64,000 nt of DNA from Bacillota bacterium (lineage in GTDB: Bacteria > Bacillota > Clostridia > Christensenellales > CAG-917), in assembly GCA_023665365.1 (NCBI GenBank), contig JAMPEA010000005.1, forward strand, positions 1 to 64,000, in the 5' to 3' direction. The position numbers and the translations under genes are program-made. This document shows, piece by piece, positions 1 to 64,000 of this stretch; the stretch's first letter is position 1, and the number at the start of each line of letters is the position of its first letter. The notes under the pieces are model-generated. The model worked only from the letters and a program-made list of their open reading frames with translations. It made no database searches and was not told the origin of the DNA.

Positions 1-187
1 TACATTGCCGCTTTTTAAAAACCGATAATCTAACGGCATATTTTTAAATGCTCCGAATTTTGTCGTTAAAAATGGGAATTTGTCGTTTTTGTTAAAAATT
101 TTCTATGAAAAAGGCGGGCAAAATTGCCTCTCCGACGAAAAGTTATCCACATAATAGACACTTGTATGGTTTTCTTTTTAAAAATTT
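1..187. other. AT-rich intergenic stretch downstream of mnmG
   Basis: No gene is visible. The stretch is AT-rich and holds a perfect DnaA box (TTATCCACA) near 143-151, plus two copies of AATTTGTCGTT-like sequence near 57-89. A single DnaA box far from the main cluster at 36.9 kb is not enough to call a second origin. Confidence 0.5.
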
Positions 188-2038
188 TTATTTTTGCGCT
201 TGAAATTTTTGCAGTGCGACTATCAAAACGGCAATATCGGCGGGAGAAACGCCCGAGATACGCGAGGCTTGTCCGAGGTTGAGGGGGCGGATTTCGCTCA
301 ATTTTTGCCTTGCCTCGATGCGCAACGCCTTGATTGAATCGTAGTCGAAGCCGTCGGGAATACGTTTGCCTTCGAGCCGCTTCTGCTCGTTGACGGCGGA
401 CGTTTCCTTTTTGAGATAGCCCTCGTATTTGAGTTCGATGACGGCGGCGCGAAGCGCTTCGCGGTCTATTTCAAAATCGAGCAAGGGCGCAACGTCCTCC
501 GCGCTTATGGACGGGCGACGGCAAATTTCGCCGAGCGTAGGCGTTTTTTGCGGCAAGGGTTCGCCTATCCTATCAAACAGGACGCTCGCCCTGCCCCTAT
601 CGACCGCCCTGTCCTTGACGGCGAATATCTTTGCCATTTGCGCTTTCTTTATTTGCAGTCTTTCATATCTCGCCTCGCTTGCAAGCCCGATTTCGTAGCC
701 AAGCTCGGTGAGGCGCATATCGGCGTTGTCCTGCCTAAGCATTATGCGGTGCTCCGCGCGGGCGGTCATCATTCTGTAAGGCTCGTTAGTGCCCTTGGTC
801 ACGAGGTCGTCGATGAGCACGCCGATATACGCTTCGTCGCGCCCGAGCACTATCGGAGCTTTGCCGTCTATGGCGCGAGCCGCGTTTATGCCCGCAATCA
901 AGCCTTGCGCCGCCGCCTCCTCGTAGCCGCTGCTCCCGTTCATCTGCCCCGCGGAGTAAAGCCCCTTGACCGCCTTACACTCCAAGGTCGGATAAAGACT
1001 CAGAGGGTCGAGGCAGTCGTACTCTATCGCATAGCCGTACTTTGCAAATCTGCAATGCTCCAAGCCCTCGATTGTGCGATACATTTCCTCCTGCACGTCG
1101 GCGGGGAGAGACGTGGACATTCCCTGCACGTACATTTCCTCGCTGTCCTGCCCCTCGGGTTCGATGAAAATCTGATGCCTGTCCTTATCCTTAAAGCGCA
1201 CGACCTTAGTCTCTATCGACGGGCAGTATCTCGGTCCAACGCCTCTGATAGTCCCGTTGTATAGCGGACTGCGCTCCAAGTTTTTGAGTATGACCTCGTG
1301 CGTGCGCGCGTTGGTGTACGTAAGCCAGCAGGGTTCTTCCTTAAACGTAGCGTGCGGCGACATAAACGAAAATCTGTCGCTGTCGTCGCCGAGCTGTATC
1401 TGCATTTTATCGAAATCTATGCTGTCACGATATATGCGCGCGGGCGTGCCCGTCTTAAATCTGCGAATGGGAAGCCCCAGCTCCAAAAGACTGTCGGTGA
1501 GCTTTCGTGCCGACGAAAAACCGCTCGGACCGCTTTCGACAACGCTCTCGCCGGTGATGATAGTGCTGTTGAGATATACGCCCGTCGCCAGCACGACCGC
1601 TTTTGAATAATACTCCTCGCCGTCGTCCGTCGCAACGCCCGAGACCGCACCGTCACTTGTAAGCACGCGCGCCGCCTCTTTTGCAAGCACGGTGAGATTG
1701 TCGGCATGCATAACTGCGTCAAGCATTATCTCGTGATAGCGCGCCTTGTCCTCCTGTCCGCGCAGAGAAAACACCGCAGGTCCTTTTGCGGAGTTGAGCG
1801 TCTTGACCTGCAATAACGCCATATCCGCGCTTAGCCCCATCTGTCCGCCGAGCGCGTCTATCTCCTTGACAAGATGTCCCTTTGCCGTTCCGCCGATAGC
1901 GGGATTGCAAGGCATATTTGCGACCGTGCCGAAATCCTGACACAGCATAAGCGTGCGTTTATTGAGCCTTGCCGCCGCAAGACTTGCTTCTACGCCGGCG
2001 TGTCCGCCGCCTATTACTATTATGTCAAAAACGTTCAT
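188..2038 (-). CDS. mnmG: tRNA uridine-5-carboxymethylaminomethyl synthesis enzyme MnmG (GidA)
   Basis: MnmG is the FAD-dependent partner of MnmE. Together they install the (carboxymethyl)aminomethyl group at C5 of the wobble uridine of certain tRNAs, in the cytoplasm. The 616-residue length is normal for the family. The N-terminal FAD Rossmann motif VIGGGHAGVEA is at residues 8-18, followed by the family block CNPAIGGTAKGHL near residue 44. The start is the ATG at 2038; only a weak purine-rich stretch (AAAAAG) precedes it. It is last in the minus-strand rpmH operon order, but a 570-bp repeat separates it from mnmE, so it may depend on read-through or on an unseen promoter. Identification is secure. 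Confidence 0.97.
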   Translation of the reverse strand: MNVFDIIVIGGGHAGVEASLAAARLNKRTLMLCQDFGTVANMPCNPAIGGTAKGHLVKEIDALGGQMGLSADMALLQVKTLNSAKGPAVFSLRGQEDKARYHEIMLDAVMHADNLTVLAKEAARVLTSDGAVSGVATDDGEEYYSKAVVLATGVYLNSTIITGESVVESGPSGFSSARKLTDSLLELGLPIRRFKTGTPARIYRDSIDFDKMQIQLGDDSDRFSFMSPHATFKEEPCWLTYTNARTHEVILKNLERSPLYNGTIRGVGPRYCPSIETKVVRFKDKDRHQIFIEPEGQDSEEMYVQGMSTSLPADVQEEMYRTIEGLEHCRFAKYGYAIEYDCLDPLSLYPTLECKAVKGLYSAGQMNGSSGYEEAAAQGLIAGINAARAIDGKAPIVLGRDEAYIGVLIDDLVTKGTNEPYRMMTARAEHRIMLRQDNADMRLTELGYEIGLASEARYERLQIKKAQMAKIFAVKDRAVDRGRASVLFDRIGEPLPQKTPTLGEICRRPSISAEDVAPLLDFEIDREALRAAVIELKYEGYLKKETSAVNEQKRLEGKRIPDGFDYDSIKALRIEARQKLSEIRPLNLGQASRISGVSPADIAVLIVALQKFQAQK

Positions 2039-2053
2039 TTCTTTTTAGGTTTC

Positions 2054-2620
2054 TCGTCGTGTATTTTAAATAAAGTTTTCCCACCCCTTCCGACTTCGCG
2101 GTTTGCAAGGCAATCCCGCTCGTTCGCTTTGGCTACAAACAATCCACTGGATTGTTTGCTTAACGCGTCGCGCCCTTTGGGCTTTCCATTTCACTTTTTA
2201 TAGCGCGCACGTTTCGGGGTCCCCACAAAATGTCCCTATTTTGTGGGGTTTAGTATCGTCCGCTCGACACTCTTGCGAGTGCGAGATTATGCCACTCGTT
2301 CGCGGGCATATATACAACACTTGCCCGCTCACTTGTACTTGTTGTGTGCCTTGCGATTGAGCTACGCCTCAATCGCTACGTCACCCAACTCTGGTGCTTG
2401 GCACTCCCTTCCTCCGCGCCCTGCGCGTCGTGTTCTAAACTTCGTAACAGCCGTTCGTCGTGTAACACCCTATCAAGCAGACGTTATTCAAAACTTCTTC
2501 GTCAATAAAACTTGATATTTGGATGCAGTGCGCGAAAGACGAGTACGCGAGCCGCCCAGTGTACTAACGTACACGACGGCGAGCGCACGCAAGTCTGACA
2601 AAGCAATGCGCCAAATAGCA
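2054..2620 (+). repeat. Dispersed structured repeat R1, copy A
   Basis: This fills the 586-bp gap between mnmE and mnmG. It shares long blocks with copies at 15590-15980, 50685-51015 and (reverse) 52230-52785. Shared blocks include a start like CGTCGTGTAnTnTAAATAAA, CACCCAACTCTGGTGCTTGG, and hairpins GTGC-TTG-GCAC and GCGC-CCT-GCGC. The variable stem here is GCGGGCA/TGCCCGC (2302-2328). A GGGGTCCCC-type hairpin lies at 2221-2248. The 3' module GATGCAGTGCGCGAAAG (about 2522-2538) is shared only with copy D. Reading frames differ between copies, so I regard it as non-coding. Confidence 0.85.
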
Positions 2621-2624
2621 AGTT

Positions 2625-3965
2625 TTATTTGCCGACACAAAATTTGGAGAAAACGGTGTCAATTATCTCGTCATTGGCTGTTTTGCCAGTTATCTGCCCG
2701 AGTGCGTCGTAGGCGGCGCGTAAGTCGATAAGGATGCAATCCGCAGAGTAGTTTAAGCTCGCTTTTGCGCTTTCAAGCGCGCGCTTTGCACATAGCAATG
2801 CGGATACGTGTCGCTCGTTGGTGATAAGCTCGCCGCCGCTCCCGCCGCTTGCGCCATACGCGGACGCTATCGCTTTAACGAGTTCGTCCACGCCCTCGCC
2901 CGTCTTTGCGCTTACGCCGAACGTGTACGCCATGCGCGGAATTGCAAAGCCCGCAATATCGCATTTGTTGTACACGGTGAATACGAGCTTGCCGAACAAA
3001 TCCGCTTCGTCCTCGACGGGATTCGTCTTGTCGATGACGTGCAAAACTATATCCGCGCCCTCTATCGCCCGACGCGCACGCGCTACGCCCTGCGTTTCGA
3101 TAGCGTCGTCGCTCTCGCGCAAGCCCGCCGTATCGACCAAATTTATGCGCACTCCTTCATACTCTATGCTGTCCTCGACGGTGTCGCGCGTCGTCCCTGC
3201 AACGTCGGCTACGATTGCGCGCTCCTCTTTGAGCATCGCGTTCATAAGCGACGACTTGCCCGCATTGACTCCGCCCGCAAGCACTACGTTTATGCCGTGC
3301 TTGGCTATCCTGCCCCTCGACGCGGTGGACAAAAGCCCGTCCGTCATTTTAAGGCAAGCGTCTATCCCGCTTTCGAGAGAGGGCAAAACTTCGTCCTCGG
3401 TCTCCTCGGGATAATCGAGCGTGGCTTCAAGCCCCGCAATGAGGTTTTTTAGCTCGTCGGCTATGCCGTCCACACTCTTTGCGACCTCGCCGTCCATAAG
3501 CCTGTACGCCGCGCGCAAGCCCGCCGCGCTGTCGGCATTTATCATATCTATAACACCCTCGGCATCGGCAAGCGAAAGCCGTCCCGCCAAAAACGCGCGC
3601 TTTGTAAACTCGCCGTGTTCTGCAAGCGTCGCCCCCATATCGAGCAACGCGTCGAGCGCGCCGCGCATAATACGCACGCCCCCGTGCAGATAAAATTCAA
3701 CGGTGTCCTCGCCCGTGTACGCCTTATCCGCAGGGAAATACACCGCGTAGCCTCTGTCGCAAAAATCCTTTGCAACAAACGTGCCGAAGTGCATTTTGAG
3801 CGGCTCCCACGGCTGTACTATATTGTTCGCGCGTGCGCGCACGCGCGTATCTTTGCCGAAATTGAAAATGGCATCGGCTATGCCAAGCGCATCGTTGCCC
3901 GATACGCGCACTATGCCGATACCACCCGCACCGATAGGTGACGAAATTGCCGCAATCGTTTTCAT
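2625..3965 (-). CDS. mnmE: tRNA modification GTPase MnmE (TrmE)
   Basis: MnmE is the GTPase partner of MnmG in wobble-uridine modification. At 446 residues it has an N-terminal tetrahydrofolate-binding domain (about 1-118), a helical domain and an inserted G domain. Visible motifs are G1 GGVNAGKSS (231-239), the G2 threonines in AGTTRD (257-261), G3 DTAG (278-281) and G4 NKCD. The protein ends in FCVGK, carrying the conserved C-terminal catalytic cysteine. Its ATG overlaps the jag stop codon by one base (TGATG), implying translational coupling. The stop codon lies about five bases from repeat R1 copy A. Confidence 0.97.
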   Translation of the reverse strand: MKTIAAISSPIGAGGIGIVRVSGNDALGIADAIFNFGKDTRVRARANNIVQPWEPLKMHFGTFVAKDFCDRGYAVYFPADKAYTGEDTVEFYLHGGVRIMRGALDALLDMGATLAEHGEFTKRAFLAGRLSLADAEGVIDMINADSAAGLRAAYRLMDGEVAKSVDGIADELKNLIAGLEATLDYPEETEDEVLPSLESGIDACLKMTDGLLSTASRGRIAKHGINVVLAGGVNAGKSSLMNAMLKEERAIVADVAGTTRDTVEDSIEYEGVRINLVDTAGLRESDDAIETQGVARARRAIEGADIVLHVIDKTNPVEDEADLFGKLVFTVYNKCDIAGFAIPRMAYTFGVSAKTGEGVDELVKAIASAYGASGGSGGELITNERHVSALLCAKRALESAKASLNYSADCILIDLRAAYDALGQITGKTANDEIIDTVFSKFCVGK

Positions 3966-4867
3966 CAGAATCTCTTTTTACCGCCGAAACTCTTGAACTT
4001 GGGCGGACCTGCCTGCGGCGCAGGCTTTACGAAATCGTCCTGCTCGGTGAAATAGCCGAGATAGACGTTGCCGTCCTCGACCTCTTGCTCCTCCTCGCGG
4101 GGCTTGCGGTCGTAGCGATTGTTGCGACGGCGGTCGTCGCGCCTGTTATCGCGTCCGTCATAGCGACCGCGACGGTCGTCGCGTCTGCCTCCTCTGCCGT
4201 GCCCGTCATGCCTATCGCGGCTGTCGCGCTCGCCGTTTTTCAAGGGGCGCTCGTCTTTGAGTTCGACCCCGAGCGGAACTATCACGATATGACGGTTTTG
4301 CTCCTCGCCGACACTCTCTGTCCTTGCGAGCTCGCTTTCGGCAAGCGCGCTATGGATAATCCTGCGCTCGAAGGGGTTCATCGGTTCGAGCTCTATCTTG
4401 CGGCAGAGTCTGACGGATTTTTCCGCAAGTCTCAGCGCGAGCGCAGTCAGAGTTTCCCTGCGCTTTTCCCTGTAATTTTCGCAGTCCACTACGACCTTTT
4501 TGCACTCGCCCTTATGCTCGTTGAGGAAGGTGAGCGCGAGATATTGGAACGCGTCGAGAGTCTCGCCGCGATAACCTATCGCCGCTCCGCTGTCCTCGCC
4601 CTCGATGCGGACGTAAAGCGTGTTGTCCTTTTCCTCGACGGTCGCGCGGGATTTGAGCTCCATGCGTTCGAGCGTGCCGTTGATAAACTCCGCCATTTTG
4701 TCCGCAAGAGTTTCCTTGACGGTCACGCGGACTTTCGCCTTTGAAAAGAGTCCGCCCTTGGAAAGCACTTCGATTTCGACCTTGTCTTTTGATACGTTAA
4801 GTTCTGCAAGCGCCTTTTCGACGGCGTTGTCGATACTGCTCGCTTGCGTTTCCACAAATTTATCCAT
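3965..4867 (-). CDS. jag: Jag/KhpB-type RNA-binding protein (Jag_N, KH, R3H)
   Basis: This is a cytoplasmic RNA-binding protein of the KhpB/Jag/EloR family, usually encoded beside yidC and linked to cell elongation and sRNA binding. I place the start at MDKFVETQ (4867) because AGGAGA precedes it; a reading frame from 4888 would overlap yidC. Order: Jag_N domain (about 1-50), KH domain with IGYRGETLDAFQYL, and R3H with NPFERRIIHSALAE. The last 80 or so residues are unusual: a disordered stretch rich in Arg, Asp and Gly (RGGRRDDRRGRYDGRDNRRD-like) that ordinary Jag proteins lack. It probably adds nonspecific RNA contacts. Confidence 0.93.
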   Translation of the reverse strand: MDKFVETQASSIDNAVEKALAELNVSKDKVEIEVLSKGGLFSKAKVRVTVKETLADKMAEFINGTLERMELKSRATVEEKDNTLYVRIEGEDSGAAIGYRGETLDAFQYLALTFLNEHKGECKKVVVDCENYREKRRETLTALALRLAEKSVRLCRKIELEPMNPFERRIIHSALAESELARTESVGEEQNRHIVIVPLGVELKDERPLKNGERDSRDRHDGHGRGGRRDDRRGRYDGRDNRRDDRRRNNRYDRKPREEEQEVEDGNVYLGYFTEQDDFVKPAPQAGPPKFKSFGGKKRF

Positions 4868-4874
4868 ATTTCTC

Positions 4875-6089
4875 CTATCTCTTTGCAACGTTTGGCTTGG
4901 ATTTGCCCGCCCTTGCGCCGTCCACTATTTTTGCGATAAGCGTAAACGTCAACTGAAACAGTATTGCCGTCAGCGACGACGTAAACATATAAAGTGCGAA
5001 CGCGCCCGAGTAAAGCAATCCGAACACGCCCATCATGATGGGCATCATCCATTGCATAACCTTCATTGATTGTTGACTTGCGACAGCGCTGTCGCCCGTT
5101 GCGGGCGGCTGTCCCTGCGACTTGGACATAATCTTTTGCGACAAGAAACTAAGCACAATCGACAGGACGGGGAGTATGAGAAGCCCGTTCCAACTGCCGC
5201 CCTTGCCGTAGCCGCCCGTGCCTATGACCTTGCCCATGACCGAGTTGTATTCGCTGCTCGTGATGCCCGTAAGACGGGAGTTCGCAAAGCCCGACTGCCC
5301 CGTGACGGTGGCAAAATCGGGAACGGCTTTCGCCCAGTTGTCGCCGACGAATATATTTTTTATCCAAAGCCAACTACGCGAAGTCTGTTGTTCCTTGGAA
5401 TGATACGCTTCGTAGACCGCAGTCTGCGCCGCGTCTACTGCTTCCTCATAAAAAGCAGTGCCTTCCTCGTCCAGAACGATGTCGTATTTGTCGATAACGC
5501 CGTCCTCGTTTCTGTCGCCGTATTTGGTTTCGATTTGCTCGCTAAGCGTCTGATAATAGACGTCTTGGCACTGCTTATAGTCGTTTGCAAACTGAAATCC
5601 GACCATCTGTCTGAAACCCGCAAAGACGATGAAAAACACCACGAGCGTGATTATAGTCGGCAGACACATGCCCATCATCGAGTATTTTTCTTTTTTATAA
5701 AGCGCCATTTGCTCCTGTTGCATACGCTGTTTGTCGTCGCCGTACTTGGCTTGAAGCGCTTCGAGTTGGGGCTTCATACGCTCCATCGCCTTGCTGTTTT
5801 TGCGCGCGATGAGCTTTTGCCATATGTCGAGAGGGGAAAGTATCAGACGCAGTATCACCGTAAACACAACGACAACCCAGCCGAAACTGACCGAACTTCC
5901 GCCCATACTGTTGCCTATGGCAAGCATAAACTTTGCCATAAAGTGCGTAGGCGGAGAGATAACGTCGCCCTCGACGCTGTACGAATTGTCGCTGTTGCAC
6001 GCAACGAGCATCACGCAACACAGAATAATCAGTGTTGCGAGCAGATAAATCTGCAATTTGCGCTTGCGTTCGTAGCCTAAATAAGCCAT
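4875..6089 (-). CDS. yidC: Membrane protein insertase YidC/Oxa1 family, with EF-hand-like insertion
   Basis: YidC inserts and folds membrane proteins, alone or with SecYEG. The 404-residue protein starts with a lipoprotein signal ending LVAC (lipobox Cys31). Membrane segments are near 66-89, 140-162 and in the C-terminal half. The hydrophilic-groove arginine is R81 in VILRLILSPL. The loop after the second membrane segment, predicted extracytoplasmic, is enlarged to about 90 residues. It contains DRNEDGVIDKYD (192-203), a textbook 12-residue EF-hand/dockerin-type calcium loop. The gene overlaps yidD by 13 bases and is followed closely by jag. Confidence 0.95.
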   Translation of the reverse strand: MAYLGYERKRKLQIYLLATLIILCCVMLVACNSDNSYSVEGDVISPPTHFMAKFMLAIGNSMGGSSVSFGWVVVVFTVILRLILSPLDIWQKLIARKNSKAMERMKPQLEALQAKYGDDKQRMQQEQMALYKKEKYSMMGMCLPTIITLVVFFIVFAGFRQMVGFQFANDYKQCQDVYYQTLSEQIETKYGDRNEDGVIDKYDIVLDEEGTAFYEEAVDAAQTAVYEAYHSKEQQTSRSWLWIKNIFVGDNWAKAVPDFATVTGQSGFANSRLTGITSSEYNSVMGKVIGTGGYGKGGSWNGLLILPVLSIVLSFLSQKIMSKSQGQPPATGDSAVASQQSMKVMQWMMPIMMGVFGLLYSGAFALYMFTSSLTAILFQLTFTLIAKIVDGARAGKSKPNVAKR

Positions 6090-6322
6090 TTAACTCGTCC
6101 TCGATAATTTTCTTTGACAGGGTCGAAACCGCCCTTTGCAAACGGCGTACAGCGCAGTAGCCTGCCCGCCGTGAGCGCAATCCCGATAAGCGCGCCGTAC
6201 TTGCTTATTGCATCGTATGAATACATCGAGCAAGTGGGGGTGTAGGCGCAACGTCTGCCCGTAAACGCCGACAGCGTGCGCTTGTATAATAGAAGCATTT
6301 TAAGACACGCCTGTTTCAACAT
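6077..6322 (-). CDS. yidD: Membrane protein insertion efficiency factor YidD
   Basis: A small (81 aa) membrane-associated protein that assists YidC-dependent insertion. The family pattern is clear: RRCAYTPTCSMYSYDAI near the middle, then RLLRCTPFAKGGFDPV. It overlaps rnpA by 7 bases and yidC by 13 bases, the tight packing typical of this operon in Firmicutes. Identification is secure. Confidence 0.95.
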   Translation of the reverse strand: MLKQACLKMLLLYKRTLSAFTGRRCAYTPTCSMYSYDAISKYGALIGIALTAGRLLRCTPFAKGGFDPVKENYRGRVKWLI

Positions 6323-6651
6323 TGCAGTTTCCCCGCCTTTAAAAATGCGGATGCGACCTCGTCGCAGACCTTTGAAAAGGGCAGTTCCGCAATGGAGGGG
6401 CGAGCGATGACGACGTACAAATATCCGCCGTCTATTCTTTCGAAAATCAAGTTTATCGCCTCGCGCAACAGCCGTTTGACCCTGTTGCGAACCACCGCGT
6501 TTCCGACCTTTTTTGAGACGGAAAGCCCGATTTTCAACCCCTCGCGGGAGCGCGCGCTGAGCAGTAACAGATCTCGCGCCGCCGCCCTGTCGCCCTTTCT
6601 GTAAACGTAAGCGAACGACGCTCTTTTTTTAAGCCTGTACTGCTTTTGCAT
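6316..6651 (-). CDS. rnpA: Ribonuclease P protein component
   Basis: The protein subunit of RNase P, which binds the RNase P RNA and helps recognise the 5' leader of pre-tRNA. It is 111 residues with the diagnostic RNR motif (VGNAVVRNRVKRLLREA). It sits between rpmH and yidD, its canonical place, and is probably co-transcribed from the promoter at 6915-6944. Confidence 0.96.
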   Translation of the reverse strand: MQKQYRLKKRASFAYVYRKGDRAAARDLLLLSARSREGLKIGLSVSKKVGNAVVRNRVKRLLREAINLIFERIDGGYLYVVIARPSIAELPFSKVCDEVASAFLKAGKLQC

Positions 6652-6654
6652 CGC

Positions 6655-6789
6655 TTATGCCGAAAGTTTTTTTCTGCCTCTGTTGCGGCGGCGTCTGAGC
6701 ACGTTTCTGCCGGACTTGGTGCTCATTCTCTTGCGGAAGCCGTGAACCTTGTTTCTCTGTCTTTTCTTGGGTTGGTAGGTTTGTTTCAT
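6655..6789 (-). CDS. rpmH: 50S ribosomal protein L34
   Basis: A 44-residue very basic protein of the large ribosomal subunit. It starts [18 protein letters not shown] and ends [11 protein letters not shown], with the family block [19 protein letters not shown]. The ATG at 6789 is preceded by GGAGGAACTAT, a strong ribosome-binding site. It is first in the rpmH-rnpA-yidD-yidC-jag-mnmE-(mnmG) operon. Confidence 0.97.
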
Positions 6790-6914
6790 ATAGTTCCTCC
6801 GTACAACAGCGATACGCTGTGCGATTATTTCGATATTGCATTGCGCCGTTCGCGCGTATATTTTGATATTTATAATTATATCTAAAATATATATAAATAA
6901 TAAAATGCTTGACT

Positions 6915-6944
6915 ATTATAATAAATCAACCGCCCGACTGTCAA
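6915..6944 (-). promoter_or_regulatory. SigA-type promoter of the rpmH operon
   Basis: On the minus strand TTGACA (6939-6944) and TATAAT (6915-6920) are separated by 18 bases. Both hexamers are perfect consensus. It lies about 125 bases upstream of the rpmH start codon and should drive the whole ribosome/insertase/tRNA-modification operon. Confidence 0.8.
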
Positions 6945-7006
6945 GCGAATAGCCCCATAAAGTTATCCTTATAAGGTTTCTGCGCCGCGCCTGCGGATTT
7001 GCGTTT

Positions 7007-8569
7007 TTGATAAACAAACCCTATTCCGTTTTTGTCGCAGTATGGGAAAATTTGCGGATTTTGCGCGAAACGCAACTTTATATCGCCGTTTCCGCTTATA
7101 AACTCGGCTTTTGGTCAACAATCGGATACGTGAAATTAGACGACTATATATCAAAGATAAAAGAAACTTTTTCAGACAGCGACGACCTAAAATGCCGCGA
7201 ACTGACCGTTGCGAACAAGCGGTGCGTGTTTTGCTATATCGACGGCGGGACGGATAAGCTGCTGCTCGAACAAAACGTAATTCTTCCGCTGAGAGACGTT
7301 GCCGAGTTCGAGCCGCCCTATCTCGACGCGCTCAACTCCACCGTGCTCTATTCGGAAGATATTAAAACGCTGCCCGTATCCAACAGCGCGGGCACGGTCG
7401 CAGAGGGGGACGTTGCGTTCGTCATCGACGGCGAGGACACGGCATTCGTCTTTTCATTGAGAAAACCCGAAAAGCGTTCCGTTGCCGAACCGCCCACGTC
7501 GAGCGTCCTGAAAGGTCCGCGCGAGGGCTTTATTGAGGAGCTGAAAACCAATCTGTCCATCATTCGCCGCAGGCTGAAAACGCCCGATCTCGTTGTAAAA
7601 TTCTTTCAAGTGGGCAGATACTCGACGACTACTGTGTCGGTGCTTTACGTGCGCGGCGTCGCCGACACCCAAATCGTAAGGGAAATCACAGACAAAATAA
7701 GCCGCATCGACATAGACGGCGTTATAGACAGCGCGTATATCACGTCCTTTTTGCAGACGAAAAAAAATTCCTTCTTCCTGCAAACGGGCACGACAGAAAA
7801 ACCCGACGTTGCAGAGGCGAAACTGCTCGAAGGGCGCATAGTCATACTCGTAGACGGCTCGCCGATTGCGGTCACTCTGCCCTATCTCGTGTTCGAGGAC
7901 GTGCAGGACGGCTACGACTACTACTCGGCGGACTGGCGCGCTTCGATGATAAGAGTTTTCCGCATAATGGGCGCACTGCTAACGATTTTTCTGCCGGGGG
8001 CGTATATAGCGCTACAAACCTATCACTTTCAACTGTTGCCGCTCAAATTTCTTATGACGCTGATGGCGGCGACGACGGGAATTCCCTTCCCGCCCGCGAT
8101 AGAGATGCTCGTCGTGCTGATTTTGTTCGAGATACTAAACCAAGCCTCCATAAGAATGCCTCGCTATCTCGGCATATCGCTATCGGTCGTCGGCGCAATC
8201 GTACTCGGCGATACGGCGGTGAAATCGGGGCTTATATCCTCGCCGTCGGTGCTTGTCATCGCGCTGTCGGCGATAGGAATATTTTGTATCCCCGACCAAG
8301 TGGGAACGCTGTCGATACTGCGTCTGCTGTTTTTGTGCATAAGCGCGGTCACGGGATTTGTGGGAATGATAATCCTTGCCATAATCATAACCGCGTACCT
8401 TGCGGGGCTTGAAAACTTCGGCGCGCCCTATCTTGCGCCCTACGCTCCGCGTATCAATCCCGACCTGCAAGACGGCGTACTCAAAATGGGCACGTCCTCT
8501 ATCGAGCGGCGACCTTACTCTATCCCCACCGCCAACCGTACCCGCATAAGGAAACACGCCAAACATTGA
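7007..8569 (+). CDS. Spore germination receptor A subunit (GerA/GerKA family)
   Basis: This is the A subunit of a germinant receptor in the inner spore membrane; such receptors sense nutrients and start germination. Residues 40-290 form the cytosolic GerA N-terminal domain (KLDDYISKIKETFSDSDDL, later DGVIDSAYITSFL). Several membrane segments follow (GALLTIFLPGAYIAL, AIEMLVVLILFEIL, VGMIILAIIITAYLAG). The frame opens with TTG at 7007 without a ribosome-binding site. Family alignment suggests the GTG at 7130, just before KLDDYISK, but that also lacks a good site, so the start is uncertain. The B gene follows after 4 bases. Confidence 0.92.
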   Translation: MINKPYSVFVAVWENLRILRETQLYIAVSAYKLGFWSTIGYVKLDDYISKIKETFSDSDDLKCRELTVANKRCVFCYIDGGTDKLLLEQNVILPLRDVAEFEPPYLDALNSTVLYSEDIKTLPVSNSAGTVAEGDVAFVIDGEDTAFVFSLRKPEKRSVAEPPTSSVLKGPREGFIEELKTNLSIIRRRLKTPDLVVKFFQVGRYSTTTVSVLYVRGVADTQIVREITDKISRIDIDGVIDSAYITSFLQTKKNSFFLQTGTTEKPDVAEAKLLEGRIVILVDGSPIAVTLPYLVFEDVQDGYDYYSADWRASMIRVFRIMGALLTIFLPGAYIALQTYHFQLLPLKFLMTLMAATTGIPFPPAIEMLVVLILFEILNQASIRMPRYLGISLSVVGAIVLGDTAVKSGLISSPSVLVIALSAIGIFCIPDQVGTLSILRLLFLCISAVTGFVGMIILAIIITAYLAGLENFGAPYLAPYAPRINPDLQDGVLKMGTSSIERRPYSIPTANRTRIRKHAKH

Positions 8570-8573
8570 GCCT

Positions 8574-9827
8574 ATGAAACCATCGAGAATACAACACGGC
8601 ATATATAAAAATCTGCCGAACGACACAATCTACAACTCGCAAGCGGGCGTATTGATATTTGCGCTCGGAGTTGCGTTTAAACTGTCCGCCGCGCCGAGCG
8701 TGATCGCAGAAAACTATCACTCGTCCACGCTGTGGCTGTACTTAATCCTCTCTGCGGTCGAGCTGATTTTGACCGCGCTGATTTTCGGCTTTGTACGGGG
8801 ACGGAGCGACGGACTTTTGCGAGCCACGAACAACAAGGCGTATAGACTCTGTTGCGGAGTCTGCGCGATATGGCTTATCGCAAAGGGAACGTTTTATTTT
8901 TCCTACTGCGCGGCGTATCTCGCGCACGAGCAGTTCGGAGGCGTAGAGCCTGCGCTATTCTATATACTTTTGCTCGCGCCGATTATCTATCTCGGCATAA
9001 AAGGCTCGCGCTCGATTGCGCGCACGGCGGAGATATTCGTGCCGATTTTCTTTGTGCTTATAGTGTTAAACCTCGTGTTTTTGGAAACGGATATGGATAT
9101 AGAACGCAATATGCCGATATTCGCAATCGAGCCAAAGGATTTCTTTGCGGGACTGCCCCGCTACGGGCTGTGGCTCGGCGACGCTATTCCGTTTGCGTTT
9201 TTGAGGATAAAAAACAAACGCATGCCCTATGTCTCGACGGGGATTGCGGTCACGTTTTTAATTGTGAATATCATCATTTTCCTCGGAGTCGCAATATATG
9301 GAGAAGCGCTTAAAACGGTCTCGGATTTGCTCGTGCGCATAGCGGGCTTCAATCAACTGTCCCTCGACATTGGCAGAATGGAGTGGACAAACCTGTTTGC
9401 GGTGATTGCGCTATCCATACTTTCGCTCGCCTTTCTCTATTACGGCTGCACCGCCGCCGCGGAGCGCGCGGTCGGATTCAGTCTGCCGGCAAAGATAATA
9501 TTTCCGATAGTGGTGATATGTTGCGTGCTGTTTTCGCAGTCGTCGCAGGAAATAGCGCAGTTTTCCATCGACTGGATAGGCTATGCGCTATGCGCGGTCG
9601 CGGTGGCAATCCCGATACTGTTTTTTGCAATCGGACAGATGGAAAAACGAAAATTCGCGGGATTTTTCAAATGCCTCGACGACGAGTACTCCCCTCATCC
9701 GCCGCTTAGACCCGACACCCCCGACAGCCTCGCGGACAACGTCCTTGCGGGCATGAAAAAAGAGGCGGAGCGCACGCAGACTATTTTACAAAACGGCTCG
9801 TTACAGCCCGAGGAGAGTGAACAATGA
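8574..9827 (+). CDS. Spore germination permease (GerAB/GerKB family)
   Basis: The B subunit of the germinant receptor, a member of the APC-type amino-acid permease superfamily and the probable germinant-binding subunit. At 417 residues it has about ten hydrophobic segments between residues 24 and 350. Family-like stretches are AGVLIFALGVAFKLSAAPSV near the start and GLPRYGLWLGDAIPFAFL in the middle. A hydrophilic tail of about 60 residues follows the last segment. Its stop overlaps the start of the C subunit (ATGA), so the three subunits are probably made together. Confidence 0.9.
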   Translation: MKPSRIQHGIYKNLPNDTIYNSQAGVLIFALGVAFKLSAAPSVIAENYHSSTLWLYLILSAVELILTALIFGFVRGRSDGLLRATNNKAYRLCCGVCAIWLIAKGTFYFSYCAAYLAHEQFGGVEPALFYILLLAPIIYLGIKGSRSIARTAEIFVPIFFVLIVLNLVFLETDMDIERNMPIFAIEPKDFFAGLPRYGLWLGDAIPFAFLRIKNKRMPYVSTGIAVTFLIVNIIIFLGVAIYGEALKTVSDLLVRIAGFNQLSLDIGRMEWTNLFAVIALSILSLAFLYYGCTAAAERAVGFSLPAKIIFPIVVICCVLFSQSSQEIAQFSIDWIGYALCAVAVAIPILFFAIGQMEKRKFAGFFKCLDDEYSPHPPLRPDTPDSLADNVLAGMKKEAERTQTILQNGSLQPEESEQ

Positions 9828-10981
9828 AAAAACTAAACGTCCCGTCCTATCTTATGCGCACAAAGTGGTTTATAGTATTTCTTGCAGTGCTCGCGCTCGT
9901 AATATTCGGACGCACGGTCAACAGTCCGGAGCTTACAAAGACCGCCGTCGTACTCGGCGCAGGGCTTGACTATTCTGAGGAAAACGCCGAGTTTATCGTC
10001 ACGACGCAATCGGTACTCATGGCGTCGTCGTCCTCGGAGGGCGCGGGGCTTACGTCCTACGACACATTCACCGCGACGGGAAGAACGATTGCCGAGGCGC
10101 TCGACGCTATTTCGCGCAAAATGGGTTTAACCATATCGCTTGCGCACTGTAATGTGCTGTTTGTGTCAACAAGCGTGCTAAAACTCGACCATATGCAACT
10201 GATATATCCGCTGACCGGAATGTACTCGCTTCCCGAAAACGCAATACTCGTCACGGGCGAAAAATCCCCGCGCGAAATGCTATCCACGCAGATTGGCACG
10301 ACCAAAAGCGCGTCATACTTTTTGCAGCTTGCGCTCACCAACAAGGAGGGCACGAGCGGAATGATACGCACAAACGTCAAGGACTTCCTTGCGCGGTCGC
10401 TGTCGAGAAGCAAAGCGACGGTGATACCCTATATCACCGCAAAGGAAATGCCCAACCAGCCCATAACGAGCGACGGCGAACAGGAAAAAAATTACGAATT
10501 CGATATGTCGAGCACCCTCGTTTTCAATCACGACGACTCGCAGATTTTAAAGGACGCGCTTGCCGAGGCGCTGTCGCTGTATTTGACAAAATCCACGTTC
10601 GGGTCGCTCAACTACGTGGGTGAAAACGGCGAGAGAGTGGAGTTCCGCCTGCTCAATAAAAGCGTAGACAGCAAGGCGAAAGGAAGAAAAATCTCCGCCG
10701 AAATGGAGCTTGTCGTCGAACTGCTCGACGTGCAGTTTGTGGAAACCGACAAAGTTCTCACCGGCGCAGACCCGCAAATCCGCAAGGCGGCGGACGAACT
10801 CGCAAAGGAAATCGAGGGCTTGCTCACCAAGCTGTTTGAAATATCCAAGGAGTGGAATATCGACTTTTTGGGCTTGCAGGCAAAGGCTTATCAGTCGGTC
10901 GGAAGAACGCTCGAAGAGGATTGCCTGAACACGCTTTCTTTCGAGCCGAAAGTCACGTTGCAAGTCAAAGAAACCGCATAA
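9824..10981 (+). CDS. Ger(x)C family germination protein lacking a lipobox cysteine
   Basis: The C subunit of the germinant receptor (GerAC/GerKC family), normally a lipoprotein on the outer face of the inner spore membrane. The 385 residues show the N-terminal domain (AVVLGAGLDYSEENAEFIV, GRTIAEALDAISRKMGL, LAHCNVLFVS) and the C-terminal domain (KSTFGSLNYVGENGERVEF, WNIDFLGL). The N-terminus has a hydrophobic helix (WFIVFLAVLALVIFG) but no cysteine where the lipobox should be. The protein would therefore be held by an uncleaved helix instead of a lipid. Downstream is an unexplained 116-base gap. Confidence 0.88.
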   Translation: MKKLNVPSYLMRTKWFIVFLAVLALVIFGRTVNSPELTKTAVVLGAGLDYSEENAEFIVTTQSVLMASSSSEGAGLTSYDTFTATGRTIAEALDAISRKMGLTISLAHCNVLFVSTSVLKLDHMQLIYPLTGMYSLPENAILVTGEKSPREMLSTQIGTTKSASYFLQLALTNKEGTSGMIRTNVKDFLARSLSRSKATVIPYITAKEMPNQPITSDGEQEKNYEFDMSSTLVFNHDDSQILKDALAEALSLYLTKSTFGSLNYVGENGERVEFRLLNKSVDSKAKGRKISAEMELVVELLDVQFVETDKVLTGADPQIRKAADELAKEIEGLLTKLFEISKEWNIDFLGLQAKAYQSVGRTLEEDCLNTLSFEPKVTLQVKETA

Positions 10982-11097
10982 CTAACGGGATATTTTGAGC
11001 CCATTCCGCAAAATCCGCGCAAAGCTGCAAAACCGCATACGCCAGCCCCATAGAACGCTTGCGCTCGCCCCGCAATATAATATTTTGAGGTGGTTTT

Positions 11098-11424
11098 ATG
11101 GATTTTATTTTGCCGAGCGACGACGCGATGGAGCTTATGCGAAAGGAGTACGCCAAACTGAAAACGCACGCCGACGCTTTCGCGCTGTCGGAACTTGCGA
11201 CTTCGAGAGAACCTCTTAAAAACCCGTCCGAGGACGCGCCGAAAGGCAACGTCGAGGGCGCGTACATAGGGTCGGTCGCAACCGCAATGCTTTTATTGCT
11301 TTACTTTGTAAAGCATTTGGGTTATAATATCAGCTATGGAACTCAGATTTTTAACACCCACAGAGGTTTGGAACAAATTCGACCCGACCGCAGTTGTTTT
11401 GGACAGCTCAACGACCTCGACTGA
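11098..11424 (+). CDS. Small hypothetical protein, possible membrane segment
   Basis: I do not recognise this 108-residue frame. A good ribosome-binding site (GAGGTGG) stands before the ATG. The protein has a charged N-terminal half (MDFILPSDDAMELMRKEYAK) and a hydrophobic run YIGSVATAMLLLLYFV. Its last 30 codons overlap the next gene by 89 bases and look like that gene's other frame. A promoter for the next gene lies inside it. It may be a real small gene or a decayed one. Confidence 0.4.
   Translation: MDFILPSDDAMELMRKEYAKLKTHADAFALSELATSREPLKNPSEDAPKGNVEGAYIGSVATAMLLLLYFVKHLGYNISYGTQIFNTHRGLEQIRPDRSCFGQLNDLD
11300..11328 (+). promoter_or_regulatory. Promoter abutting the start codon of the hydrolase-like gene
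   Basis: TTTACT (11300-11305), 17-base spacer, TATAAT (11323-11328). The ATG at 11336 is only 7 bases after the -10 box, so transcription should begin at or next to the start codon. No ribosome-binding site precedes the ATG. Confidence 0.6.
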
Positions 11425-12997
11425 AACCGACGGCAATTCAGTCTGTGTAAAACAATACTTCTCGGTCAGTGCAAGCGCGCAGACGCGTCTTTATATGGAG
11501 ATATATTACGACCTGCGCTGGACGGACCCCCGCCCCGCTCTTTTGCTCATCGAATCGTACAGAAACCGCGACAATCGCGCGATGGCGAAAAAGTTGATGG
11601 AAAACGGATACATAGTAGGGCTTATAGACTACTGCGGCGGCATCGTGGACGGCGAGGACAAGACGGAGCTTTCGTCCAATCTAAGTTTTGCGGCTTATCC
11701 CGAGTGCCAAAACGACGTGGACGTGATAAAGAAGAACGCGCGCAATTCCGCTTGGTTCGTTTGGAGCAAGATTTCGCGCTATGCGCTCACCGTGCTCGAA
11801 CTGCTCCCGATTGTGGACAAGACGCACGTCGGCGTTATAGGTTTCGGCGAGGGCGCGCATATTGCGTGGCAGGTCGCGGGCATAGACAACAGAGTCCGCT
11901 CGCTCGTTGCGGTGGGCGATACGGGCTATCACTGGGCAAAGGGCAGAGCAAGATTTTTGGATACGGGCGCGCTAAACACCGACGAGGACCTTGTGTTTTC
12001 ATCGGGCGTAGGCGCAGAGACGTATGCAAAATCCATACACTGCCCGACCTTGCTCGTCGTTGCAAAATCCGCCTACACTACGGACCTCGACAGAGCTGGC
12101 GACATACTCGAACTTGTGCAGTCCGACTGCAAGCATCTTCTCATCACGAACGGCAACGATATTCAGCTTACAAAAGCCGCGTTTGAGTCTATGCTAAACT
12201 GGCTGCACAGAAATTTTGTAAATCCGCCCGTTGCGCTCGTAAACCCCTCCGTGTCTTTCGAGAACGTGGACGGCAAACTGTATATGCGCCTCGATAGCGT
12301 CTACAACGCAAAAGAACTGCTTGTGTTTATCTGCTACGGCGAGCCGCGCTCCAACGCGCGCCACTGGGAGAGGGTCGAGGACCTTCAAAAGGTGGACACT
12401 CAACTATACACCGCGGCTATCCCCGTGTACGACGCGGACGAACTCGTAGTAGTTTATTCCACAATCATCTACGACGACGATTCGGTTGCGTCCACCCCGA
12501 CGTTCGGCGTTGTGCCGTCCAAGCTCGGCGTAAAGAGTATCGCGCCGCTAAGAGACAGCTATCGCATACTCTACGATACGAGCATGGGCATTGGCTCGTT
12601 TTCGGGCTTGACGAAAGACCTCATTCTCGACGAAGATTCCATCGTGTTGGAGGACGGTCCTTTCGACATAAAGGGCATCACGGCAAAAAGAGGCGGGTTG
12701 AGCATTTGCAGAAGCGCGGCGGAAATGAAAGCCGTCGATAGGACGAACACCTTCCACTTCGACGCATATTCGCCCGTCGAGCGCGAGATACGCGTAAATA
12801 TGTACGCCGCTCCCGATATGAAACGCTACACCGCAACCGTCCACCTCGACGGCGGCGAGTTTTGGCAAAAGGTGCTGTTGCAAATCACCGACTTCAAAAG
12901 CGACGAGGGCAGGACGCTCGCGCAATTCAACAGCTCCAAAATCATCGCCATTCCCGATACAAACGAAGTGTTGCTGAATAATTTCCTGTGGATTTAG
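11336..12997 (+). CDS. Alpha/beta-hydrolase-fold protein with degenerate active site
   Basis: The first 300 residues of this 553-residue protein follow the dienelactone/acetyl-esterase pattern: GYIVGLIDYCGG, then HVGVIGFGEGAHIAWQVAG, then CPTLLVVAKSAY. At the nucleophile elbow GxSxG the serine is replaced by glutamate (GFGEG, Glu172), and no catalytic histidine is obvious near LLITNGNDIQL. The C-terminal 250 residues look beta-rich and unfamiliar. There is no signal peptide, so it is probably cytoplasmic. It may be a non-catalytic binding protein. The start at 11336 is chosen because the promoter and frame agree; the mRNA looks leaderless. Confidence 0.65.
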   Translation: MELRFLTPTEVWNKFDPTAVVLDSSTTSTETDGNSVCVKQYFSVSASAQTRLYMEIYYDLRWTDPRPALLLIESYRNRDNRAMAKKLMENGYIVGLIDYCGGIVDGEDKTELSSNLSFAAYPECQNDVDVIKKNARNSAWFVWSKISRYALTVLELLPIVDKTHVGVIGFGEGAHIAWQVAGIDNRVRSLVAVGDTGYHWAKGRARFLDTGALNTDEDLVFSSGVGAETYAKSIHCPTLLVVAKSAYTTDLDRAGDILELVQSDCKHLLITNGNDIQLTKAAFESMLNWLHRNFVNPPVALVNPSVSFENVDGKLYMRLDSVYNAKELLVFICYGEPRSNARHWERVEDLQKVDTQLYTAAIPVYDADELVVVYSTIIYDDDSVASTPTFGVVPSKLGVKSIAPLRDSYRILYDTSMGIGSFSGLTKDLILDEDSIVLEDGPFDIKGITAKRGGLSICRSAAEMKAVDRTNTFHFDAYSPVEREIRVNMYAAPDMKRYTATVHLDGGEFWQKVLLQITDFKSDEGRTLAQFNSSKIIAIPDTNEVLLNNFLWI

Positions 12998-13021
12998 CGA
13001 AGTTTATACATATACTTTGAT

Positions 13022-13615
13022 ATGCAAACAGAATTCGAGCCCATTGATTTAGAACCGCAATCGACAAAAAACCGCAAAATCACAGTTGCGGTTATCGTCG
13101 TTTTGCTGGTTATCATTTTGGCGGTCGTGTGCGCCCTGCTCGTCAAGTTTTACGTGGTCTCGTCGTTCATAGTGGACGGCGTTTCGATGTATCCCACTCT
13201 CGACGGCGGAAACGGCGCGATAGACGACAACGACCGTACAAACGGAGACGTTATCTATCTCAACAAGGTGGCAAAGATAAAGCGCGGCGATATTGTTGTT
13301 TTCACGCCCGATAACGGGATATTTTCGGACAAATCGCTTGTAAAACGCGTTATAGCCGTTACGGGCGACCGCGTGCAAATTATAGATAATATCGTATATC
13401 TAAACGGGCAAATGCTCGACGAACCCTATATAAACGAACCTATGCGCGATAACGACGACGTTGACGTAATCGTCGGCGATGGATATATCTTTTGCATGGG
13501 CGACAATCGCAATCACTCGACCGACAGCCGAGCGTTCGGCGTAGTGCCTCTCGACGTGGTTGTGGGCAAATGTTTTCTTATAAAAACCGTGAAAGGGAAA
13601 CTTATTTGGGTTTGA
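13022..13615 (+). CDS. lepB: Type I signal peptidase
   Basis: Removes signal peptides from exported proteins at the outer face of the membrane. The 197 residues have one N-terminal membrane anchor (about 20-45), the catalytic serine in VDGVSMYPTL (Ser55), the catalytic lysine in KSLVKRVIAVTGD (Lys108), and the box GDNRNHSTDSRAFGVV. An unusual acidic/Asn-rich insertion (DGGNGAIDDNDRTNGD) follows the serine box. TATACT lies 5 bases before the ATG, but its -35 is poor. A terminator follows. Confidence 0.93.
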   Translation: MQTEFEPIDLEPQSTKNRKITVAVIVVLLVIILAVVCALLVKFYVVSSFIVDGVSMYPTLDGGNGAIDDNDRTNGDVIYLNKVAKIKRGDIVVFTPDNGIFSDKSLVKRVIAVTGDRVQIIDNIVYLNGQMLDEPYINEPMRDNDDVDVIVGDGYIFCMGDNRNHSTDSRAFGVVPLDVVVGKCFLIKTVKGKLIWV

Positions 13616-13659
13616 AATTGCCGATTTCTCTATAAAAATTAAATTTAAAATAGCCCTTT

Positions 13660-13697
13660 CCGTCATTGCGAGGCGCGCAGTGACGGTTTTATTTTTT
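13660..13697 (+). terminator. Intrinsic terminator after lepB
   Basis: CCGTCA and TGACGG pair around a 15-base loop, followed by TTTTATTTTTT. It ends lepB transcription just before, and partly within, the 3' end of the convergent ABC permease gene. Confidence 0.65.
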
Positions 13698-14573
13698 CTT
13701 TCGCTTTGACATTAAAAAGTTAATAAGCACGTAAGCGCCGATTAGCACCGCCGTGGAAAGCACAAGCACCAAATACGTTGCCGCTTCGCTGACCTGCGCA
13801 CCGAAAAAGTTTAAGTTGCAATCCACACTGTTTTTTATGCCCTCGACGACTTCGTTCGGCGCGCCGAGGTCTTTCACCGCCTCTATTGCCGAGCCCATAG
13901 CGTGATTGCGCACGAGCGAAGTCCCGTACGTCCCGGGCAACAGGCTTACGAACTTTTGCATTCCGTCGCCGAGCGAGGCAATAGGCATATACGCGCCGCA
14001 GAAAAAGCCGTAGCCCGCGCTGACTATCGTGCCGACCGCCGAGGACTGTCCCTGCGTGTTGATAAAGCAGTTTATCACCGACGATAGCGCCGTGCCGAAC
14101 AGCGTCAACAAAAATACGTCGAGTATGAGCAAAAATACGTCGCCTGCCGTCATATACCACGCCGTTGCGCCCATGTAAATAAAGCAGAAAACCATCGCCG
14201 CGATACATATGAGCATCGTGACAAGGAGCGTCCCCAAAAAATAGGACAAGGCAAGCATCGGCTTTTTTACGGGAGTGATTGCAAAATCCTTATTCGCGCC
14301 GCTTATCTTATCCTGCACCATAACCATATTGGAGCAGAACGACACCGTGACGCAGATGACCGCGAGCATAGACGATACCACCTGCCCGCTGACGAGCCCG
14401 TCCACGAGTTTGCTCGGCAGTCCCTCGGGCATATTGTCTCGATAGACGCCTGCGAGAAAGGTGGAATAAAGTATAAGCAGTATTGCGGGCGTTATCATGG
14501 ATACGAAAAACAGCCCCTTATCCTTGAAAAACACCTTCATATTGCGAGCGGTCATATTGAAAAGCATCTTCAT
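13689..14573 (-). CDS. ABC-2 type transporter permease
   Basis: Membrane subunit of a two-gene ABC exporter. The 294 residues hold about six hydrophobic segments: one near 24-43, then a large extracytoplasmic loop, then five between 65 and 290. ABC2_membrane features include the MVQDKISGANKDFAITPVKK stretch and LPGTYGTSLVRNHAMG. Its start overlaps the ATPase stop by 4 bases. The substrate cannot be told from sequence; the type is common among drug, lipid or antibiotic self-protection exporters. Confidence 0.88.
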   Translation of the reverse strand: MKMLFNMTARNMKVFFKDKGLFFVSMITPAILLILYSTFLAGVYRDNMPEGLPSKLVDGLVSGQVVSSMLAVICVTVSFCSNMVMVQDKISGANKDFAITPVKKPMLALSYFLGTLLVTMLICIAAMVFCFIYMGATAWYMTAGDVFLLILDVFLLTLFGTALSSVINCFINTQGQSSAVGTIVSAGYGFFCGAYMPIASLGDGMQKFVSLLPGTYGTSLVRNHAMGSAIEAVKDLGAPNEVVEGIKNSVDCNLNFFGAQVSEAATYLVLVLSTAVLIGAYVLINFLMSKRKKK

Positions 14574-15481
14574 TTTGCTTCGCCTCCGCCCAATTTTTTG
14601 CCCGTGACGGCGAGGAAAACGTCGTCCATTTTGCCCTTTTCCACCTCGTAATCCGTAAACAGCTCCTTATGCGCGAGGATAAGCTCGGTGACTTCGGCGG
14701 TGTTCGACACTGCGATACGATAAGCTCCCGCCACGTTTTCGTAGGGCACGCCGAGGGTTTTCACCTCCTCCTCGTCCGCGTCGTATAGAGTGACGAAATC
14801 CCCCGTATACTCGTTTTTGAGGTCGAGCGGAGTCCCCTCCGCCGCAATGCGACCGCTGTCGATGATGACAACGTAGTCCGCGTCGGCGGCTTCCTCCATA
14901 TAATGCGTGGTGAGGAAAACCGTCATTCCGTTTTGCTTGCGGAGGTCGTTGAGGACCTCCCAGATATTCTTTCTCGTCTGCGGGTCAAGCCCCGTCGTAG
15001 GTTCGTCGAGTATGAGGATTTTAGGCTCGGCGAGCATAGCTCTTGCAATGTCCACTCGCCTGCGCTGTCCGCCCGACAGCTTGCCGACGGGTCGTTTTAA
15101 AATTTCGCCGAGGTCGAAAAGCTCGCTTATCTCGGCGAGCCGCTTTTCAAAATCCTTGCCGCAAATGCCGTAGCACGCCGCGCGGCTTTTGAGATTGTCT
15201 CTGACACTGAGCATCTTATCGAGCACGCTCGACTGAAACACTACGCCTACCTTTCCGCCGTCTCTTGCGCTGTCCACGTCGCCGTCGTCTATGACGACGC
15301 TTCCCGCGTCCTGCGAAAGAGTGCCGCAGATAATCGAAATCGTCGTGCTTTTGCCTGCTCCGTTTATGCCTAAAAAGGCGAACAGCTCGCCCTCTTTAAC
15401 CTTGAACGAAATGCCGCCCACCGCTTTGACGTCCTTAAAACTTTTGCAAAGTCCGCTGATTTGAATAATGTCCCGCGCCAT
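14570..15481 (-). CDS. ABC transporter ATP-binding protein (DrrA/NodI-like)
   Basis: ATPase partner of the permease. The 303 residues carry Walker A GINGAGKSTT, signature LSGGQRRRVDIARAM, Walker B ILILDEPTTGLDP and the H-loop TTHYMEEA. The start is taken as MARDIIQI (15481); the frame continues 58 codons upstream, but that stretch reads through the promoter and into repeat R1. The -10 box lies only 6 bases upstream of this ATG and no ribosome-binding site is present, predicting a leaderless message. Confidence 0.9.
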   Translation of the reverse strand: MARDIIQISGLCKSFKDVKAVGGISFKVKEGELFAFLGINGAGKSTTISIICGTLSQDAGSVVIDDGDVDSARDGGKVGVVFQSSVLDKMLSVRDNLKSRAACYGICGKDFEKRLAEISELFDLGEILKRPVGKLSGGQRRRVDIARAMLAEPKILILDEPTTGLDPQTRKNIWEVLNDLRKQNGMTVFLTTHYMEEAADADYVVIIDSGRIAAEGTPLDLKNEYTGDFVTLYDADEEEVKTLGVPYENVAGAYRIAVSNTAEVTELILAHKELFTDYEVEKGKMDDVFLAVTGKKLGGGEAK

Positions 15482-15487
15482 AGAAAC

Positions 15488-15516
15488 ATAATAGCACGGA
15501 ACGCTTGCGATTGCAA
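15488..15516 (-). promoter_or_regulatory. Promoter abutting the ABC ATPase start codon
   Basis: Minus strand: TTGCAA (15511-15516), 17-base spacer, TATTAT (15488-15493), then six bases to the ATG at 15481. The arrangement is the same as upstream of rsmG and recF. Confidence 0.7.
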
Positions 15517-15589
15517 CAAATCTAAACGCCGTGTATTTTAAAATATATGACCGCCATTGAGAGTGACGAAGCAATCCAAAACGGGTGTG

Positions 15590-15980
15590 CGTCGTGTACT
15601 CTAAATAAAATAACCCGCCCCTTCCCTGCGGGCTTTCCCCTCCCGCTCGAACCACCCCACAAACAGGGGCGTTTGCGGGGACCCCGTAGGACGGGTGCAG
15701 TAGCTCCCTCTATGACTATTTAACTTCTCGTCGCTCGCGGGATGGGAAGTCGGCACGCGCACATCGAGTATCGTCCCCTCATTATGCCACTCGTTCGCAG
15801 ACCAAAAACAACACGGTCTGCTCACTTGTACTTGTTGTGTGCTACACGATTGGGCTATGCCTCAATCGCTACGCACCCAACTCTGGTGCTTGGCACTCCC
15901 TTCCTCCGCGCCCTGCGCGTCGCATTCTAAACTTCGTAAAAGCCGTTCGTCGTGTAACACCCTATCAAGCCAACGTTAAT
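15590..15980 (+). repeat. Dispersed structured repeat R1, copy B
   Basis: Same family as copy A, without the 3' module. Its variable stem is GCAGACC/GGTCTGC (15797-15821); copies A and C have GCGGGCA/TGCCCGC, with pairing preserved. A GGGG-type hairpin (arms 15655-15664 and 15671-15680) lies near its left end. R2 begins immediately after it. Confidence 0.85.
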
Positions 15981-15983
15981 AAA

Positions 15984-16103
15984 CCCCCTTAAAGAATAAG
16001 GGGGTTAGGGGGATATGAGGAGTTTTCGGGTAAGGGGGTTCATAAGGGGGTATAGGGCGGACTCGGAAAACAGCCCTTACCCCCTTAATAAGGTGTTTAC
16101 ACC
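15984..16103 (+). repeat. G-run repeat R2, copy 1
   Basis: About 120 bp, nearly identical to 43435-43554. It contains four runs of five Gs plus GGG runs within about 60 bases, and a CCCCCTTA/TAAGGGGG hairpin at its left edge. It can in principle form a G-quadruplex. An open frame through it (MRSFRVRGFIRGYRADSENS) recurs in copy 2, but only because the DNA is conserved; no start signal or family supports a protein. Confidence 0.85.
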
Positions 16104-16292
16104 TCATCCGTCACTGCGTGACACCCTCCCCTCAATGGGAGGGCTTTTTTGGATTGCTTCGTCATCGGGGACCCCGTATTTACCCACAACACAGGGACGT
16201 ATTGCGGGGACTCCGATAAACCCCATCAAACGCGGAGGTTTGACGGGGACCCCGTAGGGGAGGGCTTTTAATGCCACTTAAAATTTACTGCG
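16104..16292. other. Hairpin-rich intergenic tail upstream of the yyaC 3' end
   Basis: Contains CCCTCCC/GGGAGGG followed by CTTTTTT (16124-16151), which looks like a plus-strand intrinsic terminator. Two GGGG/CCCC hairpin modules follow near 16173-16204 and 16221-16247. The second has arms CCCCATCAAAC/GTTTGACGGGG and matches modules at 52691-52718 and 54711-54738. No gene is seen. Confidence 0.6.
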
Positions 16293-16883
16293 TTAAATTA
16301 GCGCGCAATATAACATATTCGCTATTTTATCTGCCATTTTATCTACGTAAAGTTTGGATACGGTCATAAGCTGCATAAGCGGGTCGGACGTGTTTTTTGC
16401 CACTACTCCCAATATGCCAACGTCGCCGAAGCGATTTGTCTTGCCCTTTATAGCGGCGGGACAAACTCCGTCGGGGCGCAAAATAATCTGCCCGATTTTC
16501 TCGCCCGCGCCGAGGCTTGCGTCGATTGCAATATACAGCGCGTCGCCGTGAACGGACTTTATAAACTCCATCCACTCGCCCATATTTTTGCCGTTGACGC
16601 AGTGCCCGTCCGTGCCGTACACAAACGCCGACACTTTGTATTTGTCGCGCAAGAGGCTTCCCACCGTAGGTCCGAGAGAGTCGCCGGATATTGCGGTTGT
16701 GCCGAAGCACACAATTACTATCTGTCTGTCGTCAACGCCCGCTATTGCGCGAAACAGCGCGCCTACAAACGGGGCTATCGCGTCGTCAACCTGCCCGTCT
16801 ATTGCCTTTTGTTGTTGAGGGTTTTCCTCGACCTTCTTTGCCGCCGTTGCCTTTGTTTTGATGGATTTTTGCTCGTTTCTCAT
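16293..16883 (-). CDS. yyaC: Sporulation protein YyaC (DUF1256)
   Basis: A spore-former protein related to the germination protease GPR fold; its exact role is not established. I choose MRNEQKSI (16883, 196 aa); the frame upstream (to 17321) runs into the next gene's antisense and is unlikely to be translated. The DUF1256 core is VCFGTTAISGDSLGPTVGSL, VYGTDGHCVNGKN, IDASLGAGEKIG and FGDVGILGVV. The N-terminal 40 residues are lysine/glutamine-rich and extra. Together with the Ger operon it supports a sporulating host. Confidence 0.85.
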   Translation of the reverse strand: MRNEQKSIKTKATAAKKVEENPQQQKAIDGQVDDAIAPFVGALFRAIAGVDDRQIVIVCFGTTAISGDSLGPTVGSLLRDKYKVSAFVYGTDGHCVNGKNMGEWMEFIKSVHGDALYIAIDASLGAGEKIGQIILRPDGVCPAAIKGKTNRFGDVGILGVVAKNTSDPLMQLMTVSKLYVDKMADKIANMLYCALI

Positions 16884-17106
16884 TGCATAATTGTTGCCCG
16901 ATAGAGAAAATTCTAAACGCCGCGGACGAATATTAAGTTGGTAAAATAATCCTATTTTTAAAATGCTGTTGCGTAAGCGCGCGTTTTTGGTTATAATGTT
17001 ATAATATACGGGATATAATGCTACAAATATAGCGCGTGCGCGCTCCCGCGCGATAGACGCAAGGGCGGGCGCATACGCGTCTACGCAAGCAAAAGGATAA
17101 AATTTT

Positions 17107-17874
17107 ATGATGGCAAATCTTGTTTCGGCAGTTTCATACGCGGATATAGTTTTTTTCGTCATACTCGCCTTGGGGCTGCTCGCGGGCGTAATCGGAGGGT
17201 TGGCGCGCGCATTTAAAGGCTTTTTCAAGACGATTGCGATTATACTCATCTCCATTTTAATCGTAGGCGTTACTGTTGCGCCGATAAGCAAAATCGGCTT
17301 CGTACAGTCGTTGACAAACAAGTTCGAGTCGATTGCGAGCGGCTGGGGACAGGCTTTTTCGTCGCCGATATACGTTGCCGACGACGGCTCGTATTATATT
17401 TTGGTCGAGTACGACGGCGCGCCAAACAAGGTCAAGCTCGAAGACGCCGCGGGAAGCGGACTTGTGGACTCCACAAAGGGCAAGCTCGCCGTTTGGCTGG
17501 CGGAAAGATTTATAAAAGAGGACGGACAAACCCTATCCGCCGCCACCGCAACAATGCTGACGACAATCGTCGTATCGGTGATACTGTTTATACTGTACTG
17601 CATACTTTTGGGCATACTCTGCTTCGTTTTGAGGAAGATTTTCAAGAGTATGCACAAATCCGAAAACGCCGCTATCCGCATTACGGACAGGGTTTTGGGC
17701 GCGGTCGTATCCGCGGGGCTTGCGATTGTGTTTATGCTGCTTGTGCTTGCGATACTGCACGCGCTCGCCCGCGTTATCCCCGCCGTCCACGAATACTTGC
17801 TCAACTCGCCGATATGCGGGTTCTTGTACGAGCATAATCCGATAAGCAACGTGTTTGGCAAAATTTTCGGTTAA
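17107..17874 (+). CDS. CvpA-family membrane protein
   Basis: A 255-residue membrane protein matching the CvpA pattern: an N-terminal helix with ILALGLLAGVIGGLARAFKG, and further helices near 45-60, 150-180 and 195-220. CvpA proteins are linked to colicin V production, envelope stress and purF-region genes; the biochemical role is unknown. AAGGA stands 9 bases before the first ATG (a second ATG follows at once). A soluble loop of about 85 residues (70-155) sits between helices 2 and 3. The 1096-residue anchored protein follows after 12 bases and is probably its partner. Confidence 0.75.
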   Translation: MMANLVSAVSYADIVFFVILALGLLAGVIGGLARAFKGFFKTIAIILISILIVGVTVAPISKIGFVQSLTNKFESIASGWGQAFSSPIYVADDGSYYILVEYDGAPNKVKLEDAAGSGLVDSTKGKLAVWLAERFIKEDGQTLSAATATMLTTIVVSVILFILYCILLGILCFVLRKIFKSMHKSENAAIRITDRVLGAVVSAGLAIVFMLLVLAILHALARVIPAVHEYLLNSPICGFLYEHNPISNVFGKIFG

Positions 17875-17886
17875 AGGGAGTTCTTT

Positions 17887-20800
17887 ATGAAAATATTAAG
17901 AGGCACTTTGACATTTGTACTCGGCATGATAATAGGCATAATCCTATTCGTCGTGGCGATCGGCGGGACGCTTGTGATACTCGCAACCCAGATGACCGTT
18001 GGGCAGATACAAAAAGCCGTCCTCGGACAGGACAGCATAATCGCGTCGGATAGCGAGATCTACGACAAGACTGTTTTCGACGCGGTGCAAGGCGTGATTT
18101 CGGACGTGCAAAATTTCGACAAGTTAAGCCTCAAAACGCTGTACGAGCACTACGGCATAAAACTTTTGAACGGCATAAGCGGCATAGATTTTACAAATAA
18201 GGATTTTTACAACGTCCCAATCCCCGACCTTATAAACGACCTGTCTATCGTAGTCAATTCGTTCACCCTCAACGACGTAAGCAAAATCGCGGGGGTGGAT
18301 TTTGCCGATTACAATTTGCCAATTCTCAACTATAACCTCGACGAAAATATTTCTACTGCGATTGACAACATACTCGGCTCGCTAAACGGCGACCTGTCCA
18401 TACGCGCAATAAATTCCAACTTCGGCATCAATCTCGGCACAGAGGATAATGCCCTGCTTGCAACCCTGCAAGACGTGACGCTTTCGGAGTTCGGCAACGT
18501 GATGAACGTGCTTCGCGTAAACTCCATTCTCGAATCGGATACGGACACCTTTATCCCCTCAAACCCCGCCGACAGAAAATACTTTGTAAAAACGGACGTA
18601 TACGAGGCTATCCCCAATAGTGAGCTTGCGTCTACGACCTGTGCGCTCGGCGTAGAAACAAGCCTCATCGGCGGCGTGGACACTGACGAGGACGGGCAAG
18701 CCGACCGGATGAAGGTCGTAGAAACCCGCTATGAAGAAGAAATATACGTTACAGCAGAGGGAGAAGTTTCAAAGTATGAGGTAAACAACTCGTCTTACGG
18801 CGAGAATTTTGATTTGCAAAATAATCAAATAACTTTCTATCGTCATATTGTTTTCACACCTACGGATAAGACCTCGGGCGAAGACGTTTACGTCTTGGCG
18901 TACGCCAACCGCATAGACTCCGTAAACGGCGACGATTACACCCTTGTAGAAAAGGGCTTTGTGCCTGTTGATGAGTTGGAATTCACCTCGGATTTTTGGG
19001 CGATACTCGACGACGTTCTCAATGACGACAGCAAGCTAAGTCAACTTGAAGAGGGTCAGACGTTCGACGGCATTACTTTCGAGCGCGTGCACGTCGGGTC
19101 GTCAACAAAGCTGTTGCAGTCAATAGCGCATATGACTATATCCGAGCTTCAACACGCCGACAACCTGCTCGAAGGGCTTACGATTGCCGACGTCATAGAA
19201 GTTACGCCCGACTCGGCGAGGATAATCAAATCGCTCGCCGCGCGCAACTGCAAAATCTTGGAGCTCGGCACAGTCGCAAACGACCTCACTCTCGGCGAGA
19301 TGATTGACATAGTGTCCTATCGCTATAACGAGAACGCTGCGTCGGGCAAGTACGTCCGCGTGGAGGACGCTCACGGCAAGTTTGTACGCTGCGCATACTA
19401 CACTCTTTATAATCCCGCGGACCCAAATCAAGCGGGACTTACGCGCTATGACCGCGCCGACGAGGTAGAGGGCGAGGCATCGTCGGCTCTGCTTCAACGC
19501 TTTGCGGGCGCGTCTCTCGGCGGATTTTCCGACGCTTTTGCCTCGCTTATGCTCGCCGACGTTATGCAAATCGACGCGGATATTTACGAGGAAATCGACC
19601 CCGCCGCCATCGACGACAAAAGCACCGAAAGATATTTCTACTATGACAACGAAAAATGCGTTTATCGCGTGATAAGCGTCGAAAAGTTGAAAGAAGAACT
19701 GAAAACCGACCCGACTAAAACCTATTATCATATCACCTACTCCGGCGAAACCGCGTCGTTTATGAAAAAACTCGCCTACGTCAAAATCGACGCTATGGCG
19801 GACGCAATGGAAGTCGTCGTGGACGATATGATGCTCTCGGAATTCGTGGACGTTTTCACAGAGGACGCAATTAAAATCACGTCCGAAAAAATAGATGTCT
19901 CTCCGTCAAATCCGCTATCCGCAGACAAAAAATATTTCATCGAATACGGCGTGGGCGGCAACGCCTACGAGACGGTGACTTACGACGAGACTTTGCAAAA
20001 GGAAGTGACGACAAAATACGTCTACGTCTACGACACCTTCGGCGATTACGCAAAAGCCAACTTCCGCCCCGTCGAGGTGACGGACAATTTGGAAGACGCG
20101 TCGGTCACTTTCAAATATGTGAAATATTCAACGCTTCCAAGCACTGACGACGATGCCTTTATTTTGGCATCCGCCCCGTTGATAGCGCAAGGCAATATGT
20201 ATTACTTCGATAAACATGACCATAAGTACAAGCAAAATAACGCCCTTTGCGCCTATATGATTGCAAAAAAGGAGTATCGCAACCAAGTATTTTACAGAGA
20301 GTCCTGCGACCCCGCCGACACCGGCGCGACTACAATATCAATAAAAAAATACACGGGCACGGAAAACGTTTTTGTAAAAGTAGACTCTGTGGGCTATTTC
20401 CCTTACGCGGACGAAATAAAAAACAATCCCTCTTTTGCAGACAAGCCGCTTTACAAGTTAGAGAAGTCCAAAACTAATGATTTCAAAGATATGTTCTTTA
20501 TAGACAAATCAGAAGTCACCTATTTAAGCAACGCATTAAATGATGAATTTATCTCCAACGAAATCTACTTTGCGCGCAGAAAGTGCGTGGACGTTTATAT
20601 CCAAATCGACGCACCTGCCGAAAACGAAGAAACTTTCGTCTATATCGACGGGCAATATATCCCCTATGACAGCGCAACGCACGAAAGCCAACCGCTCTTT
20701 AAATGCGCACAGGGTTATATCGGCGATATAACCGAAGTTTCATACAACAACGGAACTATATCCGAACTGACCGTTCAAGGCTTAGAGTTCATCCGCGAGC

Positions 20801-21177
20801 GAAGCGCGGCTGTTTTGCGTACGCTTGCAAAGGGCACTATAAGCGAGATGACTTCTATCATCACAAACGCCACCGTCGGCGACATTATCGAAGCCGAGCC
20901 GGGGACTATGCTTGATAAGGAAGCCATAAAGGGCGCAAAAATCACTCAACTCGGAAATACGTTTAAGGATATACTCACCGAGATGACCATCGGCGAGCTT
21001 ATGACTTGGTCAAACGTCAATGGCGTTGAACAAAAAGTCAAAGACGCGCTCGATAACGTGACGATTCAAGCCCTGTTTTCAAGCCTCGTCATCGACACCG
21101 ACACCAAGGAAATCAAGGTAAATATGCTAAAAATCTACGGATACGAAACGATTGTTGACAGCGATTTAACCGCATGA
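17887..21177 (+). CDS. Giant membrane-anchored repeat protein of unknown function
   Basis: Not recognised. The 1096 residues have a single N-terminal hydrophobic helix (residues 9-33) and no C-terminal one. The rest is a large ectodomain with repeated helical segments built around T-[ILV]-[SG]-[ED]-[LMF]: VTLSEFGNVMNV, MTISELQHADNL, LTIADVIEV, LTLGEMIDIV, MLSEFVDVF, TISEMTSII, ATVGDIIEAEPG, MTIGELMTWS. Beta-like insertions separate them (for example DRKYFVKTDVYEAIP and DKKYFIEYGVGGNAYE). A clear GGGAG ribosome-binding site precedes the ATG. Co-transcription with the CvpA-like gene suggests an envelope complex. Confidence 0.7.
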   Translation: MKILRGTLTFVLGMIIGIILFVVAIGGTLVILATQMTVGQIQKAVLGQDSIIASDSEIYDKTVFDAVQGVISDVQNFDKLSLKTLYEHYGIKLLNGISGIDFTNKDFYNVPIPDLINDLSIVVNSFTLNDVSKIAGVDFADYNLPILNYNLDENISTAIDNILGSLNGDLSIRAINSNFGINLGTEDNALLATLQDVTLSEFGNVMNVLRVNSILESDTDTFIPSNPADRKYFVKTDVYEAIPNSELASTTCALGVETSLIGGVDTDEDGQADRMKVVETRYEEEIYVTAEGEVSKYEVNNSSYGENFDLQNNQITFYRHIVFTPTDKTSGEDVYVLAYANRIDSVNGDDYTLVEKGFVPVDELEFTSDFWAILDDVLNDDSKLSQLEEGQTFDGITFERVHVGSSTKLLQSIAHMTISELQHADNLLEGLTIADVIEVTPDSARIIKSLAARNCKILELGTVANDLTLGEMIDIVSYRYNENAASGKYVRVEDAHGKFVRCAYYTLYNPADPNQAGLTRYDRADEVEGEASSALLQRFAGASLGGFSDAFASLMLADVMQIDADIYEEIDPAAIDDKSTERYFYYDNEKCVYRVISVEKLKEELKTDPTKTYYHITYSGETASFMKKLAYVKIDAMADAMEVVVDDMMLSEFVDVFTEDAIKITSEKIDVSPSNPLSADKKYFIEYGVGGNAYETVTYDETLQKEVTTKYVYVYDTFGDYAKANFRPVEVTDNLEDASVTFKYVKYSTLPSTDDDAFILASAPLIAQGNMYYFDKHDHKYKQNNALCAYMIAKKEYRNQVFYRESCDPADTGATTISIKKYTGTENVFVKVDSVGYFPYADEIKNNPSFADKPLYKLEKSKTNDFKDMFFIDKSEVTYLSNALNDEFISNEIYFARRKCVDVYIQIDAPAENEETFVYIDGQYIPYDSATHESQPLFKCAQGYIGDITEVSYNNGTISELTVQGLEFIRERSAAVLRTLAKGTISEMTSIITNATVGDIIEAEPGTMLDKEAIKGAKITQLGNTFKDILTEMTIGELMTWSNVNGVEQKVKDALDNVTIQALFSSLVIDTDTKEIKVNMLKIYGYETIVDSDLTA

Positions 21178-21195
21178 CGACAACTTCGCGCCTTA

Positions 21196-21738
21196 TTGAT
21201 TATGATAAGAAAGTATAAAAACGACGACGCAAAATCCATAAAAGCCATTGCTTACAGCGACGACGTGCACGAATCGTTGCGCGCCGCGTCCGCCATCAAA
21301 TGCAATTATTATATCGAAAACGAACCCGAGCACTGCTTCGTCATGACCGACGAGTTTGACAACCCAACCGGCTATATCCTTTGCAGTATCGACGCAAAAA
21401 AATTCAACTCATTGCTCCCCACCTATCTTGCGATAGTCAAGGACGAAAACAAAAAACTCTATCGCGCGGAAAAGCGTTTGCATAAAAAACTCGCCGCCGT
21501 CGGCGACGACTACCCCGCCCGCATCAGCATAAGCATACTGCCCTCTTTTCGCGGCAAAGGCGGCGCAAAAGCGCTCATCGCGGAGCTTGTGGCGCATCTG
21601 AAACAAATAGGAGTGCGCGGCGTCTACACTGTTGCCGAAAGCGACGGCGCGGTCGCGTTTTGCGAGCGAATGGGCTTCGAGCGGCTTTTGCGCGTAGATA
21701 AATCCCGCGGAGTGTACGGATTGCATATAGAAGTATAA
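21196..21738 (+). CDS. GNAT-family N-acetyltransferase
   Basis: A 178- to 180-residue acetyltransferase with acetyl-CoA motif A visible as ARISISILPSFRGKGGAKAL and motif B as ESDGAVAFCERMGFERL. The N-terminal IRKYKNDDAKSIKAIAYSDD is typical of the fold. The frame can open at TTG 21196 or ATG 21202; the ATG is likelier, though neither has a good ribosome-binding site. The substrate is unknown. Confidence 0.85.
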   Translation: MIMIRKYKNDDAKSIKAIAYSDDVHESLRAASAIKCNYYIENEPEHCFVMTDEFDNPTGYILCSIDAKKFNSLLPTYLAIVKDENKKLYRAEKRLHKKLAAVGDDYPARISISILPSFRGKGGAKALIAELVAHLKQIGVRGVYTVAESDGAVAFCERMGFERLLRVDKSRGVYGLHIEV

Positions 21739-21788
21739 TTACATTTACTATACTATTTATCTTATTATTAAACAAAACATACAAAAAA

Positions 21789-21825
21789 TTATCGTTTTTC
21801 GATAAAAATTATTGACAAACGATAA
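21789..21825. promoter_or_regulatory. Two 17-bp palindromic operators, probable HTH binding sites
   Basis: TTATCGTTTTTCGATAA (21789-21805) and TTATTGACAAACGATAA (21809-21825) share inverted arms TTATCG/CGATAA around a 5-base centre and are spaced 20 bp (two helical turns). The second contains TTGACA, a good -35 box. Repressor binding there would block the promoter of the following DUF2975/HTH pair, so I infer autoregulation. Confidence 0.6.
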
Positions 21826-21859
21826 TTTTTATATTAACCTCTTTTTGGAGGTTGAAAAA

Positions 21860-22351
21860 ATGAACAACAAAACCAAAGTTATAAAAATCGCAAGAGGTTG
21901 CAAAATCGCGTCAAAAGTCCTATACATTCTCGCCTGCGTTGCCTGCCTCGTATTTGTCGCGCTTGCCATCGCTTTGCCTGTCACAAACGCTGTCAAAACC
22001 CTTACTGCGGCTGAAAGCGCAATTATGTTTTCCATACTCGCGCTATACTCTTTTCTGCTTATAGATTTCTTTTGGAATACGCAAAAGCTGTTTTTTAATA
22101 TCGAAAACTCCGAGACTCCCTTCAATGCAAAATCCATAAATTGCTTAAAGAGGATTGCTTGGTCTATCGTCGTCATTTCCGTCGTGCCCGCGCTGCTTGG
22201 GTCTATACTCATACACGCAATCGCACCCAACAGCGAAGTCGTGTTTAGGGTGGAACTCGTCGGGCTTATCTCGGGCTTGGTGCTGTTTTTGCTCGCCGTC
22301 GTGTTTAGCTATGGAAAAGATTTGCAGGATAGGGACGACGAGACGCTATGA
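21860..22351 (+). CDS. DUF2975 membrane protein
   Basis: A 163-residue protein with four hydrophobic segments (about 15-40, 50-75, 95-120 and 130-152). DUF2975 proteins are typically paired with a YozG-type HTH regulator, as here, and their function is unknown. The start is MNNKTKVIK at 21860, preceded by TTGGAGGTTG; an upstream TTG start would lie inside the operator. The stop overlaps the HTH gene (ATGA). Confidence 0.85.
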   Translation: MNNKTKVIKIARGCKIASKVLYILACVACLVFVALAIALPVTNAVKTLTAAESAIMFSILALYSFLLIDFFWNTQKLFFNIENSETPFNAKSINCLKRIAWSIVVISVVPALLGSILIHAIAPNSEVVFRVELVGLISGLVLFLLAVVFSYGKDLQDRDDETL

Positions 22352-22551
22352 TTATCTTAAACTTGGATAAAATCATGAAAAGCCAAGGCGTAAAGCTAAA
22401 AGATTTGGCAGTCAAGATAGGACTGACCGACGCCAACCTTTCAAACATAAAAACAGGCAAAATTTCGGCAATAAGATTTTCCACGCTAAACGCGCTTTGT
22501 AAGGAGCTTAACTGTCAACCCGCGGATATTTTGGAATATCTAGAGGATTAA
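22348..22551 (+). CDS. YozG-like XRE/HTH transcriptional regulator
   Basis: A 67-residue helix-turn-helix protein of the Cro/CI type in the short YozG form: GVKLKDLAVKIGLTDANLSNIKTGKISAIRFSTL is followed by ALCKELNCQPADILEY. It overlaps the DUF2975 gene by 4 bases and is presumably translated with it. The likely targets are the two palindromes upstream of the pair. Confidence 0.9.
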   Translation: MIILNLDKIMKSQGVKLKDLAVKIGLTDANLSNIKTGKISAIRFSTLNALCKELNCQPADILEYLED

Positions 22552-22620
22552 AAATCAAACTCCTCGCCTCTATAAATGCGTGTGTTTTAAAAATCGAATA
22601 CACGCATTTTAAAATACAAA

Positions 22621-23035
22621 AAAACAAAAGCACAACTTGCGTTGTGCTTCTGGCGCCTGTTGAGGGACTCGAACCCCCGTGAATTAGCGGAACGTGCGAT
22701 TTTAATCGCCTCTTACGTGGAGCGTCCACTTCGAAAGAAGTGTCGGCTTGCTTCGCAAGCGCGGAGGTACTCCGCTCGGGGTAGAGCCCCCTCTTTATAA
22801 AACAAAAGCACAACTTACGTTGTGCCTCTGGCGCCTGTTGAGGGACTCGAACCCCCGTGAATTAGCGGAACGTGCGATTTTAATCGCCTCTTACGTGGAG
22901 CGTCCACTTCGAAAGAAGTGTCGGCTTGCTTCGCAAGCGCGGAGGTACTCCGCTCGGGGTCGAGCCCCCTCTTTGTAAAACAAAAGCACAACTTGCGTTG
23001 TGCCTCTGGCGCCTGTTGAGGGACTCGAACCCCCG
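22621..23035 (-). repeat. 178-bp tandem repeat downstream of tRNA-Asn carrying the tRNA 3' end
   Basis: Two full units (22621-22798, 22799-22976) differ at about four positions, and a third partial unit (22977-23035) runs into the intact tRNA-Asn. Every unit contains the last 29 bases of the tRNA (T arm, 3' acceptor strand, CCA) at 22651, 22829 and 23007. It also has a terminator hairpin GCACAAC-GCAA-GTTGTGC with a T-rich tail. The remainder is a chain of short hairpins, such as GCTTGCGAAGCAAGC, CACTTC/GAAGTG and GCGATT/AATCGC. The period is not a multiple of three, so reading frames through it are not conserved. Confidence 0.9.
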
Positions 23036-23082
23036 ACACTTCGGTTAACAGCCGAATGCTCTACCGACTGAGCTAAACAGGC
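23007..23082 (-). tRNA. tRNA-Asn (GTT)
   Basis: Minus strand: acceptor GCCTGTT pairs with AACAGGC, D arm AGCTCAGTCGGTAGAGC, anticodon loop CTGTTAA with anticodon GTT, T arm GGGGGTTCGAGTCCCTC, and an encoded CCA. It is 76 bases including CCA. A promoter stands 21 bases upstream. Confidence 0.95.
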
Positions 23083-23102
23083 ATTTATTTCAATGCTTGA
23101 TT

Positions 23103-23131
23103 ATCATAATATTTTATATCTTCTTTGTCAA
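23103..23131 (-). promoter_or_regulatory. Promoter of tRNA-Asn
   Basis: Minus strand TTGACA (23126-23131), 17-base spacer, TATGAT (23103-23108). The spacing to the tRNA 5' end fits a short leader. Confidence 0.75.
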
Positions 23132-23232
23132 CAGATTTTTGACACTTTGCTTTTATATATTTATTATATCGGCGGTTTTTTTGCTTTGTTTTATTCTTGA
23201 TTTTCATATATATTACGCATTTTCTTTTTTAT

Positions 23233-23261
23233 TTGACAAACAATAAGCATAATATTATAAT
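23233..23261 (+). promoter_or_regulatory. Consensus promoter of the DUF308-like gene
   Basis: TTGACA (23233-23238), 17-base spacer, TATAAT (23256-23261), both perfect, 54 bases before the start codon at 23316. Confidence 0.8.
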
Positions 23262-23315
23262 ATCCACTGTAAATTGCAATCGTGCTTTTTACAGACTAAT
23301 TTTTGTGAGGAAATT

Positions 23316-23840
23316 ATGGCTAAACAAGTAAAAGTTAAAACTGTAAGCAACCTGTCTAACAACGCCTTTTTGGGCTTGTTATTCATTGTTCTTGGCATCT
23401 TCTTAATTATGAACGGCAATTCTTTTACGGAAACGCTTTTCACAATCGTAGGTGCTATACTCATCGTTCTCGGCGCGGTAGAACTGTTTGATATGAACTG
23501 GCTCGTCGGCGCAATAGAACTTGCCTTGGGTATCATTATAATTGTATGCGGTAACGTTGTTGCATCCTATATGTTGCTTATCCTTGGCATTGCAATCCTT
23601 GCATACGCGATTTATCTGCTTGTAATGGCTATTATCAAAGCAAAGAATGCAGGCGCGGCAACTATAATTCTTTCACTTATTACCCCGCTTCTCTTAATAG
23701 TCATCGGCATCTTGCTTATTTTGGATTTTTGTAACGTAGCAAGTCTGTTTATTGTTATCGGCGCTTTGGCAATAGCCGTCGGTGCGTTCCTCGTATTCTA
23801 CGAGCTCATCAAAAAGGCAATCAGAAATTCCAAAAAGTAA
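23316..23840 (+). CDS. DUF308/HdeD-like multi-pass membrane protein
   Basis: The 174-residue protein is almost entirely hydrophobic with five to six paired helices (FLGLLFIVLGIFLIMNG, LFTIVGAILIVLGAVEL, LVGAIELALGIIIIVCG, MLLILGIAILAYAIYLL, LLIVIGILLILDF, FIVIGALAIAVGAFLV). This is the repeated short-helix pattern of DUF308/HdeD proteins, whose role is unclear. The start is MAKQVKVK with GTGAGGA upstream. It is monocistronic, with a consensus promoter and a terminator at 23866-23901. Confidence 0.75.
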   Translation: MAKQVKVKTVSNLSNNAFLGLLFIVLGIFLIMNGNSFTETLFTIVGAILIVLGAVELFDMNWLVGAIELALGIIIIVCGNVVASYMLLILGIAILAYAIYLLVMAIIKAKNAGAATIILSLITPLLLIVIGILLILDFCNVASLFIVIGALAIAVGAFLVFYELIKKAIRNSKK

Positions 23841-23865
23841 CACAGTTTTTTAACTAAACTAAAAC

Positions 23866-23901
23866 TATAAAATCCGCGGATTTTTTCTGCGGATTTTATT
23901 T
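23866..23901 (+). terminator. Intrinsic terminator after the DUF308-like gene
   Basis: AAAATCCGC pairs with GCGGATTTT and is followed by ATTTTG. Confidence 0.7.
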
Positions 23902-23945
23902 TGCTTTATATATTGCTTTTATTATTTATAAATTAGTGGTACACT

Positions 23946-24983
23946 ATGTCTATGGCAGACGCTGTTTTAGACGCTTTTATAGACAGCCTTAAAGTACTTG
24001 CGATAGTCGCGGTTTGCACTTATATAATCGCTATTATCGAGCCGCTTCTTTCAAACAAGATAAGGTTGCACGGCGCACTTGCTCCGCTTATAGGGGTGAG
24101 CGTTTCCATTTTGCCGCAGTGCGGATTTTCTATCGTCGCGGCGGATTTATATCAAAAACGTCACCTTACGCTCGGCACTCTTATAGGCGTATTTTTGGCG
24201 ACTTCCGACGAAGCGTTGCCTATCTTTTTAAGCTATCCGAGCAAAGCCCTTCATATCCTGCCTATTATCCTTATCAAGTTTTTGCTTGGGCTTATAATAG
24301 GTTATTCCATCGACTTTATATTTTCAAAAAACAGAAAATCCGTCTCTCATCACGTAAAGCATTGCGACGACGATTATCGTATTCGCCTCATGCACTGCGA
24401 AAGCGCCGAGCGCGAAGATAAGTCGGATTTATCAACTCACTGCGATTGCGACGAGTGTAAGGATTCGCTTTGCACCCGCAATCATATACACAAATCCAAT
24501 CTCTGCGAAAAAGACGGAATTTTAGCGGAATATCTAAAAAAGTATTCCATAAAAAAAGACAGAAATGAAAAACTAAACCGTTTTCTTTTAAAGCCGCTTT
24601 TACACTCCCTTGAAATCTTCATTTACGTGCTTATTATAAATATAATTTTCGCAGTTATAATCCACTCTATCGGGCAGGATAAAATTATAAACTTCCTGCT
24701 TTTAAACAAATATATCGCTCCCCTCTTTTCCGTGATTATAGGCGCAATCCCAAACTGCGCGTCGTCTATCATCATAAGCGAGCTCTATATAATGGGCGGG
24801 CTTGGCTTCGGCGCGACTCTCGGCGGACTTTGTATGAACGCGGGGCTTGGATTTGTATTTTTGTTTAAAGATACAAAGAATTTAAAGCGCAATCTTTTTA
24901 TACTAATTCTTATGTTTTTAATAAGCATTGCCGTCTCATATTTATTTTCTTTTATCTTCAAATTTTCCGTTCTTGATTTCTGA
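23946..24983 (+). CDS. Putative manganese/heavy-metal exporter (10TM, ArsP_2/DUF2899-like)
   Basis: A 345-residue membrane protein with two related halves. Each has a proline-centred signature: SILPQCGFSIVAADLY in the first and AIPNCASSIIISELY in the second, as in the putative manganese transporter family. Between them is a cytosolic loop (about 125-205) rich in His and Cys (HHVKHCDDDYRIRLMHC, HCDCDECKDSLC, HIHKSNLC), a probable metal sensor or chaperone site. Starts at 23946 or 23952 (MSMAD) are both possible; there is no clear ribosome-binding site. Confidence 0.75.
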   Translation: MSMADAVLDAFIDSLKVLAIVAVCTYIIAIIEPLLSNKIRLHGALAPLIGVSVSILPQCGFSIVAADLYQKRHLTLGTLIGVFLATSDEALPIFLSYPSKALHILPIILIKFLLGLIIGYSIDFIFSKNRKSVSHHVKHCDDDYRIRLMHCESAEREDKSDLSTHCDCDECKDSLCTRNHIHKSNLCEKDGILAEYLKKYSIKKDRNEKLNRFLLKPLLHSLEIFIYVLIINIIFAVIIHSIGQDKIINFLLLNKYIAPLFSVIIGAIPNCASSIIISELYIMGGLGFGATLGGLCMNAGLGFVFLFKDTKNLKRNLFILILMFLISIAVSYLFSFIFKFSVLDF

Positions 24984-25136
24984 TATGAATAACTCTTTTC
25001 TTATGTTTAAAAAATATTGATAATTTTAAAAAGTTATCAACACCAAACGAGCGCTTTATATTTATAAAAATCCAAAATATTGCGGTTTTATATTTTTATA
25101 TTATACAAGTTGTAGTAGTTGTTTTTAGTTTTCCAC

Positions 25137-25165
25137 TTGTCAACGGTGCTTATTTATGTTATCAT
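25137..25165 (+). promoter_or_regulatory. Promoter of dnaN
   Basis: TTGTCA (25137-25142), 17-base spacer, TATCAT (25160-25165), about 60 bases before the dnaN start. The AT-rich gap from 24984 also holds TTATCAACA (25035-25043), a near-match DnaA box. Confidence 0.65.
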
Positions 25166-25225
25166 TATTAAAAATAAAAAATAATAAATAACTATACGAA
25201 AAATTTTGTTATTTTGGGTGAAAAT

Positions 25226-26326
25226 ATGAAAGTTTTATGTCAAGGAAAAGAACTCAGCGACGCGCTTGCAAAAGTAGTAAAGGCTTTGCCTGTAAAGAGA
25301 AACAATCCCATTCTCGATGGGATTAAAATTTCCGCTTTCGGAGATACCCTCACCTTATTTGCAACCGACCTCGAACTCGCAATAGAAAAAAAGATAAACG
25401 CGCAGGTGCTCATCGAGGGCGAAATCGTCGTGCCAGGCAAGCTGTTTGCGGATTACGCCAAAAAGATTGAGGAGGAGCAAGTCGAGCTTGACGGCACTAC
25501 TACGACGAAGCTCATCATCAGATACCTTGACAGCGAACTTCAAATAAAGTGCATGAGCGCGGACGAATATCCGATGTTCAGAGAAGTAAATACTGAAAGC
25601 TCGTTCGTTATCCTCAAAAAGGAGTTAAAGGACATCATCGGTCGCGTTTTGTTTTCAGTTGCGTCCGACGACGGCCGCCCATCTCTGCGCGGCGTTTGCC
25701 TAAACGTAAAAGAGGACGAAGTGGAGGCTGTTGCGTCCGACGGCTTCCGCCTTGCGACGGCAAAGGCAATCATCAAAAATAACGGCGTTATAGATAAGCT
25801 CGTTGTGCCTACAAAGAGTATAACCGAGCTAAGCCGCCTCATCGACGACGGCGACGACACCGTGACTGTGTTTGTAGAAAAAAATTATATGATGGTGGAT
25901 TTATTCCATACAAAGATTGTCACCCGCCTCATCAGCGAGGAGTTTATAAACTACGAAAAGATTATCCCGACTGTATTTAGCACCGTCGTATCCGTCGATA
26001 AAAAAGTTTTTGAAACCGCAGTAGACAGAGTGTCGCTCATCAACCGTCTCGACAAAAAGGCGTTTGTAAAAATAAATATTATAGAGGACGCTATTTATTT
26101 ACACGCGCACAGCGAGGACGGCGAGATAAACGAAAAGGTTACGACCAAACTCAACGGAAAAGACCTTACTATCGGCTTTAACGCAAAATATCTCATCGAC
26201 TGCTTGCGCGTCATCGACGAGCCGATTATCACCCTCAACTTCAATTCTTCGGGAGCGCCCGGCGTTATCAACGGCGAGAGCGGAAAGTGGCTGTATTTCA
26301 TTCTCCCCCTCCGCGTCGTCGGGTGA
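25226..26326 (+). CDS. dnaN: DNA polymerase III beta subunit (sliding clamp)
   Basis: The ring-shaped processivity clamp of the replicative polymerase. The 366 residues match the family throughout: LSDALAKVVKALPVKRNNPILDGIKI at the start, ASDDGRPSLRGVCLNV and ASDGFRLA in the middle, and a C-terminal PLRVVG. The start is MKVLCQGKE (25226) with GGGTGA before it. Unusually it converges on dnaA instead of following it. Confidence 0.96.
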   Translation: MKVLCQGKELSDALAKVVKALPVKRNNPILDGIKISAFGDTLTLFATDLELAIEKKINAQVLIEGEIVVPGKLFADYAKKIEEEQVELDGTTTTKLIIRYLDSELQIKCMSADEYPMFREVNTESSFVILKKELKDIIGRVLFSVASDDGRPSLRGVCLNVKEDEVEAVASDGFRLATAKAIIKNNGVIDKLVVPTKSITELSRLIDDGDDTVTVFVEKNYMMVDLFHTKIVTRLISEEFINYEKIIPTVFSTVVSVDKKVFETAVDRVSLINRLDKKAFVKINIIEDAIYLHAHSEDGEINEKVTTKLNGKDLTIGFNAKYLIDCLRVIDEPIITLNFNSSGAPGVINGESGKWLYFILPLRVVG

Positions 26327-26450
26327 CACGCTTCGCGTGTTATAAATGAAAGCTAAGCGTTTCTATCAAAGTTTGATAAACAAATAAGCTATCCTTTTTA
26401 TAAAACGACGTTAGAGAGATAGAAACAAAGCTATACATTTTGTTATATTA

Positions 26451-26479
26451 AAAAAACACTGCTTTAAACAGTGTTTTTT
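26451..26479. terminator. Bidirectional terminator between dnaN and dnaA
   Basis: AAAAAACACTG pairs with CAGTGTTTTTT around a 7-base loop, with a T-run on both strands. It separates the convergent dnaN and dnaA transcripts. Confidence 0.75.
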
Positions 26480-26554
26480 ATTTTGTTTCGTTTTAACCTC
26501 TCTATGTGTGTTTAATAGAGAAGTATAGTTTTAGTTTCAATCACACAAAGTGTG

Positions 26555-27925
26555 TTATCTGTTTAGGAGCATATTTTTTATATCGGCAACGGTGATGCGG
26601 ATGCGCGGATTTGACTTTATCTCGTCGGTGATTTTATCGCGCGCGTGGATGATGGTCGTATAATCGCGCCCGCCGAAGATTTCCCCTATCTGCACGAGCG
26701 GCAAAGAAAGCAAATCGGTTATCAGATATATTGCAATCATGCGCGGCTCGACGAGGTTTTTTGTGCGCTTTTTTGAAAATATATCGTCAGTTGTGATTTT
26801 ATAATATTTGCAAACGGACGCGATAATATCGCTTGCGTCGAGAGTTTCCTTTTTTTCCTCTATAAAATCGCTTAGTGCTTCCGACGCGAGTTCGCGCGTA
26901 TTTATGACGTTGTTTGTAAGCGAGCTGAAAAACACGATTTTATTTAGCAAACCTTCGAGCTCGCGGATATTTGAGGTTGCGTTTTCGGCGATAAACTCGG
27001 CGACCTCGTTTGACAAATCGAATTTCATCTGCGCCGCTTTGTTTTTTAGGATTGCGACGCGGGTCTCCATATCGGGGACTTGAATATCCACAGTCAGTCC
27101 CCAGCTGAAACGCGTGCGAAGCCTGTCTTCGAGCGTAGTCAAATCCTTGGGAGAGCGGTCGGACGTGATGATAATCTGCTTGTTTTCGTGATATAGGTCG
27201 TTGAAGATATGGAAGAACGCTTCCTGCGTGGCGTCCTTGCCGATGAGGAACTGAATATCGTCAATCATGAGAACGTCGCAAGAGCGATACTTTTCTCTGA
27301 AACGGTTGTTTTCATCGTTCGATTTATTTCTGATGACCGAGATAAGCTCGGTTACAAGCGTCTCTGCGCTTGCGTACAGCACGTTGAGATGAGGAGACTG
27401 CTTGTATATAAGATTGCCTATCGCGTGCAAAAGGTGGGTTTTGCCAAGACCTACGCCCGAATATATGAATAGAGGATTAAACTTTTTGCCGGGGTCCTCC
27501 GCGACCGTTTTGCAAGCCGCGAGCGCGAACGCGTTAGACTTGCCCTCTACGAAATTTTCAAAACTGTATTTTTCAAGAAAAGGACACTTTTTTTTGTTTT
27601 TTTGCGCGGGCGGTTCTTTTGTGACAAAGCCCTCGTTGTTGATAAATACCGTCTGTTTTTCGAGATACTCGTCGCGCTGACTCGGCAAAATAACGACTAC
27701 GTCGGTTATGGAAGAATTGAGATTTTTTACAACCTCTTTTATAGTATCGAGATACTTGTTGTCTATTGTGCGTTTTGCGTTTGCCGAAATAGTCTCCAAC
27801 ACCATTGCGTTATCGACAAAGCAAACAGGTTTAAGAGTGTCTATCCACACCTCGAAGCTGATTGCTTGTATGGAAATGGATAAACCGTCTTTTGCGTCTT
27901 CCCAAAATTCTTCGATATTTATCAT
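26555..27925 (-). CDS. dnaA: Chromosomal replication initiator DnaA
   Basis: Binds DnaA boxes and opens oriC. The 456 residues show domain I (1-85), a short linker, AAA+ domain III with Walker A GVGLGKTHLL and Walker B VLMIDDIQFL, and the C-terminal box-binding domain with GGRDYTTIIHARDKI. It lies on the minus strand between plus-strand dnaN and recF, an inversion of the classical dnaA-dnaN-recF order. TATAAT ends 8 bases before the ATG and no ribosome-binding site is present, so the transcript is predicted to be nearly leaderless. Confidence 0.97.
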   Translation of the reverse strand: MINIEEFWEDAKDGLSISIQAISFEVWIDTLKPVCFVDNAMVLETISANAKRTIDNKYLDTIKEVVKNLNSSITDVVVILPSQRDEYLEKQTVFINNEGFVTKEPPAQKNKKKCPFLEKYSFENFVEGKSNAFALAACKTVAEDPGKKFNPLFIYSGVGLGKTHLLHAIGNLIYKQSPHLNVLYASAETLVTELISVIRNKSNDENNRFREKYRSCDVLMIDDIQFLIGKDATQEAFFHIFNDLYHENKQIIITSDRSPKDLTTLEDRLRTRFSWGLTVDIQVPDMETRVAILKNKAAQMKFDLSNEVAEFIAENATSNIRELEGLLNKIVFFSSLTNNVINTRELASEALSDFIEEKKETLDASDIIASVCKYYKITTDDIFSKKRTKNLVEPRMIAIYLITDLLSLPLVQIGEIFGGRDYTTIIHARDKITDEIKSNPRIRITVADIKNMLLNR

Positions 27926-27933
27926 AATAAATG

Positions 27934-27961
27934 ATTATAACAAAACGGAAGAATATTTCAA
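27934..27961 (-). promoter_or_regulatory. Promoter of dnaA
   Basis: Minus strand TTGAAA (27956-27961), 16-base spacer, TATAAT (27934-27939), 8 bases before the dnaA ATG. Confidence 0.75.
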
Positions 27962-27996
27962 GCAAAAAACAAAAAAATAAAAAGAACCACAATATA

Positions 27997-28025
27997 TTGA
28001 AAAAAATTTTCCGCTAAGGTATAAT
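27997..28025 (+). promoter_or_regulatory. Promoter of recF
   Basis: TTGAAA (27997-28002), 17-base spacer, TATAAT (28020-28025), 7 bases before the recF ATG. It is divergent from the dnaA promoter; the two -35 boxes are 35 bases apart. Confidence 0.8.
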
Positions 28026-28032
28026 TTGCAGT

Positions 28033-29130
28033 ATGAAAATCCTTTCCGTCGAGCTTTTTGATTTCAGAAACTACAAACACGCCGCCGTAAACTTCACGGA
28101 CGGGCTAAACGTTTTGTACGGAAAAAACGCGAGCGGAAAGACGAATATGCTTGAAAGTATCTATCTTTGCTCGATATTTAAAAGTCCGCGCACAACCAAA
28201 GATAAGGAAATGGTTTTGATAGGCGAAAAGTGCGCAACGGTGTCGCTTGTACTTCAAAAGAAATTCAGGAAGCATGTCATAAACCTGCAAATAGACGAAA
28301 AAGGCAAAAAGCGAGTGCTTGTTGACGGAATTCCGCTAAACAGAGCGGGCGAGCTTTTCGGCGTGCTCGGCGTAGTGTTTTTCTCCCCCGACGAGATGAA
28401 ACTCGTAAAAGAAGCGCCGCAGGAAAGACGCAGGTTTATGGACGTAGGGCTTAGCCAACAGCAACGGGGATATTTTTACTCGCTTCAACGCTACAACAAA
28501 ACGCTCAAACAAAAAAACAATCTGCTCAAAGAATGGCGCGGAAGCCGCAATATAAACGATATGCTCGACGTTTGGGACGCGGGGCTTGCAAAGGAAGGCG
28601 CGCTTTTAATATCCAAACGCCTCGATTACGTGAAAACGCTAAACGACAGCGCAAGCAAGTTTCACACCGCGATAAGCAGCGAAAAGGAAGCTCTTAAACT
28701 ATCCTATGAAAGCTCATTCGATATTGAAAACGACAGCGTAGAAGATATAGAAAAAAAGTTGTACGACAGCATAAAAGCCGCGCGCGAAAAGGATAAAGAA
28801 CTCGGATACAGCACTGTCGGTCCGCACAGAGACGATATAAAAATCGAGATAAACGGCAAGGACAGCAGAAAGTTTGCGTCGCAGGGACAGCAGAGGACCA
28901 TTGCGCTTGCGCTAAAACTCGGCGAGGTCGTCATCTACAAAAACGAGATTGGCGAGCCGCCCGTGCTTTTGCTCGACGACGTGCTGAGCGAGCTTGATTT
29001 GACAAGGCAAAATCTGCTATTGGAGATGACGAAAGGCTTTCAAACTATACTCACCTGCACAGAGTTTAACCTCGATTGCGCAAGCAACAAAATAGAGATA
29101 AGCGACGGCAATGCAAAACAGGGACAATAA
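28033..29130 (+). CDS. recF: DNA replication and repair protein RecF
   Basis: An SMC-like ATPase that loads RecA at gaps with RecO and RecR. The 365 residues have Walker A YGKNASGKTNMLESIYL (from residue 29), the ABC-type signature region FASQGQQRTIALALKLGE and Walker B VLLLDDVLSELD. It is transcribed divergently from dnaA out of a 107-base gap, with a -10 box 7 bases before the ATG and no ribosome-binding site. Confidence 0.96.
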   Translation: MKILSVELFDFRNYKHAAVNFTDGLNVLYGKNASGKTNMLESIYLCSIFKSPRTTKDKEMVLIGEKCATVSLVLQKKFRKHVINLQIDEKGKKRVLVDGIPLNRAGELFGVLGVVFFSPDEMKLVKEAPQERRRFMDVGLSQQQRGYFYSLQRYNKTLKQKNNLLKEWRGSRNINDMLDVWDAGLAKEGALLISKRLDYVKTLNDSASKFHTAISSEKEALKLSYESSFDIENDSVEDIEKKLYDSIKAAREKDKELGYSTVGPHRDDIKIEINGKDSRKFASQGQQRTIALALKLGEVVIYKNEIGEPPVLLLDDVLSELDLTRQNLLLEMTKGFQTILTCTEFNLDCASNKIEISDGNAKQGQ

Positions 29131-29140
29131 AGCGGATAAG

Positions 29141-32100
29141 TTAGCTAAGCCCTTTCCAATAAATATCGTAATCTTTGATGATATAAGACCCCGATTCGGA
29201 TTGATATTTTGTTCCGCCGAATTTGCCGATTGTTGAAGTCATAACTTTTGAAGTCCCGACAATTTCATACTTAGCCTTAAACTCATTCCAAGCGGCATTT
29301 ATTATTTGTCTTGCCCGCGTCTTAAAAGCGTCGCTGCCGGCGCATTTCATTCGGTACTCGTCGTCTTTTTTTGCGTTTTCGATTTTGGATTTCAAGTTGC
29401 CCATTTCTCTGATTGTGTCGTTCGTCCATAAATCGTCGTCGTTCATATTAAATTCTTCCACAAAGTCTTGATTTATGCCTGCACTGCGCAAACCTGCCCG
29501 CACGCTATCTTGATTGCTTGTATAAGCGGAAGAAAGACTTTCTACGCCGGACACGCTTACAATTATTTTAACGTGCGGAATGTACGACATATTTTTAGGA
29601 TATTTTTCTACGACCTTTTCCAATTCAAAGGTGACGAAAACGGACAATCTGCTTACGTATTTATATTCTTCTCTTAGGCGATTTTGGATTTCGTCTATTA
29701 TATTTTTTACGTCTATCGGCGATTTGTCGGATACCGACGACAAAGATGAATCTTCGCTTGAAATCTTATCTATCATTTCTTTTGCGCGCGTCCTTTCTCC
29801 GTTGAAATCCGCAATGCTTCGGGTGTAAACCCTGTTGTATAGATTAAATGCCTTTTTTAAATTTTTATCCACGACCCTGCCGGAATAATATGAGTCCGCC
29901 AACCTCATCAAGTTTTGCGTGGAAATCCTGCCGAGTGCCTTTTCAAAGCACTTGACGGCATACAGCTCGTTTTGCACGCAACCGTGTCCGCTCCAAAAGT
30001 ATTCGCCCAAACATTCCCAAGCAAACGTCGATCTTCCGCTATTAGACAGTGCAAATTCTATATTTTCTAAAACTCGCTTTCTTCTGTTTTTATCCAACTT
30101 GTCCATTGGCTCGAAGCCGTCGTTGTAGTTTCGCAATATCTGCTCAATATCAATATCGGCATTAAGCGCAGACGGTTTTCTTTGCGCAACTGTCGATACG
30201 TTTGCCTTATCGGGTTCTTTAACGCTTGTTTTTGTCACGTCGGCTTGGTCGGACTTAACGGCATAATTATTTTCGGCAATATTATCCGCATTTGAATTTT
30301 CAAAAACAACGCCGCTCTTTTTAAGTTCCTTACACTCTCTTAGGCAAGATTCCACGTAAGGGTTTTTATCCGCCTTGTATGACAATTCGTAATATTCGAT
30401 AGCCTTATCCAAGTCTTTGGATTTGCCGTTTTCGCCGTTGAAAAAGTCGTCCGCGAGATTTTTGAAATACTCGGCGCGATTGATAGCATCTTCGATATTT
30501 TTTAGCTGTTCCGCCTCTCTTTCTTTTGCGCGCTCCCAAGCGATTTTCATTCGCTCCTCGTCTTCGCGCTTGATTTCCTCCTCTTGAATTTTCGTGAGCT
30601 TTTTAAGAATAGTTTTATCAGGAACGATTGCATTGTCTTTTATTTCATAAGGAACGTTATTTCCAAAGACGTTTCCCGCAATATCCACCGCTCGTGTATC
30701 TGCAAGCAAAACTTTATCAATCTTTCCGTTTGTTAAAACCAAACTACTTTGGGCATCTGCACCGAAAGCGTATCCGTCAATCTGAGTGAGATTTTTTGCA
30801 TTGCTAAGGTCAACAATTTTCAAATTTTTACAGTTTGCAAACGCGCGGCTGCTAATAAATTCCAGTTTACTATTTTTTGCAAGCGTGACTTCTTTCAAAC
30901 TGTGACATCCGAAGAATGCTTTTTCGCCGATAGTTTTAACGTTTTTCGGAATAGTGATTTTTTCTATTCCCGTACCAGCAAAAGCCTGATAGGGAATGGT
31001 TTTAAGATGCTCGCACTTTTCCAAATTGACTTTTTTCAGCGAAATGCAATCGAGAAAGGAGTTGTCGGTTAAACTCAAAAGATTTCGACTCAAAATCAAC
31101 CTTGTTACGTAGCCGAAGTGAAATTTCGCCTTGGAATAAAACATATCTTCATAATCTTCATTTAGATTTTTACCCTGAGCAAGCCGAGAAAAGGACGAAT
31201 CAAACGTGCCTTGTCCCCAATACCTTGTCACAAAATCGGGAAACTCAACCGTTTTACATTTTGAGTTTTTGAGATTTTCGTTGAAGTTTTTAATGAAATA
31301 GAAGCCGTCGTTGTCAATATCGTTGTCGTAATCGAAATACTTCATTTTGTTCATGTGCGACTTGTAGTACGACTTAGACGGTTTTTTCAAAACAATCTTT
31401 TCGTCATCTTCAACCGACTTGTTTTTAAGGCGTTCGCTTTTCTCGTATTCTTTATCTCGTTGTTCCTCTCTAAGCTGAATTTGCTTATATTCTTCAAAAC
31501 TTCTGACGGGATCGGAATTAACTTTAACGTTCTCTTGGTCACTGCTGAAATCCGGCTCGTTTTCATAGAAAATCACGTTATATCTTTGAGGAAAAGAGTT
31601 TTCTTCGATATGACAACCTTTCGGAAGATAAATATCTACGCACTTTTCTTCTTTACTGCTAAATCCCTCGCCAAACATAAAACTTTCAACGCTTTGTAGA
31701 TTTTTTGGGAGTACAAAACTTCCCAAAGACGTGCCGACAAATGCGCGCGTTTTAATCAGTCTCAATTTATCTGCACGCGAAAAATCTACTGCCACCAAAT
31801 CTCCGCAATCGCCAAAAGCCTCTTTGCCGATTACTTCCAAATTCGCCCCGAATACGACAGCCGAAATTTGCGGCTCGTCAACCAGTCTGTCGATTTCTTC
31901 CTCCAACGTTTCAAAAAAGTGTTTGCCCACTTCCGAGAAACACTCGTCGGCTATGGCATAGGCGCAATCGGGTATGATAAGTCGCTCTTGGATTTTTCCG
32001 AGTTTGGAAAGCCCCGTGATAACAACGCCTTTTCCTGTGCCGTTATCCTTCCAGGCGATTTTCCAAGTAAAGTATTTCAACTCCTTTTTATCTTGTTTGC

Positions 32101-33121
32101 TTAATTTTACGGCGGCGCTCAACCCGTCGACATTTGCCTGCATGAATTTTTGTTTGAATTCTTTTTGATTTTGTTTATCAATCGCCGCCTTTTCTTTTGC
32201 TTCCTCTTTATCGATTTTATCAAACTCTTTTTCCAGTTTTTTCCATTCTTCCTCTTGTTGTTTGCGCTCTTCTTCCGCTTTAATTTCTTCTAATTTGCCC
32301 AGCCCCTCTTCACGATAAATTTTCAGTTCTTTATGGAACTGCTTAATCTTTTCGGCTTCTAATTTATCTTCTTCCTTTTGTTGTTTCTTCTTTGCCCTAT
32401 CTCCTTTCGCCGTTCTCACTTCCTCCTCTCCAAACGTAGACGCAATCGGAAGCGCGGACTCATCTTCATAATAATAAAATTCAAAGCCCTTATCAAAAGA
32501 AAATTTTGTAAAATGACAATTTTTCGGAATATAAAGAGGAGACAATTTACCGCCCGCACGATAAGCCTTATACTCGGCGTTTTTGGCGTCGATTTCTGCG
32601 ATTTTATTCTGATAAATTTTCCATTCCAAATCGTCAAAATCGTCAGCTGCATAAGCGGGATATGCATAGCCCATAGCATTTCTATCCCTGCAAAAAGCAT
32701 AATCTTCAATCACTGCAATGTTTTTGGGAAGAATCAGCTCCTCTATACTGTTATCGCCTTCAAAAGCGCTTTCTCCGATTTTTCGTAAATTTTCCGCGCG
32801 AGAAAAATCCAACGTTTCGAGCCAATAGCACTTGTAGAACGCATATTTTTCTATTTCTTCAACGTTTTTCCCAAAATGAACGGTTCGAATACGTTTATTG
32901 GGCGTTGTAAAATCGCCCTTTTTTACGTGCAGTTCTCTTTTGAAGCAGTCCTGTCCGACTATATTCACGCAGTCGGGGATAGTCAAAACAGTTTGCAGTT
33001 GACCGAGTTTAGTCAAATCATAGATGACTAATTTTTGTTCGCCTCTATCGTTTTCGATAATTTTCCACTTGAAAAATCCAAGGTCTTGCTTGTCCTGTTG
33101 AGTTAAAACCAATTTTGACAT
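29141..33121 (-). CDS. Giant cytoplasmic BspA-type leucine-rich-repeat protein with Sel1-like repeats
   Basis: At 1326 residues it has no signal peptide and no membrane helix, so it is probably cytoplasmic. Blocks of BspA/LRR_5 repeats occur near 70-200, 410-530 and 700-830, such as IEKYAFYKCYWLETLDFSRA and IGEKAFFGCHSLKEVTL. Highly charged Glu/Lys coiled-coil stretches (about 230-320 and 850-900) separate them. Residues 900-1130 have Sel1/TPR-like pairs (AIEYYELSYKADKNP, LMRLADSYYSGRVVDKNLKKAFNLYNRVY). The C-terminal 170 residues are unfamiliar. The ATG has GGGAAAGAG upstream. BspA repeats are usually surface proteins; an intracellular giant next to parB is unusual. Confidence 0.7.
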   Translation of the reverse strand: MSKLVLTQQDKQDLGFFKWKIIENDRGEQKLVIYDLTKLGQLQTVLTIPDCVNIVGQDCFKRELHVKKGDFTTPNKRIRTVHFGKNVEEIEKYAFYKCYWLETLDFSRAENLRKIGESAFEGDNSIEELILPKNIAVIEDYAFCRDRNAMGYAYPAYAADDFDDLEWKIYQNKIAEIDAKNAEYKAYRAGGKLSPLYIPKNCHFTKFSFDKGFEFYYYEDESALPIASTFGEEEVRTAKGDRAKKKQQKEEDKLEAEKIKQFHKELKIYREEGLGKLEEIKAEEERKQQEEEWKKLEKEFDKIDKEEAKEKAAIDKQNQKEFKQKFMQANVDGLSAAVKLSKQDKKELKYFTWKIAWKDNGTGKGVVITGLSKLGKIQERLIIPDCAYAIADECFSEVGKHFFETLEEEIDRLVDEPQISAVVFGANLEVIGKEAFGDCGDLVAVDFSRADKLRLIKTRAFVGTSLGSFVLPKNLQSVESFMFGEGFSSKEEKCVDIYLPKGCHIEENSFPQRYNVIFYENEPDFSSDQENVKVNSDPVRSFEEYKQIQLREEQRDKEYEKSERLKNKSVEDDEKIVLKKPSKSYYKSHMNKMKYFDYDNDIDNDGFYFIKNFNENLKNSKCKTVEFPDFVTRYWGQGTFDSSFSRLAQGKNLNEDYEDMFYSKAKFHFGYVTRLILSRNLLSLTDNSFLDCISLKKVNLEKCEHLKTIPYQAFAGTGIEKITIPKNVKTIGEKAFFGCHSLKEVTLAKNSKLEFISSRAFANCKNLKIVDLSNAKNLTQIDGYAFGADAQSSLVLTNGKIDKVLLADTRAVDIAGNVFGNNVPYEIKDNAIVPDKTILKKLTKIQEEEIKREDEERMKIAWERAKEREAEQLKNIEDAINRAEYFKNLADDFFNGENGKSKDLDKAIEYYELSYKADKNPYVESCLRECKELKKSGVVFENSNADNIAENNYAVKSDQADVTKTSVKEPDKANVSTVAQRKPSALNADIDIEQILRNYNDGFEPMDKLDKNRRKRVLENIEFALSNSGRSTFAWECLGEYFWSGHGCVQNELYAVKCFEKALGRISTQNLMRLADSYYSGRVVDKNLKKAFNLYNRVYTRSIADFNGERTRAKEMIDKISSEDSSLSSVSDKSPIDVKNIIDEIQNRLREEYKYVSRLSVFVTFELEKVVEKYPKNMSYIPHVKIIVSVSGVESLSSAYTSNQDSVRAGLRSAGINQDFVEEFNMNDDDLWTNDTIREMGNLKSKIENAKKDDEYRMKCAGSDAFKTRARQIINAAWNEFKAKYEIVGTSKVMTSTIGKFGGTKYQSESGSYIIKDYDIYWKGLS

Positions 33122-33191
33122 ACTCTTTCCCTATAAGTTTTATCGATTGCGCTTTCTTAGCGTACTCTTATTTGCTTTTTGATAATTGCAA

Positions 33192-33222
33192 AAGAAAACA
33201 CCCTATTTAGGGGTGTTTTTGT
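33192..33222. terminator. Terminator hairpin overlapping the 3' end of parB
   Basis: AAACACCC and GGGGTGTTT pair around a short AT loop, with T-runs on both sides. It overlaps the last codons of parB. Confidence 0.55.
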
Positions 33223-34126
33223 TTTGATTGTTGTAGATTTGAAGCAGTTGCATAATCGCGTGGATTCTTTCAAGGTCGTCGTTGCTGAAATAGTCTATCG
33301 TTATGCGTCCCTTCGAGCCGTTTCTGACAAGGTTTACTTTTGTGGAGAAAAGGCGTTTCATATCGTTTACAAAGGATTTCAGTTCGAGCGGGAGCGGTTC
33401 TTTCGCCTTGCGTTTGGTTGCGGTCTGTTGCGCGCTGTCGGAGAAGTAGTTTTGCACTATTCTTTCGAGGTCGCGCACCGAAATATCCTCGTCGCAGGCG
33501 AGCTTTGCAAACTCGATGAGTTTATCCTTGTTGTCCACGGTGAGGATAGTCCTCGCGTGACCGGGAGAGAGTTTGCCGGTTTTCACCATATCCATAACTT
33601 CTTCCGGAAGCTGCAAAAGGCGAAGCGTATTCGTGACGTAGGGACGGGATTTGCCGATACGCACGGCGACTTCCTCTTGTGTAAGCCCGTGATTTTCCAT
33701 AAGTTCGCGGATGCCCTCGGCGGCTTCTATTGCGTTGAGGTTTTCGCGGTGCAGGTTTTCGATAAGCGAGATTTCCTGTATCTGTTGAGGGGAAAGCTCC
33801 TTGACTATTGCGGGAACTGTCTTTAAGCCCGCAATCAGACTCGCGCGGAAACGGCGCTCGCCCGCTATAATCAAGTATCTGCCGTTTTCACTCTTGACGA
33901 GAAGGATGGGTTGCAAAACGCCGTACATCGAAATCGACGTCGCCATCGACTGCAAACTTTCCTCGTCGAAAGTCTTACGCGGCTGGTTGGGGTTGCGGTC
34001 GATAAGATGAATGTCTATTTCCTGCGTGGAGAGGTCGCCCTCTATGTCCACTTTGACGTTTTCGGTATTATCTCTGAAAAGAGCGCTCATGCCTCTTTGC
34101 CCGAGACCGCCTTTGTTGTTTGCCAT
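33203..34126 (-). CDS. parB: Chromosome partitioning protein ParB (Spo0J)
   Basis: A CTP-dependent parS-binding clamp that organises the origin region and recruits SMC. Of the 307 residues, the N-terminal CTPase region shows GERRFRASLIAGL. The HTH domain includes LTQEEVAVRIGKSRPYVTNTLRLLQLP, and the C-terminal dimer domain follows. The start overlaps no gene and sits 8 bases after the parA stop, with AGGTGA upstream. Four parS-like sites lie at 37.24-37.46 kb. Confidence 0.96.
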   Translation of the reverse strand: MANNKGGLGQRGMSALFRDNTENVKVDIEGDLSTQEIDIHLIDRNPNQPRKTFDEESLQSMATSISMYGVLQPILLVKSENGRYLIIAGERRFRASLIAGLKTVPAIVKELSPQQIQEISLIENLHRENLNAIEAAEGIRELMENHGLTQEEVAVRIGKSRPYVTNTLRLLQLPEEVMDMVKTGKLSPGHARTILTVDNKDKLIEFAKLACDEDISVRDLERIVQNYFSDSAQQTATKRKAKEPLPLELKSFVNDMKRLFSTKVNLVRNGSKGRITIDYFSNDDLERIHAIMQLLQIYNNQNKNTPK

Positions 34127-34134
34127 ATTTCACC

Positions 34135-34902
34135 TCACTTTAATCTTGCCGAAAATTCGTTTGCGAGCGCCTCGTAGGCGACTGCGCCGCTGCACTTTTT
34201 GTCGTATAAAATAACGGGTTTGCCGTAGCTCGGAGCTTCTGCAAGGCGGATATTGCGCGGAATTCTCGTAGAAAACACCTTGTCGCCGAACACTTTCATA
34301 ATCTCTTCGAGCACGCCCTTTGACAGCTTGGAACGACTGTCGAACATCGTAAGCACGACGCCGTCCACTTCCAAACTCTTGTTGAGGAATTTTTTGACGA
34401 GCTTAATCGTGTTCATCATCTGGCTGAGACCTTCAAGAGCATAGTATTCGCTTTGTATGGGAATTATGACCCCGTGCGAAGCCGTGAGCGCGTTGACCGT
34501 GAGAAGCCCCAAAGACGGAGGACAGTCGATGAAGATATAATCGTAACTATCCTCTATCTCGGCGAGCTTTTCCTGCAAGACGCGTTCTCTGCCGATGACT
34601 ATTTGCGAAAGTTCGAGCTCCGCTCCTGCGAGGTCGCAGGACGCGGGAATAAAATCGAGCGTCTCGACCTCCGACTTGCGCACCGCGTCTTTTGCGGGCA
34701 AATCTCCGCACAGAACGTCGTATACGGAGTTTTTTGGTTGCTTGTCAAACTCGCCGAGCGCGCTCGACGCGTTGCACTGCGCGTCGAAATCGACGACGAG
34801 TATACGCTTGCCGTGAAGAGCCAAGCTCGCGGCGAGATTTACGCACGTCGTGGTTTTGCCGACGCCGCCCTTTTGATTTGAAAACGAAATTATCCTAGCC
34901 AT
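34135..34902 (-). CDS. parA: Chromosome partitioning ATPase ParA (Soj)
   Basis: A Walker-type ATPase that drives origin segregation with ParB and modulates DnaA in Bacillus. The 255 residues have the deviant Walker A KGGVGKTT (11-18), DFDAQCNASS and the Walker B region FIDCPPSLGLLT. It forms an operon with parB. Its promoter ends 9 bases before the ATG, leaving at most a few bases of leader and no ribosome-binding site. Confidence 0.96.
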   Translation of the reverse strand: MARIISFSNQKGGVGKTTTCVNLAASLALHGKRILVVDFDAQCNASSALGEFDKQPKNSVYDVLCGDLPAKDAVRKSEVETLDFIPASCDLAGAELELSQIVIGRERVLQEKLAEIEDSYDYIFIDCPPSLGLLTVNALTASHGVIIPIQSEYYALEGLSQMMNTIKLVKKFLNKSLEVDGVVLTMFDSRSKLSKGVLEEIMKVFGDKVFSTRIPRNIRLAEAPSYGKPVILYDKKCSGAVAYEALANEFSARLK

Positions 34903-34911
34903 ATTAGTTTG

Positions 34912-34940
34912 AGTTTAGCACAAGAATAAAAATAATTCAA
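34912..34940 (-). promoter_or_regulatory. Promoter of parAB
   Basis: Minus strand TTGAAT (34935-34940), 17-base spacer, TAAACT (34912-34917), 9 bases before the parA ATG. Confidence 0.7.
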
Positions 34941-35038
34941 CATAAACCGCGCTATTTAACGATAACTTATCAAAAAATTTGCGTCGAATATCTTGCGGCT
35001 CGGCGCGCCTTTAAAAGGCGCGCAGGTGTTCGGACAGA

Positions 35039-36730
35039 TTATTTTGCGGGAGTGTAAAACACTTTGCCTGCGTAGGGGCGCATAACCTCTGCAAACCTGC
35101 CGTCGTAAACGGAGATTATCTCGGTCGCGTTTTGAGGAATGAATTTCTTTACGCGCTTGCAAGGCACGCCCTTTTCGCCGACGTTTAAGATTACGGTGAG
35201 CTTGGAACCGTCCTCGGCAATCTTTTCGTATACGAAAAGATTTTTGTCGCGTTTCAGTTTAAGCTCGAATTTGCCGTATATCGCCGCGTCCTTGTACTGC
35301 TTGCGAAGCGCAATCAACTTGCGATAGAAATGCAGTAAGGAATTCGGGTCTTTTTCGGCGGCTTCGACGTTGACCGTCTTGTAATTGGGATTGACCGCGT
35401 ACCAAGGCTCGCAAGTGCAAAATCCCGCATTCTCCGCGTCCGACCACTGTACGGGAGTGCGAGCGCAATCTCTCGCCGCAGTGTGCGCGACTTTGAGGAT
35501 ATGCTTTTCGGAAAATCCGAATTTTTTCATCAAATCCCTTACGCAGAACGTCGATACGTCTTTGAACTGCGCCCACGGGTCGCTCCCTTTGGGACACTTG
35601 TCGAAGTGCGGCGAAGTCATGCCGATTTCCTGCCCTTGAAACACGAATTGTGTCCCGCTTAGGAAGGTGTACATAATGGCGAGACACTTGCCGCTTTCTA
35701 CGCGATATTTTTCACTGCCGTAGCGCGAAATGATGCGCGCGTGGTCGTGATTTTCAAGATAATTGACGTTCCATGCCCTCTTATATAGCTTTGTTTGCCA
35801 GTTGTTGTAGATTTTTTTCAGCTTGACGAGGTTGAAGGGGAGCTTCATCCACTCTATCATAATGCAGTCCGCTTCCATGTGTTGGAAGGAAATCATCATA
35901 TCGAGCTCCTGCTTGTTCTCGTTTACGAACGTAAGCGCCTTGTCGGGGGTCATAAACGGAGCTTCGCCCACTTGGAATGCGTCGTAGTCTTTTAGCACCT
36001 CTCGATACTCGGCGAGGTACTCGTGTATGTGCGGACCGCAGTCGTAGTGATTGAGCCCTCTCGACGCAGGCATAAGCGGATTGCCGTTGGGCAGCCCCTC
36101 CGCCTTGCTTATTTGCGTTATGACGTCCTCTCTGAAACCGTCTACGCCCATATCCAACCAGAAGCGCATCACGTTTTTGACCGCCTCGCGCACCTTGGGA
36201 TTGTCGTGATTGAGGTCGGGCTGCTCCTTGGCGTAGAGGTGCAGATAATACTCCCCTCTTTCCTTGCAGTATTCCCACGCAGACCCCGGGAAGGTGGACA
36301 TCCAGTTGTTGGGGGCTTTTTTGCCGTTTTTGCCCTTGCCCTTTCGCCAAATGTAGAAATCCGTGTAAGGCTCTTCGCGCTTGACGCTCTTTTTAAACCA
36401 CACGTGTTGGTCGGACGTGTGATTGATAACCAAGTCCATAACGACGCGCAGTCCCAAAGAATGAGCTCTGTCAAGCACCTCTTTGAAGTCGTCGAGCGTG
36501 CCGTATTCGGGATTTATATCGCAATAATCCGCTATATCGTAGCCGTAATCCGCCTGAGGCGAAACGTATAGCGGCGAAAACCATATAGCGTCCACGCCCA
36601 AACTCTTGATGTAGTCGAGCTTGCCGAGAACGCCTTTGAGGTCGCCTACGCCGTCGTTGTTGCCGTCGCAGAACGAGCGCGGCCAAATCTGATACATGGT
36701 CATCTCTCTAAACCATTTTCTTTCTTCCAT
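35039..36730 (-). CDS. GH13 alpha-glucosidase (oligo-1,6-glucosidase-like)
   Basis: A cytoplasmic glycoside hydrolase of family 13, probably subfamily 31, releasing glucose from isomalto- or malto-oligosaccharides. Of the 563 residues: the calcium-type loop DGNNDGVGDLKG near 22-33, VINHTSDQH (region I), GVDGFREDVI with the nucleophile Asp (region II), QVGEAPF with the acid/base Glu (region III), and NHDHARIISRYG (region IV). QPDLNHDNP is also typical. There is no signal peptide. Start at 36730 with GGAGGATAC upstream. Specificity between alpha-1,6 and alpha-1,4 bonds is not decided. Confidence 0.88.
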   Translation of the reverse strand: MEERKWFREMTMYQIWPRSFCDGNNDGVGDLKGVLGKLDYIKSLGVDAIWFSPLYVSPQADYGYDIADYCDINPEYGTLDDFKEVLDRAHSLGLRVVMDLVINHTSDQHVWFKKSVKREEPYTDFYIWRKGKGKNGKKAPNNWMSTFPGSAWEYCKERGEYYLHLYAKEQPDLNHDNPKVREAVKNVMRFWLDMGVDGFREDVITQISKAEGLPNGNPLMPASRGLNHYDCGPHIHEYLAEYREVLKDYDAFQVGEAPFMTPDKALTFVNENKQELDMMISFQHMEADCIMIEWMKLPFNLVKLKKIYNNWQTKLYKRAWNVNYLENHDHARIISRYGSEKYRVESGKCLAIMYTFLSGTQFVFQGQEIGMTSPHFDKCPKGSDPWAQFKDVSTFCVRDLMKKFGFSEKHILKVAHTAARDCARTPVQWSDAENAGFCTCEPWYAVNPNYKTVNVEAAEKDPNSLLHFYRKLIALRKQYKDAAIYGKFELKLKRDKNLFVYEKIAEDGSKLTVILNVGEKGVPCKRVKKFIPQNATEIISVYDGRFAEVMRPYAGKVFYTPAK

Positions 36731-36911
36731 AGTATCCTCCTATCCATATGCGGGAAGAACCGCCGAAAATTCATTATAGATAAATAATAACAGTTTTAAG
36801 CGATAAATTCAATAGAGATTTTCTTCAAAACGATGAAAAGCGGTCAAAAAAATGACGGAATTGGTTTACAAATAAACTTAAACTTATTAAAATATGCCGA
36901 AATGTCAAAAA

Positions 36912-37002
36912 TTATTCACATATCCACATATTTATCCACATAAAAATTGCGCAGAAAGGAAAAATTTGGGTGAAAGGAAGATAATCGCAAAAATTATGCA
37001 CA
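36912..37002. promoter_or_regulatory. DnaA box cluster
   Basis: TTATTCACA (36912-36920), ATATCCACA (36920-36928, one mismatch), TTATCCACA (36932-36940, perfect) and TTATGCACA (36994-37002) fit or nearly fit the DnaA box TTATNCACA, all in the same orientation. Three are packed within 29 bases, typical of an initiator-binding array. Confidence 0.7.
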
Positions 37003-37240
37003 TATGCACGGTGAATTTCATAGGATAATAAGTTAGATATTTTTGCAAAATCTCGTGAAACAAAAGCTAAAAATGCGCTGATTTTTTGCGAAACAATTTG
37101 CCCCGAAAAATTTGGGTGAAAGAAAGCAAAAATAAGCTAAAATCGAGCAAATTCCCATCAAGGACAAAGGAACGATTTTCCCCAAACCCCACTAAAAAGC
37201 CGTCAAAATCCCACTAAACAGTAGGATTTTGGCGCTTTTC

Positions 37241-37256
37241 AGTTCCACGTGAAACG
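37241..37256. promoter_or_regulatory. parS-like site 1
   Basis: AGTTCCACGTGAAACG matches the B. subtilis parS consensus TGTTNCACGTGAAACA at all but the two outermost positions. Confidence 0.75.
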
Positions 37257-37271
37257 GCGAGTCTCGAAAAA

Positions 37272-37287
37272 TGTTCCACGTGAAACA
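37272..37287. promoter_or_regulatory. parS site 2 (perfect)
   Basis: TGTTCCACGTGAAACA is an exact match to the ParB/Spo0J consensus site. Confidence 0.92.
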
Positions 37288-37306
37288 TTGGCGAAATTAG
37301 CATAAT

Positions 37307-37322
37307 TGTTACACGTGAAACG
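37307..37322. promoter_or_regulatory. parS site 3
   Basis: TGTTACACGTGAAACG has one terminal mismatch to the consensus. Confidence 0.85.
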
Positions 37323-37441
37323 TGCAAGCTCAGAGTTTGTAACAATTTTAGCATAGAAAACTTGAATTGTAAAAATCTTGAATTATATTTTATAAAAATT
37401 GCAATAAATTTTGGTTTCATTTTAATATTGGATTGGCTTGA

Positions 37442-37457
37442 TGTTACACGTGAAACA
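37442..37457. promoter_or_regulatory. parS site 4 (perfect)
   Basis: TGTTACACGTGAAACA matches the consensus exactly. Confidence 0.92.
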
Positions 37458-38660
37458 TTTTGATAAAGCCTGTATTTATAATGCGGCTATTATACAAATT
37501 GAATTAAATTCGTATGATGCGGAATGTTTTATAAATAAGGTAAATGGCAAATTGTCCAAGATGATTGTGTTGTCTTGGAATATATTGGCGTTTAGGTTGC
37601 GCTATGCGTAAAATGAATTGTTTGCATATGGCTTTGAAGTTCTTTGGTAAGGAATAAATGTAGTGGGTCGTATTGTGTGGTAGTGCTGCAAATATAATTT
37701 GTGATTATAATTCGACTTGTCATTAAAATTTGCAAATATAGTCAAAGCGGTGATAATGTAGCAGTAATATTGCCAATCGGCTAAAATAACCAAGGCGATG
37801 ACATTTATTGCGCCGACAAATGCGAATTTGTTAGAGTGTGCGATTGCATTTGTACTTTGAGAACTTTAAGTAAATTTTTGAGTTTGGTATTTGCGCAATT
37901 TTAGCCAAGTTAAAGCGCAAAAATCAAGTAAACAGTAGGGTTTTAGCATAAAATCGCCTTATGACAGTAATAGAACGGAGAGATTAGCGGAAAGATTAGA
38001 TAATGAAATAAATTCTGTGGCAAATGCAATATAAACATGCGGCAGATTGTGCGGAAGTTTGCGGTTGCGATTTGATGTGCCTTATATAGATTATATATGC
38101 GCTTGATAGTATCGGGTGTCATTCGACGTTGCAAAAACATTTCGTTTTAGGAACGTGCAAAGTTTGGTGATTGATATAATGCGTTTTGATTTTGCTTTAC
38201 AATGTGTATGTGTGGTTATTGCAATATTGAAAATAGAAATGTCAATCAATGGATAATGAGATTGAAGTATATATGCGTATGCGAGTGCTTTCTATACGTA
38301 CATTTTGTAGGGTAGCGGCGGCAGCTGTGTATCAGAGGTGTTGGCGGATGGCGACATGCGTAGAACGGGCGCATATCGGCAGTACCATAGGTCGGATATT
38401 GATAGGCGGTATCTCAAAATGCGATAAAAGTTTACAAGTAAACCGAATAACAGTATTCGAATAACTGTATCTAAGTACCTTTCTTTTTTAGTATCGTCTG
38501 TCAAGTTGATAATTATATTATGCTCGCGGCGTTTTATCGGCGTTAAGTAGGTGTGTGTATAAAGAATAAAAGCGATGTGCCGATATTTGCAAAATCGGCT
38601 ATTAAGAAGATAGGCGTTTTAGGCGAGAGAAGCGCGGCTACGTCGTTGCGTTGCAGATAA

Positions 38661-40742
<2,082 letters not shown>

Positions 40743-40755
40743 TTAGGAGGATACT

Positions 40756-43341
40756 ATGGCTAACATAAGAGACGATAAAAACAACGAATATATTCAACAT
40801 ATCGCCAACTCCACGGTCAAGGACATCGAAATCAACGGCGAGCTGAAAAAATCTTTCATATCCTACGCGATGGCGGTCAACGTATCGCGCGCAATCCCCG
40901 ACGTGCGCGACGGCTTGAAGCCTGTGCATAGGCGTATACTTTACGCTATGAGCGAGCTGGGGCTCACTCCCGACAAGCCCTACCGCAAGTGCGCTATGGT
41001 CGTAGGCGAGGTGTTGGGCAAGTATCACCCCCACGGCGACAGCTCGGTTTACGACGCGCTCGTCCGCTTGGCGCAGGACTTCTCCATACGCTGTCCGCTT
41101 ATCGACGGACACGGCAACTTCGGCTCGGTTGACGGCGACCCCGCCGCGGCGTACAGATACACAGAGGCGAGGCTTTCCAAAATCGCGCTCGAAATGATAA
41201 GGGACATCGACAAAAAGACCGTCGATTTCTATCCCAACTTCGACGACACGCGCGAACAGCCCGTAGTTTTGCCTTCGCGCTTTCCCAATTTGCTCGTAAA
41301 CGGCTCGGACGGCATCGCGGTCGGCATGGCGACTTCTATCCCGCCGCACAACCTCGGCGAGGTCATAGACGCAACCGTCGCGCTTATGCGCAATCCCGAC
41401 GCGACCGTTGACGACCTTATGGAATTTATCCCCGCTCCGGACTTCCCCACGGGCGCGCTCGTGCTCGGCAGAGGCTCGATTAAGCAAGCGTACCGCACCG
41501 GTCGCGGCATGGCTATACTGCGCGCTAAGGCGGAAATCGAGGAGCTCGCAAACGGCAAGAGCCGCATTATCGTCACCGAGATACCCTATCAGGTCAACAA
41601 GGCGCTCCTCATCGAGAATATTGCCGACCAAGTAAAGGACAAGCGTCTCGAAGGTATTGCGGATTTGAGAGAGGAAACCGACCGCCACGGCATGCGTATC
41701 GTCATCGAGCTTAAAAAGGACGTCAACGCGCAGGTGTTGCTCAATCAGCTTTACAAGCAGACGGCGATGCAGACGAATTTCAGTATGATTATGCTCGCGC
41801 TCGTTGACGGGGTGCCGCGCATACTCAACCTCAAAGAGATACTCAACTGCTATATCGCGCACCAAAAGGACGTTATCGTCCGCCGCACGCGCTTCGACCT
41901 CGAAAAGGCGCAGGAGCGTCAACATATACTGCAAGGCTTGCATATCGCGCTTGAAAATATCGACGCGGTGGTCGAGCTTCTCAAAAAATCCCGCGACCGC
42001 CAAGACGCTATCGCTAAACTTATGGAAAACTATCTGCTGTCCGAAAAGCAGTCGGTGGCAATCCTCGATATGCGTCTGCAACGCTTGACGGGGCTCGAAG
42101 TTGAGAAAATCAACAACGAACTCGCCGAACTCGATAAGCAAATCGAATATTATAACTTCGTGCTGTCTAACGACGAGGAAGTCGCGGCAATCGTCATCAA
42201 GGAACTTAGCGAGATTAAGGAAAGATACGGCACGCCGAGGCTTTCGGAGCTCACCTACGACTACGGCGACATAGACATAGAGGATTTGATCGAGCGCGAG
42301 GACGTGGTTATCTCGATGACGCACGGCGGCTATATCAAGCGCATCCCCGTCGCAGAGTACAAGGCTCAGCACCGCGGCGGAATGGGCGTCACGGCGCATA
42401 AGGCGAAAGATGAGGACTTCGTAGAAAAAATATTCACCTCCAACACGCACGAGCAACTTATGTTCTTTACAAACCTCGGAAAGACGTTCACGTTAAAGGC
42501 GTACGAAATCCCCGAGGCGAGCCGCAACGCGCGCGGCAGGGCGGCGGTCAATCTGTTACAGCTCGAACAGGGTGAGAAGATACAGGCGTTCCTCAAAGTC
42601 CCCGAGGACAGAGAAAACAAGTTCCTCATGCTTGCGACAAAGAAAGGTCTTATCAAAAAGACTCCGCTTTCCGAGTTCGACTCAATCAAACGCAACGGCA
42701 AGATTGCAATCAAGTTCAACGATGACGACGAGCTTATCGACGCGGTCATCACAGACGGCGACAGCGAGCTTATCGTCGCGTCCGACAAGGGCATGACGAT
42801 ACACTTCCACGAAAGCTGCGTCCGTCCGATGGGCAGAACGGCGATGGGCGTCAAGGCGATGAACCTCGCTAAGGGCGCGAAGGTCGTATCCTTCACCGCG
42901 GTCAAGGCGGGCGACGAAATCCTCACCGTCACGACAAATGGCTACGGCAAGCGCAGTGACATCGAGGAGTATCCGTTGCAGGGCAGAGCGGGCAAGGGCG
43001 TCCGCGCGGGCGTGTTCAACAGCCGCACAGGCTCGCTCGTGAGCTTGAAGGTTATCCCCGCCGACACCGACGTGATGATGATAACCGACACGGGCGTAAT
43101 CATCCGCGTACAGGCAGACGAAATCAGCAAGATTGGCAGAAATACGCAGGGCGTGCGCATAATGAAGCTCAAAGACAACAAGATTAACGTTATGGCTGTT
43201 GCGCTCACGCCTCACGAGGACGAGGAGCCTGAGGCGGAAGAATCGGCTGACGGCGCGGCTGTGGACGGAGCGGAGACGACCGAGAGCGTCGAAACGACCG
43301 TGGCGGCGGAAACCGCAACGACCGAGACTGTGACGGAATAA
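40756..43341 (+). CDS. gyrA: DNA gyrase subunit A
   Basis: The DNA-cleaving subunit of gyrase. Of the 861 residues, the catalytic tyrosine is in [11 protein letters not shown]. The quinolone-determining region [20 protein letters not shown] has Ser and Asp at the two classical resistance positions, so no resistance mutation is seen. The GyrA box is likely [12 protein letters not shown]-like ([14 protein letters not shown]). Six-bladed C-terminal repeats follow, then an acidic Thr/Glu tail of about 45 residues (from [13 protein letters not shown]). GGAGGATACT precedes the ATG; a terminator follows. Confidence 0.97.
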
Positions 43342-43366
43342 TCGCGTAATGCAAAAAAATTAAACT

Positions 43367-43396
43367 AAAAACAGCAGTTGAAAGACTGCTGTTTTT
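43367..43396 (+). terminator. Intrinsic terminator after gyrA
   Basis: AAAAACAGCAGT pairs with ACTGCTGTTTTT around a 6-base loop, followed by ATTT. Confidence 0.8.
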
Positions 43397-43434
43397 ATTT
43401 CCTTAAAGTTTGTGAACTCACTATCAAACAAAAT

Positions 43435-43554
43435 CCCCCTTAAAGAATAAGGGGGTAGGGGGATATGAGGAGTTTTCAGGTAAGGGGGTTCATAAGGGGG
43501 TATAGGGCGGACTCGGAAAACAGCCCTTACCCCCTTAATAACGTGGTTACACCT
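43435..43554 (+). repeat. G-run repeat R2, copy 2
   Basis: Near-identical to 15984-16103, with the same four G5 runs and the same CCCCCTTA/TAAGGGGG edge hairpin. Its right end touches the stop codon of the minus-strand mtnN gene. Confidence 0.85.
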
Positions 43555-44255
43555 TATGCGATATACGTTGATACTGCTTTAATTACTGCGGGCAGAATTT
43601 CCTCGTATTTGCTAAGCCCTTTTTGCACTACGTCTGTAAAGCTGACGTACGCTCCGTCGTCGGCTCTATCCGACACGACCTTTATCGACAGCAACGGAAT
43701 TTCGTTTCTTAGACAAGCAATCGTAAGTCCTGCAAGTTCCATTTCGCAAATGTCGCAACCGAACTCCTCTCTTAGGGTCTTCTTCTTTTGTGAACTTGCG
43801 ACGAACGCGTCCCCGCTTGCGACGGCGACTTTGCGCAGAGGCGCGTTAAGCGCCGCGTTTACGCAATCGACAAGCGCGCCGTCGAGATAAAAGTATATGT
43901 CCTTATTTTCGGAATACTGCCCGACGCGCACGTTATCGAGGACGGATACGTCGTATTGATAGTGGCAAACTCTGTCAGCTATCACAAGCTCGCCTACGCC
44001 TATTTCGGAGTTCAGCGAGCCGACAAAGCCGAAGTTGAGTATGCGCTCCACGCCGTAGAGGTCGGCAAGCAGTTGGACGGTCGCGGCGGAATTTATTTCG
44101 CCTACTCCGCCCGTTGCGAGGTAAATCACGTTGTCGCCGAGCGCTATCTTGCGGATTTCCGCTCCGCGCACCTTTTCTTCGGATTGTACGTTGCCCAGCT
44201 TCTTGTATATCGGCAACATTTCCTCCGCCATAGCGGTTATTATGCCTATTTTCAT
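43554..44255 (-). CDS. mtnN: 5'-methylthioadenosine/S-adenosylhomocysteine nucleosidase
   Basis: Cleaves adenine from methylthioadenosine and SAH in methionine salvage. The 233 residues are of the PNP/UDP phosphorylase fold, with GIITAMAEEMLP at the start, TGGVGEINSAATVQLL, FGFVGSLN, the catalytic-domain stretch CEMELAGLTIAC and the catalytic Asp in VVSDRADD. AGGAGAAAG lies before the ATG. A promoter TTGAAA-N17-TAATAT (44278-44306, minus) is divergent from that of rsmG. Confidence 0.92.
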   Translation of the reverse strand: MKIGIITAMAEEMLPIYKKLGNVQSEEKVRGAEIRKIALGDNVIYLATGGVGEINSAATVQLLADLYGVERILNFGFVGSLNSEIGVGELVIADRVCHYQYDVSVLDNVRVGQYSENKDIYFYLDGALVDCVNAALNAPLRKVAVASGDAFVASSQKKKTLREEFGCDICEMELAGLTIACLRNEIPLLSIKVVSDRADDGAYVSFTDVVQKGLSKYEEILPAVIKAVSTYIA

Positions 44256-44277
44256 AAGTGCTTTCTCCTATACGCAT

Positions 44278-44306
44278 ATATTAGCACATAAGAGTATAAA
44301 TTTCAA
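44278..44306 (-). promoter_or_regulatory. Promoter of mtnN
   Basis: Minus strand TTGAAA (44301-44306), 17-base spacer, TAATAT (44278-44283). Its -35 box lies 4 bases from that of the divergent rsmG promoter. Confidence 0.65.
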
Positions 44307-44310
44307 TCGC

Positions 44311-44339
44311 TTGCAATATCATTCGTTTGCTGTTAAAAT
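44311..44339 (+). promoter_or_regulatory. Promoter abutting the rsmG start codon
   Basis: TTGCAA (44311-44316), 17-base spacer, TAAAAT (44334-44339), six bases before the ATG at 44346. No ribosome-binding site. Confidence 0.7.
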
Positions 44340-44345
44340 CAAACT

Positions 44346-45038
44346 ATGTCGAATTCGGATTTGCTCAAAGCATATTTAGCTCAAATCGGGCTAAGTTTAG
44401 ACGACGGAAAAATCGCCGCGCTGTTATCCTATTGCGATTTGGTGCTTGAAGCAAACAAGCAGTTTAATCTGACCGCAATCACCGATATGAACGAGTTTTT
44501 TATAAAGCACGTGACGGACTCGCTTTTAGGCGCGTCGGAGATACCGAGCGGCGCGCGGCTTTTGGATATAGGCGCGGGCGCTGGATTTCCGTCTATGCCG
44601 ATTGCAATAGCCCGTCCCGACGTTTGCGTGACCGCGCTCGATTCCACCGCAAAAAAGATGAGATTTGTGGAGCAAAGCGCAAAATCCATAGGAATAGATA
44701 ACCTAAAAACCGTTGCGGGCAGGGCGGAGGAGCAATCCGCGCTTTTTGGCAAGTTCGACGTGGTTACTGCGCGCGCCGTCTCGTCCTTGCCGATTTTACT
44801 TGAACTCGCTATGCCTATGCTTAAAGTCGGCGGACGCTTTCTTGCCTACAAGACCGACGAGAGCGAATTGCCTCTTGCGAGTAACGCCCTCAAAACGCTT
44901 TGCGCAAAGCATATCCGCACCAAGTTTGCCTCGCTCCCCAACGGCGACGGCAGGGCAATCCTCGTCTTTGAAAAGATTGCAAAAACGCCGCCCCAATATC
45001 CCCGACAGTATGGCGCGATAAAACGCAAGCCACTCTAA
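44346..45038 (+). CDS. rsmG: 16S rRNA (guanine527-N7)-methyltransferase RsmG (GidB)
   Basis: Methylates G527 of 16S rRNA using SAM. The 230 residues include NKQFNLTAITD, the SAM-binding loop LLDIGAGAGFPSMPIAIARP, ALDSTAKKMRFVE and TARAVSSLPILLELA. In many Firmicutes it follows mnmG; here it sits 42 kb away across the origin. The mRNA is predicted leaderless. Repeat R3 copy 1 starts within its stop codon. Confidence 0.95.
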   Translation: MSNSDLLKAYLAQIGLSLDDGKIAALLSYCDLVLEANKQFNLTAITDMNEFFIKHVTDSLLGASEIPSGARLLDIGAGAGFPSMPIAIARPDVCVTALDSTAKKMRFVEQSAKSIGIDNLKTVAGRAEEQSALFGKFDVVTARAVSSLPILLELAMPMLKVGGRFLAYKTDESELPLASNALKTLCAKHIRTKFASLPNGDGRAILVFEKIAKTPPQYPRQYGAIKRKPL

Positions 45039-45332
45039 AACCTCGCAATTTGCATTGATACTGCGTCAAACGAAAAAATTTGTACTGTTTTGAAAGCACC
45101 CACATATAAAATGTGAGCGCTTTTCCTTTCAGTAAAAATTTTTTCTTTCTACCGCACAAAACATTTTTGCTAAGATTTTTTAAAATATTACGCAAAAATC
45201 TTTTGCTTGGTGTTGTGTTCTACATGCGCAGGGTTGCTTGCAAAAGTGTTTTTCCTTGTCTGAACGCAAATTGCGAGGTTTTTAAAAAGGAAAATTGTCC
45301 TTTCGCGTACTGCATCTAAAATACAAGGTTTT
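45037..45332 (+). repeat. Structured repeat R3, copy 1
   Basis: It begins at the rsmG stop codon. Outer arms AAAACCTCGCAATTTGC (45037-45053) and its exact complement (45266-45282) enclose two inner hairpins: one with arms AAAGCACCCACAT/ATGTGAGCGCTTT and one with AAGATTTTT/AAAAATCTT. Conserved blocks are TGATACTGCGTCAAA and TTTTCCTTGTCTGAACG. A second, imperfect right arm (ACAAGGTTTT) lies near 45323-45332. Copies are at 49132 and 54502. Confidence 0.85.
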
Positions 45333-45516
45333 GCAAACGTTTGGTCTTTCGCGTACGTAACACGCAAATTTCGGCTAATATTCAAAGATAATCAAAATCA
45401 GCCGAAATTTTTTAAATAATCGAGTGATAAAACACTTGGATTGTTGCAAACAAAAACCGCAGGTAACCTGCGGTTTTTGCATAGCGATTTTATAGAATGC
45501 ATAAACAAGCGGTGAT
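45333..45516. other. Terminator-rich gap between R3 copy 1 and the lipoprotein gene
   Basis: AATTTCGGCT and AGCCGAAATT pair across about 45365-45413, with a following T-run. A near-perfect palindrome AAAAACCGCAGGT/ACCTGCGGTTTTT lies at 45452-45478 and can terminate transcription from either side. No gene is seen. Confidence 0.6.
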
Positions 45517-46959
45517 TTATTTTTCCGTAGCTAATTCTTTGAAATTACTGCATTCTTGGGGAATTGAAACGCTTACGTCGTTTAGATTGATATACACCGA
45601 CCAATAATCTATATCCGTCTCGGGGTCTATTATTGTTATGAAAATCCGATAGTAATTGTCATCAACTTCAATGTCGTCGATTTTAAAACGATTCTCGTCT
45701 AAGTTTACCGAAATTACATTCAATAGTGTAGAAATGCAGTTTATATAAGACTCATCTAATTCGTCTTGCGAGATATTACTTTTTTGAGTCTTAGTGTACT
45801 CCCAATCGCCATTTGTATCCATTGAAATAAAATAAACCCATTCCTGTTCTATTACATAATATGATCGCTCGTATCCGCTCGCCGAATTTGAAACGTAATA
45901 AAAACAAACGCCGTTGTTGTATTCATAGCGATACGAGCTGCCATCTAAACTTACCGAAATGGAGTATGAGTCATAGGTTGCCTCGGACAGGTCTTCAACC
46001 ACGTCTTCCCAGTGTATAACGTGAGAATACTTTTCTTCCAGATATATAAACATTTCATCGCCGACGGGGGTGATATAACTTTCATCGGTATATTCTGTTC
46101 CGATTTTATCCGCTTCGGCTAATAGATAAGGATAGACATCGTTTTTATCGGAATAATATTTAATTGAAGTCCCAATCTCGGTAGTTTTGGTCATCGTGTG
46201 CATATCAAAATCATATCCTTGGTTGGGGTGCTTGGTCATTCCGCCGCCGCTTGCGGAATATTCTTCCGACAGAGAGATTGTATAATTGGCTTTTAAAAAT
46301 TCCACTGCCTGTTGAGATATAACGTCATTGGGAATTTGATATTGCGACAGCTCGTCGTACTCACCCGCTTCCATCTCGGCTATTACCCAATTTTTATCTT
46401 GAATATAAACGGCGTTTGGGACTTCCGTGTATTCTTTCATAGTTTCAAAGTTCTCGGCGGCGTGTTCCTCTGTATCGAACATAAACACGTGCACGAAAAA
46501 TGACATTTCCACGTCATCATCGGGAAGTTCTTCCGAACCCATCGCGTAGAAAAATCCAATACAGCCTTCGGCAAGGTCGCTCATATCGATAAACGAACAG
46601 TATGTTTCCTTATCGGGTGCGTCGTATGAAAGCATAAATGCAATCAGATTTTCACCTTTTACTTGCGGGCTTTGGTCGTCATCTCCGCTTGGAGTATCGT
46701 CTCCGCCTGGGGTTACCCCACCGCCGCTTGGAGTGTCTCCGCCAGGGGTCACTCCGCCACCACTCGGAGTATCACTGCCACTTGGAGTATCACTCCCACT
46801 CGGGGTATCGCCGCCGATACTTGGAGTGTCGTTGTTTCCGTCGTTGTCATTCGTGCCTTTATCGCCGCAGGCGACGAGGCAAGTTGCCAAGCAGATTATC
46901 AATATAAGCGATAGGCATATTGATAAAATGCGAAAGCGTTTGTGCGTTCTTTTGTTCAT
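45517..46959 (-). CDS. Large lipoprotein with Thr/Pro/Ser/Gly/Asp repeats, function unknown
   Basis: The start is MNKRTHKRF (46959, 480 aa) with GGGAGG upstream. A lipoprotein signal ends ATCLVACGDKG (lipobox Cys near 32), so the mature protein is anchored on the cell surface. A low-complexity linker follows with repeats of DTPSGSDTPSG and GGGVTPGGDTPSG (46670-46830). The C-terminal 380 residues are mixed alpha/beta with pairs such as EWVYFISMDTNGDWEYTKTQ. I do not recognise the domain. The gene's leader can form competing stems (see 46964-47054). Confidence 0.75.
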   Translation of the reverse strand: MNKRTHKRFRILSICLSLILIICLATCLVACGDKGTNDNDGNNDTPSIGGDTPSGSDTPSGSDTPSGGGVTPGGDTPSGGGVTPGGDDTPSGDDDQSPQVKGENLIAFMLSYDAPDKETYCSFIDMSDLAEGCIGFFYAMGSEELPDDDVEMSFFVHVFMFDTEEHAAENFETMKEYTEVPNAVYIQDKNWVIAEMEAGEYDELSQYQIPNDVISQQAVEFLKANYTISLSEEYSASGGGMTKHPNQGYDFDMHTMTKTTEIGTSIKYYSDKNDVYPYLLAEADKIGTEYTDESYITPVGDEMFIYLEEKYSHVIHWEDVVEDLSEATYDSYSISVSLDGSSYRYEYNNGVCFYYVSNSASGYERSYYVIEQEWVYFISMDTNGDWEYTKTQKSNISQDELDESYINCISTLLNVISVNLDENRFKIDDIEVDDNYYRIFITIIDPETDIDYWSVYINLNDVSVSIPQECSNFKELATEK

Positions 46960-46963
46960 AATA

Positions 46964-47054
46964 CCTCCCATCGGCAAAGTTGGATTTTGTGGGATTTGCC
47001 GATATATTTTCATCTATCGGCGCAATAAAAAAGTGCGCCACATTCGTGACGCAC
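46964..47054 (-). promoter_or_regulatory. Leader with terminator and mutually exclusive stems upstream of the lipoprotein gene
   Basis: Minus strand: a hairpin with arms GTGCG/CGCAC extended by CAC/GTG (47033-47054), then T6. Next come stem I GCCGATA/TATCGGC (47015-47021 with 46998-47004) and stem II TCGGCAAA/TTTGCCGA (46995-47002 with 46971-46978). Stems I and II share bases and cannot both form. Stem II ends directly beside the ribosome-binding site GGGAGG (46964-46969). Confidence 0.45.
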
Positions 47055-47059
47055 ACAGT

Positions 47060-47288
47060 AGCGCATCCGAATGTTGTCACACAAGCTATATTGGGATATT
47101 GCATCAGCCAAACCAAATATAAAAGGATACACCAAACTGCCAACAGGTAGTTTGACCAATGCATAAAATATTAAACTTGTGTGACGGAAGTATTTTAGCA
47201 TATCGCGGCGGAGTTTGTAAATAACAAATTGTAAGTCGATATATCGCTTTTAATAGATATAATAAATTCAAAAAATATGCGGGGATTA
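47060..47288. other. Intergenic region with a spaced inverted repeat
   Basis: GTCACACAAG near 47077 is repeated inverted as CTTGTGTGAC near 47174, and CAAACT/AGTTTG pair between them. These could be a binding site or an RNA structure. No gene is seen; the promoter of the flavodiiron gene follows. Confidence 0.35.
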
Positions 47289-47317
47289 TTGCAAACGCAA
47301 ATTCCCTGTGCTATACT
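47289..47317 (+). promoter_or_regulatory. Promoter of the flavodiiron protein gene
   Basis: TTGCAA (47289-47294), 17-base spacer, TATACT (47312-47317), 29 bases upstream of the start codon with CGGAGG between them. Confidence 0.75.
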
Positions 47318-47345
47318 TTTGGCGAAAAATTTATCGGAGGCATAT

Positions 47346-49133
47346 ATGGTTATCACAAACGATATTAAATACGTCGGCGTAAACGACCACGACGTTGACT
47401 TGTTTGAGGGTCAGTACGTTGTCGAAAACGGAATGGCGTACAACTCTTACGTAGTTTTGGACGAAAAGATTGCGGTGTTCGACACCGTAGACGCGCGCTT
47501 CGGCGAGCAATGGCTCGGCAATATCGCAAGCGTACTCGGCGGCAAAAAGCCGACCTACCTTGTCGTACAGCATATGGAGCCCGACCACTCCGCGAATATT
47601 GTAAAGTTTATGGACGCCTATCCCGCGGCGACAATAGTTTCCTCGCAGAAAGCGTTTAAGATGATGGAGCAGTTTTTCGGCACGGATTTTTCCTCGCGCC
47701 GCATCGTCGTAGGCGAGGGGAGTACGCTGACGCTTGGCAAACACAATCTCGCGTTCGTAGCCGCGCCCATGGTACACTGGCCCGAAGTCATCGTGACGTA
47801 CGACTCGACGGATAAGGTTTTGTTTTCGGCGGACGGCTTCGGCAAGTTCGGTGCGCTCGACGTCGACGAGGACTGGGCTTGCGAGGCAAGACGTTACTAT
47901 TTTGGCATCGTAGGCAAGTACGGCGCGCAGGTGCAGGCTCTGCTCAAAAAGGCGGCGGGGCTGGATATACAAATCATCTGCCCATTGCACGGACCTGTCC
48001 TCACCGAAAACTTGGGATATTATCTCAATCTCTACAACACGTGGTCGTCCTATCAGGCGGAAAAGGACGGCATCGTCATTGCGTACACGTCCGTTTACGG
48101 ACACACCAAAGCCGCCGTCGAGTTGCTCGCCGAGAAACTCGAACAAAAGGGCTGTGAACACGTCGCTCTTTTCGACCTCGCCCGCGATGATATGGCGGAA
48201 GCCGTCGAGGACGCGTTTAAGTACAGTAAAATTGTGCTTGCAACCACTACGTATAACGCAGATATTTTCCCGTTTATGAGGGAGTTTATCAATCATCTAA
48301 CCGAGCGGAATTTCCAAAATAGGCACGTCGCGTTTATCGAAAACGGAAGCTGGGCGCCTCTTGCTACAAAAGTGATGAAAGGCATGCTCGAAAACTGCAA
48401 AAATCTCACCTATGCCGAAAATACCGTCCGAATTACGTCCGCGCTCAACGCCGAGTCGTCTGCGCAGATTGAGTCTTTGGCAAGCGAGCTTTGCCGCGAC
48501 TACGTCGCACGCTCCGAGTCCGCCGATAAAAACGATTTGAGTGCGCTTTTCAATATCGGCTACGGCTTGTACGTCGTCACTTCCCGCGACGGCGACAAGG
48601 ATAACGGGCTTATCGTAAACACCGTGACCCAACTCACCAATTCGCCAAATCGCATCGGCGTTGCTATCAATAAAGCCAACTACTCGCACGAGATTATCAA
48701 AAAGACGGGCGTGCTCAACGTCAACTGCCTGTCCGTCGAAGCTCCGTTTGCCGTGTTCGAGCAGTTCGGCTTCCATAGCGGCAGAAATACGGATAAGTTC
48801 GCCGATTGCGAACAGCTTCTGCGCTCCGATAACGGCGTAGTGTTTTTGCCAAGATATATCAACTCCTTTATGTCCCTCAAAGTCGAGAGATATATCGACC
48901 TCGACACGCACGGCATGTTTGTCTGCGCCGTCACCGAGTCCCGCGTCATCGAGCCGACCGAAACCATGACCTATACCTATTATCAAAACCACGTCAAGCC
49001 CCGTCCTCAAACCGAGGGCAAAAAAGGCTACGTTTGCAAAGTTTGCGGCTACGTCTACGACGGCGATACGCTCCCTGATGATTTTGTTTGTCCTCTTTGC
49101 AAGCATGGCGTCGCCGACTTTGAAAAACTCTAA
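47346..49133 (+). CDS. Flavodiiron protein fused to flavin-reductase-like and rubredoxin domains
   Basis: An O2- and/or NO-reducing enzyme protecting anaerobes; cytoplasmic. The start is MVITNDIKYVGV (47346, 595 aa) after CGGAGG. Domain 1 (1-250) is a beta-lactamase-like diiron site: HMEPDH, VHWP, SADGFG and CPLHGP carry the expected ligands. Domain 2 (255-395) is flavodoxin-like, with IAYTSVYGHTKAAVE. Domain 3 (about 405-550) resembles a flavin reductase (FNIGYGLYVVTSRDG, LNVNCLSVEAPFAVF). Domain 4 (about 555-595) is rubredoxin, CKVCGY and CPLCKHG. The fusion lets electrons pass inside one chain. R3 copy 2 starts in its stop codon. Confidence 0.93.
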   Translation: MVITNDIKYVGVNDHDVDLFEGQYVVENGMAYNSYVVLDEKIAVFDTVDARFGEQWLGNIASVLGGKKPTYLVVQHMEPDHSANIVKFMDAYPAATIVSSQKAFKMMEQFFGTDFSSRRIVVGEGSTLTLGKHNLAFVAAPMVHWPEVIVTYDSTDKVLFSADGFGKFGALDVDEDWACEARRYYFGIVGKYGAQVQALLKKAAGLDIQIICPLHGPVLTENLGYYLNLYNTWSSYQAEKDGIVIAYTSVYGHTKAAVELLAEKLEQKGCEHVALFDLARDDMAEAVEDAFKYSKIVLATTTYNADIFPFMREFINHLTERNFQNRHVAFIENGSWAPLATKVMKGMLENCKNLTYAENTVRITSALNAESSAQIESLASELCRDYVARSESADKNDLSALFNIGYGLYVVTSRDGDKDNGLIVNTVTQLTNSPNRIGVAINKANYSHEIIKKTGVLNVNCLSVEAPFAVFEQFGFHSGRNTDKFADCEQLLRSDNGVVFLPRYINSFMSLKVERYIDLDTHGMFVCAVTESRVIEPTETMTYTYYQNHVKPRPQTEGKKGYVCKVCGYVYDGDTLPDDFVCPLCKHGVADFEKL

Positions 49134-49458
49134 AACGCGATAATTTGCGTTGATACTGCGTCAAACGAAAAAATTTGTACTGTTTTGAAAGCACTCGCAT
49201 ATAAAATGTGAGTGCTTTTCCTTTCGGTAAAATTTTTTCGTTACTACCGCGCAAAACATTTTTGCTAAGATTTTTTCAAAATATCACGCAAAAATCTTTT
49301 GTTTGGTGTTGTGTTCTACACGTGCGAGGTTGTTCGCAAGGGCTTTTCCTTGTCTAAACATAAATTTATCGCGTTTTACTAATTAGGCGGCGAATAATTC
49401 TTGGCTCCCCTCATCTAAATGCCGAGTTTTTCATCTTGTACGCAAATTATCGCGTTTT
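49132..49458 (+). repeat. Structured repeat R3, copy 2
   Basis: It begins at the flavodiiron stop codon. Outer arms AAAACGCGATAATTTGCG (49132-49149) and its exact complement (49441-49458) pair over 18 bases; another near-arm ends at 49377. Compared with copy 1, five consecutive stem positions differ and their partners differ to match. The inner hairpin AAAGCACTCGCAT/ATGTGAGTGCTTT and the blocks TGATACTGCGTCAAA and TTTTCCTTGTCT are conserved. Confidence 0.85.
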
Positions 49459-49655
49459 ACAAATCTACTTAAATTTTCCTTGTGATTTATTATCTTGCAC
49501 ATTATCTTGCACACTTTCTTGCACATATTTAAAGCAAACACGTTTTTTGATTGTTTTTTGTCAAATTTATAATGTTTAACGACAATCTGTCGTAAGTGCT
49601 TACACGAGAGGAAATACATGATATGCTTTAACACGTTATTAAGGAGGCGGTGTGT

Positions 49656-49907
49656 ATGACGGTACAAGAAATTTTCGGAAGATTGTTGAAATATCAAATG
49701 GAAAAGCAGGGCGTTTCTATTGTTGATTTTGCAAAATACGCAGGCTTAACGCCCAAAACGATAGTCGGATATATAAAAGGAAAAACTATTCCGCATAGTT
49801 CTATCTTAATATCGGCAAGCGAATATTTCCACGTTACGACCGATTATCTGCTTGGGCTTAAAGACGAGTTCGGCAACAAACTACAAAATCCCCCAGATTG
49901 GCAGTAG
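49656..49907 (+). CDS. Small XRE-family HTH regulator
   Basis: An 83-residue Cro/CI-type DNA-binding protein: MEKQGVSIVDFAKYAGLTP and KTIVGYIKGKTIPHSSIL form the HTH, followed by HVTTDYLLGLKDEF. The ATG at 49656 is preceded by AAGGAGG; a GTG two codons earlier is less well placed. Its last 27 bases overlap the 3' end of the convergent uppP. Targets are unknown. Confidence 0.85.
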   Translation: MTVQEIFGRLLKYQMEKQGVSIVDFAKYAGLTPKTIVGYIKGKTIPHSSILISASEYFHVTTDYLLGLKDEFGNKLQNPPDWQ

Positions 49908-50651
49908 GGTGACTACGATGCCGAGGAGCACAGTGTAGATTGCAAAGCCAATCATGCTGTGCTTTTTTATGAGCTTCATAAACAGGTTTATCGAAAGCAA
50001 TCCCGATATAAACGCGCTCGCCGTGCCGATAATCAACGGCAAAGTGCCTACGTCGAGCGTAAGCGAGCCGCGGGCAAGGTCTATGCCTTCAAGCAAGGCA
50101 GAGCCTATTATGATAGGGATTGAAAGCAGAAATGAGAAATTTGCGGCTTCGGATTTTTCCACGCCTTGCAGAGTCAAAGCGGAAATTGTCGCGCCGCTGC
50201 GCGACACCCCTGGCAAAACCGCTATACCTTGCAAAACGCCTGTTAAAATGCTTGTTTTGGCAGATAAAAGGGTGGTTTGTGATTTTTTAAAGATTTCGCT
50301 TGCTATCAAAAGACACGCGGTCAGCACAAATCCGAACCCCAGAAGCCGTCCCGAAATGAGGCTCGGCGCAAAAAACTTGAATATCAACGCGAGCGCGACC
50401 GTAGGCACGCAGGCAAGCAGAATGTAGCCCGTAGTCTTTTGAAAAGGACGGCGCAGCAGCGGAAGCCAACTCTTACGCATTGCTATGAGCACCGCGACGA
50501 GCGTCCCTACGTGCACCATTATATTGAAAAACAGATTTTCCTGTCCGACCCCCAGCTTTTCGAGCAACAGAAGGTGTCCCGATGAGGATATGGGCAAAAA
50601 CTCGCTTGCTCCCTGCACTATCCCAAGTATCAACGCTTGCCACCAGGTCAT
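49881..50651 (-). CDS. uppP: Undecaprenyl-diphosphate phosphatase UppP (BacA)
   Basis: Recycles the lipid carrier of cell-wall synthesis and gives low-level bacitracin resistance. The 256-residue integral membrane protein has family motif 1 QGASEFLPISSSGHL near residue 13 and motif 2 PGVSRSGATIS near 150, with about eight hydrophobic segments. AAGGAGAATCT precedes the ATG. Repeat R1 copy C lies just upstream. Confidence 0.94.
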   Translation of the reverse strand: MTWWQALILGIVQGASEFLPISSSGHLLLLEKLGVGQENLFFNIMVHVGTLVAVLIAMRKSWLPLLRRPFQKTTGYILLACVPTVALALIFKFFAPSLISGRLLGFGFVLTACLLIASEIFKKSQTTLLSAKTSILTGVLQGIAVLPGVSRSGATISALTLQGVEKSEAANFSFLLSIPIIIGSALLEGIDLARGSLTLDVGTLPLIIGTASAFISGLLSINLFMKLIKKHSMIGFAIYTVLLGIVVTLLPIWGIL

Positions 50652-50684
50652 AGATTCTCCTTGTTTTATGATTTAATATTTTTC

Positions 50685-51015
50685 GTCGTGTACTTTAAAT
50701 AAAGTTTCCCACCCCTTCCCTGCGGGCTTTCCCCTCCCGCAAGAATTAGGACGGCTGCGGCAGCTACCTCTTTCTCTACAAGGCAAACGTTGCTTGTGGG
50801 ATGGGAAGTCGGCGCGCGCACGTCGAGTATCGTTCCCTCTTTATGCCACTCGTTCGCGGGCATATAATCAACACTTGCCCGCTCACTTGTACTTGTTGTG
50901 TGCTACGCACCCAACTCTGGTGCTTGGCACTCCCTTTCTCCGCGCCCTGCGCGTCGCGTTCTAAGCTCCGCAACAACTGTACGTCATGTAACACGCTATC
51001 AAGCCGACGTTTTTC
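50685..51015 (+). repeat. Dispersed structured repeat R1, copy C
   Basis: The shortest copy. Its variable stem is GCGGGCA/TGCCCGC (50856-50882) as in copy A. The CGATTG.../CAATCG hairpin present in A, B and D is cleanly deleted between GTGTGCTACG and CACCCAACTC. The 3' module is missing. It faces copy D across ychF. Confidence 0.82.
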
Positions 51016-51059
51016 TGAACTTAGTATCGTTTTAGCAAATATTAAGTCTTTACAATTAC

Positions 51060-51088
51060 TTTACTATTCGCGTTTGTTTGTTTATAAT
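51060..51088 (+). promoter_or_regulatory. Promoter of ychF
   Basis: TTTACT (51060-51065), 17-base spacer, TATAAT (51083-51088), about 54 bases upstream of the start. Confidence 0.65.
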
Positions 51089-51141
51089 ATCTATACTTAT
51101 GTTTACAACTCGGCTTTTAGAAGAGAGCCGTCGGAGGATAT

Positions 51142-52224
51142 ATGAAATTAGGTGTTGTGGGTTTGCCGAACGTCGGCAAGAGCACTTTATTCAATGCCAT
51201 TACAAAGGCGGGCGCGCAGGCGGCGAACTATCCGTTTTGCACAATCGAGCCGAATGTCGGCGTAGTAGCCGTGCCCGACGAGCGACTCGCAAAACTTGCG
51301 GCGCTATACAACAGCAAAAAAATTACGCCTACTTCGCTTGAATTTGTTGACATTGCGGGGCTTGTCAAGGGCGCGAGCAAGGGCGAGGGACTCGGCAATA
51401 AGTTTTTGTCGCATATCCGCGAGGTGGACGCAATCGTACACGTCGTGCGTTGCTTCGACGATGCCAACATTACGCACGTGGACGGCAACGTAAACCCCGC
51501 CCGCGATATTGAAACCATCAACTTCGAACTCATCTTTGCCGACCTCGAAACGCTCGAACGTCGCATGACAAAGGCGCTTTCCATGGTCAAGGCGGACAAA
51601 AAGTATCAAGAGGACGTGGATAGAATTACGGTTATGCAAAAATGGCTCACCGACGGGAAGCCTCTTCGCAATCTCGACGTCGATGCCGATTTCGAGGCGT
51701 TTATCGACGAGCAATTTTTGTTGACGTCAAAGCCCGTTATATACGTCGCCAACACCGACGAGGCGGGCATCGGCGGCAACGCATACACCGCCGAGGTCGA
51801 GCGAATTGCCAAAGATGAAAACAGCGAGGCAATCGTACTCTGCGCCAAACTCGAAGAGGATTTTTCCGAGCTCGCCGACGACGAGCGCGAAATGTTTATG
51901 GCAGAGTACGGGCTTAGCGAAAGCGGACTTGACCGTCTTGTCAAAGCGTCCTATAAACTGCTCGGGCTTGTCAGCTATCTCACCGCGGGCGAAAAGGAAA
52001 CCCGCGCTTGGACGATAGTCAAGGGCACCAAAGCCCCCCAAGCGGCTGGCAAGATACACAGCGATTTCGAGCGCGGCTTCATTCGCGCCGAGGTAGTTGA
52101 CTACGCCACCCTCTTGGAGTGCGGTTCTTTTAACGCCGCCAAGGAGCGCGGCAAGGTGCGTAGCGAGGGGAAGGATTATGTTATGCAGGATAATGACGTG
52201 GTTCTTTTCCGCATAAACGTTTAA
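51142..52224 (+). CDS. ychF: Obg-like ATPase YchF
   Basis: A ribosome-associated P-loop NTPase that prefers ATP over GTP and is tied to stress and translation control. Of the 360 residues: G1 GLPNVGKSTLFNAITKAG at residue 6, NYPFCTIEPNVGVV, G3 FVDIAGLVKGASKGEGLGN and the C-terminal TGS domain with TIVKGTKAPQAAGKIHSDFERGF. The ATG at 51142 has CGGAGGATAT upstream. It lies between two inverted R1 copies. Confidence 0.96.
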   Translation: MKLGVVGLPNVGKSTLFNAITKAGAQAANYPFCTIEPNVGVVAVPDERLAKLAALYNSKKITPTSLEFVDIAGLVKGASKGEGLGNKFLSHIREVDAIVHVVRCFDDANITHVDGNVNPARDIETINFELIFADLETLERRMTKALSMVKADKKYQEDVDRITVMQKWLTDGKPLRNLDVDADFEAFIDEQFLLTSKPVIYVANTDEAGIGGNAYTAEVERIAKDENSEAIVLCAKLEEDFSELADDEREMFMAEYGLSESGLDRLVKASYKLLGLVSYLTAGEKETRAWTIVKGTKAPQAAGKIHSDFERGFIRAEVVDYATLLECGSFNAAKERGKVRSEGKDYVMQDNDVVLFRINV

Positions 52225-52229
52225 AATGT

Positions 52230-52785
52230 GCTATTTGGCGCATTGCTTTGTCAGACTTGTGCGCGCTCGCCGTCGTGTACGGCTTGTACACTAGGCGGCT
52301 CGCGTGCTCGTCTTTCGCGCACTGCGTCCAAATAATCCCATTTTAACGGCTACGCAAAACGAAAACTTTGGGCGGGCGTTACACGACGTAAAACTGTTAC
52401 GAAGTTTAGAACGCGACGCGCAGGGCGCGGAGAAAGGGAGTGCCAAGCACCAGAGTTGGGTGCGTAGCGATTGAGGCATAGCCCAATCGCGTAGCACACA
52501 ACAAGTACAAGTGAGCGGAAAATGTTGTTTTAATTTCCGCGAACGAGTGGCATAACCTCGCCCCACAAAATAGCATTTTGTGGGGACCCCGAGCGGACGA
52601 CACTCAATGTGCGCGCGCCGACTTCCCATCCCGCGAGCGACGAAAAGTTAAGTAGTCAAAGAGCGAGCTACGAGGAGCGTCCTACGGGGTCCCCGTCAAA
52701 CCTCCGCGTTTGATGGGGTGTGGTTCGAGTGGGAGGGGAAAGCCCGTAGGGAAGGGGTGGGTCATATTTTTTATAGTACACGACG
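52230..52785 (-). repeat. Dispersed structured repeat R1, copy D
   Basis: Reverse orientation; read from 52785 down it begins CGTCGTGTACTATAAAAA. Its variable stem is GCGGAAA/TTTCCGC (52515-52540), a third pairing-preserving version. It has two GGGGTCCCC-type hairpins (52561-52585, 52691-52718) and the 3' module (CTTTCGCGCACTGCGTCCAAA in plus orientation, split at 52311-52331) shared with copy A. The right end lies about 30 bases from argS. Confidence 0.85.
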
Positions 52786-52817
52786 TAAAACTATATAAAA
52801 CAAACAGGAAATTTACT

Positions 52818-54503
52818 ATGTACGAAATTCAACTATCAAAAGCGTTGGCGGTTGAGGGGCTTTGCGAGCAGGACGTGCTCGACGCTCTCGAAAAGCCCAA
52901 GGAATCCAAACTCGGCGATATATGCTTGCCGTGCTTTAAGTTTGCGCGCACGCTTAGACTCGCGCCGCCGTTAATTGCGGGCAAATTGCAACCCTATCTC
53001 GCAAAGCTCGATTTTGTGGAGAGGGCGGAAGTCGCGGGAGGTTATCTCAATATCTTTTTCGACCGCACGGTTATGGCGAAGAAGCTGATTGATGAAATCG
53101 CGCTCGCGGACGACGTAGGCAAAAGCGACGAGGGCGCGGGCAAAACGATTTGCATCGACTTTTCGTCCGTCAATATCGCAAAGCCATTCCATATCGGACA
53201 CCTCAGCACGACGGTCATCGGCGGGGCGCTCTATCGCATTTTCGAGCACCTCGGATATAAGGTCGTTGGCATAAATCACCTCGGCGATTGGGGGACTCAA
53301 TTCGGCAAACTTATAGTGGCAACCCGCAAGTGGTCGTCGCTTGAAGAAGTCGCAAACAACGACGAGTACTTCCTCAACTCGCTGTACGTGCGCTATCACA
53401 AGGAGGCGGAAACGCATCCCGAGATGGACGACGAAGCCCGCGCTTGGTTTAAGCGTATCGAGGACGGCGACAGCGAGGCGACGGCATATTTCGACGTGTT
53501 TAAATCCGTCACGATGAACGCGGTCGGCAAGGTGTACGACAGGCTCAAAATACACTTCGACAGCTATGCCGGCGAGAGCTTTTACAACGACAAAATGGAC
53601 GAGTGCCTCGACATATTGCGCGAAAAAAATCTGCTTGTGGAAAGCGAGGGCGCGCAGGTCGTAAACCTCGACGAATACAATATGCCGCCGTGCCTGCTCG
53701 TCAAGGCGGACGGCGCGACGTTGTATGCCACCCGCGACATTGCAGCGGCGTACTATCGCAAGAAAAACTATGACTTCGACAAATGCCTCTACGTGGTGGC
53801 TTATCAGCAGAATCTGCACTTTAAACAGCTGTTTCAGGTGCTTAAACTTATGGATTTTGCAGGTGCGGAGGATATGGAGCATATCGCTTTCGGAATGGTT
53901 TCGATGGAGGACGGCGCAATGTCCACGCGTAGCGGACGCGTAATTTGGTTGCAGGATGTGCTCGATAAAGCCGTTGAAAAGGCGCTTGCGATTATCGAGG
54001 AAAAGAACCCCGACAGCGCCGATAAACAAGCCGTCGCCGAAAGCGTAGGCGTAGGCGCGGTCGTGTTTTCCGCGCTTTGGAACAACCGCATAAAGGATAT
54101 AGTTTTCTCCTTTGACAAAGTGCTCAATTTCGACGGCGAGACCGCGCCTTACGTGCAGTACACTTACGCCCGTTGCGCCAGCGCGTTGCGTAAGGGCGGA
54201 CAGCCCGATTTAGGCAACGTCGATTTGTCCGCAATCGCCGACGACGAGGGCTACGAGGTTATAAAAAGCGTACTCGCCTTTGGCGACAGCGTGCGACAGG
54301 CTGCAAAACTCCGCGAGCCTTGTTGCGTGACCCGCCACGTCGTAGACCTCGCCGAAAAGTTCAACAGATTTTATATCGGACACCGCATCGTCGTTGACGA
54401 CGCACCCGTGCGCAACGCCCGCCTGCTGTTGACGGAGTGCGTGGCAAAGACGATAAGGACGGGATTAAATCTGTTAGGCATTGCCTCCCCCTCCGAAATG
54501 TAA
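52818..54503 (+). CDS. argS: Arginyl-tRNA synthetase
   Basis: Class I enzyme charging tRNA-Arg. The start is MYEIQLSKALAVEG (52818, 561 aa) with CAGGAAA upstream; the frame continues upstream only through repeat R1. The N-terminal Add1 domain spans 1-90, the HIGH motif is in KPFHIGHLSTT (125-128), HLGDWGTQFGKL follows, and the KMSKS position reads MSTRSGR, as is usual for many ArgRS. The C-terminal helical domain binds the anticodon. Repeat R3 copy 3 begins in its stop codon. Confidence 0.96.
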   Translation: MYEIQLSKALAVEGLCEQDVLDALEKPKESKLGDICLPCFKFARTLRLAPPLIAGKLQPYLAKLDFVERAEVAGGYLNIFFDRTVMAKKLIDEIALADDVGKSDEGAGKTICIDFSSVNIAKPFHIGHLSTTVIGGALYRIFEHLGYKVVGINHLGDWGTQFGKLIVATRKWSSLEEVANNDEYFLNSLYVRYHKEAETHPEMDDEARAWFKRIEDGDSEATAYFDVFKSVTMNAVGKVYDRLKIHFDSYAGESFYNDKMDECLDILREKNLLVESEGAQVVNLDEYNMPPCLLVKADGATLYATRDIAAAYYRKKNYDFDKCLYVVAYQQNLHFKQLFQVLKLMDFAGAEDMEHIAFGMVSMEDGAMSTRSGRVIWLQDVLDKAVEKALAIIEEKNPDSADKQAVAESVGVGAVVFSALWNNRIKDIVFSFDKVLNFDGETAPYVQYTYARCASALRKGGQPDLGNVDLSAIADDEGYEVIKSVLAFGDSVRQAAKLREPCCVTRHVVDLAEKFNRFYIGHRIVVDDAPVRNARLLLTECVAKTIRTGLNLLGIASPSEM

Positions 54504-54669
54504 AACCTCGCAATTTGTGTTGATACTGCGTCAAAACCCTGTTGTCTACAAGTCGTGTACAAATAAGTACACTTGGCTTGTTGGCAACAGGGCTTTTCCT
54601 TGTCTGAACGCAAATTGCGAGGTTTTAAAAAGGGAACTTTTGCGTACTGCATCTAAATTACAAGGTTTT
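54502..54669 (+). repeat. Structured repeat R3, copy 3 (short)
   Basis: It begins at the argS stop codon. Outer arms AAAACCTCGCAATTTG (54502-54517) and its exact complement (54611-54626). The interior of the other copies is replaced by a different nested hairpin with arms CCCTGTTG/CAACAGGG, ACAAG/CTTGT and GTGTAC/GTACAC. The blocks TGATACTGCGTCAAA and TTTTCCTTGTCTGAACG remain. A second right arm, ACAAGGTTTT, ends at 54669. Confidence 0.85.
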
Positions 54670-54710
54670 ACGAGCGTATGTTTTTTTGCAATCACATACA
54701 AAAACGGGGT

Positions 54711-54738
54711 CCCCGTCAAACCTCCGCGTTTGATGGGG
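54711..54738. repeat. GGGGTCCCC-type hairpin module, free-standing copy
   Basis: CCCCGTCAAAC and GTTTGATGGGG pair around CTCCGC, preceded by ACGGGGT. Identical in sequence to the module at 52691-52718 and, reversed, to 16221-16247, but here not inside an R1 copy. Confidence 0.7.
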
Positions 54739-54742
54739 TAAA

Positions 54743-54772
54743 AAAGCGCTCTCGCATTTGCGAGGGCGCTTT
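54743..54772 (-). terminator. Intrinsic terminator of gdhA
   Basis: Minus strand: AAAGCGCCCTCGC pairs with GCGAGAGCGCTTT (one wobble), followed by TTT. Confidence 0.7.
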
Positions 54773-54790
54773 CAATACAGTGCAAATTTT

Positions 54791-56146
54791 TTAGTAAACG
54801 CCCTCGGCAATCATCGCGTCGGCGACCTTTTTAAATCCCGCAAGGTTTGCGCCTTGGACAAGATTGTAGGGCAGGTGATAGGCGTTTAGAGTATCGACTA
54901 TGTTGGAATGAATGTTTTTCATAATCATTTTGAGCATATCGTCAACCTGCTCGGCGGACCAGCAGAGGCGCTCGCTGTTTTGGGACATTTCCAGTCCGCT
55001 GACCGCTACGCCGCCCGCGTTTGCCGCCTTTGAGGGAGCAACCAAGACTCCGTGCTCGGAAAGATATTCAAGCGCTTCGTTGGAGGTAGGCATATTGGAC
55101 ACTTCGCACAGATACTTCACGCCGAGCTCGACGGTTTTCTTTGCGTCGTCGAGGTCAATCTCGTTTTGAGTGGCGCAGGGCATATATATGTCGGCTTTGA
55201 CCTTGCCCCAAGGCTTTTCGCCCTTGTGGAATTCGCCGCCGAATTTATCCACATACGCTTGAAGCGCGCTCTTGCCTTGTGCGCGGAGGGTGAGCATATA
55301 TTCCATAAAGTCAACCTTCTCGCCGCTTATGCCGTTCTCATCGTAGATATAGCCCTCGCTGCTTGAAATCGTCACGACCTTTGCGCCGAGTTCGCTCAGC
55401 TTTTTCGCCGCGCCCCAGGCGACGTTGCCGTAACCCGACAAACAGAAGATCTTGCCCTTTATCGTATCGTTTTGATGGTTTAAAACCTCGTTTAGGAAAT
55501 AAACCGCGCCGTAGCCCGTAGCTTCGGGGCGGATATTGCTGCCGCCGTAGGACAAGCCTTTTCCAGTCAGAACGCCGTTTTCAAAGCCGCCCTTGATTTT
55601 TTTGTATTGCCCGAACAGATAGCCGATTTCGCGTCCGCCGACACCCATATCTCCCGCGGGAACGTCGAGGTTTGGACCGATATGGCGATAAAGCTCGCTC
55701 ATAAACGATTGGCAAAAGCGCATAATTTCGTCGTCGCTTTTTCCTCTGGGGTCGAAGTCGCTTCCGCCTTTTCCGCCGCCCATAGGCAGGGTGGTCAGCG
55801 AGTTTTTGAAGGTCTGCTCGAACGCGAGGAATTTCATTATCGAAAGATTTACGTTGGGTTGAAAGCGCAAGCCGCCCTTATAAGGACCGATTGCTCCGTT
55901 GAACTGCACGCGGAAGCCGCGGTTGACGTGATAAACTCCGTTGTCGTCCATCCAAGGCACGCGGAAGATAATCTGTCTGTCCGGCTCGACGATTCTTTCG
56001 AGGATACATAACTTGCGATACAGAGCCTCGTTTTCCTCGACGGCGGGAGCGAGAGAGCCGAGCACTTCTTTCACCGTTTGCAAGAACTCTTTTTGATCCG
56101 CATTTTTTCGTTCGGTTTGCTCAATGACTTCACTGATGTATGACAT
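54791..56146 (-). CDS. gdhA: NADP-type glutamate dehydrogenase
   Basis: Interconverts 2-oxoglutarate plus ammonia and glutamate, a main nitrogen-assimilation route. The 451 residues are of the hexameric small type: PYKGGLRFQPNVNLSIMKFLAFEQTFKN, the catalytic-lysine region LPMGGGKGGSDFDP, DVPAGDMGVGGREIG and the dinucleotide fold SGYGNVAWGAAKKL. Coenzyme choice is inferred from family resemblance only. AGGAGGCTT precedes the ATG; promoter at 56190-56218. Confidence 0.95.
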   Translation of the reverse strand: MSYISEVIEQTERKNADQKEFLQTVKEVLGSLAPAVEENEALYRKLCILERIVEPDRQIIFRVPWMDDNGVYHVNRGFRVQFNGAIGPYKGGLRFQPNVNLSIMKFLAFEQTFKNSLTTLPMGGGKGGSDFDPRGKSDDEIMRFCQSFMSELYRHIGPNLDVPAGDMGVGGREIGYLFGQYKKIKGGFENGVLTGKGLSYGGSNIRPEATGYGAVYFLNEVLNHQNDTIKGKIFCLSGYGNVAWGAAKKLSELGAKVVTISSSEGYIYDENGISGEKVDFMEYMLTLRAQGKSALQAYVDKFGGEFHKGEKPWGKVKADIYMPCATQNEIDLDDAKKTVELGVKYLCEVSNMPTSNEALEYLSEHGVLVAPSKAANAGGVAVSGLEMSQNSERLCWSAEQVDDMLKMIMKNIHSNIVDTLNAYHLPYNLVQGANLAGFKKVADAMIAEGVY

Positions 56147-56189
56147 AAGAAGCCTCCTTTAAATTTTTCTCCCCCATATTTATACGAAA

Positions 56190-56218
56190 ACTATACACCA
56201 AGCGGACTGTCGTAGCAA
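56190..56218 (-). promoter_or_regulatory. Promoter of gdhA
   Basis: Minus strand TTGCTA (56213-56218), 17-base spacer, TATAGT (56190-56195), leaving a 40-base leader. Confidence 0.65.
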
Positions 56219-56340
56219 TTATTTTTTAGCCGATTGCTTCAAATTTTTTATATCCGCCCTCTGCGGGGAGCGTAGTATTTTACGCCGAATTTGCATAAAC
56301 TGTGTATGTAAAAAAATTTTCCGAGTTTTCGGATTACATA

Positions 56341-56369
56341 TTGAAATGGAATTCGATATATGTTATAGT
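56341..56369 (+). promoter_or_regulatory. Promoter of the large-membrane-protein operon
   Basis: TTGAAA (56341-56346), 17-base spacer, TATAGT (56364-56369), 60 bases before the start codon at 56429. Confidence 0.65.
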
Positions 56370-56428
56370 AGTATTTACTTATAGGGATTGGGCGCGCGTA
56401 CGTATACGCGCCCGTTAAGGAGAAAATT

Positions 56429-59398
56429 ATGACTCAACAAGACCGACAGTTTAAAAAGGTCAAGCTGTACAGGGTGCTCAAAGTAGTGTTTTACTGCTTG
56501 GGGCTCCCCTTATTTGTGGCGGCTGTATTTTTGGCGTCGATAAGGTTTATCGGGAACGACCCGTTTACCGGCAATTCGCTTGCGGCGCAGCAACTGGGAG
56601 CGTTTTACGACATAAACAAGCTGTTCACGTCCCCCGCGCTGTACGGCGTTTGGATTGCGCTTGGGATATGGCTTTTGATTGCGATAGTGCACATTATACT
56701 TTCAAAGACGGTCAAGAGCCGCCGCGTAAGGGCGTTGTCGGTGACGGCGCTCACGATGGTGGTTATGCTCGGCTGTCTTTTTGTGATGGACGCCGCGCTC
56801 GGCGCAAAGATTGACAAAATCGCCGAGGAAGCTCCCTCGACCGTCACCGTGCAGGACTATAAGACGTTGCTATCCTACTATCGCACGATTTCGTCCTACG
56901 CGCACAAAAACAATTTGACGGAAAAGCTAATCGACCAAGTTAATCTGCTCGAAGACGTGTATCACATCGAGTGGGAGGGCGTTGACAAGACGGGCGTTGC
57001 GGGCTCAATCGAAAATAAGCCCGTCACCTATTATAACATTATCGCCGACGACGGCACTGAGGGCGTCGATATTAGCTTTAAGACGACTAACGGCATCGCC
57101 GAGCTTGACTATTCCGGCTCAAACGGCAACTACACTTTCAAAGGCACGGACGGAAAGAGCAAAGAGGTCGAGGGCAATCAAGTCGTCAGACTTGCGCCGA
57201 GCAAGAACGGCAGTCTTACGATAAACGACAAGACCTATTCGCACTATTTCGCGCAGGAGCGCACCTATTCCCTCAACGGAAAGAATTACTCAATTTACAC
57301 CTGGTATACCAAGGATATGAAGCCCACCTCTTGGCGCGAGGGCGACGACGCGTCGCAAGCCAAGTACAGAGAGAACGGCGTTTACGGCGAGGGTCTTTAC
57401 AGTCAAAACGGACTGCTGTCGGACGGCTGGATTTTCAGCTTTGAAAACGTGCTCGAAATTCTCGAAGACTACTACGAGGCGAAAGAAGCTATCGAAAACG
57501 GCAATCCCACCTATTACGCAAACGCGTATGCCCAAATGTACGAATCGGCTTATAAACGCCGCGAAACTTATTACAACGGCGCGAACGCCGACCCATGGCT
57601 TAAAACGCTTTACAATCAAAGAGTGGATTTGACCGAGCGTTTCTCGATGACCCGAGGGGAACTTGAAGAACTCATCGCAAGGCTCGGCGCGTTGCTTGGC
57701 GACAACTCCCTGTTCGACTATCTGTTCGGACACGCCGACGATATATTGGAAGGCATAGGCGGTGGCGAGGACGGCGGCTTTATCAGCGACCTTCTGCAAA
57801 ACGTAGGTTTCCTCGGCGGCTCGCTGGGCAACTTCTTCAAACGCCTCAGCAACGGCTTTCCGCTTTCGGAGTTCGGGCTTAACTCGGGCACGCTTTCGAC
57901 TGTTGCGGATATTTTGTCTACGCTTACCGGCAAGCAGTTCGATTACGTTGACGACCTCTATCTCACTTTGGCGTACAAATCCGAGGACGGCTTCGGAGTC
58001 AAGCACGACAACCTCTATCTCGCTATCGCAAGAGGCATGGGCGAGTGGAGATACGTCGAAAGCGGCGAAAGTGTCCCCCTCACGAGAGTGGGCAATAACA
58101 CTTGGGTTTACACCGCGGACCTCGGAAGCGACGGCATTATCGATAACTTCGCCACCACGGAAGTTGATGGCAAGCTATATGAGAACGGAACGGACTTAGA
58201 GGTCGAATACGTCGTTTCGCAGGGCGCAAATCAGTCGGACGTCTATCTTGATATAGATTTCAACGGCGCAATTCTCGGCTCGGAGCAGGTCGTAGACCCC
58301 GTTACGGGCGAGGTGACGACAAATACAAAATACGCTTTCGATTTGGATACGCTCAGCGCGTTCCTCAACGACGGGCTTAACAACTTGCTCGATAAATACG
58401 TTTCGGCGGACACGGTCGGCACAATTCTCAACCTCGTAAGCACCCTCAATATCTTGAAAACCGTCGAAGTGGACGGCGTGCAATACTACGGACTTTCGGT
58501 CTTGGGCATAGAAATTCCCCTCATCAACGTGCAGACGAACAAGGTCGATATAGATATTAACGGAATACTTTACAATCTGCTTCAAACGCTGTACTCCTAT
58601 CAATCGGCGGTCATAAAGCCCGTTTGGGAGTTCTACGTGAACGAGAACTGGGGCAACAAAGCGCACCCGTCCTACATTGCGTGGCAGGATTACGCCAAGT
58701 ACGAGCGCGCGCTTTACACCGCGACGATTTACGGCTCAATGATAGGCTCGACGCTTGTCGGTGACAACCTCGGCACGGGCGCGTATCCGTCGTCGTTGGG
58801 GCTTACGGACCTCGCGTCGGTGCAACAGCTCAAAGTGGATTTGTCCTATCAAAGGGATTTCTTCCCGCTGTTTGCCGTGCGCGATATGATAGCGTTGTTT
58901 GCGGGCATAGTGATACTGTTCTACTTCATCAGCTTTATCGCGGCGCAAAGAGAGGAGGATTACGCAACGGGCAAGCTCACCGTGCGCGACCGCAAGGCGG
59001 AAAAGGAAACCAAGAAGGAAGCCGAGGTGATCGCCGAGTTTGACGAGAACTTAGGCGGCGTATCCGAAAACGGCGAAGCTCCGCCCGAGGGCGAGAACGA
59101 GCAAACGGAAGAAAATTCGGCGGAAGAGAAAGTCGACGGAACAGCCGACGATAAAGCAGACGAGAAAGCCGACGCGCAGGCGGAAAATAGCGAGGAGAAT
59201 TCTTCAAATGAGACTGTCGCCGCAGACGGGCAGAAACTCTCAGAAGAAGCGTCGAGCGACCAAATAAAATCCGACGGCGAAGAAGCGCCCAAGTCGGAAG
59301 AGCCCGTTTCGGACTCCGACGAACCCGTCGCGCAGGAAGATAAGGGGGAAGCTCCCGAAGTACCTGTCGATGAAAAATCCGACGAGGAGGTGCTGTAA
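56429..59398 (+). CDS. Large membrane protein with ectodomain and acidic tail, unknown function (1 of 2)
   Basis: Not recognised. The 989 residues have three N-terminal hydrophobic helices (about 15-38, 68-92, 100-120), a large ectodomain (about 125-820) rich in Tyr/Asn/Gly, one C-terminal helix (RDMIALFAGIVILFYFISFIA), and a 145-residue cytoplasmic tail made mostly of Glu, Asp, Ala, Lys and Ser. AAGGAGAAA precedes the ATG. The next gene has the same layout and starts one base after this stop region. The ectodomain includes GGGEDGGFISDLLQNVGFLG and other helix-turn stretches without family signatures. Confidence 0.7.
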   Translation: MTQQDRQFKKVKLYRVLKVVFYCLGLPLFVAAVFLASIRFIGNDPFTGNSLAAQQLGAFYDINKLFTSPALYGVWIALGIWLLIAIVHIILSKTVKSRRVRALSVTALTMVVMLGCLFVMDAALGAKIDKIAEEAPSTVTVQDYKTLLSYYRTISSYAHKNNLTEKLIDQVNLLEDVYHIEWEGVDKTGVAGSIENKPVTYYNIIADDGTEGVDISFKTTNGIAELDYSGSNGNYTFKGTDGKSKEVEGNQVVRLAPSKNGSLTINDKTYSHYFAQERTYSLNGKNYSIYTWYTKDMKPTSWREGDDASQAKYRENGVYGEGLYSQNGLLSDGWIFSFENVLEILEDYYEAKEAIENGNPTYYANAYAQMYESAYKRRETYYNGANADPWLKTLYNQRVDLTERFSMTRGELEELIARLGALLGDNSLFDYLFGHADDILEGIGGGEDGGFISDLLQNVGFLGGSLGNFFKRLSNGFPLSEFGLNSGTLSTVADILSTLTGKQFDYVDDLYLTLAYKSEDGFGVKHDNLYLAIARGMGEWRYVESGESVPLTRVGNNTWVYTADLGSDGIIDNFATTEVDGKLYENGTDLEVEYVVSQGANQSDVYLDIDFNGAILGSEQVVDPVTGEVTTNTKYAFDLDTLSAFLNDGLNNLLDKYVSADTVGTILNLVSTLNILKTVEVDGVQYYGLSVLGIEIPLINVQTNKVDIDINGILYNLLQTLYSYQSAVIKPVWEFYVNENWGNKAHPSYIAWQDYAKYERALYTATIYGSMIGSTLVGDNLGTGAYPSSLGLTDLASVQQLKVDLSYQRDFFPLFAVRDMIALFAGIVILFYFISFIAAQREEDYATGKLTVRDRKAEKETKKEAEVIAEFDENLGGVSENGEAPPEGENEQTEENSAEEKVDGTADDKADEKADAQAENSEENSSNETVAADGQKLSEEASSDQIKSDGEEAPKSEEPVSDSDEPVAQEDKGEAPEVPVDEKSDEEVL

Positions 59399-59399
59399 G

Positions 59400-62213
59400 A
59401 TGGAAAAAGACAAGAAGATTAAAAACGAAGCAGTCGGCATCGTCAACAAAGACGCGCAAGGCAACGTAATAAACGCGGCATTCCCCGTGAGCAAGCGCAC
59501 AAAGAGAGATCAAAGCAAAACGTCGGTCATGTACACGCTTTTGGCGGTGATACTGTACGTGCTCGCGTTTCTGCCGGTCGTGATAGTGCCGGTGGTGCTT
59601 GCCGTCAAGTGCTATATGCTTGCGCCGTACTATTCGCTTTGGCATTTCATAGGCGTGATAGTTTCCATTGTGTTTGCGATTATCTACGCCGTCGTCATAT
59701 TTGCGGTGTCGAGGAAAAAATCCAAGAGCAATATCGCTATGCAGACGGTGAAAGTCGCAATCACGTTCACCTGCCTTACGTCGGTTTTCGCGTTGTTATT
59801 GACCTACGCTTTGCCCGACCTCATCGAAATGGCTACGCAAAACACGCTGTTCGTGGAGGACGTTTACTATAACGCCGAAGCGCAGGCGGAGAAAAATCTC
59901 AAACTGGACCGCGACTTCGTCATGTATAACCTCTTAAACGGCAACCTCAACAACCATAGCAAGGACGACGGAGACTATTCATATACGACGCTTTCAAAAC
60001 GCGAAGAAGGGTCGTCGGGGCAGTATATCAAATATTATAACAGCGAGATTAACACTAATTTCTTGGCGTACAAAAACGGCTATACGCTGTCCTCGTTGCA
60101 AACGAGAGTCCTCGACAAGATGAAAGAGGAACAGCCCAGAAAATACGAGTTATACGAGTTCGTTTACAACACCTACGTTTTAAACGACTTCGACTACGCG
60201 CTTTACAACAATATCGACCGCCGAGCGTTTGCGTTGGCATTGGTCGATTACGAGTATAAGCACGCAAATTACGAGCGTCTGCTCAAAGAGGGCTTCAAAA
60301 ACAAGAAAATCCAACAGATATTCGAGTCCAACTACAACAACTACAACCACGACGGCTATCAGACGTTCGACGACCCGCTGCTCCTCTACGCGCAGATGGA
60401 AGGTCGTCTTACGACTTCCGTCATCGTCCACATTCTGCTCAACGAGGGCTGGACGTACTCGCAGGTCGCTTACGACGAGAACGGCAACATCCAGTATGCC
60501 GACGACGGAAATCTCCTGTTCGAGCAATACAATCCCGAGGCGAGAGATAAGTTTGAGGCGGAACACGGCGTTTACAACTTCAAAGGCACGCTCCTCAACG
60601 CCGACGGAAAGACGTATGAGGAAAGCTACGGCTTCAACTCCGACGGCTGGATGGTCTTTAAAAACGGCGTGGTGAAGCGTCCTATCCAGTGGTCTGTCCT
60701 CGATATGGACGGCAAAAAAATGGATTTGGCAAGCGTCGATATATTCGGAATGCTCAACAATCTGCTCCCGCAAATCGATTTGGATTTGTCGAGTCTGGTC
60801 GCAGGTCTGTTGCCGACGCTCGGCAAGTTGGTTGACTCCGTGGGCGAACTTTTGCAGGACGACTTGCAAGACCTTATCGAATTCGCAACCGGCGGCGCAA
60901 ACCTCAATATCAGCATTTGCATCGACGACGACAATATGCTCGACATAGGGCTTATGCCTATGAATACCATCTACGGGTTCTCGGGCTATGCAAATTCGAC
61001 TTGGGTGCAGTCTAACAACCTGCTTATGGCGGTCATCAATCTCGTCGGCACGAGAAACTGGTTCAGCATATTCGGCGCGGTGGGCGTAGTGCTCGTCATC
61101 GCGGCGGGCATACTGCGCGAGTGCGCAAAGAAAACGCGACTCAGAACAGCCGTCTCCCGCGATAGAATTATCAGAAACAATACCGCTAAACTCATTGCCG
61201 AGGGCGAATACGTCCCCGACGAGAGCGACGAAAACAGTCTCCTCGCAGAGGACTTGACCTTAGCCGACGTCGAGGACATCGAAAACGCTCAGCAACGCAG
61301 AGCAATCAAAGGCAAGGATTTGGGCAATATAAATCTCGACGGCATCGACCTCGACGGGCTTGACCTTGACGGAATAGACCTCTCGGGCATCGACCTTAAC
61401 AACCTCGACGATATAAATATCGATGAGATAAACCTTGACGAAATCAATCTCGACGATATTGACGTTGACGACGTAAATCTCGATGATATTGACCTCGCCG
61501 AGGCGGAGGAAAAACCCAAAAAGAAAAAGGCAAGCAAGAAGAAAAAGTCCGTCGAAAGCGAAAAAGCCGCCGAGCCGTCGGCAAGCGACGGGATAGCCGA
61601 GGAAAATAACGAAATATCCGAAGCTCCGCAAGTTGCCGAAGCGACTGCCGAGCAGGTTACGGCGCAACCCGCAGAACAGCCCGATGAGGCAGAGCCTGCT
61701 CAAACGACCGCACCTGTCGAGAACGTCGAGCCTGTCCAAACGACCGAGCCTGTTCAGAAAACGGAACCCGCCTCAGAGTTAGACGGCGAAAAGACGGAGG
61801 AGGCGACCGCCGAAGCAGAAAGCGAGCCTGCGCCCGTCGCCGAGGAAGCGCACGAAAGCGATGCTCCCGCCGAGCCGATTGTAGAGGCGGAACAGGTCGC
61901 GGAGCAAGTCACGGCGCAACCCGACGCAGAAGAACCCGTCGAGGAAGTTGCTCCTCTCGATGAGGTCGCTCCTGTCGAAGAAGCCGCTCCCGCCGAAGCT
62001 CCCAAAGAGGAAAAGCCCGCCAAGAAAAAGAGGGAAAAGAAAAAGAACAAGAAGAAAGACGACCTTGAAGACCTCGACGATTTGTCCGACCTCGACGGAT
62101 TGGATTTGGATAGCTTGGACGACTTATCCGACCTCTCCGACCTCGACGGCATCGATATAAGCGAACTTCTCGACGACGAGCCGAAATCGAAAAAGAAAAA
62201 ATCCAAAAAATAA
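59400..62213 (+). CDS. Large membrane protein with pentapeptide-like acidic tail, unknown function (2 of 2)
   Basis: Not recognised; same layout as its upstream neighbour. The start is MEKDKKIKNEAVG (59400, 937 aa) with GAGGAGGTG inside the preceding gene's end. N-terminal helices lie near 45-70, 80-107 and 120-142, the ectodomain is about 150-555, and the C-terminal helix is FSIFGAVGVVLVIAAGIL. The tail begins with an array of five-residue steps (IDLDG, LDLDG, IDLSG, IDLNN) near 640-700, then Lys-rich KKKKASKKKKS, a Pro/Ala/Glu-rich stretch, and a second Asp/Leu array at the end. Confidence 0.7.
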   Translation: MEKDKKIKNEAVGIVNKDAQGNVINAAFPVSKRTKRDQSKTSVMYTLLAVILYVLAFLPVVIVPVVLAVKCYMLAPYYSLWHFIGVIVSIVFAIIYAVVIFAVSRKKSKSNIAMQTVKVAITFTCLTSVFALLLTYALPDLIEMATQNTLFVEDVYYNAEAQAEKNLKLDRDFVMYNLLNGNLNNHSKDDGDYSYTTLSKREEGSSGQYIKYYNSEINTNFLAYKNGYTLSSLQTRVLDKMKEEQPRKYELYEFVYNTYVLNDFDYALYNNIDRRAFALALVDYEYKHANYERLLKEGFKNKKIQQIFESNYNNYNHDGYQTFDDPLLLYAQMEGRLTTSVIVHILLNEGWTYSQVAYDENGNIQYADDGNLLFEQYNPEARDKFEAEHGVYNFKGTLLNADGKTYEESYGFNSDGWMVFKNGVVKRPIQWSVLDMDGKKMDLASVDIFGMLNNLLPQIDLDLSSLVAGLLPTLGKLVDSVGELLQDDLQDLIEFATGGANLNISICIDDDNMLDIGLMPMNTIYGFSGYANSTWVQSNNLLMAVINLVGTRNWFSIFGAVGVVLVIAAGILRECAKKTRLRTAVSRDRIIRNNTAKLIAEGEYVPDESDENSLLAEDLTLADVEDIENAQQRRAIKGKDLGNINLDGIDLDGLDLDGIDLSGIDLNNLDDINIDEINLDEINLDDIDVDDVNLDDIDLAEAEEKPKKKKASKKKKSVESEKAAEPSASDGIAEENNEISEAPQVAEATAEQVTAQPAEQPDEAEPAQTTAPVENVEPVQTTEPVQKTEPASELDGEKTEEATAEAESEPAPVAEEAHESDAPAEPIVEAEQVAEQVTAQPDAEEPVEEVAPLDEVAPVEEAAPAEAPKEEKPAKKKREKKKNKKKDDLEDLDDLSDLDGLDLDSLDDLSDLSDLDGIDISELLDDEPKSKKKKSKK

Positions 62214-62229
62214 TATCAAGCAATACTAC

Positions 62230-62256
62230 GATAACCGCTCGCAATGGGCGGTTATC
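62230..62256 (+). other. Intercistronic hairpin
   Basis: GATAACCGC pairs with GCGGTTATC around a 9-base loop, between the large-protein gene and the phosphoribosyltransferase gene. There is no T-run, so it may be an mRNA-processing or stability element instead of a terminator. Confidence 0.5.
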
Positions 62257-62276
62257 ATAAATAGACGGTGAAAGCT

Positions 62277-62819
62277 ATGGAAAAATTTTATACTGCGGAT
62301 ATTGACGGGCGCAAGGCGGATTTGCCTATTTTAAAGTTGCCGTCGGGGATAGGGATTTGCTTTTTCAATCTGCACGGCAATCAGTCGTTCACAGAGTATT
62401 GCGGCAAGGCGATAGCAAAGCGCGTCGCGGGGTGCGACGTGGTTATCACCGCCGAATCCAAGGGCTTACAGCTTGCGCACGTGGTCGCGCGCGAACTCGG
62501 ACAGGAATATTACGCCGTCTGTCGAAAATCCAAAAAGCTGTATATGCAAGACGGCTTGCAGACGAGCGTTAAGTCCATCACGACAGGCGAGGAGCAGACG
62601 CTATATCTAAGCAAGCGCGACGCCGATTTGCTTGCTGGCAAGCGCGTTGCGATTGTGGACGACGTGGTGTCCACGGGCGGAAGCCTAAGCGGAATAGAGG
62701 AGCTTGTGCGTCTTGCCGGCGGCGAGGTCGCATATAAGGCGTTCGTGCTTGCAGAGGGCGACGCAAAGGCGCGCAACGACATTATATATCTCGGGACAAT
62801 CCCGATTATCACGGACTGA
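62277..62819 (+). CDS. Phosphoribosyltransferase (purine type)
   Basis: A 180-residue type I phosphoribosyltransferase with the PRPP-binding loop VAIVDDVVSTGGSL near residue 122 and the flexible-loop region YYAVCRKSKKLYMQDGL. This layout resembles adenine phosphoribosyltransferase and its relatives; the base is not certain. I use the ATG at 62277 (preceded by GGTGA) in preference to the GTG at 62268. Next gene after 2 bases. Confidence 0.8.
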   Translation: MEKFYTADIDGRKADLPILKLPSGIGICFFNLHGNQSFTEYCGKAIAKRVAGCDVVITAESKGLQLAHVVARELGQEYYAVCRKSKKLYMQDGLQTSVKSITTGEEQTLYLSKRDADLLAGKRVAIVDDVVSTGGSLSGIEELVRLAGGEVAYKAFVLAEGDAKARNDIIYLGTIPIITD

Positions 62820-62821
62820 TT

Positions 62822-64000
62822 ATGCTTGAACTTTTACTTCCTGCGGGAAATCTGAAAAAATTGCGCACTGCGTTTTATTTCGGCGCAGACGCGGTATACG
62901 TTGGCGGAAAAGACTTTTCGCTTAGAGCTTTTGCGGACAATTTTACGCGCGACGAGCTTAAAGAGGGCATAGCCTATGCCCATAGCCTCGGAAAAAAGGT
63001 TTACGTCACGGCAAATATTTTCGCAAAAAATTCCGACTTGAAAGAGGCGGGCGATTACTTTGCGTTTTTAGAGGAAGCGGGCGCGGACGCGGCGCTCATA
63101 TCCGACGTCGGCTTGCTTGCGCTTTGCAAGGAGAAAGCGCCAAATCTCACGATACATTTATCCACACAGGCAAACACAACCAATATAATGGCTGTGAAAT
63201 TCTGGCGAAATTTGGGCGTAAAAAGGGTGGTGCTTGCGCGCGAACTGTCCCTTGACGAAATCCGCGAAATCCACGCCGCCGTGCCCGATATGGAACTCGA
63301 AGCGTTTGTGCACGGCGCAATGTGCGTCAGTTACAGCGGGCGGTGTCTGCTGTCGTCGTACTTTTCAAATCGCAGTTCCAATCGCGGGGAGTGCGTACAG
63401 CCCTGCCGTTGGGGGTATCGCTTGACGGAGGGGCGAAAGGACGTGTGCGTTGACGTCGAGCAGGACGGGCGCGGCACTTATTTTATGAACAGCCGCGATC
63501 TGCGTCTGCTTTCCCGCTTGCCGGAGCTTATCGAGGCGGGCATAACGTCGTTTAAGGTCGAGGGGCGTATGAAAAGCGAGTTCTACGTTGCCACCGTCGC
63601 CACCGCCTATCGCCGCGCGCTCGACGAAATCGCGCAATTCGGCGAAATCAAAAACGCGGAAAAGTATAACAATATCCTTGAAAACATTTCCCACCGCGCG
63701 TACACCGAGGCTTATCTCGACGGCGAAAACACGCATACGATTTCGCTCGACGACGAGTGTTTAAAGGAAAAGTATAAGTACGTCGCAACCGTGCTCGACG
63801 TTACGCCTGCGGGAAGCGGCTACTTTGTCACGGTCGAGATGCGCAATCGCTTTAAAAGCGGAGATATTGTCACAGTGTTGTCCCCAAACGATACGAACGG
63901 CATGACTTTCGCTATGGGCGAAATTGTGCACTGCGAGGACGGGAGCGTCACAAACGACGCAAAGCTCGTGCAACATGTCTACGGCTTTAACTGTCCGCTT
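62822..64000 (+). CDS. Peptidase U32-family protein (TrhP/YegQ-like), cut by the window end
   Basis: The first 393 codons only. The start is MLELLLPAGNLKKLRTAFYFGADAVYVGG-like at 62822, the usual U32 opening. The signature EAFVHGAMCVSYSGRCLLSSY near residue 160 is followed by SNRGECVQPCRW, with the cysteines that bind a cluster in this family. MKSEFYVATVATAYRRALD also fits. Many relatives make 5-hydroxyuridine in tRNA (TrhP) instead of acting as proteases, and that is the likelier role here. It shares an operon with the phosphoribosyltransferase. Confidence 0.88.
   Translation, partial: MLELLLPAGNLKKLRTAFYFGADAVYVGGKDFSLRAFADNFTRDELKEGIAYAHSLGKKVYVTANIFAKNSDLKEAGDYFAFLEEAGADAALISDVGLLALCKEKAPNLTIHLSTQANTTNIMAVKFWRNLGVKRVVLARELSLDEIREIHAAVPDMELEAFVHGAMCVSYSGRCLLSSYFSNRSSNRGECVQPCRWGYRLTEGRKDVCVDVEQDGRGTYFMNSRDLRLLSRLPELIEAGITSFKVEGRMKSEFYVATVATAYRRALDEIAQFGEIKNAEKYNNILENISHRAYTEAYLDGENTHTISLDDECLKEKYKYVATVLDVTPAGSGYFVTVEMRNRFKSGDIVTVLSPNDTNGMTFAMGEIVHCEDGSVTNDAKLVQHVYGFNCPL

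Follow-up and report, generated by a model that had tools for sequence, protein, structure and literature searches.

A dispersed intergenic repeat family of ruminant-gut Clostridia with an internal hairpin conserved in pairing rather than in sequence

What kind of element keeps a hairpin paired while letting its sequence change? This question is raised by R1, a family of non-coding repeats of about 0.33 to 0.43 kb that sit between genes in the window (the 64,000 nucleotides at the start of one contig) and carry an internal hairpin, P2. A first-pass annotation had described four covarying base pairs with no mismatch among four copies and had suggested a structured RNA or a DNA transposition end. 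Copy A (2055-2483, plus strand) lies between the downstream end of mnmE and the start of mnmG, both on the minus strand, and has P2 at 2302-2328 (plus; GCGGGCA/TGCCCGC). Copy B (15590-15975, plus), with P2 at 15797-15821 (plus; GCAGACC/GGTCTGC), separates an ABC-transporter ATPase gene from a DUF1256 gene, both on the minus strand. Copy C (50684-51009, plus), with P2 at 50856-50882 (plus; GCGGGCA/TGCCCGC), is located between uppP/bacA (minus) and ychF (plus), and copy D (52366-52785, minus), with P2 at 52515-52540 (minus; GCGGAAA/TTTCCGC), between ychF and argS (both plus). All R1 limits are approximate because the ends grade into tandemly repeated short units; those of copy A are the outermost CGTCGTGTA and CAAGCNGACG motifs common to the copies. 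The stems, the flanks and the loop core CAACA are present as described in all four copies: stem positions 3, 5, 6 and 7 differ among GCGGGCA, GCAGACC and GCGGAAA, and the opposite arm matches every time. The 18-base right flank of P2 has 4 matches in the window against 0.01 expected, and occurs in exact form 12 times across the genome. The suggestion of a transposition end, in contrast, fails on position: P2 sits well within R1, which in the window copies extends from it by about 170-250 bp on the left and 100-155 bp on the right, so that P2 is not an end.

The window belongs to a genome of 1.59 Mb (58 contigs), which contains further copies. We picked copies by both flanks, ignoring pairing, which makes this the independent test because a covariance model itself rewards pairing. 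Among the 22 distinct copies so obtained, P2 is intact in 21 (7 of 7 pairs), the exception being L003, with GCAGGCA/TGCCCGC and 6 of 7 pairs. The matched changes are therefore real, but the absence of any mismatch does not extend to L003, with its one broken pair, and the number of independent events is small: this genome has only three stem alleles, each fully complementary, in addition to the single-base variant L003, so that the "four covarying pairs" reflect few events rather than four independent ones.

Beyond this genome, 7 of 60 relatives searched at the DNA level proved to have related copies, the 60 including the genome itself. A covariance model trained on 16 R1 copies yielded 30 matches in this genome and matches in 19 of the 43 genomes of the same family, spanning three genera, with up to 32 per genome; under stricter filters, the model identified no genome with R1 outside that family among 297 sampled from the order. 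Among named records, a related pattern is present in MAGs labelled "Clostridia bacterium", recovered from the colon of sheep and the cecum of roe deer; the Clostridia that carry R1 form a ruminant-gut group. No R1 match came from collections of phages, plasmids or viral contigs, and a literature search on this sort of repeat in Clostridia MAGs returned nothing relevant.

At the family scale, the covariation of P2 is far beyond chance. In an alignment of 103 R1 copies (91 distinct) with three helices (P2, P1 and H3), 87.0% of the cells of the three helices together are paired, compared to 70.1% in shuffles. For P2 alone, the paired fraction is 80.6% (54.4% in shuffles and 28-54% in slid controls), 222 cells are changed on both sides (64 in shuffles) and the covariation value is 0.413 (0.120 in shuffles); none of 500 shuffles reaches the observed paired cells, double changes or covariation. 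The same site holds well over a dozen different stems across the family, including GCGGGCA, GCAGACC, GCGGAAA, GGGGCAA, GCGGAC and GTTGCG as well as GCAAACGA, GCAGACGA, GCGGCAGGAG, GCGGCAGAAGA, GCAATGCGCC, GCGGCGCGCC and GTCCGCGCA. A simple longest-stem test gave p < 0.05 in 36 of 54 segments, with the split stems of genomes G025 and G031 and the stems of G066 mostly falling short of this threshold, and P2 is broken in a few copies, for example by one pair in L154-L156. P2 is a real hairpin that is kept as structure rather than as sequence.

Matched changes of this kind could also result from mutation without selection. In a near-palindrome, template switching can rewrite one arm as a copy of its partner; stems would then change in matched blocks and remain perfect with no function to preserve them. 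Quasi-palindrome correction by this route is a known type of mutation (PMC3820800), and P2 stems do change by several pairs at a time and are almost purely Watson-Crick. Taken alone, however, this process leaves unexplained both the dispersal of R1 and the recurrence of a hairpin at the same site, between constant flanks, in three genera, and we regard it as quite an improbable full account of R1.

Is R1, then, an RNA? The element is non-coding: no conserved frame was found across the copies, P2 spans 27, 25 or 26 bases so that the reading frame shifts between copies, and Pfam returned no match for the frames that overlap or adjoin copies A, C and D. R1 could be a multi-copy structured RNA transcribed from one strand, with P2 a helix selected in the RNA and the copies dispersed RNA genes or UTR modules. 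The strong conservation of pairing and the presence of three helices that covary above chance fit this possibility, but the signals that should identify a strand are mixed or non-significant. On the minus strand, G-U exceeds A-C in P1 and H3, of which P1 varies little, but not in P2. The clear P2 stems are nearly all pure Watson-Crick, almost without wobble on either strand, in a listing in which some rows are not P2 because the long forms hold a second hairpin. Folding z-scores of ten cores are unremarkable on both strands, with means of about -1.3 for minus and -1.8 for plus, so that the supposed RNA strand does no better. Relative to neighbour genes, loose gene calls gave 32 convergent, 12 divergent, 27 sense and 13 antisense copies, an apparent sense bias among co-directional copies. 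Under strict calls (convergent 19, divergent 8, p = 0.05; sense 20, antisense 14), and after removal of likely orthologous duplicates (convergent 17, divergent 8, p = 0.11; sense 17, antisense 14, p = 0.72), this bias is gone. Nor did the comparison with known RNAs help, as no Rfam family matched at the gathering score in the window; at loose E-values, 16 loci in two sets gave only weak, chance-like sub-threshold matches. A consensus scan of copy C detected no promoter-like site inside. Given the mixed wobble counts, folding and orientation, we claim no transcribed strand for R1, and an RNA seems to us rather unlikely. Because the stems are near-pure Watson-Crick, the orientation bias is not significant and the folding z-scores are weak on both strands, we favor maintenance of P2 at the DNA level. 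Template switching in quasi-palindromes is compatible with this choice and could yield matched changes without selection.

The gene context bears on another explanation, namely that R1 serves the neighbouring genes, from a fixed place, as a regulatory or terminator-like element. The copies do occupy the gaps between genes, frequently on the downstream side, and in the first 12 copies read the left end often points toward a gene start. Other copies, however, lie between convergent genes, the neighbour genes of different copies are unrelated, and relatives lack copies A and C at the same sites, all of which renders a fixed regulatory role extremely improbable. Separately, a 5' leader idea that came from those first 12 copies was dropped on wider gene context.

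The comparison of equivalent sites supports the conclusion that R1 has moved. Of 13 relatives compared at the uppP-ychF gap, 12 share the gene order and the ychF promoter motif, and none of these has the repeat; in the thirteenth, G019, the upstream gene differs. Copy C is thus seen only in this genome, and its gain here is the simplest reading. Copy A was not found beside mnmG in the compared relatives. Lineage-specific near-identical sets point in the same direction, as in G062, where near-identical R1 copies have unlike flanks. Inspection of R1 ends by eye revealed no clear terminal inverted repeats and no consistent target duplication, with the limits blurred by tandem repeats. Copy D (52366-52785) is bracketed by two occurrences of AGTTTTACGTCGTGTA, perhaps a target duplication; the other copies examined showed none. 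At the borders of R1 in loci L110-L118 and L141-L157, there are tandem arrays of units of about 30-50 bp, for example TTGAACACGACGTGAACTTATTCGGAGTG.

R1 is also modular. It occurs in short, long and long-plus-hairpin forms, its halves are swapped between copies, and its left half has two alleles. Each of the three stem alleles is found both in short forms and in forms that contain an optional GATTGGG hairpin, a distribution suggestive of recombination between copies. Several R1 copies additionally contain nested mini-hairpins tagged by GGGGTCCCC: at 2216-2248 (plus) in copy A, at 15655-15685 (minus) in copy B, in another place in the element than in copy A, and at two sites in copy D, 52561-52590 (minus) and 52686-52718 (plus). 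The tag marks a second mini-hairpin family, with 7 window matches against 0.05 expected (2216-2224, 15677-15685, 16167-16175, 16245-16253, 52582-52590, 52686-52694 and 54706-54714); four of these fall within R1 copies, and the arms of the mini-hairpin vary from copy to copy.

Other repeats are present in the same window. R2, another intergenic repeat, forms a long imperfect hairpin at 2504-2629 and at about 52220-52350, beside copies A and D. The outer arms of R2 are apparently copy-specific yet complementary (AATAAAACTTG/CAAGTTTTATT at 2504/2619), and R2-related units are present in other genera. The region 22621-23082 consists of three tandem units with a 178-bp spacing, each with the 3' part of tRNA-Asn, and a single complete tRNA gene is predicted there, at 23007-23082 on the minus strand.

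Our preferred explanation, which we hold with slightly more confidence than doubt, is that R1 elements are miniature, non-autonomous, intergenic mobile repeats of a new family, in which P2 is maintained at the DNA level and read by shape by a candidate mobilising enzyme. Under this scenario, P2 would be extruded in single-stranded or cruciform DNA, and its shape together with the constant flanks would be recognised by a putative enzyme that copies or moves R1, while recombination between R1 copies would spread and shuffle the stem alleles as small cassettes. A bolder version is that the P2 stem serves as an "address" or compatibility tag that is inherited, can be exchanged, and is read through shape and pairing by a putative DNA- or RNA-based mobiliser, such that copies with the same stem would form interacting sub-families within one genome and R1 would represent a new class of element; we offer this as a speculation with little chance of being correct. 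With regard to the mobiliser, four families were searched (PF01797, PF00078, PF02371 and PF07282). Y1/RAYT, reverse transcriptase, IS110 and TnpB were rejected as candidates since they are absent from several copy-rich genomes and do not track copy number. In particular, no PF01797 (Y1/RAYT) gene was found in G000, G018, G025 and G066 despite many R1 copies, and G062 and G035 each have a single PF01797 match.

R1 is a previously undescribed repeat family of uncultured gut Clostridia, a new addition to the few mobile hairpin repeats known from bacteria. It is an unusually clean case in which the hairpin is conserved but its sequence is not, and sister copies in one genome carry several alleles; this makes the choice between selection on structure and template-switch mutation testable. 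R1 also carries a warning against relying on covariation alone: it usually serves to argue for a functional RNA, yet mobile DNA can give rise to it too.

Among known systems, the BOX elements of Streptococcus pneumoniae are nearest to R1 in build and distribution. BOX elements are dispersed, intergenic and modular, variable in length, with predicted stem-loops, and have been judged parasitic and non-autonomous; they are enriched between convergent genes and contain chance reading frames on both strands (PMC3049150). R1 resembles them in these respects, except that its convergent enrichment is borderline (the 19 versus 8 of the strict calls); it differs in having conserved motifs of its own and a hairpin of free sequence, the comparison with BOX being by description rather than by boxA, boxB and boxC sequence. 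REPIN/REP sequences are extragenic mobile hairpin DNA for which the ability to fold into a hairpin counts and in which a change in one arm is often compensated in the other (PMC3116915), and R1 is likewise extragenic, with a hairpin kept through compensatory change. However, REPIN/REP have RAYT transposases, which G000, G018, G025 and G066 lack; a REPIN has a spacer between two conserved REP ends in inverted orientation, which form one hairpin, whereas P2 is internal to R1 with two unlike flanks; and R1 is several times longer. MITEs are small, non-coding, multi-copy and non-autonomous (reviewed in PMC10969869), and so is R1, but inspection by eye showed no clear terminal inverted repeats or consistent target duplication, and no parent transposase was found among the four families searched. 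With dispersed structured RNAs of the kind collected in Rfam, R1 shares several conserved helices with compensatory change, although no Rfam family matched it at the gathering score. Because R1 differs from REPIN in the gene test and the comparison with BOX is by description, we class it as a new family, BOX/REPIN-like in general kind but a member of neither.

Follow-up and report, generated by a model that had tools for sequence, protein, structure and literature searches.

What is a tandem repeat doing behind an intact tRNA gene when each of its units ends in a copy of that gene's 3' end? The question was raised by a 64,000-nt stretch of DNA (hereafter the window; contig JAMPEA010000005.1, positions 1 to 64,000) from a 1.59-Mb Clostridia MAG, G000 (assembly GCA_023665365.1), in which a first-pass annotation had described a 178-bp repeat carrying the last 29 bases of tRNA-Asn, together with a partial third unit, as the mark of tRNA-targeting integration. 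The repeat itself is real: it received by far the top TRF score in the window (positions 22621-23035; period 178, 2.3 copies, 97% matches), its two units agreed at 175 of 178 positions, the 29 bases were exact in both, and a third, partial unit was present as a 30-bp terminator alone. The array lies downstream of tRNA-Asn, on the same strand, and is made up of the following features.

23007..23082, minus strand: intact tRNA-Asn(GTT), the founder of the array (ARAGORN; Rfam tRNA, 72 bits).
22829..23006, minus strand: unit 1, 178 bp, consisting of terminator, antisense T-arm, hairpins and tRNA tail (TRF; direct comparison).
22977..23006, minus strand: first copy of the intrinsic terminator, GCACAACGCAAGTTGTGC followed by a T-run (sequence).
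22956..22971, minus strand: I1 of unit 1, the T-arm near-complement GAGGGGGCTCGACCCC, which forms the outer stem P1 with the tail copy (folding; antisense score).
22939..22953, minus strand: hairpin H1 of unit 1, 6-bp stem and 3-nt loop (folding, covariation).
22924..22938, minus strand: hairpin H2 of unit 1, 6-bp stem and 3-nt loop (folding, covariation).
22915..22923, minus strand: I2 of unit 1, the tRNA variable region in antisense, CGACACTTC (antisense score; direct comparison).
22905..22920, minus strand: hairpin H3 of unit 1 (CACTTC..GAAGTG), with the antisense copy as its 5' arm and a 3' arm that matches the tRNA sense strand (folding, covariation).
22874..22887, minus strand: hairpin H4 of unit 1, GCGATTAAAATCGC, inside the core, the counterpart of CTGACGC..GCTATTAC in other cassettes (folding; match to the R2 model described below).
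22829..22857, minus strand: end of unit 1, which repeats the final 29 bases of tRNA-Asn in sense orientation (direct comparison).
22651..22828, minus strand: unit 2, 178 bp, 175/178 the same as unit 1 (direct comparison).
22778..22793, minus strand: I1 of unit 2 (sequence; direct comparison).
22651..22679, minus strand: end of unit 2, which repeats the final 29 bases of tRNA-Asn in sense orientation (direct comparison).
22621..22650, minus strand: third terminator copy, the partial unit, 30 bp, 29/30 identical (direct comparison).

On folding, the antisense T-arm and the tail copy of an Asn unit pair as P1, closing a multi-hairpin structure that holds H1, H2, H3, H4 and the tail. Relative to dinucleotide shuffles, the 178-bp unit had a z of about -3.2 when folded as RNA and about -3.4 when folded as DNA. 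The segment CCGACACTTC is the exact complement of the variable loop/anticodon stem junction of tRNA-Asn, a length reached in only 4 of 1000 shuffles. Open reading frames listed within the units just cross tRNA-tail sequence, and no integrase, cargo or other gene was found inside the units, which are too small to hold a recombinase. Direct comparison of units 1 and 2 indicated that units within the array are concerted. An assembly artefact, raised by the first-pass annotation as a possible source of the repeat, appears unlikely, because the copies bear distinct substitutions and arrays of different copy number occur at other tRNAs and in other assemblies. The array is likely to lie beside a replication origin, since dnaN-, dnaA- and recF-like reading frames (window 25214-29130) adjoin it. 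Elsewhere in the window, TRF also listed tandem repeats of 15/30 bp (CTCGACG..) at 61335-61501.

The Asn repeat is not a lone integration scar; it is one of a genome-wide family of non-coding, tRNA-tailored hairpin cassettes. Reading of downstream regions in G000 revealed comparable cassettes behind approximately 12 of its 46 tRNA/tmRNA genes, among them Asn, Lys-CTT, Lys-TTT, Ala-GGC, Pro-CGG, Tyr, Val-CAC, Val-GAC, Arg-ACG, Ser-CGA and tmRNA. Arrays comprised 1 to 3 units, varying in whole-unit steps (e.g. three units of 174 bp at Lys-CTT), with partial units at array ends. A variant cassette was found at Leu-CAG and a decayed remnant in the tRNA-Ala(TGC)-tRNA-Ile spacer. One full cassette follows ssrA at G000:C54:82318-82463 (L131, L197), on the same contig as the window but past its end, with a partial second one behind it, so the host genes of the family include tmRNA. 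Tailoring was assessed using a two-part antisense score that was compared with 100 shuffles per locus and ranked over the 46 tRNA/tmRNA genes. At 11 loci the score was 15-22, a value equalled by none of the 100 shuffles, and the locus's own tRNA ranked first or second of 46; for tRNAs lacking a cassette the score was ≤12. The long cassette of Lys-TTT, plain in the sequence, was missed by the score because its antisense part sits further downstream. These antisense tRNA segments, the downstream same-strand orientation and the recurrence after many tRNAs were all absent from the first-pass annotation.

The order of parts, as seen in about 25 cassettes, is tRNA, terminator, I1, H1, H2, I2, a short loop, the 5' part of the sense T-stem, CTGACGC, H4, GCTATTACGG, H5, CTA and the sense tail, where I1 is the antisense of the T-stem 3' strand and acceptor, I2 is the antisense of the T-stem 5' strand, and the tail starts in the T-loop (CGANTC...CCA). 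Put differently, an inverted copy of the T-arm region is split by H1 and H2, and a sense copy after it is split by the core (CTGACGC...GCTATTACGG...CTACGA) with H4 and H5, for up to five covarying hairpins per cassette. The break falls inside the T-loop in most cassettes; at tRNA-Lys(CTT) of G000, for example, T-loop positions 57 and 58 flank the split in the antisense copy, and the sense copy runs from position 56 (our own numbering). In Asn-type units the split lies closer to the variable loop, and the general model R2 still matches them weakly (E about 0.001). Cassettes stand on the same strand as the host tRNA or tmRNA, downstream of it, mostly in 1-4 whole copies, and this fixed part order holds across several genera and ~20 tRNA/tmRNA species. 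Among 14 aligned cassettes, the core columns TGACGC, GCTATTACG and CTAC were invariant (14/14), paired cells amounted to 83.9% (63.9 +/- 1.9 in shuffles; 33-43% when slid), and double changes numbered 56 versus 20 in shuffles, with H4 pairing at 100%. Asn-type units followed the same covariation trend. The sequences of H1 and H2 are not conserved, though the hairpins covary.

Distribution was examined using a covariance model of the Asn units (R1) and a general cassette model (R2). R1 recovered more copies after tRNA-Lys, with antisense and tail specific to tRNA-Lys. Within the family, R2 matched >150 times, in 24 of 43 genomes spanning four genera, with up to 17 matches per genome. Across 396 genomes of the order, R1 and the core pattern placed cassettes in this family only (core-pattern matches outside it look like chance coding sequence and were rejected), and across 391 genomes of the class R2 matched G000 only. 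In a scan of 84,980 species, true cassettes were confined to uncultured Clostridia or unnamed MAGs, many of rabbit-gut origin, and one contig binned as Acetatifactor (L136, rabbit gut; cassettes after tRNA-Lys), which represents either misbinning or transfer. A same-strand tRNA or tmRNA lay ≤1 kb upstream of 60 of the 84 distinct cassettes, representing ~20 tRNA/tmRNA species; the others were mostly near contig starts, and most of them still end in a tRNA tail. The tRNA-Asn genes of 30 relatives were also compared: many have downstream tail copies and a similar hairpin order with different sequences, several are on contigs that end at or just past the gene, and three (in G002, G018 and G027) are followed by no cassette, at a divergence too great for an exact junction. 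Phages, plasmids and viral contigs yielded no match; 50 relaxed-pattern matches in viral contigs were not cassettes by the covariance model.

These results bear directly on the proposal of tRNA-targeting integration. The part of it that stands is the duplication of the tRNA 3' end. Plain duplication of attachment sites does not explain antisense and sense copies tailored at ~20 tRNA/tmRNA species, and that the cassettes are footprints of a conventional element (phage, satellite or ICE), i.e. attachment sites left behind, is very unlikely given gene-less units, the lack of matches in mobile-element sequences and custom antisense at many tRNAs. The recombinase complement of the carriers points the same way. 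A search for integrases, recommended by the annotation, covered up to 15 genomes; no tyrosine integrase, Y1 transposase or serine recombinase proved to be dedicated to the cassettes or to track them. G004, with six cassettes, has one tyrosine recombinase only, which is XerS-like, and neither a Y1 transposase nor a serine recombinase; PF00589 proteins numbered one each in G004, G033 and G036. The proteins classified, from G004 and G000, were XerS-like, below NCBI cut-offs and far below the integron-integrase cut-off, and this kind of protein was present in 15 of 15 genomes searched. Y1 transposases were absent from most carriers searched. Neither a circle nor an exact empty site or junction was observed. 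Real integrative elements do seem to be present at three loci (L113, L116 and L127), where the upstream tRNA is missing and a truncated tail stands in its place. There, conventional elements integrated in tRNA-Ser, tRNA-Tyr and an Ala/tmRNA-like tail probably reach their far end, and they appear to have displaced the cassettes from their tRNA.

Core likeness was 0.77 at the same tRNA across species, 0.70 at different tRNAs of one genome and 0.68 at different tRNAs across genomes. Because cores are closer at the same tRNA than within a genome, the cassettes seem to be inherited mostly vertically with the tRNA locus, movement between loci being rare; frequent jumping among the tRNAs of one genome is unsupported by these values.

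If the folded structure is what matters, it could matter as DNA or as RNA, and the composition of its pairs is informative. In 65 non-redundant cassettes (241 local hairpins), we counted 1368 Watson-Crick and 32 G-U pairs, i.e. 2.3% G-U. At the same loci, G-U made up 7.4% of pairs in tRNA stems (Fisher p 9e-13) and 7.0% in terminators (p 2e-6); the value for shuffled cassettes was 12.4%. RNA-level constraint would tolerate G-U pairs, whereas DNA-level constraint, or correction of palindromes by template switching, would not. The structure is constrained, and probably so as DNA, with the scarcity of G-U pairs pointing to folded DNA over RNA as an indication from pair statistics rather than as proof.

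A processed RNA is nevertheless a serious rival, albeit one we consider on the unlikely side. Terminator readthrough or operon co-transcription would yield a structured RNA of about 120-150 nt of the type annotated for E. coli rtT, whose antisense T-arm or tail would act on tRNA metabolism or stress signalling; a similar RNA role was reportedly proposed for rtT in older literature. The design shared with that annotated small RNA, the strong covariation and the fixed orientation relative to the tRNA are all consistent with such a product, as are the cassettes in the tRNA-Ala/tRNA-Ile spacer of G007, which sit without terminators in an operon and are probably transcribed. However, most cassettes sit behind a terminator, G-U pairs occur at a third of their frequency in the tRNAs and terminators of the same loci, the H1 and H2 sequences are unconserved, and the Rfam RtT model does not match.

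The near absence of G-U pairs would also be expected if the cassettes were a functionless by-product, in which the inverted T-arm copies arise, and the hairpins are perfected, by fold-back template switching at tRNA genes, with unequal crossing-over between tails multiplying the units. The match customised to each tRNA, the partial units at array ends and the concerted units within an array fit this account, yet it does not readily accommodate the invariant core columns, a part order fixed over several genera and ~20 tRNA/tmRNA species, or confinement to parts of one bacterial family, and we regard it as improbable.

Our preferred reading, held tentatively and at somewhat less than an even chance, is that the cassettes are locus-bound recombination sites made of folded DNA, which expand and contract via their tRNA tails. 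A unit would act as single-stranded or cruciform DNA in which P1 and H3 together rebuild a double-stranded T-arm, i.e. the two half-sites used by tRNA-specific recombinases, and the hairpins bulge out where crossover takes place, much as in a folded integron attC site. Recombination between sites or tails, whether homologous or catalysed by a recombinase, either the host's own (XerS-like) or a visiting one, would add or drop whole units, and the tRNA would stay intact because each unit supplies its own tail and usually its own terminator. Cassettes would mostly pass down with the tRNA locus, and new loci would seldom be gained. We favor folded DNA because antisense tailoring, covariation, G-U scarcity, linkage to tRNA/tmRNA genes and whole-unit copy change all count for it. 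Weighing against it are the lack of a tracking recombinase and of any circle, empty site or junction, the rarity of movement between loci, the fact that perfect palindromes can arise by template switching without function, and the probable transcription of the G007 spacer cassettes. If true, the folded-site model would show tRNA genes carrying arrays that grow and shrink without breakage of the tRNA, and would explain why several assemblies break right after tRNAs in these genomes.

Among known systems, REP/MITE-type palindromic repeats resemble the cassettes in being short, non-coding, rich in hairpins and multi-copy. The cassettes differ in being bound to tRNA/tmRNA 3' ends and tailored to each tRNA, with no Y1 transposase in most carriers searched. 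Several other elements were also seen. A type B cassette (core GGCGTGATAGCGCAGGCAACG, outer stem GAGGGACTCG/CGAGTCCCTC), with the tail logic of the main type and a different interior, occurs at tRNA-Asn of other species (L013, L010, L011, L012, L014, L016) and at tRNA-Leu CAG (L192). Long inverted repeats (..TTTCTCGTTACTCCGCGCAAAAGATTG..CAATCTTTTGC..) characterise a separate MITE-like element, which lies at terminators after tRNA tails (L096, L240, L013, L004, L008), and REP-like palindromes (GGGGTCCCCGC..GGGGTAA), scattered and tandem, lie beside cassettes at L012, L015, L016 and L036. The last of these loci (G030:C13) has a 558-bp tRNA-Asn unit with an inverted-repeat insert at the H4 position; AAGGAGG precedes a short reading frame in it (about 58 aa) that is no recombinase candidate.

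The sites of tRNA-targeting integrative elements (phage/ICE attL/attR) share with the cassettes the duplicated tRNA 3' end and, for most cassettes, the break in the T-loop, but the cassettes lack an integrase or cargo and add an antisense copy, many tRNAs per genome and tandem arrays. Integron attC sites are similar in that inverted half-sites pair into a stem that leaves central bases looped out and carries variable hairpins (in the cassettes, P1/H3 and the covarying H1, H2, H4 and H5), and in that arrays of units stand behind one fixed site. Unlike attC, the cassettes have no RYYYAAC/GTTRRRY boxes, no genes and no integron integrase (G004, G033 and G036 have one PF00589 protein each), and their outer-stem sequences follow the T-arm of each tRNA. 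It is conceivable, if rather doubtful, that the whole constitutes an integron-like system in which tRNA/tmRNA genes are the fixed sites, the cassettes are gene-less with single-stranded folded T-arm sites, a host XerS-like recombinase acts on them, and rtT is a distant or convergent example.

The rtT repeats of E. coli (RtT, RF00391; rttR b4425; tyrT/tyrV) came to light decades ago and are not known to have an accepted function. Searches of the open-access literature for rtT-like cassettes found nothing relevant, and also did not return the classic rtT papers. The first-pass annotation had likened the array to 178-bp repeats with a tRNA 3' end at E. coli tyrT, and the tyrV units are indeed 178 bp, each with a 19-nt tRNA tail; the likeness is one of design. 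The shared period is chance, as the annotation had allowed, since family cassettes repeat at 134, 148, 166, 174, 178, 182, 186 bp and more. Like the cassettes, rtT forms tandem units downstream of a tRNA with an exact 3' tail (19 nt versus 29 nt in Asn units), an outer stem in which antisense T-stem and tail pair (in tyrV, GGGGAAGGAT; 2/1000 shuffles), a sense left half of the T-arm (AAGGTTCGA; 18/1000 shuffles) and internal hairpins. Both change copy number by whole units: the rtT region measures 1101, about 923, about 748 or about 570 bp across E. coli strains, in steps of about 178 bp. rtT differs in having neither the H1/H2 pair, I2 nor the CTGACGC..GCTATTACGG core, and in being known at one tRNA locus in E. 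coli compared with ~12 cassette loci in G000. The models do not cross. R2 misses rtT, and the Rfam RtT model, which scores four E. coli copies at 133-138 bits, found no match in the window region at E<=1, in 13 cassette loci at E<=0.1, or at gathering in L001, L229 and L240-L242; a wider Rfam search of the Asn and other cassette loci returned only tRNA and unrelated families. rtT is the closest known relative in design, homology in sequence not being demonstrated. With an rtT-like design replayed at ~20 tRNA/tmRNA species within one family, these genomes offer comparative material for distinguishing DNA from RNA function.
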